DNA from: Chitinophagaceae bacterium
Lineage (GTDB): Bacteria; Bacteroidota; Bacteroidia; Chitinophagales; Chitinophagaceae
Length of the DNA stretch: 35,712 bases
Direction of reading: 5' to 3'
NCBI GenBank assembly: GCA_019247775.1
Contig: JAFBAN010000175.1
Span: forward strand, 1-35,712
Part shown: piece after piece, positions 1 to 35,712 of the stretch
How the letters are laid out: each line of letters starts with the position of its first letter
How positions within the stretch are numbered: position 1 is the first letter of the stretch
Notes under the pieces: model-generated
The model's database searches: none
What the model saw: only the letters and a program-made list of their open reading frames with translations
What the model was told of the DNA's origin: nothing
Program-made: the position numbers and the translations under genes

Positions 1-153
1 TCTTACTGGGAAAGCCTGGAAGCCATCCGTAACTGGAAAGCGAACAGCGAGCACCTGCTGGCGCAGCAAAGCGGAAGGGAGAAATGGTATGCCCGTTACA
101 AAACACGCATCTGCAAAGTGGAGCGCGATTACTCTTTTGACCTGAAAAAATAG
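1..153 (+). CDS. C-terminal fragment of an antibiotic-biosynthesis-monooxygenase (ABM)-like protein, truncated by window start
   Basis: Frame 1 reads SYWESLEAIRNWKANSEHLLAQQSGREKWYARYKTRICKVERDYSFDLKK* with stop at 151-153; resembles the end of ABM-domain proteins. Confidence 0.5.
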   Translation, partial: SYWESLEAIRNWKANSEHLLAQQSGREKWYARYKTRICKVERDYSFDLKK

Positions 154-263
154 CGTCCGCTTACCTTCGCACTAATTGGAATGAGCTAATTTCTATTGTT
201 GCCACCGATATTCTCATCATTCGGGTAGAAGAAGCGTGAACCAGGATATCTGAGGCAGCGCTA

Positions 264-644
264 ATGCGCTATCTTAGTCTGCCTGAAATGCCGCGCTTAC
301 GTTACATATTCCTTATTCTTGTATCCCTGTTGTTATTAACGCTGGGCTGTTACCTGCTGATCTTTAACTGGCTGGTACCAAGAACTGCCGGGTACGCCAT
401 ACCCATGCGCTGGCACAGGATCCCGCTGCGCGAATCAAAGACCATTGTTCAGGGTTATTTCGGTGAGCCTGCTTCAATAACACCTGATTCGGAGACCTGG
501 ATAGCAAATACCCGGGCAAAACAATACCAGCTTCATATTTACTACATCAACGACTCTATAGCATCGGCTTACAGCATCTATTACCGGTACAGCAGCCGCC
601 TGGTGACCAGAAATTACCTGCTGGATTCGGCCTCCATCCGGTAA
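264..644 (+). CDS. hypothetical membrane-anchored protein
   Basis: 126-aa ORF with an N-terminal hydrophobic segment (YIFLILVSLLLLTLGCYLLIF); start could also be 288. Confidence 0.45.
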   Translation: MRYLSLPEMPRLRYIFLILVSLLLLTLGCYLLIFNWLVPRTAGYAIPMRWHRIPLRESKTIVQGYFGEPASITPDSETWIANTRAKQYQLHIYYINDSIASAYSIYYRYSSRLVTRNYLLDSASIR

Positions 645-656
645 GATTCTTCCCCT

Positions 657-743
657 GCGTTCTTTGCGCTCCTTCGCGTTCCCTGCGTTACCAAATCCGG
701 GTCTATTAGTAGCGCAAAGTCCGCGAAGGATCGCAAAGAACGC
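657..743. repeat. inverted repeat, 22-bp arms (21/22)
   Basis: gcgttctttgcgctccttcgcg (657-678) / cgcgaaggatcgcaaagaacgc (722-743). Confidence 0.9.
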
Positions 744-822
744 AAAGGCTATATGGAAGTTTTTTCTATCTTTAAGGTGCAACGTTCCCCCAGTAGCGAT
801 TGTCAGACCCAAAACCTACTCT

Positions 823-1407
823 ATGAAACTTTGCATGATTGCCACCCTGGTAATGTGCTGCATAGCCGTTACAGCCTTATCTCAGCAAAAGATCCGTTAC
901 AAGCCTGTTTCCATTGTACTCGCATTCGGCCAGGCCACACAGCATGCCGAAGGAGCGCTGTTCTCGTTCGAAACTGCAGGTCAGATAAAGAATAACAGGA
1001 TCGGCCTGAGGATCGAAGGCACCACTACCGATATGAAAGCGCTCAATTCAGCCATGCTCACTTATGACCGTTATTTTTTTGACAATGACTGGGTGCGGTT
1101 CTCAGTCGGAACCGGCATCGGTGATTTCAGGAGTACGGAGCGTGGCGGGTGCAGCCCGGGACCCGGTTCCGGCGTTACAACTACCCGGCACGATATGAAA
1201 CATTTTGGCGGAATGTTCAGGATAGGTGTCACCATCTCACATGTTAAACTGGGCGCAGAATACAATATTGTACCGCCTACAATAGCCTCTGCAGTTACTT
1301 CGGAAGGGAAAATCTCCGGAACCAACAGTTACGCCAATTCTTATTTCGGCTTCAAATTCGGATTTGTGCTTGGCGGCGGCAGAATAGCAACAGCCGGCAG
1401 AGAATAA
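823..1407 (+). CDS. hypothetical exported protein, possibly a small outer-membrane beta-barrel
   Basis: ORF 664..1407 re-started at ATG 823 (MKLCMIATLVMCCIAVTALSQQ), which gives a signal peptide; the upstream part is an inverted repeat. Confidence 0.55.
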   Translation: MKLCMIATLVMCCIAVTALSQQKIRYKPVSIVLAFGQATQHAEGALFSFETAGQIKNNRIGLRIEGTTTDMKALNSAMLTYDRYFFDNDWVRFSVGTGIGDFRSTERGGCSPGPGSGVTTTRHDMKHFGGMFRIGVTISHVKLGAEYNIVPPTIASAVTSEGKISGTNSYANSYFGFKFGFVLGGGRIATAGRE

Positions 1408-1408
1408 C

Positions 1409-2359
1409 TTATTTCACCAGCCTGAAACACCAGCGCTTCAGCTTCCCTTCAAAATCGAATGGGGTAGTGGCTTTGGTGATATCCTTGATTTCGCTTGCCT
1501 GAATGGACGGGGCGTCCAGCTCGAACCGCGTGAAATTAGTACTGAAGTAAACGATACCGTTCTTACGCGTGGCAGCCAGTACATCATTGAGCAACTCCAC
1601 ATGGTCGCGCTGGATATCGAGAAAATCTTTCATTCGCTTGCTGTTACTGAAAGTAGGCGGGTCGATCACTACCAGGTCGAAACTTTCAGGCGGCAGGGTT
1701 TTCAGGTATTGCTTCACATCCGCATGCACGAACCGGTAACGGGAGGGATCCTTGAAGCGGTTGATCACACAATTGTCTTCCGCCCAGCTCAGATAGGTTT
1801 TTGACAGATCCACCGAAACAACACCGGCAGCCCCGCCCGCAGCTGCGTACACGGAAAACGAGCCGGTATAGCAGAACAGGTTCAGCACCTGCTTGTCTTT
1901 CGACTGTTCCCGCACCATCTGCCGGGTAATGCGGTGATCGAGGAAGAGGCCGGTATCGAGATAGTCGGTGAGGTTCACCTGGAATTTCAGCCCGTTCTCC
2001 ATCACCGTAAAGAAATCCTGCTGTGCATCGATCTTCTCGTATTGGCCTTCGCGGTGCGACATGCGTTTACGTTGCCTCACGAACATTCGCGTCACCGGTA
2101 TTTCCACCACTTCGCTGATGATCTGGAGACACTGGTCAAGCCAGGCTTCATGTTCTTCGTCCGACATGCCATGCCGCCGCAGGTATTCAGCAAGATAAAG
2201 CCGGTCTTCGTAGAGCTCTACGCAAAAAGGGAATTCAGGAAGATCATGGTCGTAGATCCGGTAGCAGCCGATCTGTTGCCGCTTCGCCTGCTTCGACCGG
2301 TGTTTGAATACTTTCACCAGCCGGTTGCGGAACATGTCTAATTTAACCGGATCGCTCAT
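1409..2359 (-). CDS. class I SAM-dependent rRNA methyltransferase (RlmK / C-terminal RlmL-like)
   Basis: MFRNRLVKVFKHRSKQAKRQQIGCYRIYDHDLPEFPF..., SAM motif VLNLFCYTGSFSVYAAAGGA, catalytic-type DLVVIDPPTF. Confidence 0.85.
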   Translation of the reverse strand: MSDPVKLDMFRNRLVKVFKHRSKQAKRQQIGCYRIYDHDLPEFPFCVELYEDRLYLAEYLRRHGMSDEEHEAWLDQCLQIISEVVEIPVTRMFVRQRKRMSHREGQYEKIDAQQDFFTVMENGLKFQVNLTDYLDTGLFLDHRITRQMVREQSKDKQVLNLFCYTGSFSVYAAAGGAAGVVSVDLSKTYLSWAEDNCVINRFKDPSRYRFVHADVKQYLKTLPPESFDLVVIDPPTFSNSKRMKDFLDIQRDHVELLNDVLAATRKNGIVYFSTNFTRFELDAPSIQASEIKDITKATTPFDFEGKLKRWCFRLVK

Positions 2360-2368
2360 AGTTAGAAA

Positions 2369-2408
2369 TAACCGCAGATCGGCAGATCAGCTGATGAATC
2401 TGCAGTTA
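2369..2408. repeat. short inverted repeat between rRNA methyltransferase and aminotransferase genes
   Basis: taaccgcagat (2369-2379) / atctgcagtta (2398-2408), 10/11, with atcagctgat palindrome inside. Confidence 0.7.
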
Positions 2409-2410
2409 AT

Positions 2411-3601
2411 TTATTTCAGTTTAGCAAGCGCATCCTTGATCCGCGCCCAGGCTTTTTCGATATTGGTCATACTGTTCGCGAACGAAAACCTTACACATTT
2501 CGGCTCGCCGAATGCATCGCCCATCACGCAGGATACATGGGCTGTATTGAGCAGGTACATACTGAAATCCGCTGCATTATTGATCGTAACGCTGCCATCC
2601 GATCTGCCATAGTAAGCGCTTACATCGGGGAACACATAAAATGCGCCTTCCGGTGCAAAGCATTTGAAGCCGGGGATCTCATTCACCAGCGCCAGCGTAC
2701 GCTCGCGGCGGCGGGTGAATTCGGCGGTCATCTCCTGCGAAGGGCGCAGATCGCCCGTAAGCGCCGCCACCGCAGCTTTTTGCGTAATGGAATTGGTGCC
2801 GCTGGTGAACTGCCCCTGCAGTTTCTCACAGGCTTTCGCTATGGCAGCACTCGCAGCAATATACCCCAGCCTCCAGCCGGTCATCGCAAAACCCTTACTC
2901 AGCCCTTTGATCAGCACCACCCGTTCTTTCAGGTCTTCGAACTGGGCAATACTTTCATGTTTTCCTACAAAATTGATATACTCGTAGATCTCATCCGCCA
3001 GGATCACGATATCCGGATGCTTTCTGAATACCGCCGCCAGTGCCTCCAGCTCTGCCTTACTGTACACAGCACCTGAAGGATTGCAGGGCGAGGAGAACAT
3101 GAACACTTTGGTGTGCGGTGTGATCGCTGCCTCCAATTGTGCCGGGGTTGCCTTAAAATGATTTTCCACCGAAGTGCGGATCTCCACCACTTTGCCGCGC
3201 GCGATCTTTACGAGCTCGGAATAAGTGACCCAATACGGCGTGGGGATCACCACTTCATTGCCTTCATCTACCAGGGCCAGAATGGCATTGGCCAGGCTCT
3301 GCTTGGCGCCGGTGGAGGTAACGATGTTCTCCGGTTTATAGTCGAGGTTATTATCGCGTTTCAGTTTGGTGCAGACCGCTTCGCGCAGGTCGAGAAAACC
3401 CGGTACCGGGGTATAATGGCTCCAGTTGTCGTTGATGGCCTGGATGGCTGCCTGCTTGATATGTTGCGGGGTGTCGAAATCGGGCTCGCCCAGACTGAGA
3501 TCGATGATATCTATTCCTTTGGCCCTTAGCTCGCGTCCGAGTTTGGCCATTTTAAGCGTTTCGGGTTCATTGAATCTGTCTAACAGAGAAGAAAGCTGCA
3601 T
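2411..3601 (-). CDS. pyridoxal-phosphate-dependent class I aminotransferase (aspartate aminotransferase-like)
   Basis: IDLSLGEPDFDTP, SSPCNPSGAVYS, PLP-lysine motif KGLSKGFAMTGWRLGY. Confidence 0.95.
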   Translation of the reverse strand: MQLSSLLDRFNEPETLKMAKLGRELRAKGIDIIDLSLGEPDFDTPQHIKQAAIQAINDNWSHYTPVPGFLDLREAVCTKLKRDNNLDYKPENIVTSTGAKQSLANAILALVDEGNEVVIPTPYWVTYSELVKIARGKVVEIRTSVENHFKATPAQLEAAITPHTKVFMFSSPCNPSGAVYSKAELEALAAVFRKHPDIVILADEIYEYINFVGKHESIAQFEDLKERVVLIKGLSKGFAMTGWRLGYIAASAAIAKACEKLQGQFTSGTNSITQKAAVAALTGDLRPSQEMTAEFTRRRERTLALVNEIPGFKCFAPEGAFYVFPDVSAYYGRSDGSVTINNAADFSMYLLNTAHVSCVMGDAFGEPKCVRFSFANSMTNIEKAWARIKDALAKLK

Positions 3602-3744
3602 AGAAAGTTTTGGTTAACGAAGATGGATAATGGGTGTTCGGGGGCCGAAGTTCGGCAAAATTGCACAAACAGGGGTTAGTTTAAATACCCAGGTGCAGAC
3701 TGGCTGAAAGGGTGTGGATAACCGGGAAATAATTTTGTGATTTT

Positions 3745-3959
3745 GGATTGGGAAATTTTGGGATTGAATTGCTTTCTTCTTCAATTCCGAAATTTCGGTA
3801 ATGGTACAGTTTGAATTTAACCGCGAAGACGCCAGGACGCAAAGCAACGCGAAGGACACCCGCAGTGACAGCCGCCTTGCGTATCATTGCGTCCTGGCGT
3901 CTTTGCGGTCAACCCGGTCGCAGTATTCAAACTTTACCATTACTGAAATTTCCCAATCC
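3745..3959. repeat. large nested inverted repeat in the divergent aminotransferase/sdaA spacer
   Basis: Arms 3820-3842/3887-3909 (22/23), 3789-3816/3925-3952 (26/28), and 3745-3758/3946-3959 (14/14). Confidence 0.95.
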
Positions 3960-3981
3960 GAAATTCTAAATCGCATTTGGC

Positions 3982-3989
3982 TACCTTTG
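3982..3989 (+). promoter_or_regulatory. Bacteroidota-type -7 element (TAnnTTTG) for sdaA
   Basis: TACCTTTG, 7 nt before ATG 3997; no clear -33 TTG. Confidence 0.4.
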
Positions 3990-3996
3990 CCCCACT

Positions 3997-5421
3997 ATGC
4001 CGCATGAGCCGATTTCCGTTTTCGATATGTTTAAGATTGGTGTGGGGCCATCCAGCTCGCATACCCTGGGGCCATGGCGTGCTGCATTGCGTTGCGTTGA
4101 CAATATCCGACAAAGATCTTTGCTGGAACAGGTTGAGTCGCTGATCGTTTTATTGTACGGCTCACTGGCAAAAACCGGCCGGGGCCACGGTACCGATATC
4201 GCGGTGCTGATGGGGCTTTCGGGCGAAGATCCGGTTACCATCGATGTGAATTCGATCACACCCAAGACAAAAGCGATCTCCACAGACAAACAGCTGAATC
4301 TCGGAGGCGAATACCGGATCGGTTTCGACCCGCAGCAGCAGCTGCAATTTCTGTATAACGAATCGCTGCCATTTCATCCCAATGGCCTCAGCTTTCTTGT
4401 TCGGCTGAAGAACGGCGAAAGCTGGAGCGAGACTTTTTATTCTATCGGCGGCGGCTTTGTGGTTAAAGAAGGGGAGGACGAATCGGGCAAAGCCGCGGTA
4501 GATCTTCCGTTCCCGATCAATACGGCGGCAGACCTGCTGCACTGGTGCATGAACGGTATGGCCATTCATGAAGTGGTCATGGAAAATGAAACGGCCTGGC
4601 GCCCCGAAGACCAGACCCGCAAAGGTGTTCTGAAGATCTGGGAAGCGATGAAAGAATGCACATACCGCGGCTGCCATGCACAGGGTGAACTGCCCGGCGG
4701 GCTGCAGGTGCGCAGAAGGGCTTATAACCTGAATAAAAAACTGATCGGGGATTGCGTATACAGCAACTTTGATCAATGGCTCGATTGTATCAGGCAGGGC
4801 GGTAACAGCTTCAAATATATTCTCGACTGGGTGAGTTGTTTTGCGCTGGCGGTAAATGAAGAGAATGCTTCGTTCGGCCGGGTGGTGACTGCGCCTACCA
4901 ATGGTGCGGCGGGCGTTATTCCGGCGGTGCTGATGTATTTTATCGTTTTCTGCGAAGGCCATACAGATGAAAAGATCATCCGCTTTCTACTCACCGCATC
5001 GGAGATCGGCAGTATTTTCAAGAAAGGGGCAACGATATCCGCGGCGATGGGCGGATGTCAGGCAGAGATCGGCGTTTCTTCCGCGATGGCTGCGGCCGCC
5101 CTTACCGAATCATTGGGGGGCACCCAGCGTCAGGCCCTGATGGCTGCGGAGATAGCGATGGAACATCACCTGGGGCTTACCTGCGATCCGATCGGCGGGC
5201 TCGTACAGATACCCTGTATCGAACGCAATACCATGGGCGCCATCAAAGCCATCACTGCCTCCCAGCTGGCCCTGCAAAGTTCCCCCGATTACGCCATCGT
5301 CAGCCTCGACAAAGTGATCAAGACCATGTGGGACACGGCCCTGGACATGAACAGCAAGTACAAGGAGACCGCCGACGGCGGACTGGCGATCCATATCCCG
5401 ATCAGTTTGCCGGAGTGCTAG
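3997..5421 (+). CDS. sdaA: L-serine ammonia-lyase
   Basis: [24 protein letters not shown] and [16 protein letters not shown]...[13 protein letters not shown]...[19 protein letters not shown]. Confidence 0.94.
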
Positions 5422-5425
5422 GTGG

Positions 5426-5493
5426 AAAGTCAAAAATCAAAAGGCAAAGGCAAAAAAAATTGGTCGACAGGTGGGTTTTTGATTTTTGACTTT
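5426..5493. repeat. perfect 17-bp inverted repeat after sdaA
   Basis: aaagtcaaaaatcaaaa (5426-5442) / ttttgatttttgacttt (5477-5493). Confidence 0.9.
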
Positions 5494-5553
5494 TTACTTT
5501 TTTCGTGGAACGATTATTTTGGGATCACCTAAATCCCAATCCAAAATCAAAAA

Positions 5554-6846
5554 ATGGCGAACAAACGGATCGTTATCCTAGGCGGCGGTTTCGCGGGTTT
5601 GCAGCTCGCCAAGATCATCCGCAACACCGGTTACGAGATCACATTGATCGATCAGTATAATTTCCACCAGTTCCAGCCGCTGTTCTACCAGGTGGCTACT
5701 GCCAGGCTCGAGCCCAGTTCCATTTCTTTCCCGCTTCGTAAAGTTTTCCAGCGAAAGCATTGTGTACACGTACGGCTTGCCAAAGTGAATGGCATCGATA
5801 TGGCTGTCCAGAAAGTGATGACCAGCGAGGGAGATTTTTCTTACGATTACCTGGTGATCGCCACCGGCTGCACTACCAATTATTTCGGTAATAAGAATAT
5901 TGAGCAGTTTGCTTTTCCGATGAAGTCCACCACGGAAGCCATTGCATTGCGCAACCGCATACTTTTGAATTTCGAAGATGCGCTTTCTGCCACAGCCGAA
6001 GAAATGCCGGCTATCATGAACATCGTAGTGGCAGGCGGCGGGCCAACAGGTGTGGAGCTGGCGGGCTCCCTGGCAGAAATGAAGCGCAACGTGCTGCCGA
6101 GGGATTACCCGGATATGGATTTTTCGCAGCTGAATATTTATCTGGTCGAAGGCGGGCCGGTTACATTGGGACCGATGAGCAAGGCCTCCCAGCAGAAATC
6201 GCAGGAATACCTTGAGAAAATGGGGGTTCAGGTATGGACCAATTCCATCGTGGAGGATTACGACGGCAAAATGGTGAAGCTGAAAGACGGCCGCACCATT
6301 CCCACCCATACCCTGATCTGGGCGGCGGGGGTAACCGGTAATGTGCCGGGCGGCATCGAAAAAGAAAAACTGGTACGCGGCAACCGGATCAGGGTTGACC
6401 AATACAGCCGGCTGGAAGGATCGGAAAATGTGTTCGCCATCGGCGATATTTCCTACATGGAGACGCCCGACTTCCCCAAAGGACACCCGCAACTGGCCAA
6501 TGTTGCCAATGCCCAGGCAAAGAACACGGCCCATAATTTCCGGCATCTGTTGCGCAATGAGCCCTTGAAACCTTTCAAATACAAGAACCCCGGTACCATG
6601 GCCACGGTAGGCAAACGCAAAGCCGTGGTAGACCTGCCCTTTATGAGTTTCCAGGGAAGGATTGCCTGGTTCGTGTGGATGTTCCTCCACCTGATGCTGA
6701 TCCTGAATGTCCGCAACAAGATCATTGTCTTCATCAACTGGGCGATCAGTTATTTCACCAACGATACCACGCTGCGGCTGATCTTATTGCCGACAGGAAA
6801 AGCTATTGAACAGAAGAACAAGGAACAAGGAGCAGGGAACGGATGA
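5554..6846 (+). CDS. ndh: type II NADH dehydrogenase / FAD-dependent oxidoreductase
   Basis: IVILGGGFAGLQLAK, VVAGGGPTGVELAGSLAEM, NVFAIGDI; C-terminal tail IEQKNKEQGAGNG is encoded by an inverted repeat arm. Confidence 0.9.
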   Translation: MANKRIVILGGGFAGLQLAKIIRNTGYEITLIDQYNFHQFQPLFYQVATARLEPSSISFPLRKVFQRKHCVHVRLAKVNGIDMAVQKVMTSEGDFSYDYLVIATGCTTNYFGNKNIEQFAFPMKSTTEAIALRNRILLNFEDALSATAEEMPAIMNIVVAGGGPTGVELAGSLAEMKRNVLPRDYPDMDFSQLNIYLVEGGPVTLGPMSKASQQKSQEYLEKMGVQVWTNSIVEDYDGKMVKLKDGRTIPTHTLIWAAGVTGNVPGGIEKEKLVRGNRIRVDQYSRLEGSENVFAIGDISYMETPDFPKGHPQLANVANAQAKNTAHNFRHLLRNEPLKPFKYKNPGTMATVGKRKAVVDLPFMSFQGRIAWFVWMFLHLMLILNVRNKIIVFINWAISYFTNDTTLRLILLPTGKAIEQKNKEQGAGNG

Positions 6847-6911
6847 AGGTTCAGCCACGGGGATAGTTCCGATCACTATTCTTCGGTTCCTTGTTCCTTG
6901 TTCGTCTGTTC
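6808..6911. repeat. inverted repeat, 24-bp arms (23/24), between convergent ndh and C1 peptidase
   Basis: gaacagaagaacaaggaacaagga (6808-6831) / tccttgttccttgttcgtctgttc (6888-6911). Confidence 0.93.
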
Positions 6912-6917
6912 CTCAGG

Positions 6918-7778
6918 CTAGTAAACGATCACCGCTCCCGTCGGATCCGCGAGGTTCTGTACAAAAAATTCATAATCGATCCACGCAAACCCGTTGTCGG
7001 CCCAGCTTTTACCCCATGAATTCATTACCCGGAACGCTTTCCTGGCATCGTTGTACCCGACGATGATCATTGCATGTCCATTAGGAGAAGGACCGGTCCG
7101 CTTTGAGAGAAGATAGGGAGGCAAAGGTCTTCTGAAACCGTCATCCGGATTGGTGGCAAACAGCACCGGCATTTTATGCAGCAATTGTTGCTTGATCAAT
7201 GCCCGGTTGGTGAGATCAACTGTATACCAGGTCCTGATCTTAAACGGGACCGCTTTTTTTACCTGCACACTGTCGGGCTGCACCGCGCATTCAGCGGGGT
7301 TATAAGGCATGTCTTTCAGTGAGCACGCTCCCTGGGTTTCCAGCAGGTAAAGATGATCGAAAATGGAGGTGCAGACGCAATTGCCTTTGGTGAGCTGGTC
7401 GTACGTATATTTTGGGCTCAATAAGGTACTATCGTTGTAAGGCGTGCCCTTCACAATATGGTTATAATAGCTTCCCGCGGCATATACCGTTGCCCATGCC
7501 GAACAGCTGCCCTGGCTGCCCTGGTCGCCGGCCGGGGGCATATCGAGCAACAAACTGTCGGGCAGCAGGTCCGTTAAAGAATAACGCGCAGAATCATGCT
7601 GCGGAATGGTCATGCCCAGAGAAGCGCCTTTGCAAAAGCCATTGGCGAAAGGATAATTGGCGGGTAATGTATCGGCCCGGTTCGGCGGGGATATGCTACA
7701 GGACTCGCAGGACAGGTCATGCTGGCAGGCAGAAAAAAAAAGAAAAGCTCCGCACGACAGAAATGGCAACCATTTCAT
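6918..7778 (-). CDS. papain-like C1 family cysteine peptidase, lipoprotein
   Basis: Lipobox-like FLFFSAC; GDQGSQGSCSAWATVYA (Q..C), NGHAMIIVGY (H), VMNSWGKSWADNGF (N). Confidence 0.85.
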   Translation of the reverse strand: MKWLPFLSCGAFLFFSACQHDLSCESCSISPPNRADTLPANYPFANGFCKGASLGMTIPQHDSARYSLTDLLPDSLLLDMPPAGDQGSQGSCSAWATVYAAGSYYNHIVKGTPYNDSTLLSPKYTYDQLTKGNCVCTSIFDHLYLLETQGACSLKDMPYNPAECAVQPDSVQVKKAVPFKIRTWYTVDLTNRALIKQQLLHKMPVLFATNPDDGFRRPLPPYLLSKRTGPSPNGHAMIIVGYNDARKAFRVMNSWGKSWADNGFAWIDYEFFVQNLADPTGAVIVY

Positions 7779-7849
7779 ACGTTAGGGTTTGGTGTAATAT
7801 GAGGGATACGAAAAGTGTTGCCCGCGTTGCCTGAGTAAAAAAGGCGGTT

Positions 7850-7955
7850 TGAACAGATGAACAAGGAACCGAAGAATATTGATCCGAAGTTAACAAGTGG
7901 GAGTTTCGGATCACTTCATCCGTTTCCAATTCCTTGTTCCTTGTTCTTCTGTTCA
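7850..7955. repeat. inverted repeat, 19-bp arms (18/19), same family as 6808-6911
   Basis: tgaacagatgaacaaggaa (7850-7868) / ttccttgttcttctgttca (7937-7955), inner gatccgaa/ttcggatc. Confidence 0.92.
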
Positions 7956-9113
7956 GCTGATTTCTTCCAGCGAAACATCTGAATAATCCCTGATCTCATT
8001 GTAAAGTGTTCCGCGCTCTACCGGTTGACGTTTTACCTGTTTGATAAGGGCCACCAGTTGTGCGGTACTCATAGACGGGCTTTGCTCTTCGCTGCCGGCC
8101 ATGGAATAGATCTTCGTAGAATCGTCGATGGTGCCGTCTATATCGTTAACGCCAAACGAAAGCGTGAGCTGGGCATTCTTGCGCCCGAGCATAGGCCAAT
8201 AGGCTTTGATATGAGGAAAATTATCGAGATAGAGCCTGGCAACCGCATACATCCGCATGTCTTCCACCACAGAAGATTCGGGCACATGGCTCATTTCGTT
8301 GTCTTTGTTGCGGAACTTAAGGGGGATAAAAGTGTTGAAGCCCCCGGTCTCATCCTGCAGCCGCCGCAGCCTGTCCATATGATCAATGCGATGACGGTAG
8401 TTCTCGATATGACCATACAGCATCGTCGCATTGCTATGCATGCCAAGTTGATGGGCCGCACGATGGATATGGAGCCAGCCTTCGGCATCCACTTTATCCT
8501 CGCAGATCTGCCTGCGGATCTCCGGGTCGAAGATCTCGGCGCCACCACCGGGCAGGGAATCGAGCCCTGCTTCGTGCGCCAGTTTCATGCCTTCTTCCAC
8601 ACTCAGTTTTGCTTTCCTGAACATATAATCCAGCTCCACCGGCGTAAATGCTTTTATATGAAGATCGGGACGATGGGCTTTAATGGCTTTCAGCAGCTCT
8701 ACGAAAAAGTCAAAGTTCATTTTAGGATGCACTCCGCCTACGATATGTACTTCGGTAACCGGTTTGCCATCGTAGCTTTTAACGATATGCATCATCTGCT
8801 CGACGCTCAGTTCCCAGCCTTCTTCGCGATTGGCGTAGAGCCGGGAATAGGAACAGAAACTGCAGGAGAACACGCACACATTGGTAGGTTCGATATGGAA
8901 GTTGCGGTTGAAATAGGTCTTGTCGCCATGTTTCTGTTCGCGCACCCAGTTGGCCAGCGCACCCAGCCAGGACAGGGAGCCTTTTTCGAAAAGTGTTACG
9001 CCATCTTCGAAGGAGATGCGTTCATGGCGGAGTATTTTTTCACCGATAGCTTTGAGCTGTGCATCTGCAGTTGCAGCTACGATCGCCTGCGGGTCGGACA
9101 TGGTCGTCATCAT
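7953..9113 (-). CDS. mqnE: aminofutalosine synthase (radical SAM, futalosine menaquinone pathway)
   Basis: HIEPTNVCVFSCSFCSYSR (CxxxCxxC), TEVHIVGGVHPKMNFDFF, LDSLPGGGAEIFDPEIRRQIC. Confidence 0.9.
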   Translation of the reverse strand: MMTTMSDPQAIVAATADAQLKAIGEKILRHERISFEDGVTLFEKGSLSWLGALANWVREQKHGDKTYFNRNFHIEPTNVCVFSCSFCSYSRLYANREEGWELSVEQMMHIVKSYDGKPVTEVHIVGGVHPKMNFDFFVELLKAIKAHRPDLHIKAFTPVELDYMFRKAKLSVEEGMKLAHEAGLDSLPGGGAEIFDPEIRRQICEDKVDAEGWLHIHRAAHQLGMHSNATMLYGHIENYRHRIDHMDRLRRLQDETGGFNTFIPLKFRNKDNEMSHVPESSVVEDMRMYAVARLYLDNFPHIKAYWPMLGRKNAQLTLSFGVNDIDGTIDDSTKIYSMAGSEEQSPSMSTAQLVALIKQVKRQPVERGTLYNEIRDYSDVSLEEIS

Positions 9114-9161
9114 TTCGCAAAATTACGTCCCATCGGCGAGTCATGCCATATATTTTGGTTA

Positions 9162-9257
9162 AACTCTGCGCAGGCTCCGCTCACTCATGTTCTCCGCGGT
9201 AAAAAGGCTAAAAAATTTTACCGCAGAGAACGGGAGGGGCAGAGATTTCGCGGAGTT
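9162..9257. repeat. inverted repeat between mqnE and MFS gene
   Basis: gttctccgcggtaaaa (9189-9204) / ttttaccgcagagaac (9216-9231), 15/16; outer aactctgcg / cgcggagtt, 8/9. Confidence 0.88.
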
Positions 9258-10509
9258 AGTGGTGGATATTGTCCATAGTGGTGGGATCATGCTTATACCG
9301 GAACACCAGCGGGAACAGGATACCGAGCGCGAGCGCATAAGCCGCAAAACTGAACCAGATACTCGGCCAGTCCTTCGCATTGGTAGTGGCATCGGTAAAA
9401 TGTTTCACCACCTGGCCGCTCAGGTAATTGCCCAGGAATGCCCCGATGCCATTGGTCATCAGCATGAACAGTCCCTGTGCACTGGCCCTGATCTTTACGT
9501 CGGCCTCCTTTTCAACGAACAGGGAGCCGGAAATATTGAAGAAATCGAATGCCATGCCGTAGATGATCATGGAAAGGATCAGCAGCCAGAGGCCGCTGCC
9601 GGGATTGCCGATACCGAACAGTCCGAAACGGAACACCCAGGCAAAAATGCTCATCAGCATCACGTTCTTGATGCCGAATCTGCGCAGGAAGAATGGAATG
9701 GTCAATATGAACAGTGTTTCAGAGATCTGCGAGATCGATATCAGCAGGTTCGAATGTCTTACACCGAATGAGTCTGCATAGGCGGGATTTCTGCCGAAAT
9801 CATCCAGAAAAGTAGAACCGTAGGTATTCGTGATCTGAAGCGCCGCGCCCAGCAACAGTGCGAACAGGAAAAAGATCATCATTTTCTTACGCTTGAACAG
9901 CGAGAAAGCATCCAGTCCCAGTGAAGATGCGAACGATCTTTTTTCTTTATTGGGAACCGGGGCGCAGGGCGGCATGGTAAACGAATAAATGCCGAGCAGG
10001 ATGCCGGCGCCGGCGCTTACATACAATTGCAGCGGGCTTTTGCCCCAGCCCAGCAGGTCAACCGTCCACATCGCAAAAATAAACCCGATCGTGCCCCATA
10101 CCCGGATGGGAGGAAAGTCCTTCACGATATTGAAGCCTCTTTTTTCGAGAATGATATAGGATACCGTGCTGTTGAGGCCTATGGTAGGCATGAACACAAA
10201 AGAGTTCAGCAGCATGATCAGGTAAAGTGTAGGATAATCCGTGATCCGCGAAGCGATCAGCAGCAGGATGGCCCCGAGGATATGGCAGATCCCGAAAACC
10301 CGTTCCGCATTGATCCAGCGATCGGCCACGATCCCGAACAGTGCCGGGGTAATGATCGCTGCTATGCCCATGGTACCGTAAACGCTGGCCACCTGCGGAC
10401 CGTCGAAATGCAGAACGTTGAACATATACGCGCCCATCGAGATCAACCAGGATCCCCAGACGAAAAACTCCAGAAAATTCATCACCACCAGGCGGTACTT
10501 GATGTTCAT
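9256..10509 (-). CDS. MFS transporter, nucleoside:H+ symporter (NupG)-like
   Basis: MNIKYRLVVMNFLEFFVWGSWLISMGAYMF..., multiple hydrophobic helices; start taken at the MNIK methionine (10509). Confidence 0.78.
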   Translation of the reverse strand: MNIKYRLVVMNFLEFFVWGSWLISMGAYMFNVLHFDGPQVASVYGTMGIAAIITPALFGIVADRWINAERVFGICHILGAILLLIASRITDYPTLYLIMLLNSFVFMPTIGLNSTVSYIILEKRGFNIVKDFPPIRVWGTIGFIFAMWTVDLLGWGKSPLQLYVSAGAGILLGIYSFTMPPCAPVPNKEKRSFASSLGLDAFSLFKRKKMMIFFLFALLLGAALQITNTYGSTFLDDFGRNPAYADSFGVRHSNLLISISQISETLFILTIPFFLRRFGIKNVMLMSIFAWVFRFGLFGIGNPGSGLWLLILSMIIYGMAFDFFNISGSLFVEKEADVKIRASAQGLFMLMTNGIGAFLGNYLSGQVVKHFTDATTNAKDWPSIWFSFAAYALALGILFPLVFRYKHDPTTMDNIHH

Positions 10510-10552
10510 ATGCAATCGTTTTAGCTGGTTGGAAGATAGAGAAATATCGAAT

Positions 10553-10668
10553 AAGGAACAAGAAGGATCGATTTTCGCCCCCAACCCCCTGAAGGGGAAG
10601 TTAGATGTCTATCGCGTGAAGAATTCCTTCAACCGTTCCTTGTTCCATGTTCCTTGTTCCTCTGTTCA
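10553..10668. repeat. third copy of the GAACAAGGAAC family, partial left arm
   Basis: aaggaacaag (10553-10562) and cgttccttgttccatgttccttgttcctctgttca (10634-10668). Confidence 0.8.
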
Positions 10669-10710
10669 AATTAACCCGTTCTAATGTTCATCTCCTTCTC
10701 TGCGCCGGGC

Positions 10711-10741
10711 ACAAAAAAAAAAAGGAGCCTCGCGGCTCCTT
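10711..10741 (-). terminator. rho-independent terminator of trxA
   Basis: On minus strand AAGGAGCC-GCGA-GGCTCCTT followed by a long T tract, 23 nt after the trxA stop. Confidence 0.92.
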
Positions 10742-10763
10742 GTCTTACTATCCCATAAATTTT

Positions 10764-11081
10764 TTAGATATGCGCCTGGATCTTTTTGTCCAGTACCGAT
10801 TTGGGCACGGCGCCGATCTGCCTGTCAACGATCTGACCGCCTTTGATGAAAAGAATGGCAGGAATGGAAGTAATGCCATAATTCACGCTCAGGTTAGGGT
10901 TGTGGTCAACATTCACTTTGCCCACGTTTACCTTACCATCATATTCTTTTGCCAGTTCTTCAATAACGGGACCGATCGCACGGCAGGGACCGCACCATTC
11001 CGCCCAGAAGTCGACCAGGGTCAGTTTATCGCTGTCGAGTACGGTAGACTGGAAATTTGCATCTGTTAATTCTAAAGCCAT
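10764..11081 (-). CDS. trxA: thioredoxin
   Basis: LVDFWAEWCGPCRAIGPVIEELA; 105 aa. Confidence 0.96.
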   Translation of the reverse strand: MALELTDANFQSTVLDSDKLTLVDFWAEWCGPCRAIGPVIEELAKEYDGKVNVGKVNVDHNPNLSVNYGITSIPAILFIKGGQIVDRQIGAVPKSVLDKKIQAHI

Positions 11082-11543
11082 TGTGTGATATTTAAATGTT
11101 TAGTGTTCGATACAGAGGGGAGTGTCAAATATATGTCCAAACACCGATTTGTGCTGATTTGACTTTTCCACCGCTGTGATTTGTGACGTTGCTGCAGAAA
11201 CCTGCCAGCCGGACAGCTATTCTCCTGCAAAAAGCATGCGCCGGGCGTGTTTGGCGTCAACAATCTGTTCGCCCGGCTCCCAGGTTCAGGTTGTCTTCCA
11301 TAAGAGATTGAATATCATGCCTGTCAAGAAGCTATCCCGGGCCGATCGGAGGAGGAGCGAAGGGAAATGGGAAATACTGCTGTTGAGGGGCATTCAGCAT
11401 CCAATAACCGCATCAGCATGCTGCGGCTGCGGATACCGGCCGATCCGGATCATTGAACTGCTGGCATATTTTTTTGATACCTCTCGCAACAGCTTACGCA
11501 AATCGAGTGGCGGCTGTCTTGGGCAGAATGACAATGTGAGCAG

Positions 11544-12023
11544 ATGAAAAAGACAATCGTATACACTATTCCCATCCTTTTTCTTTATTGTTCCTGCAGC
11601 AAACAGGTTGCATCGCCGGCAGCGGGGCAGGCTGAAGTCAAAGCCGTTCAGGACACACGGAGCATGATCAAAGATCTTGACAGTACGGTACTGACACTTA
11701 AACTGGTTCCCCTGGTGCAATGCGCAAGTTATCCCAATGGTGGAGCACTCATTCCATGTAAGATCACCGTGCAGATGATCTGCGAGCTTTCAAAGCCTAT
11801 CGCGGCAACTATTAAAGCTGAGGTACTGAAATCAGACGCAGTAGAACAGCCTGAGTCGGGTCATGCAGGCGGCGCGGAGCCCGATCCGCTGAAAATCGTA
11901 CTGATTCTTGCCCCGAATACCACCCGCGCCAGTTTTGTTACCGATTTTTCAAACCCTGATAATAATACTGTTGCTGACCTGTACCGGCTGGGAGCGGTAA
12001 GTGCCTATAGAAAAGTGGATTGA
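11544..12023 (+). CDS. hypothetical lipoprotein
   Basis: MKKTIVYTIPILFLYCSCSKQ lipoprotein signal; no recognised domain. Confidence 0.6.
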   Translation: MKKTIVYTIPILFLYCSCSKQVASPAAGQAEVKAVQDTRSMIKDLDSTVLTLKLVPLVQCASYPNGGALIPCKITVQMICELSKPIAATIKAEVLKSDAVEQPESGHAGGAEPDPLKIVLILAPNTTRASFVTDFSNPDNNTVADLYRLGAVSAYRKVD

Positions 12024-12041
12024 CGATAGGGGCGCGGTATA

Positions 12042-15000
12042 CTATCCCACCACACTTACCCTTACTTCCACATCCGGGTTCTCCATCAGGAAACTCGCCA
12101 TTTCCTCATTCATCTGGAAACCCCGCTCGAATGTGCTGAGCGTTACTTTCAGGTTATCGCGGGGCTCGATGATATTGAACTTGAGCGAAGCTTTGCCCGG
12201 ATAGCTGCGCACATTGCGGTCCACAAAATTCACGAAATCGGCGGTGAGCGATGCGGGATGCATGTTGATCTCGATACTCCTGGTCAGCGACTGCTTCACG
12301 GTTTCGAGCAGGGACATGCCGCTTACTTTAAAATCAAACTCATTGGGGCGGTTATAGCGCGGTCTGAAATACCCGTTGATCAGTACGTTCTGTCCGCGCT
12401 CGAGGTAATTCTGGAACTTGATATAATCCTCGCTCCATAAAATGAATTCTGTCTTTCCGCTGAAATCCTCAATGGTGAAGGAACCGAAATTCTTTCCTGT
12501 TTTGGTAACCCGGTGCTGCACGTCGATGATCAGTCCGGCCACACGCAGGCTTTTACCAGGATTGGATTGCAGATGAATGGTATCTTTTATTTCATTGAAA
12601 TCATTGACCCTGGTAATGCCGTAATATTTCAGTTCGAATTTGAAATGATCCAGCGGGTGGCCGCTCATGAACATCCCCGTCACTTCTTTTTCATGATCGA
12701 GCAGTTCGGTGAGCGTCCATGGTTCGCAATTCGGGATCTTGGGCGTGGGAACCTGCATGGCGGCCGGAAGATCTCCGAAGAGGGTATTGGTGGTGCCGGC
12801 GCTCAACTGTTGCTGCGCCTGGCCATACCCGATAATGCGTTCCAGTCCTGTGGCCCGTTCACCATCGGGGATATGGAAATACTGGGCGCGATGATAGGTC
12901 GTGAAGCAATCGAAGGCCCCGGAATAGGCCAGGCTTTCCAGGGATTTCTTATTCACGTTCTTCTGCAACACCCGCTTGATAAAATCGAAGATATCGGTAT
13001 AGAGTCCGCCTTTTTCGCGCTCGGAAATGATGTTGTCGACTGCTGCGTCACCGGCGCCTTTCAATCCGCCGAGACCGAAACGGATCTCACCCTTCTGGTT
13101 AACTGCAAAGCCTTTCAGCGATTCGTTGATATCAGGCCCAAGCACTTTTATGCCCATGCGCTTGCACTCTTCCATGAAGAAAGTGATCTTCTCGATGGCG
13201 CCTGCATGATTGAGCACGGCCGACATATATTCGCCGGGATATTGCGCTTTCAGGTAAGCGGTCTGATAGGCCACAAAAGCATAGCAGGTAGAATGCGATT
13301 TGTTGAAAGCATACTGGGCGAAAGCTTCCCAGTCTGTCCAGATCTTTTCGAGCTGTGCGGCAGGGTGTCCTTTTGCCGAAGCGCCGGCAATGAACTGGGC
13401 CTTCATTTTATCGAGTACCGATTTCTGTTTTTTACCCATCGCTTTCCGCAGCACATCCGCATCGCCCTTGGTAAAGCCGGCCAGTTTCTGGCTTAGCAGC
13501 ATCACCTGTTCCTGGTATACCGTAATGCCATAGGTATCCACCAGGTATTCTTCCATATCCGGCAGATCATAACTGATGGCTTCGCGCCCATGTTTGCGGT
13601 CGATGAATTTTGGGATATAGGCGATCGGCCCCGGACGGTACAATGCGTTCATCGCTATCAGGTCGTCGAACTTATCGGGCTTCAGATCACGCAGGTATTT
13701 CTGCATGCCTACACTCTCAAACTGGAATGTGGCATTTGTTTCACCGCGCTGGTAGAGCTGGAAGGTTTTTTCATCGTCAAGCGGTATCGTATCCAGGTCT
13801 ATCTCTTTGCCATGGTTCTGTTTGATCAGTTCCAGCGCTGTTTTCAGGATGGACAGGGTTTTCAATCCAAGGAAGTCCATCTTCAGTACACCCGCATCTT
13901 CGATGACGCTGCCCTCGATCTGTGTAACCCAGAGGTCTGAATCCTTTGCAGTTGCCACGGGAATAAGGTCGGTAAGATCTGTAGGAGCGATGATGATGCC
14001 TGCCGCATGGATGCCGGTGTTGCGTACTGAGCCCTCGAGGCGATCGGCTTCTTTCAGTACCTGCGCCCTGATATCGTTGCCATTGTATATTTCCCGCAGT
14101 TTCTTGATGTTCTCGATGTCTTCCTGCTGGTAAGCTTCTTTTTCCTCCAGCGATTTCTCGCCTTCTTTTGCGGTGATCGGAGCGTGCAGCACCCGGTGCA
14201 GTTCGGTGCCGGGCCGGTCGGGCACCAGCTTGGCGAGCATATTGCTTTCCGCGAGCGGCAGGTCCATCACCCGGGCCACATCCTTGATGCTCATTTTGGC
14301 AGCCATGGTACCATAGGTGATGATCTGCGCCACCTGGTTCTTGCCATATTTTTCGACCACATAATCGATCACGCGCTGACGGCCTTCGTCGTCGAAGTCC
14401 GTATCGATATCGGGCATGCTCTTACGATCGGGGTTGAGGAACCTTTCGAACAGTAAATTGTATTTGATCGGATCGATATTGGTAATGCCGATGCAATAAG
14501 CCACTACGCTTCCCGCAGCGGATCCGCGGCCCGGCCCTACGAATACGCCCATATCACGGCCCGCCTTAATGAAATCGCTTACGATCAGGAAGTAACCTGC
14601 AAACCCCATCGTTTTGATGGTGAACAATTCGAAGTCGATGCGCTCCTGGATCTCCGGCGTCAGGTCGTTGTACCGGATCTTGGCGCCTTCGCGGGTGATA
14701 TGCTGCAGGTATTCCCACTGGTTCAGGTTGGCATCGGCATGGATCTGGAATTCCTTCGGGATAGGGAAGGCGGGTAGCAGGATGTCTTTCTTCAGGTTCA
14801 GGACCTCGATCTTGTCCACGATCGCATTGGTATTGTCGAGCGATTCGGGAATATCGCTGAACAGCTGCGACATTTCCTCCGAGGTCTTGAAATAGAACTG
14901 GTCGTTCGGGAATTTGAAACGACGGTTCTTGATCTGCATATCGTCGTTCACAAAATCGTCGAATCCCGGCGTAGCCTGTTTTTCGCCGGTATTGATGCAG

Positions 15001-15716
15001 AGCAGGATATCGTGCGCATTGAAATCATCGCGGTCGATATAATGGCTGTCGTTGGTGGCGATCACCGGCACCTTATATTTCCTGGCGAATTTCAGCAGGG
15101 TGTTGTTGATCAGTTCCTGCTCCTTGATCTGATGACGCTGCAGTTCGATATAATAATCCTCGCCGAACATATCCAGCCACCATTTGAATTCCTGCTCGGC
15201 TTTTTCTTCGCCGCCGTTCAGGATGGTCTGCGGCACATAGGCGCCGATGCAGCAGGTAGTGGCGATCAGGCCTTCGCGGTATTTTTCGATCAGTTCTTTG
15301 TCGATCCGCGGGTATTTGCTGTACATGCCTTCGATAAAACCCAGTGAAGTAAGCTTTACAAGGTTCTGGTACCCGGTCTTGTTCTTCGCAAGCAGCACCT
15401 GGTGAAAGCGCTCATCCTTCATGTCTTTGGTGAAGGATTTCGCATGCCGGTCGCGCACTACATAGAACTCGCAGCCTACGATCGGTTTCACTATCGGTTC
15501 CAGGATATCCTTGCCATCGGCATCCTTACCCACCACCCTGGTATTTTTCCAGGCCTGGCTCACGAAATCGAATGCCCCGAACATATTGCCATGGTCGGTA
15601 ATCGCCAGCGCCGGCATATTGTCCTTTATGGCTTTCTTGTACAGCCCCGAAATAGCGGCCGCTCCATCGAGCAGGGAATACTGGGTGTGAACATGCAGAT
15701 GCGAAAAACGAGGCAT
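12042..15716 (-). CDS. dnaE: DNA polymerase III subunit alpha
   Basis: 1224 aa; PHP start FSHLHVHTQYSLLDGAA; VGPGRGSAAGSVVAYCIGIT; PDIDTDFDDEGRQ. Confidence 0.98.
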   Translation of the reverse strand: MPRFSHLHVHTQYSLLDGAAAISGLYKKAIKDNMPALAITDHGNMFGAFDFVSQAWKNTRVVGKDADGKDILEPIVKPIVGCEFYVVRDRHAKSFTKDMKDERFHQVLLAKNKTGYQNLVKLTSLGFIEGMYSKYPRIDKELIEKYREGLIATTCCIGAYVPQTILNGGEEKAEQEFKWWLDMFGEDYYIELQRHQIKEQELINNTLLKFARKYKVPVIATNDSHYIDRDDFNAHDILLCINTGEKQATPGFDDFVNDDMQIKNRRFKFPNDQFYFKTSEEMSQLFSDIPESLDNTNAIVDKIEVLNLKKDILLPAFPIPKEFQIHADANLNQWEYLQHITREGAKIRYNDLTPEIQERIDFELFTIKTMGFAGYFLIVSDFIKAGRDMGVFVGPGRGSAAGSVVAYCIGITNIDPIKYNLLFERFLNPDRKSMPDIDTDFDDEGRQRVIDYVVEKYGKNQVAQIITYGTMAAKMSIKDVARVMDLPLAESNMLAKLVPDRPGTELHRVLHAPITAKEGEKSLEEKEAYQQEDIENIKKLREIYNGNDIRAQVLKEADRLEGSVRNTGIHAAGIIIAPTDLTDLIPVATAKDSDLWVTQIEGSVIEDAGVLKMDFLGLKTLSILKTALELIKQNHGKEIDLDTIPLDDEKTFQLYQRGETNATFQFESVGMQKYLRDLKPDKFDDLIAMNALYRPGPIAYIPKFIDRKHGREAISYDLPDMEEYLVDTYGITVYQEQVMLLSQKLAGFTKGDADVLRKAMGKKQKSVLDKMKAQFIAGASAKGHPAAQLEKIWTDWEAFAQYAFNKSHSTCYAFVAYQTAYLKAQYPGEYMSAVLNHAGAIEKITFFMEECKRMGIKVLGPDINESLKGFAVNQKGEIRFGLGGLKGAGDAAVDNIISEREKGGLYTDIFDFIKRVLQKNVNKKSLESLAYSGAFDCFTTYHRAQYFHIPDGERATGLERIIGYGQAQQQLSAGTTNTLFGDLPAAMQVPTPKIPNCEPWTLTELLDHEKEVTGMFMSGHPLDHFKFELKYYGITRVNDFNEIKDTIHLQSNPGKSLRVAGLIIDVQHRVTKTGKNFGSFTIEDFSGKTEFILWSEDYIKFQNYLERGQNVLINGYFRPRYNRPNEFDFKVSGMSLLETVKQSLTRSIEINMHPASLTADFVNFVDRNVRSYPGKASLKFNIIEPRDNLKVTLSTFERGFQMNEEMASFLMENPDVEVRVSVVG

Positions 15717-15721
15717 TAGGT

Positions 15722-15851
15722 AAGTCTGGAGTTAGGTGTCAGGAGTCTGGAGTACGGGAGCAAATATCGTTTTTTGGAGCGGGTGTTCATTCCTTCAATT
15801 TTCCACATTAACATTTCCTACTCCGGACTCCTGACACCTAACTCCAGACTT
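15722..15851. repeat. inverted repeat, 33-bp arms (32/33), immediately upstream of dnaE
   Basis: aagtctggagttaggtgtcaggagtctggagta (15722-15754) / tactccggactcctgacacctaactccagactt (15819-15851). Confidence 0.95.
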
Positions 15852-15959
15852 CCCCCAGTTATCCACATCCTTCAAAAATCCTTTCCGAAATCCTAAAATT
15901 ATTCCACAATTGCCTGTTGCTCCTTCTTCGGCCCCTAACTTGCGAAAGCACCATACCTT

Positions 15960-16703
15960 ATGAAAATAAACAGCCTCTTCGCAGCGCTTGCCTGCGTGCT
16001 GGTCCTGACCAGTTGTTCATCCGTGCGGAAACTATCGGCCCTGGATAGTCCGGTAAAGACTACTATGGTCAAAAAGCCGAAGAATACCCAGCGGGATTTC
16101 CTGGATATGGAAGTGACTCCCGGAGGGATGACCGCCCAATCCAAACCCGATCTCAGCCTTGCAAAGCAGACCCAGACCGCTAAGCCCGCCGGCGTTTCCT
16201 ATGCGTCGATGGATAACCACCAGGCTGCTACGCAGATCGAAACCGCAAATGCCCTGCAGTTGAAATATGCGGTAGTGATGGATGTTACCGTAGAGATGCT
16301 TACGAATATCCCTTTGCTGCAGGCAATAGACCGCTGGTGGGGCACCAAGTACTGCCTGGGCGGTATAACGGACAGTTGCACCGATTGTTCCGGCTTTACC
16401 CAGAATATCATGCGCGATGTATACCATCAGAATCTGCCCAGAACAGCCCAGGAACAATTTAATCTCGCCCAGAAAGTAGAGCTTGAGGACATGAAAGAAG
16501 GCGACCTGGTTTTTTTCAACACAAGCAGCGGGAAAGACATCACGCATGTGGGTCTCTACCTCACCAACAACAAGTTCGTGCACGCTTCTACCAGCGGCGG
16601 CGTCACCATCAGCGACCTGAATGATACCTATTGGCAACCCAAATTCCGCGGAGCGGGAAGGATAGGAGGGCAGGATCTGCTGGGTGGGGTGGTGAGGAAT
16701 TAG
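15960..16703 (+). CDS. NlpC/P60 family peptidase, lipoprotein
   Basis: Lipobox LVLTSCSS; DCSGFTQNIM, DITHVGLYLTNNKFVHAS. Confidence 0.92.
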   Translation: MKINSLFAALACVLVLTSCSSVRKLSALDSPVKTTMVKKPKNTQRDFLDMEVTPGGMTAQSKPDLSLAKQTQTAKPAGVSYASMDNHQAATQIETANALQLKYAVVMDVTVEMLTNIPLLQAIDRWWGTKYCLGGITDSCTDCSGFTQNIMRDVYHQNLPRTAQEQFNLAQKVELEDMKEGDLVFFNTSSGKDITHVGLYLTNNKFVHASTSGGVTISDLNDTYWQPKFRGAGRIGGQDLLGGVVRN

Positions 16704-16840
16704 TAATTAGTAATTAATAATTAGCAATTAATAGCTGGAAGGAGAACCACCGCCGGATTGGTCAATGATCTCAACTGTTAATTGCTAATTGTTCTCCGGC
16801 TCTCAATTATTCATTATCAATTACTAATTATTAATTATTT
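16698..16840. repeat. AT-rich AATTAGTAATTAATAATTAG-family element between convergent NlpC and flippase genes
   Basis: aattagtaattagtaattaataattagcaattaa on the left; ...caattactaattattaattattt on the right; ttagcaattaa/ttaattgctaa exact. Confidence 0.85.
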
Positions 16841-18344
16841 AGCTCCTCCATTTATTTATCCTTCCCATCAGCACCTCATATAACTGTCCCGCATCCGGCG
16901 TTAGCCTGGCCCAGAAGATGCCGGCGATCATGATGCCGGAGAATAATCCGCTTTTCAGGATGATGCCAGGCCAGCCATGGATGTTCCTGAATAAAAAATA
17001 GCTCGCCCCGTAACCACCGGCAGCCAGCAATAAAGAATACAGGGTTTTGAACGTAAATGGCTGCATGCCGAATTTGCGGCGGAGGAATTCGCAGCGGATG
17101 AAATTATAGACGCTGTAGGCAGTGAGTTCTGCAAAAGCCGAACCGATGATCCCATAGTTTTTGATCAGGTAATAAGTGAGTGGCAGCCGGAATGCCAATA
17201 ACGTTACTCCACTGTAAAAATCGAATTTCCAGAAAGTGGAAGTGTTGATCACCATTGCATTCAGACCCGTGCCTGCATCGATGATCCGTACCAGGCCCAG
17301 GATGGATAATACACCCAGCCCGTCCAGATACTCTCCCTGGATGTTCAGAACTTTAATGCCGTCTGCGATTGTGAGCCACAGGTTACCGAAAATGAACAGG
17401 GCCAGTAACAAAAGATTGATGCAGGACCGGTAGTAGATACGGTTGATCTCCTTGTAATCCTTTTCCTTCCAGGCCCGCGAAAGCACGCTGGCCGATATGG
17501 ACTGGATGCTGCGCTGAGGCACCTGTATCAGGTTGGCGGCGTATTGTGCAAACACATAGATACCGGTGGCGGTCAGGCCTTTTATGCTCGCAATGATCAG
17601 GCTGTCGATGGTAGCTGCCACGGCGGCGATCACCGTGCCGCTGAATACCAGCGCCTGCATATTCACCATTTTATGCCAGAACCTGCGCGTAACCCTGCTT
17701 ACTTTAAAGGTCAGATGCAAATGGCCCGAGCGCATAAGATAAACCAGCAGTACTACGAATACCGCCAGGTACTGGAAAGCGAACAGGTAGATGAACTGGT
17801 CAAAAGAAATGATCTCCAGATAGAACAAGGCGATCAGTATGCTGGTGAGGATGCGCAGCCCTGTTTCTTTAAGGAAATTGGAGATCACAGAACGTTGTAC
17901 CGCCCAGCAAAAACTTTCGATCACGGAAAAGAACAACATACCCATGGCAAACGGGAACAACCATGGATAAAAATCAACCACCAGCTGCGAATTCTCGGAG
18001 AATTTGCGCACGAACAGCGGTTGAAAATACCAGCCGCCCAGCAGTATCAGGATGAAGCCGATAAAAGAAAATACCAGGGCCCAGGACAGCAGGTCGATCT
18101 TGTTCTCCTGCAGATTGTCCTTGTAATAAGGGTAAAATTTGTAGATCACCGGTATTACACCCAGCGAACCAAAAGCGAACATGATCTGGGCAAAATCGAA
18201 AAAGATCCGGGTCAGCGCATATTGGTCGGGCGTAAAGGAGCCATGGCCTTTCCGGGTGTAGAAATAATTATTGATAAACCCAACAAAGAACCCCAGGTAG
18301 ACCAGTAAGCTCGAAATGATGGTCTGTTTGCGTAAAGAACCCAT
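16839..18344 (-). CDS. polysaccharide/oligosaccharide flippase (Wzx-like)
   Basis: 501-aa polytopic protein beginning MGSLRKQTIISSLLVYLGFFVGFINNYFYTRKG. Confidence 0.85.
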   Translation of the reverse strand: MGSLRKQTIISSLLVYLGFFVGFINNYFYTRKGHGSFTPDQYALTRIFFDFAQIMFAFGSLGVIPVIYKFYPYYKDNLQENKIDLLSWALVFSFIGFILILLGGWYFQPLFVRKFSENSQLVVDFYPWLFPFAMGMLFFSVIESFCWAVQRSVISNFLKETGLRILTSILIALFYLEIISFDQFIYLFAFQYLAVFVVLLVYLMRSGHLHLTFKVSRVTRRFWHKMVNMQALVFSGTVIAAVAATIDSLIIASIKGLTATGIYVFAQYAANLIQVPQRSIQSISASVLSRAWKEKDYKEINRIYYRSCINLLLLALFIFGNLWLTIADGIKVLNIQGEYLDGLGVLSILGLVRIIDAGTGLNAMVINTSTFWKFDFYSGVTLLAFRLPLTYYLIKNYGIIGSAFAELTAYSVYNFIRCEFLRRKFGMQPFTFKTLYSLLLAAGGYGASYFLFRNIHGWPGIILKSGLFSGIMIAGIFWARLTPDAGQLYEVLMGRINKWRS

Positions 18345-18357
18345 GGGGGGAAATTAG

Positions 18358-18430
18358 TAATTAGTAATTAATAATAAAAAGCCAGGGTTCGTACCGCAAT
18401 GCATGTATTCCAATTATTAATTACTAATTA
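18358..18430. repeat. perfect 18-bp inverted repeat, same AT-rich family
   Basis: taattagtaattaataat (18358-18375) / attattaattactaatta (18413-18430). Confidence 0.92.
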
Positions 18431-18437
18431 TTAATTG

Positions 18438-20117
18438 TTAATTACTATTGCCTGCTGACTCTTTCACTGTTACATAATAATTCTTCTCGATAGTGTTCAG
18501 CGCCGCCAGGTCGCCCGGCCTTAGTTCCTTGGTGTTCCATTTACCGGATTCGGGGCCGAGTACCATTACGCCCCGTTCGGTCTTCAGTACAAGGGGCAGG
18601 TTGAAGCCCTCTACACAATTGGTGTAGCGATAGGAGAGGCTTGACTTATCGGCCGAAACGCTGTATTCAAATACCGGGATCTGGGTAGTGCGCAGGTACT
18701 GATCAAATATTTTCTGAACACTGCTTCCGAAATAGTCGCTTACCACTTTCTGGATATCTTCCGCCGTAACGGTCTGGTGATAGAACTTCTTATTAAGGAA
18801 ACGCAGCATCTGCCTGAACTTCTCATCATCATTCATAGCGTGACGAATACTGTGCAGCATGTTGCCCGTTTTAGGGTACATGTCGCCGCTACCTTCCTTA
18901 TTCACGCCATAAGGCCCGATAATCGGACGATCGTTGCGGATGCTTTTTCTCGTGCTGTAATTGTATTCATCCCCGGCCTGCTTACCATACCAGTAATCGG
19001 TGAACAGGGTTTCCGAATAATTGGTGAAGCCTTCGTGTATCCACATATCGGCCAGATCCTTACTCGTAATGCTGTTCGCAAACCATTCGTGGCCGCTCTC
19101 ATGCACGATGATAAAATCCCATTTCAATCCCCAGTCCGAGCTGCTTCTACCGAGATAGCCGTTGAGGTATTTGTTCCCGTAAGCAACAGCGCTCTGGTGC
19201 TCCATACCGAGATGCGGCGCATCTACCAGCTTATAACTGTCTTCATAGAACGGATAAGGGCCCATCCAGTACTCGAAAGCCCGCAGCATCAGTTTGGCCT
19301 GTTTGAATTGTTCCTTTGCTTTCTCCAGATTATAATCCAGTACCCAATAACTCAGATCGAGCTTTCCTTTCTCTCCCATCAACGTGTCGGTGAAATTCAC
19401 ATACTTGCCGATATAAGGGATGATGTTATAATTATTGATCGGGTTTTTTACTTCCCATTTCCAGGTGAAGGTCCCCGGGCTGAAACGTGTTTTACTCAGC
19501 AATCGCCCATTACCGACGCATACCAGGGTATCGGCTGCCGTGATCAATAGATTCGCACCGCTGTCAGGCTCATCACTCTGGTGATCTTTACACGGATACC
19601 ATACGCTCGCTCCCAGGCCCTGACAGGCAACACTCATCCAAGGCCTTCCTTTCTCATCTTTCGTAAAGATCCAGCCGCCATCCCATGGCGGACGTTTTGC
19701 AACCCGGGGGCTGCCCGAAAAACCCAGTGCCAGGGTCTCATTTTTTCCTTTCTGCAACTTCATGCCGACCGGGATCTCTACATAATAAACATTGCCCTCC
19801 CTGGTATAATTGAGTTTGGTATTGCGCAGATAAGCTTTGGTCAGTTCCATCGGTTCCTGCAGGTCGATCTGCATGCGGCGCCCAACCGATAATACCCTGA
19901 ACCTGATATCCACCTTTCCCTTGATCGTTTTGGCCTCATAATCGGGCGTAACGCCGATACTGTAATGGATCACATCCCACCAGATCCTGTCGGCATTGAG
20001 TGAGCCCCGCAACGTATCCTGGTGCGTAAACGCTTCTTTCTTTTCGCCCAGCTGTCCGAAAGCCATACCGGTAAAAAAGAAACCAAATAATGTCAGTAAT
20101 TTGACTTTTTTATTCAT
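18438..20117 (-). CDS. M1 family metallopeptidase
   Basis: HESGHEWFANSITSKDLADMWIHEGFTNY (HExxH + E); signal peptide. Confidence 0.92.
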   Translation of the reverse strand: MNKKVKLLTLFGFFFTGMAFGQLGEKKEAFTHQDTLRGSLNADRIWWDVIHYSIGVTPDYEAKTIKGKVDIRFRVLSVGRRMQIDLQEPMELTKAYLRNTKLNYTREGNVYYVEIPVGMKLQKGKNETLALGFSGSPRVAKRPPWDGGWIFTKDEKGRPWMSVACQGLGASVWYPCKDHQSDEPDSGANLLITAADTLVCVGNGRLLSKTRFSPGTFTWKWEVKNPINNYNIIPYIGKYVNFTDTLMGEKGKLDLSYWVLDYNLEKAKEQFKQAKLMLRAFEYWMGPYPFYEDSYKLVDAPHLGMEHQSAVAYGNKYLNGYLGRSSSDWGLKWDFIIVHESGHEWFANSITSKDLADMWIHEGFTNYSETLFTDYWYGKQAGDEYNYSTRKSIRNDRPIIGPYGVNKEGSGDMYPKTGNMLHSIRHAMNDDEKFRQMLRFLNKKFYHQTVTAEDIQKVVSDYFGSSVQKIFDQYLRTTQIPVFEYSVSADKSSLSYRYTNCVEGFNLPLVLKTERGVMVLGPESGKWNTKELRPGDLAALNTIEKNYYVTVKESAGNSN

Positions 20118-20145
20118 GGTGGGAAATTAGGAGATTAAAGATAAT

Positions 20146-21804
20146 ATGATTGTCAATAAACCGCTAATACACAAAACAACACAGAATCGTGCAAACGGGT
20201 TGGTTTATTTTTCCCTGTTCCTTTTTCTGTTGGGCTGCAGCGAGCAGCGGTCATCCGGAAAACAGGTTTTCAACTATAATGAGACCACAGGCATCGCTTC
20301 GCTCGATCCCGCTTTTGCCAAGAACCAGTCCATCATGTGGGCCGTACACCAGTTGTACAATACCCTTGTGGAGATAGACAGCGGGCTCAATATCGTGCCA
20401 TCCGTTGCAAAGAACTGGGAGATCAGTGCCGACCGGCTGGTGTACACCTTTCACCTGCGCAATGATGTATTCTTTCACGACAATGAATTGTTCCCAGGCG
20501 GCAAAGGCCGCAGGCTTGTTGCATCGGATATTGCCTATAGTCTTGGCCGGATCATGGATAAAACCACTGCCAGCAGCGGCGCATGGATCTTCAATAACCG
20601 GGTGGATACCCTGCAGCCTTTCACAGCCGTTAACGATTCCACTTTCCAGTTAAGGCTGCTGCGGCCGTTCCATCCCATCATGGGTATTCTCAGCATGCAG
20701 TATTGCAGTATCGTTCCGCACGAAGTGGTGGAAAAATATGGAAAGGATTTCCGCCGCCATCCCTGCGGGTCGGGACCCTTCCGTTTCGGTTCCTGGGATG
20801 AAGGCGAAGCCATGATCTTTCATCGTAATCCCGCTTACTGGGAAAAAGACAGCAGCGGAAGATCACTGCCTTATCTCGATGCCATCCGCATCAGCTTCTT
20901 CGATAATAAAGCCACCGAGTTCCTGCAGTTCAGGCAGGGCGGGCTCAGTTTTGTGAATGATATCGACCCCTCTTTTAAAGATGAGATACTCACCAAGAAA
21001 GGGGAATTGCGCGAACAGTGGAAAGGCAAGCTCCAGTTGAAAAAACATGCCTATCTCAACACAGAATACTTCGGCATCATGGTAGATGAACTGAATCCGC
21101 TGGTGAAAAATTCGCCCACCCGCTCCAAAGCGATCCGGCAGGCGATGAATTATGCGGTGAACCGCGAACAGCTGATGATGTACATGCGCAATTCGATCGG
21201 CATCCCGGCCACTGCCGGTTTTGTACCCGGCGGACTGCCCTCGCACAATGCTGAAATGGTGAAAGGATATCCCTATAATCCGGCGCGGGCGCGCGAGCTG
21301 TTGTCGGAAGCAGGATTTCCCGGCGGCCGCGGACTAACGCCGGTAAAACTGCTCACCATTCCGATCTATGCGGATATCGCCAGCTTTGCCGCGCGTCAGT
21401 GGGAAGAGATCGGGATACCAGTGCAGGTGGAAGTGATCCAGAAAAGCCTGCTGCTGGAACAGACGGCTAAATCGCAGGCCCTGTTCTTCCGGGGCAGCTG
21501 GATCGCCGATTACCCGGATGCGGAAAATTATATGGCCATGTTCTACAGCAGAAATCCCGCGCCGCCGAACTATACCCGCTATAAAAATCCGGCTTTCGAT
21601 ATCCTGTATGAAAAAGCCCTGCTCGAGACCAATGATTCCTTGCGATACCAACTGTACCGGCAAATGGACCAGCTCGTCATCAATGATGCGCCGGTAGTGC
21701 CCATCTGGTACGATATGGCCATCCACCTGATCCAGCCCGATATCAGCGGCTTCTATCCAAATGCCCTCAACCTGCTGGAGCTTCGGCGAACGAGGATGGA
21801 GTGA
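20146..21804 (+). CDS. ABC transporter substrate-binding protein, family 5 (peptide/OppA-like), lipoprotein
   Basis: FLFLLGCSE lipobox; NYNETTGIASLDPAFAKNQSIMWAVHQLYNTLVEID...AKNWEISADRLVYTFHLRNDVFFHD. Confidence 0.92.
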   Translation: MIVNKPLIHKTTQNRANGLVYFSLFLFLLGCSEQRSSGKQVFNYNETTGIASLDPAFAKNQSIMWAVHQLYNTLVEIDSGLNIVPSVAKNWEISADRLVYTFHLRNDVFFHDNELFPGGKGRRLVASDIAYSLGRIMDKTTASSGAWIFNNRVDTLQPFTAVNDSTFQLRLLRPFHPIMGILSMQYCSIVPHEVVEKYGKDFRRHPCGSGPFRFGSWDEGEAMIFHRNPAYWEKDSSGRSLPYLDAIRISFFDNKATEFLQFRQGGLSFVNDIDPSFKDEILTKKGELREQWKGKLQLKKHAYLNTEYFGIMVDELNPLVKNSPTRSKAIRQAMNYAVNREQLMMYMRNSIGIPATAGFVPGGLPSHNAEMVKGYPYNPARARELLSEAGFPGGRGLTPVKLLTIPIYADIASFAARQWEEIGIPVQVEVIQKSLLLEQTAKSQALFFRGSWIADYPDAENYMAMFYSRNPAPPNYTRYKNPAFDILYEKALLETNDSLRYQLYRQMDQLVINDAPVVPIWYDMAIHLIQPDISGFYPNALNLLELRRTRME

Positions 21805-21817
21805 TTGGGAATGATTC

Positions 21818-21892
21818 ACCGCCAAGACGCAATGGCGCCAAGTTTCGCGAAAATTTCCTGGCGTGACCTCGCGTCCTCGCGCCTTTGCGGTA
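21818..21892. repeat. imperfect inverted repeat between convergent SBP and msrA genes
   Basis: accgccaagacgcaatggcgcca... / ...gcgtcctcgcgcctttgcggt; about 23 of 33 positions pair by eye. Confidence 0.75.
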
Positions 21893-21924
21893 AAAAATGC
21901 CTGACTACAAGTATTCTAAGATCA

Positions 21925-22572
21925 TTAATGCTTCTTAAGCTTGGTCTTGAACACCTTCTCAAACTTCTCCACCTTCGGAGCGATCACAAATCTGCAATAA
22001 CCCTGGTTCTGGTTATCATTATAATAATTCTGGTGATAATTCTCGGCGGGATAGAAATTCTTGAAAGGCTCTATCGCAGTAACGATCGGTTTATCCCATG
22101 CGCCGCTTTTATCGAGCTCGGCTTTATATTTCTCGGCCTTTTTGTGTTGGTCTTCGTTATGGTAATACACCACGCTCCGGTACTGCGGACCTACATCATT
22201 GCCCTGTTGGTCGTAGGTGGTAGGATCGTGGGTTTTCCAGAATACCTCCAGCAGTTCATCGTAAGAGATCTTCGCCGGATCATACACGATGCGCGCCAGT
22301 TCAACATGACCGGTATTCTTATCGCATACTTCTTCGTAGCTGGGGTTCTCTACATGGCCGCCGCCATAGCCGCTGGTAACCTCATATACGCCTTCCAGCC
22401 GCTGGAAGAACGCTTCGGTACACCAGAAACAGCCTTCGCCAAATGTGGCGGTATCGGTTTTAACGCCTGCCGGGATCGTATTTTTCATAAGGGTTGTTTT
22501 CCTGCCTGCATCCTGCTGTCCGCAGGCCGCAATGGTTACAGCCAGCATCAACAGCGAAAAGAAACTGCGCAT
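21925..22572 (-). CDS. msrA: peptide-methionine (S)-S-oxide reductase
   Basis: ATFGEGCFWCTEAFFQRLEGVYEVTSGYGGG; start set to MRSFFSLLML (22572). Confidence 0.95.
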   Translation of the reverse strand: MRSFFSLLMLAVTIAACGQQDAGRKTTLMKNTIPAGVKTDTATFGEGCFWCTEAFFQRLEGVYEVTSGYGGGHVENPSYEEVCDKNTGHVELARIVYDPAKISYDELLEVFWKTHDPTTYDQQGNDVGPQYRSVVYYHNEDQHKKAEKYKAELDKSGAWDKPIVTAIEPFKNFYPAENYHQNYYNDNQNQGYCRFVIAPKVEKFEKVFKTKLKKH

Positions 22573-22720
22573 CTTGTAATTGATTTTTGTAAAATTACGA
22601 GATGCGGGCCGAATCGGTTTCTCCCGCATCTGCCGAAAGCCTGAATATACCCCTGGCAACCTTGCAGATTCGGGTTTTATTAACAAATATCTTACTCTCC
22701 GCTGCAATCTCCAATCTGCA

Positions 22721-22736
22721 ATTTCAGATCTGAAAT
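22721..22736. promoter_or_regulatory. perfect 16-bp palindrome upstream of mutS2
   Basis: ATTTCAGATCTGAAAT equals its reverse complement. Confidence 0.6.
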
Positions 22737-22746
22737 CCCCATCCCT

Positions 22747-22754
22747 TACATTTG
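22747..22754 (+). promoter_or_regulatory. Bacteroidota-type -7 element (TAnnTTTG) for mutS2
   Basis: TACATTTG, 17 nt before ATG 22772. Confidence 0.5.
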
Positions 22755-22771
22755 CTCCTTTAATTCACCGC

Positions 22772-24877
22772 ATGCGTCTTTATCCCGAGTCTGCCGCCAC
22801 CCAGCTGGAATTCGACAAAGTAAAAGCTTTGCTGGCGGCGCATACCCAGACCGCGTATGCCAAACAGAAAGCGGACGAATTACGGATCCATACCCGCAAA
22901 GACTATATCCAGCTGGAACTGGAGCAGAGCCACGAATACAAATTGATCCTTGGCCAGGGACAATATTTCCCCAACGATTTTACCCTGAACATCAGCCGGG
23001 ATCTTAAGCTGCTGTCCATTCCGGGCTCCATGCTTACCGGCGAACAGTGGATGCCGGTGCGCAGGCTGGCAGAGAACACGAAGAATATTTTTCGCTGGTT
23101 CGATGCGGAGAAAAAGCTCGCTTATCCGGCCCTGGCCTCCCTGCTGGAAGGCATCCACTATGAGAAAGCCATCGTGGCAGCGATAGACGAAGTACTCGAC
23201 GAAAGCGGCAATGTAAAGGACGATGCTTCCGATAATCTTCGCCAGATCAGGATGAGCCTGTTCAGGAAGCGCAATGAGCTCAGGCGTGTTTTTGAGAAAG
23301 TAGTGGCCAAACTTGCAAAAGCCGGGTACAGCGCAGATATAGAAGAAAGTTTCAGCAACGGCAGGAGAGTGGTGGCCGTTTTTTCGGAACACAAGCGCCA
23401 GGTAAAAGGCATTTTGCACGGCGAAAGCGATAGCCGCAAAACAGCTTTTATCGAACCCGAAGAAACCATCGAGCTCAACAATGAAGTGTTTGCCCTCGAA
23501 CACGAGGAAGGCCGCGAAGTGCAGCGCATCCTGCGTGAGCTCACTTCCAGACTTTCGCCTTATGCACCGCTGTTGCAGCAATACCTGGAGCTCAGCGGCG
23601 AATATGATTTTGCCCGGGCCAAGGCGCGGCTGGCGCTTGACATGAACGGCCAGCTGCCCAATCTTGCCGATAAATCGCATGTGGAACTGGTAGATGCTTA
23701 TCACCCGCTGCTCTATCTCTACAACAAATCCTCGGGCAGAAAGACCATCCCGGTCACCATCAGGCTGGATGACCAGAGCCGGATACTGGTGATCAGCGGA
23801 CCGAATGCAGGCGGAAAGACCGTTACCATGAAGACCATCGGGCTTAACCAGATGATGCTGCAGAGCGGCTTGCTGGTGCCCGTAAGCCCGGTATCGCAGA
23901 TGGGGATTTTCAAACAGCTTTTCATACATATCGGCGATACGCAGAACCTCGAATTCGAGCTCAGCACCTATTCGAGCCATCTGCTGCACATGAAATACTT
24001 TATCGAATCGGCCAATGGCCGCACCCTGTTCTTCATCGATGAGCTGGGCAGCGGCAGCGATCCCAATCTCGGCGGCGCTTTTGCGGAAGTGATCATGGAA
24101 GAACTGTCGCGCAAACATGCTTACGGCATCGTTACCACGCATTACCTGAACCTGAAAGTGATGGCCAATCATACCCAGGGCATCATCAATGGCGCTATGC
24201 AGTTCGATGAACGCAACCTGCAACCCTTGTATAAACTGGTGATTGGTCAGCCGGGCAGTTCGTACACATTCGCTATTGCGGAACGCATCGGTCTGCCCAA
24301 ACATTTGATCGGCAAAGCGCGTAAACTGGTGGATGACGATCATTTCAAACTGGACCGCTTACTGAACAATACAGAAAAGGACCTGCAGCAGCTCGACAAA
24401 GAAAAACGCGAACTGCAGCGATTGCTGAAGGAGAATGAAAAGCTGAAAAAAGAATTGCAGGCGGTGCTCGATAAGGAGAAACACCAGCAGCAGGTAGAAC
24501 TACTCAAGCACCAGAACCGGATCTCCGAAGAGCGGATCGCGTATCTGAAAGACATGGAACGCAAGCTGAAACAGATCGTGCTCGACTGGAAGAAAACCGA
24601 AGACAAAAATGATGTAGTAAAAAATCTGAAGGATCTGTTGTTCAAACGCAAAGAAGAGATCGTGGTGAACAAACTTGCGAAGAAAGTAGACCAGAAATAC
24701 AAGGAACTGAAAGTGGAGATCGCACCCGGCTCACTGGTAAAGCTGAAAAAGAACTACCAGGTAGGGGAGGTGAAAGAGATCCGCGGCAAACGTGCCATCG
24801 TCCAGATCGGCGCACTCCCAATGAATGTCGACATCGCCGACCTCACACCCGTTGAGAAGATCCAGCAGATCGAGTGA
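22772..24877 (+). CDS. mutS2: MutS2-like DNA mismatch/recombination ATPase lacking a C-terminal Smr domain
   Basis: Walker A ISGPNAGGKTVTMKT, Walker B RTLFFIDELGSGSDPNLGG, long coiled coil and KOW-like end; start set to MRLYPESAATQLEFDKVK; ORF stops at ...DLTPVEKIQQIE. Confidence 0.9.
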   Translation: MRLYPESAATQLEFDKVKALLAAHTQTAYAKQKADELRIHTRKDYIQLELEQSHEYKLILGQGQYFPNDFTLNISRDLKLLSIPGSMLTGEQWMPVRRLAENTKNIFRWFDAEKKLAYPALASLLEGIHYEKAIVAAIDEVLDESGNVKDDASDNLRQIRMSLFRKRNELRRVFEKVVAKLAKAGYSADIEESFSNGRRVVAVFSEHKRQVKGILHGESDSRKTAFIEPEETIELNNEVFALEHEEGREVQRILRELTSRLSPYAPLLQQYLELSGEYDFARAKARLALDMNGQLPNLADKSHVELVDAYHPLLYLYNKSSGRKTIPVTIRLDDQSRILVISGPNAGGKTVTMKTIGLNQMMLQSGLLVPVSPVSQMGIFKQLFIHIGDTQNLEFELSTYSSHLLHMKYFIESANGRTLFFIDELGSGSDPNLGGAFAEVIMEELSRKHAYGIVTTHYLNLKVMANHTQGIINGAMQFDERNLQPLYKLVIGQPGSSYTFAIAERIGLPKHLIGKARKLVDDDHFKLDRLLNNTEKDLQQLDKEKRELQRLLKENEKLKKELQAVLDKEKHQQQVELLKHQNRISEERIAYLKDMERKLKQIVLDWKKTEDKNDVVKNLKDLLFKRKEEIVVNKLAKKVDQKYKELKVEIAPGSLVKLKKNYQVGEVKEIRGKRAIVQIGALPMNVDIADLTPVEKIQQIE

Positions 24878-24878
24878 T

Positions 24879-24914
24879 CTCCGTGCACCTCTGTGCATTC
24901 TGTGCCTCTGTGGT
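24879..24914. repeat. unpaired 'phrase' repeat (ctctgtgc-rich) after mutS2
   Basis: ctccgtgcacctctgtgcattctgtgcctctgtggt; approximately 8-9-mer period, no partner arm nearby. Confidence 0.6.
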
Positions 24915-24953
24915 AAAACCTCTGTTCCTCTGTCTGCTTAGTTTACACAGCTC

Positions 24954-25421
24954 TCACAAAGACCCCATCTTCAATAACTCCGCCTCCAGTTTATCCATAT
25001 TCTCCTCATTCTTCTCCGGCGCATAAGGCCTGATCTTATTGCATTCCCCAACCGAATTGAATTTCATTTTGAAAATAACTCGGGTCCGGGCTTCCGCCAG
25101 CTCTTCGAAAACGGTTTCTACCTGGAATATCGGTTGCGACTGCCGGTCCCAGACCAGTAATTCCGGTTCACGGATCACGGTAAATGTGCACTCATTCACA
25201 TAATTTCCTTTCTCAGGTCCATGCATCACAAAGCTCCATTTCCCGCCTGGCCGCAGGTCGAAGCTGTTGAATGTGTTGGTAAATCCTTTGGGCCCCCACC
25301 AGTTCTGCAGATGTTTAGGATCGGTCCAGGCTTTGAAAACGAGCGCCCTCGGCGCATTGAGATCGCGGATGGTAACGATCTCGCATTCGGGAGGCACTTG
25401 TAATACAGGTTCTGTTTTCAT
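24954..25421 (-). CDS. SRPBCC/AHSA1-type activator-like protein
   Basis: FKAWTDPKHLQNWWGPKGFTNTFNSFDLRPGGKW. Confidence 0.87.
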   Translation of the reverse strand: MKTEPVLQVPPECEIVTIRDLNAPRALVFKAWTDPKHLQNWWGPKGFTNTFNSFDLRPGGKWSFVMHGPEKGNYVNECTFTVIREPELLVWDRQSQPIFQVETVFEELAEARTRVIFKMKFNSVGECNKIRPYAPEKNEENMDKLEAELLKMGSL

Positions 25422-25442
25422 GTTATGTCAGGTAGCAGTGAA

Positions 25443-26312
25443 TTATTTTAAAAGAAAATATAGTCCATCCTTCACCGCCGGAAGAAAAACGGACATATGA
25501 TCCTCTGCAGGATAATATCGCCAGTCAAACGAAATCGCCGAACCCGACTTTAAGTTATCGAGCAGCAAAAGGGTAGGACGGGTCTGTGCTGTTTGTCGCG
25601 ACGTGTCCTTCCTGATCGCCTCAAGGTCCTTTTTGTCTTTGCTCATAGTATTGGCGATGGCCAGGAACACCGATACCTGCTGCGTTGTCTTTTTTAAGCT
25701 GATGGTCTCCTTTACCAATTTTCCATCGTCCCCCCACATACTGGGATCGATGATCAGGTACTTACGGAACATTGCCGGATGCTTCATTAACATTTCCACC
25801 GCGATCAATCCACCCAGCGAATGCCCGATCAGCATGCGCGAATCGCCGGCCGGATAATTCGCATCGATATAAGGCAACAGCTCTTTTTCCAGGTGCTCGA
25901 TAAATTTTTGCCCGCCGCCCGAAACGGACGCAGCTCTCTGGTCGAGAAAAGGCGAGGAAGCCATAGCCGTAGGCGTATAGTCGCGATCCCTTAGCCAGAT
26001 ATTGTCGATGCCCACCACGATCTTCTGCTGCTGGCCCATCTGCTTCAGGGCATTGACTACGTTGATGAATTGCGCCTGGCCATCCAGCACATAGATCACA
26101 TCAAGCTTTCCTTTTACCGCCGGCGTATAGACCTCGAAATTCCTTTGTTCGCCGAGGATCCTTGATTGAATACTGAACGATTGAATGCCGGTGTTATCCT
26201 GAGCAGCGGCCAATATGCTGCATAGCAGGCCTGACAATAACATCAACCAGGCCCCTGGCTTTTCAAAAAACGGTCGGGAGACTTTTCTGTTGCTGGGCAC
26301 AATACTTTTCAT
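25443..26312 (-). CDS. alpha/beta hydrolase, esterase (IroE/Fes-like)
   Basis: IYVLDGQAQF..., nucleophile elbow LIGHSLGGLIAVEML; signal peptide. Confidence 0.87.
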   Translation of the reverse strand: MKSIVPSNRKVSRPFFEKPGAWLMLLSGLLCSILAAAQDNTGIQSFSIQSRILGEQRNFEVYTPAVKGKLDVIYVLDGQAQFINVVNALKQMGQQQKIVVGIDNIWLRDRDYTPTAMASSPFLDQRAASVSGGGQKFIEHLEKELLPYIDANYPAGDSRMLIGHSLGGLIAVEMLMKHPAMFRKYLIIDPSMWGDDGKLVKETISLKKTTQQVSVFLAIANTMSKDKKDLEAIRKDTSRQTAQTRPTLLLLDNLKSGSAISFDWRYYPAEDHMSVFLPAVKDGLYFLLK

Positions 26313-26464
26313 AGCAGGCTATTGCCTTCGAAAATATATCAACGCTGTCGGATAAATTTAAACTATTTTCCGGATGGCCGATTGCAGTATTCAATCTAAC
26401 TTGCATTTATTTACGAGATGAAGTTTAAGACTAGTGGACATTCGTCTCTGTTTAAAACAGGAAC

Positions 26465-27310
26465 ATGAAACCAGCCTCCACCAAACTCATCACTGTCATC
26501 GGTGCCGGCTCCATCGGCCAGGCTATCGCTCGCAGAATAGGAGCGGGTAAACATCTCCTGCTTGCCGACCTTCGAAAGGAAAATGCAGACGCCGCTGCCA
26601 AAACCTTGAGCGAAGCCGGCTTCGAAGTCAGCACCGCAGTCGTTGACGTAACCTCGAAAGAATCTGTTCTCGCCCTAATTGCATCAGCAAACGCCATCGG
26701 GTCTGTTCATGGCCTTATCCATGCGGCTGGTGTATCGCCCTCCCAGGCATCAGCCTCTACCATCCTGAAAGTAGATCTCTATGGGACTGCATTGGTGCTG
26801 GAGGAATTTGGGAAAGTCATCGAGCAGGGCGGGGCAGGAGTGGTGATCGCATCCCAATCCGGCCACCGTTTGCCGGCTCTTACCGCAGAACAGAACGAAG
26901 CACTTGCCACTACAGCTGCAGAAGATTTGCTCTCGCTACCTTTTCTTCAACCTCACTTGGTTACTGATCCGCTTAACGCTTACCAATTATCCAAAAGAGG
27001 CAATTCGCTCCGCGTGATGGCTGAAGCTGTGCGCTGGGGAAAACGAGGCGCACGCATCAACGCCATCAGTCCAGGCATCATTATTACTCCGCTCGCCAAA
27101 GATGAATTATCTGGTCCGAGGGGCGATGGCTACCGCAGGATGATCGACTTGTCCGCAGTAGGTCGCGCGGGAACTCCAGATGAGGTAGGAGCGGTTGGTG
27201 CATTACTAATGGGACAGGAAGGAGCTTTTATCACCGGCAGCGATTTCCTAATGGATGGCGGCGTCACTGCAGCGTATTGGTTTGGAGACCTATCGCCGCA
27301 GGCGTCCTGA
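26465..27310 (+). CDS. SDR family oxidoreductase
   Basis: Rossmann start VIGAGSIGQAIARRIG, YQLSK active site, ITGSDFLMDGG. Confidence 0.9.
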   Translation: MKPASTKLITVIGAGSIGQAIARRIGAGKHLLLADLRKENADAAAKTLSEAGFEVSTAVVDVTSKESVLALIASANAIGSVHGLIHAAGVSPSQASASTILKVDLYGTALVLEEFGKVIEQGGAGVVIASQSGHRLPALTAEQNEALATTAAEDLLSLPFLQPHLVTDPLNAYQLSKRGNSLRVMAEAVRWGKRGARINAISPGIIITPLAKDELSGPRGDGYRRMIDLSAVGRAGTPDEVGAVGALLMGQEGAFITGSDFLMDGGVTAAYWFGDLSPQAS

Positions 27311-27468
27311 TGTTTTTATCAAAGTCCTTAGCAGTGTTTTGCTCGTACATACCAGCCTTACGAATGCATCCTCACGTCGATCCATGTTTGGCGTCTCGCG
27401 ACTTCGATTAAAAAGCGGGGTCTCATCTTTTTTTGGTAGATCGACCCTCAGGCTATTATTTTGCACCC

Positions 27469-27553
27469 GGAGAGATGGCAGAGCGGTCGAATGCGGCGGT
27501 CTTGAAAACCGTTGAGGTGAAAGCCTCCGGGGGTTCGAATCCCTCTCTCTCCG
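27469..27553 (+). tRNA. tRNA-Ser, anticodon TGA (27503-27505), no encoded CCA
   Basis: GGAGAGA...TCTCTCC acceptor pairing, anticodon loop CTTGAAA, long variable arm GAGG-TGAAAG-CCTC, T-arm GGTTCGAATCC. Confidence 0.95.
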
Positions 27554-27557
27554 CCTC

Positions 27558-27596
27558 AGCCCACCGAAGCTTTAGCGCAGGTGGGCTTTTTGTTTT
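27558..27596 (+). terminator. rho-independent-type terminator after tRNA-Ser
   Basis: AGCCCACC ... GGTGGGCT stem followed by TTTTGTTTT. Confidence 0.75.
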
Positions 27597-27696
27597 ATAA
27601 AGGCAGCCCAATTTCTCGGTGGGCTTCGGCAGACAAGTCCGCTTATCAGGTATTAATACCTGATTTTCTTTTGGGGAAGTAGGTGAGCTTTGCGAA

Positions 27697-27936
27697 GTGC
27701 AGTATGTATATATCCTTCGTTGCAGAAATGGCAAGACCTATGTAGGATGTACCCAGGACCTTAAGGAACGATTTGGCAGGCATTGTAGGGGCTATGTGCC
27801 TGCTACAAAGCATTATCTACCGGTGGTTTTGTTATTCTATTGCGCGTTCCCAAACAAATTGAAAGCATTTGAATTTGAAAAATACCTGAAATCTAGCTCT
27901 GGAAGAGCTTTTATGAATAAGAGGCTGTTCGACTGA
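27697..27936 (+). CDS. small GIY-YIG nuclease-domain protein (GTG start)
   Basis: [28 protein letters not shown]...[15 protein letters not shown], 79 aa. Confidence 0.85.
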
Positions 27937-28081
27937 CGCTCTCCGCCTTCGCCCACGAACTGGACTAAAACTCTGATTTTCAGTATTTTTTAGTATCCAA
28001 AGCCATCTGTCCGGTAACCCGAACGTAACCTATCCGAATTTTATTGCCAATCAATTTTTACTATTTTACAAAAAACAATTT

Positions 28082-28516
28082 ATGTCACAACACAAAGAGG
28101 TGATCAAATTCGGCGGTATGGAAATTCATTTTTGCCTCGACGCCAATGATACCAATGAACAGTTAACAATGTTCAAATGCATTATTCATCCGAACACCAG
28201 AATGCCGGCCCCGCACTATCATGAGCATTTCGACGAAACGGTATACGGATTGAAGGGTGCCGCAACGTTCACAATTGGCGGCAAGACGATCGAAATAGGT
28301 CCGGGCGATTCGTATTTTATTCCGCGCGGCACTGTCCATGGTTTCGCAAATAAATCCTCCGACACTATAGAATTCCTTGCATTTGTGAGCCCTGGCTTAT
28401 TTGGCCCGGATTATTTTAAAGATATAGCTCAGATAGTTAATGCCGGCGGGCCGCCCGACCTGGCAAAAATTCATGAAGTAATGCGCAAGTACGGTTTAGT
28501 GCCGGTAGCGCAATAA
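28082..28516 (+). CDS. cupin domain protein
   Basis: PAPHYHEHFDETVYGLKGAATFTIGGKTIEIGPGDSYFIPRGTVHGFAN. Confidence 0.9.
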   Translation: MSQHKEVIKFGGMEIHFCLDANDTNEQLTMFKCIIHPNTRMPAPHYHEHFDETVYGLKGAATFTIGGKTIEIGPGDSYFIPRGTVHGFANKSSDTIEFLAFVSPGLFGPDYFKDIAQIVNAGGPPDLAKIHEVMRKYGLVPVAQ

Positions 28517-28704
28517 TTGCAGTCCATCCTTTTTGTGAACAACCGGAATGTCTTCCCGTCGTATGGGTATAAGCCCCTCGGGCAGTTCCGAACTATATCT
28601 CCTTTCTTCGCTTGCTCAAAATGAGGAATTAAGCGCTCGATTACAACTCAATAGCAGTAAAACCCCTGGCATGATTTTTTTGTTATTTTTTGTAATACAT
28701 AGGA

Positions 28705-28893
28705 ATGCCTGAAAGTTACCAGAATCTGACTGAGCCCGAGCTCATCGACAGGCTTACAGAATTAAGTGAAAAAATGGCGCAGGCCAGGGGTATCAGTACG
28801 GCCTATGATTCACTGAAAGAGGAGATACTGGCTGTACAAGAAGAGATAGAGGCAAGAAAAAAGCCGGTAAAAAAGAAATGGCGTTTTTTATGA
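28705..28893 (+). CDS. small hypothetical helical protein
   Basis: 62-aa ORF, MPESYQNLTEPELIDRLTELSEKMAQA..., followed by a GC stem and T7 tract. Confidence 0.55.
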   Translation: MPESYQNLTEPELIDRLTELSEKMAQARGISTAYDSLKEEILAVQEEIEARKKPVKKKWRFL

Positions 28894-28943
28894 CCCGCTA
28901 ATCCGAAAAACCACAATAACCGCGAGATTGAATTGGGCCGCTC

Positions 28944-29402
28944 TTACCGGGCGGTTTTTTTGTGCCTGTGACCTTCCTTGCCGTCATCAAACCGTTTTGA
29001 TTGCCGCTTGTTCTCGCGGATCACATCCCAATACTCGCGGCCATAGCCCACCAGGATCTCTTCGCCGGGCTCGATATTCCGTTTCGCTTTGATATACACC
29101 CGCTTTTTTACGGTCACATACTCACAATTATTGGTGATGCCTTTCATCCGGTTAATGCCGCGGGCATCATTGGCAAAACGCGCCAGCGATGTTTTATACG
29201 GCTTCGCATCGATCACATGATTGCGCGTTACATAAAACAGGTATGCATTATCGGGCAGCCTGCTAAGCTCATTCCAGGTACTGACCCTCCCGGTATATTC
29301 CGTGATCAGCGTTCCTTTTGGGATAGCCACTTTCGTGAACAGCCCCTTGCCAGCCCCGGGCAGTGTGGATTTTTTCACCGATAATTCTGATTTCGAAAGC
29401 AT
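28944..29402 (-). CDS. SET-domain protein (putative lysine methyltransferase)
   Basis: SELSVKKSTLPGAGKGLFTKVAIPKGTLITEYTGRV ... TNNCEYVTVKKRVYIKAKRNIEPGEEILVGYGREYW. Confidence 0.88.
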   Translation of the reverse strand: MLSKSELSVKKSTLPGAGKGLFTKVAIPKGTLITEYTGRVSTWNELSRLPDNAYLFYVTRNHVIDAKPYKTSLARFANDARGINRMKGITNNCEYVTVKKRVYIKAKRNIEPGEEILVGYGREYWDVIRENKRQSKRFDDGKEGHRHKKTAR

Positions 29403-29465
29403 GCCTTTTCCAATACCAATATCAGGCCATTGCTTTTTGGGTAACTATCGGTACCAATTGTGGAG

Positions 29466-29867
29466 TTAACGATCGGAAAGCGCTATGATCTCCCTGGCGA
29501 GCTTGATCAGTTCCTCAAAGTCTGAAGGCTTGATCAGGTATTTGGAAGCCCCATGACTCACGCAGGCCTCGATGATGGAAGGTGAGGCCGCCGTACTCAC
29601 GATCACTTTGGGCGTATCGCGATAGCGTTCATCGGCCTGTAAACGTTTCAGGAATTCTTCTCCATTCATCATGGGCATATTGTAGTCGGATACGATGATA
29701 TCCGGTTTCTCCACATCAGCACAACGCCCGAGCCATTGCAAAGCCTCATCGCTGCGGGTGGCAAAACGAACCTGTACCGGGCTGCCTGTAGACTCGAACG
29801 CCTGCTGCATCAATACCTGATCGTCCAGGTCGTCGTCTATGATGAATATGTTCAGTCCCTTGTTCAT
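29466..29867 (-). CDS. single-domain response regulator (CheY/Rcp1-like)
   Basis: IFIIDDDLDDQVLMQQAF, DIIVSDYNMPMMNGEEFL, KYLIKPSDFEEL; start MNKGLN at 29867. Confidence 0.92.
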   Translation of the reverse strand: MNKGLNIFIIDDDLDDQVLMQQAFESTGSPVQVRFATRSDEALQWLGRCADVEKPDIIVSDYNMPMMNGEEFLKRLQADERYRDTPKVIVSTAASPSIIEACVSHGASKYLIKPSDFEELIKLAREIIALSDR

Positions 29868-30058
29868 GCGGTTAAAATAACACAATATGCGCTAGCCAGC
29901 AAGATACACCGCTCAGCCATGCAGATGTTGTGCCAGACTTCCCCCAAGCCGGAATATGACCGCTTCCTGACATTAAAACGGGATGAAACCTGTGTACAAA
30001 ACATGCAAACCCCTTGCGCATGCAAGGGGCTCAGCAGGGTAAAGAAGCGGGAATAGCC

Positions 30059-31069
30059 TTAATAGGGCAGAATATTTTCAGGACGGGTAGCCGCATTTCG
30101 CTTGGCGCCAAACAGCCAGCCGAAAGAAATTTCCATGCTCTGCACGGAACTATATGAGTTGCGGATCTGGGAGTTCACCACATCATAGCTGATGCCTACC
30201 ACCAGGTTCGGCGTTTCGAAAGCCACATAGGGATAGATCGCATCCTGGAAACGGCACCAGAGACCCAGGTTCAGTTTCTGTGTTTCTGAAAGCCTTGCTT
30301 TATATACGCCGCCGAGTGTAACTACCGTGTTCTGGCCCTGCAGATCGGTGATCACGCTGGCCTGCACCTCATCTTTGTTATTCAGCAGAAAGCGCGCCCC
30401 GGCCTGTAAGTTCACACGGCGTTCTACGCTGAATTTGGTGCTGCTGTAAAAGCCTTCTTCCGGCCGCGATGCGTGATACACGGCTGTGCCGAGATGAAAA
30501 CCCCACATACGAAAATCCTTGCTGTATCTAACGCCCATGTTCACATCCCAGTATTTGTTGGAACTGATACTCACGGGATCGCCCGAAGGAGTGGAGCGCT
30601 GAAAGCCCATGCTGCCAAACTGCGACTGGAATTCGAACTTGCTTGCATCCACGAGGCGGTTGGCATAGGTAGCTTCCAGACCTACGCCGAGATGCTCATG
30701 TCCCTGCCCGTCAAGCGCAATATTGTAAGCGGCGCCTGCGGTGAAAAAATTATTTTTCAGCAGGCCTGAATTGGATGCATCGGTCAGCAAAGAAAAGCCG
30801 AACCCGAATACGCTTTTTCCACCCGAACCCGAATGAACGCTTTTTTCAAGCGAAAGTGAAGTGGTATTGTACGGCGCCACCGAAGCGCTCCACCATTGTG
30901 AGCGGAATACACCCAGCAGCCGCCAATCGCCCACATCCTTTCCGATCAGCGCAGGATTGATGGTCATCGGAGAATTAAAGTACTGCGAAAAATGCGGGTC
31001 CTGCGCCGCTGCGGGCACGGCATACCCAACGCCCATTATCAAAGCAGCAGCAGCCAAAATTCTTTTCAT
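30059..31069 (-). CDS. type IX secretion system membrane protein, PorP/SprF family
   Basis: QDPHFSQYFNSPMTINPALIGKDVGDWRLLGVFRSQW; start reset to MKRILAAAALIMGVGYA (31069), the ORF-track start lies inside the upstream gene. Confidence 0.93.
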   Translation of the reverse strand: MKRILAAAALIMGVGYAVPAAAQDPHFSQYFNSPMTINPALIGKDVGDWRLLGVFRSQWWSASVAPYNTTSLSLEKSVHSGSGGKSVFGFGFSLLTDASNSGLLKNNFFTAGAAYNIALDGQGHEHLGVGLEATYANRLVDASKFEFQSQFGSMGFQRSTPSGDPVSISSNKYWDVNMGVRYSKDFRMWGFHLGTAVYHASRPEEGFYSSTKFSVERRVNLQAGARFLLNNKDEVQASVITDLQGQNTVVTLGGVYKARLSETQKLNLGLWCRFQDAIYPYVAFETPNLVVGISYDVVNSQIRNSYSSVQSMEISFGWLFGAKRNAATRPENILPY

Positions 31070-31091
31070 GAGTTCAGTTTTTTTGCACATC

Positions 31092-33293
31092 CTACCGCAG
31101 CAGGGTAACATTACCGGTTTTTCTGGTGATAACGCCGAACTGATCCGCCACCTCAGCTGCCCAGATATAGGTATCGATCGGTTGCGGGTCATTATTGAAT
31201 CTGCCATCCCATCCGATCGTCGGATCGGTGGTCTGGAATACCATTTTGCCAAACCGGTTAAATACCCTGAAGTACCGCAGTTGCCTGATACCTGCCAGGT
31301 TCACGAACAGTTTATCATTGACCCCATCGCCATTCGGCGTAAATACGGTAGGTACATAGATCCGGTTATCGTAGATCCGTACCAGCAAGCTGTCCACCGT
31401 AATACAGCCCGAAGGCGCAGTGATCTGTATACGGTAATCCTGATCGGCCGTTAATGTCGCAGATGGAGTACCGGAATTCGGGTTCGACAATCCTGTTGCC
31501 GGGCTCCACAGATAGGCCTTACCGAAATTGCGCGCAGGCAATGGCAGCGGTTCATTGATCACCGCGTTTGATGGCGGCTGCATGCGCACAGCCACTCTCG
31601 GTACTTCTACCGTAAACTGCTTGGTGATCGCATCTGCAAGCGCCGGGCATGCCTGCGGCGTTACTTTCAGCGTCATGCTGAAGCTGCTGGCCTGCGCATA
31701 AGTGAATACAGGCGCTGTTGCGGTGGATGTATTGTTGTTATTATCGGTCCACAGATAGCTTACCGTACCACTGGCTGCCACGGTTGAGTTGCTCGTGAAA
31801 GTTACAGGTCTGTTGATACAGTAGCTGTCGAAGCTGAAATCAGCCACCGGTTTCTGCACCGCGGTAATGGTGAGGCTGTTCGTTGCAGGCGCGGTACAGC
31901 CGCTGGCTGTAGTTACGGTTGCAGTATAAACACCGGTGGTGGTAATGGTCAGCTGGCTGCCCGTTACTCCGGTAATGGCAATGCCATTCCTTCTCCAGGC
32001 ATAGGTACTGCCGCCAGATGCGTCGAGTGTAAGCGACGCGCCGGTTCCGCACAGTACATTACCCAGTGCAGAGCTGATCACACCAGAAGGCAGCGGATTG
32101 ATCGTTACCACAACAGGCATCAGGTCTGAAGCCACGTTCGAACTATTGGTGCCTTTGATATAGTAGGTGCCGCTCGCACTCACCGCTGCCGGTGTGGCAA
32201 GCGCATTGTTGCCTGCTGCATCCGTGAAATAAGTATAAGTAAGGTTCGGATCACTGCCTGCAGTTACTGCTGCTGCGGTGAGATCAACCGTAGCCGGTGC
32301 GCAAACAGCGGCCGGATCGGTGACCACCACATTCGGTTTGGCGCCGTTGCCCACCGTGATCAGCTTAGTTGCGCTCGCACTGCAACCGGAGCCGTTCGCC
32401 ACGGTATAGGTAACCGTTGCGCTGCCACTGCTGATACCCGTGATCAGGCCGCTTGATGAGTTTACGGTGAGGACAGCCGGCTTATCGCTGCTCCAGGTAC
32501 CGCCTGCGGTTGCGGCAGTAAGGGTGGCGGTATTGCCGACCAGCACGCTGCTGACGCCTGATATAGTGGCATCAGGCAGATCGAATGCAAGCTTGACTGC
32601 TTTTGAAGTGTCGTTATAACTGGTGCCCCCGGTGATGTTACAGCGATAAAAAACCGGAGCACTGCTTACTGTGGCCGTATAGGTGCTGCTCGTTGCGCCC
32701 GCCACGTTAGACCAGCTCAGACTGTCTGCAGAACGCTGCCACTGGAAATTCAGCGATGAGCCTGTAATATTTACTGAAAGATCCGCACTGTAAGTAGGAC
32801 ATCCTCCGGAGGTAACAGTAGAGCTTGTCATCAGTCCCTGTACATTTCCATTCGGTACACCGGTCACAACAAGCACCGCCGGTGTGTTCTGGCTGGAAGC
32901 AAGCAAAAGATTGTTACCCAGCTGTATGGTTCCCGCCACAAGATTCGCGGTGTTGCTGACCGTAACAGGGGCATTTAATTGGCTGATACCATACGTATGG
33001 TTGATGACCAGGTTGCTGACGGCAGTAATACCTGTTCCCGACAGGATCACCGGTCCGCTGAGTATCCATGTAGACCCTGATCCGCTGCTGCTGATCGTGC
33101 CGTCATTCGTAAGGGTTCCGCCACCCAGTACTACCTGCACGCCGCCTGTAGTCACCAGCCGGGTACTGCCGGTAATTTTTATAGTGCCCTGTGCAAAAAC
33201 ATGCCCCGCGGTGCAAAACGCAACCACGATGATCAGGATCCTTTTCAAAATGCGCTGGCTATGTAACAAGGCTGTGTTTTTTTGTTTGGTCAA
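31092..33293 (-). CDS. secreted protein with Ig-like/PKD-type domains and a gliding-motility-associated (CHU_C, T9SS type B) C-terminal domain
   Basis: Signal peptide ...VAFCTAGHVFAQ; C-terminus IYVPTVFTPNGDGVNDKLFVNLAGIRQLRYFRVFNRFGKMVFQTTDPTIGWDGRFNN...TGNVTLLR. Confidence 0.92.
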   Translation of the reverse strand: MTKQKNTALLHSQRILKRILIIVVAFCTAGHVFAQGTIKITGSTRLVTTGGVQVVLGGGTLTNDGTISSSGSGSTWILSGPVILSGTGITAVSNLVINHTYGISQLNAPVTVSNTANLVAGTIQLGNNLLLASSQNTPAVLVVTGVPNGNVQGLMTSSTVTSGGCPTYSADLSVNITGSSLNFQWQRSADSLSWSNVAGATSSTYTATVSSAPVFYRCNITGGTSYNDTSKAVKLAFDLPDATISGVSSVLVGNTATLTAATAGGTWSSDKPAVLTVNSSSGLITGISSGSATVTYTVANGSGCSASATKLITVGNGAKPNVVVTDPAAVCAPATVDLTAAAVTAGSDPNLTYTYFTDAAGNNALATPAAVSASGTYYIKGTNSSNVASDLMPVVVTINPLPSGVISSALGNVLCGTGASLTLDASGGSTYAWRRNGIAITGVTGSQLTITTTGVYTATVTTASGCTAPATNSLTITAVQKPVADFSFDSYCINRPVTFTSNSTVAASGTVSYLWTDNNNNTSTATAPVFTYAQASSFSMTLKVTPQACPALADAITKQFTVEVPRVAVRMQPPSNAVINEPLPLPARNFGKAYLWSPATGLSNPNSGTPSATLTADQDYRIQITAPSGCITVDSLLVRIYDNRIYVPTVFTPNGDGVNDKLFVNLAGIRQLRYFRVFNRFGKMVFQTTDPTIGWDGRFNNDPQPIDTYIWAAEVADQFGVITRKTGNVTLLR

Positions 33294-33324
33294 CTGTTAT
33301 TGCTGATCGATTTCTCTTTTATTG

Positions 33325-35712
33325 TTAGTTCGGCTCAATAATTATCCATGCTACGATCGAAGTGTCCGTGCCATCTGTAGATGTGATAGTAAATGATGTC
33401 CCCGCGTTCCTGGCCGTTACTATTACAGGTACCGCTGTTGTAATAGTTCCCAGCTGCTGTACAGTGATGAATATCCTGCTGTTTGCCGTGACTTTTGATG
33501 TGTTCACAGTAGCTGATCCCGCCACTAAGGTAACCACACCCATTGTACCGCTCGCTTCCACTACAGCCAGTGCTCCTACAGAAGCGCCTGCTGTTACAGA
33601 CAACGAATTGGAAGTTGTTTTGCCGGAGACCACAATGCCTGCGGCGGAAGTGGTTCCTGTTACTGTCAGGCCAGCGCCCACTGTAGCCCCACCGGCCGAG
33701 ATCAGGGAAAGTGCGCTTACAGTTCCGGTGGTGGTGAGGTTACCGCTTCCCAGGAAAATATTGGCGGGATTGAGTGAGCCTGCCACCGCAAGATTGCCAC
33801 CGATAGATCCGTTACCCGTAATGGTAAGCGTGCCGCCGGTGATACTACCCGTAGCTGCAACGCCTGCTGCAGAAGTAGTACCACTCACAGTAAGTCCGGA
33901 TGCAACCGTTGCGCCGCCGGTAGAGATCAGCGACTGCCCGGTGATCGTACCTGTGGTGGTAAGATTACCGCTGCCGAGGTTAATGCTGCCAGGATTGAAG
34001 CTGCCTGCGACCGCAAGGTTGCCACCGACAGATGCATTACCTGTTGCGGTCAATGCACCACCTGTGATACTGCCGGTTGCCGCGATTCCGTCAGCCGAAA
34101 CAGTTCCGGTAGCAGTGAAACCTGCACCTGCAGTGATGCCGCCGGAGGATATCAACGATGCCGCGCTTTGTGTGCCACTGGTCGTAATATTACCGGCCAC
34201 TGTTGCATTCGTTGTTACTAATGATTGAGTACTTATCGTACCGGTAGTGGTAAGGCCGCCGCTGCCCAGGTTGATACTGCCAGGATTAAAGCTGCCTGTT
34301 ACCGCCAGGTTACCGCCAACAGATGCATTACCCGTTGCGGTCAATGCACCGCCTGTGATACTTCCGCTCGATGCAATGCCTGCAGTTGAAACGCTTCCTG
34401 TTACTGATAATCCCGCATTCACTGTAGCACCTCCATTGGAGATCAGCGATTGGGCCGTGATCGTACCGGTTGTGGTAAGGGTACTGCTGCCCAGGTTAAT
34501 ACTGGTTGGATTGAAGCTGCCTGTTACTGCGAGGTTGCCACCCACAGATGCATTGCCCGTTGCGGTCAATGCACCGCCGGTGATGCTGCCGCTGGATGCA
34601 ATGCCTGCAGCTGAAACCGTTCCGGTAGCGGTGAGTCCTGCACCTGCAGTGATGCCGCCGGAAGATATTAATGATGCAGCGCTCTCAGTGCCGCTGGTAG
34701 TGATATTACCGGCCACTGCGGCATTCGTTGCTGCTAATGACTGTGTGCTGATCGTACCGGTGGTGGTAAGACCGCCGCTACCCAGGTTAATGCTGCCAGG
34801 ATTAAAGCTGCCTGTTACCGCCAGGTTGCCACCCACGGATGCATTACCCGTTGCGGTCAAAGCACCGCCTGTGATACTGCCGCTGGAAGCAATGCCTGCA
34901 GTTGAAACGCTTCCTGTTACTGATAACCCCGCATTCACTGTAGCACCGCCATTGGAGATCAGCGATTGAGCCGTGATCGTACCTGTGGTGGTAAGGTTAC
35001 TGCTGCCCAGGTTAATGCTGGTAGGATTAAAGCTGCCTGTTACTGCGAGGTTACCGCCGACAGATGCATTACCCGTTGCGGTCAATGCACCGCCGGTGAT
35101 GCTGCCGGAGGATGCAATGCCTGCAGCTGAAACGCTTCCTGTTACTGATAATCCCGCATTCACTGTAGCACCGCCATTGGAGATCAGCGACTGGGCTGTG
35201 ATCGTACCGGTTGTGGTAAGGCTACTGCTGCCCAGGTTAATGCTGGTAGGATTAAAGCTGCCTGTTACTGCCAGGTTGCCGCCAACAGATGCATTACCCG
35301 TTGCGGTCAATGCACCGCCTGTGATGCTGCCGCTGGATGCAATACCCGCAGCCGAAACCGTTCCGGTAGCGGTAAGACCTGCGCCTGCAGTGACGCCGCC
35401 GGAAGATATTAATGATGCGGCGCTTTGTGTGCCGCTGGTCGTAATATTACCGGATACAGTTGCATTCGTTGTTACTAATGATTGCGTGCTGATCGTACCG
35501 GTAGTGGTAAGGCCGCCGCTGCCCAGGTTGATACTGCCGGGATTAAAGCTGCCTGTTACTGCGAGGTTGCCCCCAACAGATGCATTACCCGTTGCGGTCA
35601 AAGCACCGCCTGTGATACTGCCGCTGGATGCGATACCTGCAGTTGAAACGCTTCCTGTTACTGATAACCCTGCATTCACTGTAGCACCGCCATTGGAGAC
35701 CAGCGATTGGGC
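33325..35712 (-). CDS. large repeat protein with predicted beta-solenoid/tail-fibre-like repeats, 5' end beyond window
   Basis: Reading frame open to the window end (35710-35680 reads AQSLVSNGGAT). The listed start at 35679 is a GTG inside a repeat, so it is not a true start. C-terminus ...TANSRIFITVQQLGTITTAVPVIVTARNAGTSFTITSTDGTDTSIVAWIIIEPN. Confidence 0.88.
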   Translation of the reverse strand, partial: AQSLVSNGGATVNAGLSVTGSVSTAGIASSGSITGGALTATGNASVGGNLAVTGSFNPGSINLGSGGLTTTGTISTQSLVTTNATVSGNITTSGTQSAASLISSGGVTAGAGLTATGTVSAAGIASSGSITGGALTATGNASVGGNLAVTGSFNPTSINLGSSSLTTTGTITAQSLISNGGATVNAGLSVTGSVSAAGIASSGSITGGALTATGNASVGGNLAVTGSFNPTSINLGSSNLTTTGTITAQSLISNGGATVNAGLSVTGSVSTAGIASSGSITGGALTATGNASVGGNLAVTGSFNPGSINLGSGGLTTTGTISTQSLAATNAAVAGNITTSGTESAASLISSGGITAGAGLTATGTVSAAGIASSGSITGGALTATGNASVGGNLAVTGSFNPTSINLGSSTLTTTGTITAQSLISNGGATVNAGLSVTGSVSTAGIASSGSITGGALTATGNASVGGNLAVTGSFNPGSINLGSGGLTTTGTISTQSLVTTNATVAGNITTSGTQSAASLISSGGITAGAGFTATGTVSADGIAATGSITGGALTATGNASVGGNLAVAGSFNPGSINLGSGNLTTTGTITGQSLISTGGATVASGLTVSGTTSAAGVAATGSITGGTLTITGNGSIGGNLAVAGSLNPANIFLGSGNLTTTGTVSALSLISAGGATVGAGLTVTGTTSAAGIVVSGKTTSNSLSVTAGASVGALAVVEASGTMGVVTLVAGSATVNTSKVTANSRIFITVQQLGTITTAVPVIVTARNAGTSFTITSTDGTDTSIVAWIIIEPN
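33806..35712 (-). repeat. in-frame tandem DNA repeats of 225 bp and 291 bp inside the repeat protein gene
   Basis: Anchor GATGCATTAC-like motif at 33806 (diverged), 34031, 34322, 34547, 34838, 35063, 35288, 35579: spacings 225, 291, 225, 291, 225, 225, 291. Confidence 0.95.

Follow-up and report, generated by a model that had tools for sequence, protein, structure and literature searches.

The three minus-strand genes that close one end of the Chitinophagaceae DNA analysed here (the window, 35,712 bp) encode, as seems on balance likely, a two-part cell-surface fibre together with its carrier, in which a partner protein of the type 9 secretion system (T9SS) would bring or hold at the surface a long fibre that has no C-terminal export signal (CTD) of its own. 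The window is the entire contig C226 (35712 bp) of a 4.04-Mb genome assembled in 248 contigs, so that the fibre gene is cut by the assembly and not only by the window edge. What remains of the fibre protein, its C-terminal 795 aa (33325..35712, minus strand; the contig stops before its 5' end), is followed on the same strand, after a junction of 31 bp (33294..33324), by a partner protein with a type B (CHU_C) T9SS CTD and a TTG start (31092..33293) and, after a junction of 22 bp (31070..31091), by a carrier of the PorP/SprF family with an ATG start (30059..31069; alternative ATG at 31090). The ORF coordinates thus bear out the close spacing of about 31 and 22 bp that an earlier note on this DNA had described in presenting the three genes as an apparent T9SS operon. 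Neither junction holds a terminator-like site, and a terminator-like hairpin (12-bp stem, T-rich tail) occurs only after porP, just past its end (30006..30033, minus strand), although such sites are about as frequent in the window region as chance would have it. The link to the T9SS is likewise supported. Both SprA (2394 bits) and PorV are encoded in the genome, so that the system is present.

The fibre combines a shaft of low charge with a C-terminal knob. The low charge already ascribed to the protein holds, with 4 K/R and 6 D/E in 795 aa, and part of the shaft (34749..35358, minus strand) is an array of ~75-aa (225 bp) repeats of the form GSITGGALTATGNASVGGNLAVTGSFNPxSINLG, in which TRF finds a period of 225 with 90% matches; the shaft matches itself at lags of 75, 172 and 247 aa. 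The earlier description of a protein that does not end in a recognisable CTD stands in so far as no T9SS CTD model, of type A or of type B, matches the fibre, and needs amending in that its last 70 aa (aa 723-792 of 795; 33337..33546, minus strand) belong to a recognisable Pfam family, K1-lyase_C (PF24146, 79.6 bits, cut-off 27), placed at the extreme C-terminus. A profile of this knob (A4), built from seven relatives, matches in the PDB the C-termini of the K1 depolymerase 9k4a (9e-8) and the cyanophage tailspike 7eea (1e-7) and, weakly, 7w1c (0.1), and in viral contigs the domain takes up the extreme C-terminus in 84/84 ORFs (80 viral loci). K1 lyase is a trimer whose three C-terminal beta-sandwiches make a terminal dome (PMC8822698), and by analogy the fibre is probably trimeric, with the knob at its tip. 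The domain is rare in the family (9/399 genomes, eight of them above the cut-off), where several copies are apparently prophage-borne, and a query with the knob against the named genomes returned no relative.

The missing 5' half of the fibre almost certainly lies on contig C102, in a frame open over 930 aa in which a signal-peptide-like start (MKLLMKFSVIVFCLVCFSRLNA-Q) is read before a conserved head domain, and the head in turn is followed by TAAQPNITSLG repeats and then by VGGNLAVTGSFNP repeats like those of the window fibre. The arrays on C102 and in the window share 91% DNA identity over 767 bp, and the last 77 bases of the window occur exactly in C102, at an offset of 12; there is no exact end-to-end overlap between C102 and C226, whose join we infer. 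The fibre so joined would be no shorter than 1,696 aa and would contain 20 K/R and 14 D/E, its shaft accounting for at least ~1,500 aa. Through this inferred join, the true N-terminus and signal peptide that the earlier note would seek upstream find a candidate in the signal-peptide-like start on C102. The head (motif LDVxSxxKGxLIPRMT...GLLVYQTD) has no match in Pfam or among solved structures, and a fold search with its model (pLDDT 69) returned nothing. Phages, too, have head-like modules, as an ORF on one viral contig (L294, 3338-4924) shows, in which the fibre head takes up aa 468-520 of 528, close to the C-terminus.

Judged by its homologies, the CHU_C protein of the window (P0002) is a fibre partner. 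It consists of an N-domain, Ig/PKD modules and a CTD (aa 647-733; 31095..31355, minus strand) whose assignment to type B, as first proposed from the letters of the DNA, is confirmed by matches to CHU_C in Pfam (45 bits, cut-off 27) and TIGR04131 in NCBIfam (54.7 bits, cut-off 35). Its N-terminus, MKRILIIVVAFCTAGHVFA-Q, was taken as a signal peptide by eye, and an in-frame TTG at 33246-33248 would give a more typical MKR..AQ signal peptide. The N-domain (aa 15-138; 32880..33251, minus strand) is homologous (E=3.3e-11) to the type A partners of fibres elsewhere, as represented by a model built on 16 partners that adjoin fibres and most of which have a type A CTD, and a search of the own genome for this domain finds the window gene as best match (1.6e-10). 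Among 15 CHU_C proteins, nine of the own genome and six of relatives, only P0002 and a protein on contig C219, the latter with a weak match to the partner model (7e-5), have the N-domain, and both adjoin fibres. When the N-terminal 204 aa of P0002 were compared with 249 family genomes, the two closest homologues both came from one genome (G233) and both flank head fibres, one being a 578-aa partner with a type A CTD (E=3.6e-37) and the other a giant protein, also with a type A CTD (E=4e-27). Modelled with AlphaFold2 (pLDDT 83), a type A partner is all-beta outside its signal peptide, and at its end stands a sorting domain of which solved structures exist; a fold search with the model gave generic FnIII/Ig folds only, the N-domain being without a telling match.

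The protein on C219 belongs to a second trio in the same genome (L072, 3687-7734), composed of a fibre that ends in peptidase S74 (66 bits), the CHU_C gene 8 bp past it, and a porP gene that overlaps the CHU_C gene by 4 bp; the contig stops within this fibre gene, short of its 5' end, so its head is not visible. A third fibre, on C145 (L023, 2-4180), is at least 1392 aa long, is cut on its 5' side, has a C-terminal domain with no Pfam or PHROG match, and is followed by two FKBP-like genes. A CTD protein of 1422 aa on contig C84, with a weak match to the N-domain, was considered as the partner of the C145 fibre and set aside, no fibre adjoining it in the visible part. Long ORFs run opposite the repeat gene of the window (33362-35710, plus strand), and likewise opposite the repeat genes on C102 and C145, apparently as an artefact of the biased repeats.

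Head fibres are widespread, the head being present in 57/120 genomes of the family and in 89/396 Bacteroidota genomes sampled. A survey of their neighbourhoods (60 loci fetched) showed that many directly adjoin a type A CTD protein of ~450-500 aa, encoded before or after the fibre at a distance of mostly 7-60 bp, and all 15 partners tested from named genomes contain TIGR04183. The 69 head fibres surveyed in the family divide into 32 with a CTD or partner in trans, eight with a CTD in cis, which then stands after S74, two counted as having both, whose neighbours are not typical partners, 24 with neither and three that are cut. A same-strand CTD or partner gene lies within 100 bp of 33/68 fibres, as against 12/479 other genes of the same loci, a comparison uncorrected for relatedness among genomes that are not independent and made with lineage-specific CTD and partner models, the partner seeds of which were chosen as fibre neighbours, so that its Fisher p-value is indicative only. 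In the reverse direction, a scan of the named genomes with the partner set A3 yielded 16 near full-length loci, four of them seeds; a same-strand head fibre is adjacent at ten of the 12 non-seed loci and a fibre-like gene without the head at another, while the last is truncated by the start of its contig, leaving 11 evaluable. These loci come from Chitinophagaceae, Saprospiraceae, Bacteroidales and other taxa; more divergent giant partner-like proteins often have no fibre neighbour. Across the phylum, a smaller survey of short flanking stretches found partner or CTD neighbours in other families and classes as well (L332, L336, L347, L356). The thought in the earlier note that the CTD protein might display the CTD-less fibre is thus supported, and the comparative evidence for it is now strong. 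Tandem or single S74 head fibres followed by their own type A CTD (L130, L147, L148, L151) represent natural cis versions. Near several modules (L113, L114, L116, L118, L204, L223, L242) there are genes like those for phage tail-collar or microcystin-dependent proteins, which share the motif ..EIRMFxGxFAPxxWxxCxGQ...NYIICxxGxFPSRN.

The fibre could conceivably reach the surface, or stay periplasmic, without its neighbour, the CTD protein then being a separate co-regulated adhesin or a post-export attachment site. The 24 fibres for which no CTD in cis and no partner was detected indicate that the partner is not universal (or that the CTD models miss types), and the C145 fibre, cut on its upstream side, has no partner downstream; yet N-domain and fibre remain linked in different families and orders, whichever gene comes first and whether the CTD is of type A or of type B, and eight fibres carry the CTD themselves, which leaves us regarding independence of the neighbour as rather unlikely.

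The third gene product (P0003) had been called a PorP/SprF protein, which matches to PorP_SprF (PF11751, 120 bits) and TIGR03519 (136 bits, cut-off 90.55) confirm, and its gene stands directly 3' of the type B gene, as is usual in this genome, where all complete porP genes but one (on C164) come immediately after a type B gene. A type B CTD protein requires, or binds to, its cognate PorP/SprF (PMC9143113, PMC12618676). None of the 60 surveyed loci has a porP gene beside the head fibre. A porP neighbour is missing from every type A module surveyed and present in both type B modules of the own genome, so that the occurrence of porP follows the type of CTD, in keeping with a role of PorP/SprF in handling the export signal of the partner and not the fibre as such. 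The expectation that the three genes would recur together in relatives did not survive, since the C-terminal region of the fibre turned up in no other of the 61 genus genomes searched and, within the genus, the nearest orthologues of the window PorP (45%, 42%) are encoded after giant CHU_C adhesins. The exact trio is accordingly rejected as a conserved unit; what is kept is a fibre with a CTD partner, to which porP is added only where the CTD is of type B.

These facts bear on a further alternative, namely that an ordinary type B CTD/PorP pair, as in SprB/SprF, lies by chance downstream of an unrelated repeat gene. We consider this improbable: the partner N-domain is confined to the two fibre-adjacent CHU_C proteins, one genome holds two independent trios, and the nearest homologues of P0002 flank fibres too, even if such pairs are common (PMC12618676), as also within this genome, where nearly all porP genes follow a CHU_C gene, and the trio is missing from the rest of the genus sample. 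Very improbable, finally, is a prophage remnant with a phage tail fibre gene stranded beside a T9SS pair, for although 182 viral relatives show how common the knob is among phages and the shaft weakly matches tail-fibre PHROGs, a signal-peptide-like N-terminus and the head are found on C102, no phage structural or replication gene was recognised by eye in the window or in the sampled C102, and the head occurs in only 2 ORFs across the 80 knob-bearing viral loci.

In the favoured arrangement of a CTD-less fibre with a T9SS partner, fibre and partner would enter the periplasm by Sec, and the fibre would trimerise with the knob at its distal end. The CTD of the partner would take the partner through SprA, and PorP/SprF would receive this CTD from the SprA translocon and hold it in the outer membrane. 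The partner, which may be needed for export or serve attachment only, would carry the CTD-less fibre along or catch it, leaving the head proximal and the tip outward, and the contact would probably be between the partner N-domain and the fibre head. Adhesion to a polysaccharide or a surface is the probable role of such a fibre. As to movement, P0003 has no Cys in its last 25 aa, so no CxC motif there; the C219 PorP likewise has no C-tail Cys, and most other PorPs of the genome have one. Their tails (L066-L070 and relatives) mostly hold a single Cys, as in KGIPCFF, VNCPKF and FVCPRL. SprF requires CxC for its bond to the moving track via GldK (PMC12635249), and no porE-like gene was recognised beside the window porP; track-driven gliding is thus not predicted, and a static or freely floating anchor appears likelier.

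Each part of the locus is of a known kind, and what is apparently undescribed is their combination, a phage-like fibre without a CTD and a CTD protein dedicated to it as partner: a T9SS fibre module of this kind, including the type B/PorP form, was found nowhere in the literature searched, which covered few subscription papers and preprints. We know of no T9SS cargo that does not carry its own CTD. As a tentative generalisation, possible and somewhat short of probable, one may speak of a two-partner type 9 secretion, in which CTD-less tailspike-like trimers would be exported or anchored in trans by a CTD partner that recognises their head, with variants in cis and in trans, of type A (with PorV) and of type B (with their own PorP/SprF), and with exchangeable tips of phage type. 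If true, fibres without a CTD that depend on the CTD of another protein would enlarge the set of Bacteroidota surface proteins beyond what CTD searches find, and tips of phage tailspikes would have been reused as binding heads on bacterial surfaces. The module offers natural cis/trans and type A/type B variants, with two small adjacent genes.

Among known systems, SprB/SprF of Flavobacterium johnsoniae resembles the locus in that porP/sprF comes immediately after a type B CTD gene, and the SprF-type carrier exports and anchors its CTD protein (PMC9143113, PMC12618676). SprB, however, is a giant adhesin that bears the CTD itself, whereas in the window a separate CTD-less fibre is encoded upstream, and the C-tail Cys lacking from the window PorP is present in SprF as the CxC that bonds to GldK (PMC12635249). 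The C-terminal domain of the fibre is homologous to that of K1 lyase and the tailspikes (PDB 7w1c, 9k4a, 7eea) and is likewise terminal; unlike them, the fibre has no match to the catalytic part and is a host protein, with a signal-peptide-like N-terminus, a head, a repeat shaft and T9SS neighbours. The type Vc trimeric autotransporters are comparable as presumably trimeric surface fibres of low-complexity beta-repeats, but anchoring of the window fibre would fall to a separate T9SS protein, and no Pfam match to a YadA-type membrane anchor was obtained in P0001, P0004 or P0005. The Bacteroidota tail-fibre proteins with peptidase S74, an intramolecular chaperone, have the head in common with the fibre; S74 forms the end of many head fibres, whereas that of the window ends in K1-lyase_C, so that the tips vary on a common type of head and shaft.
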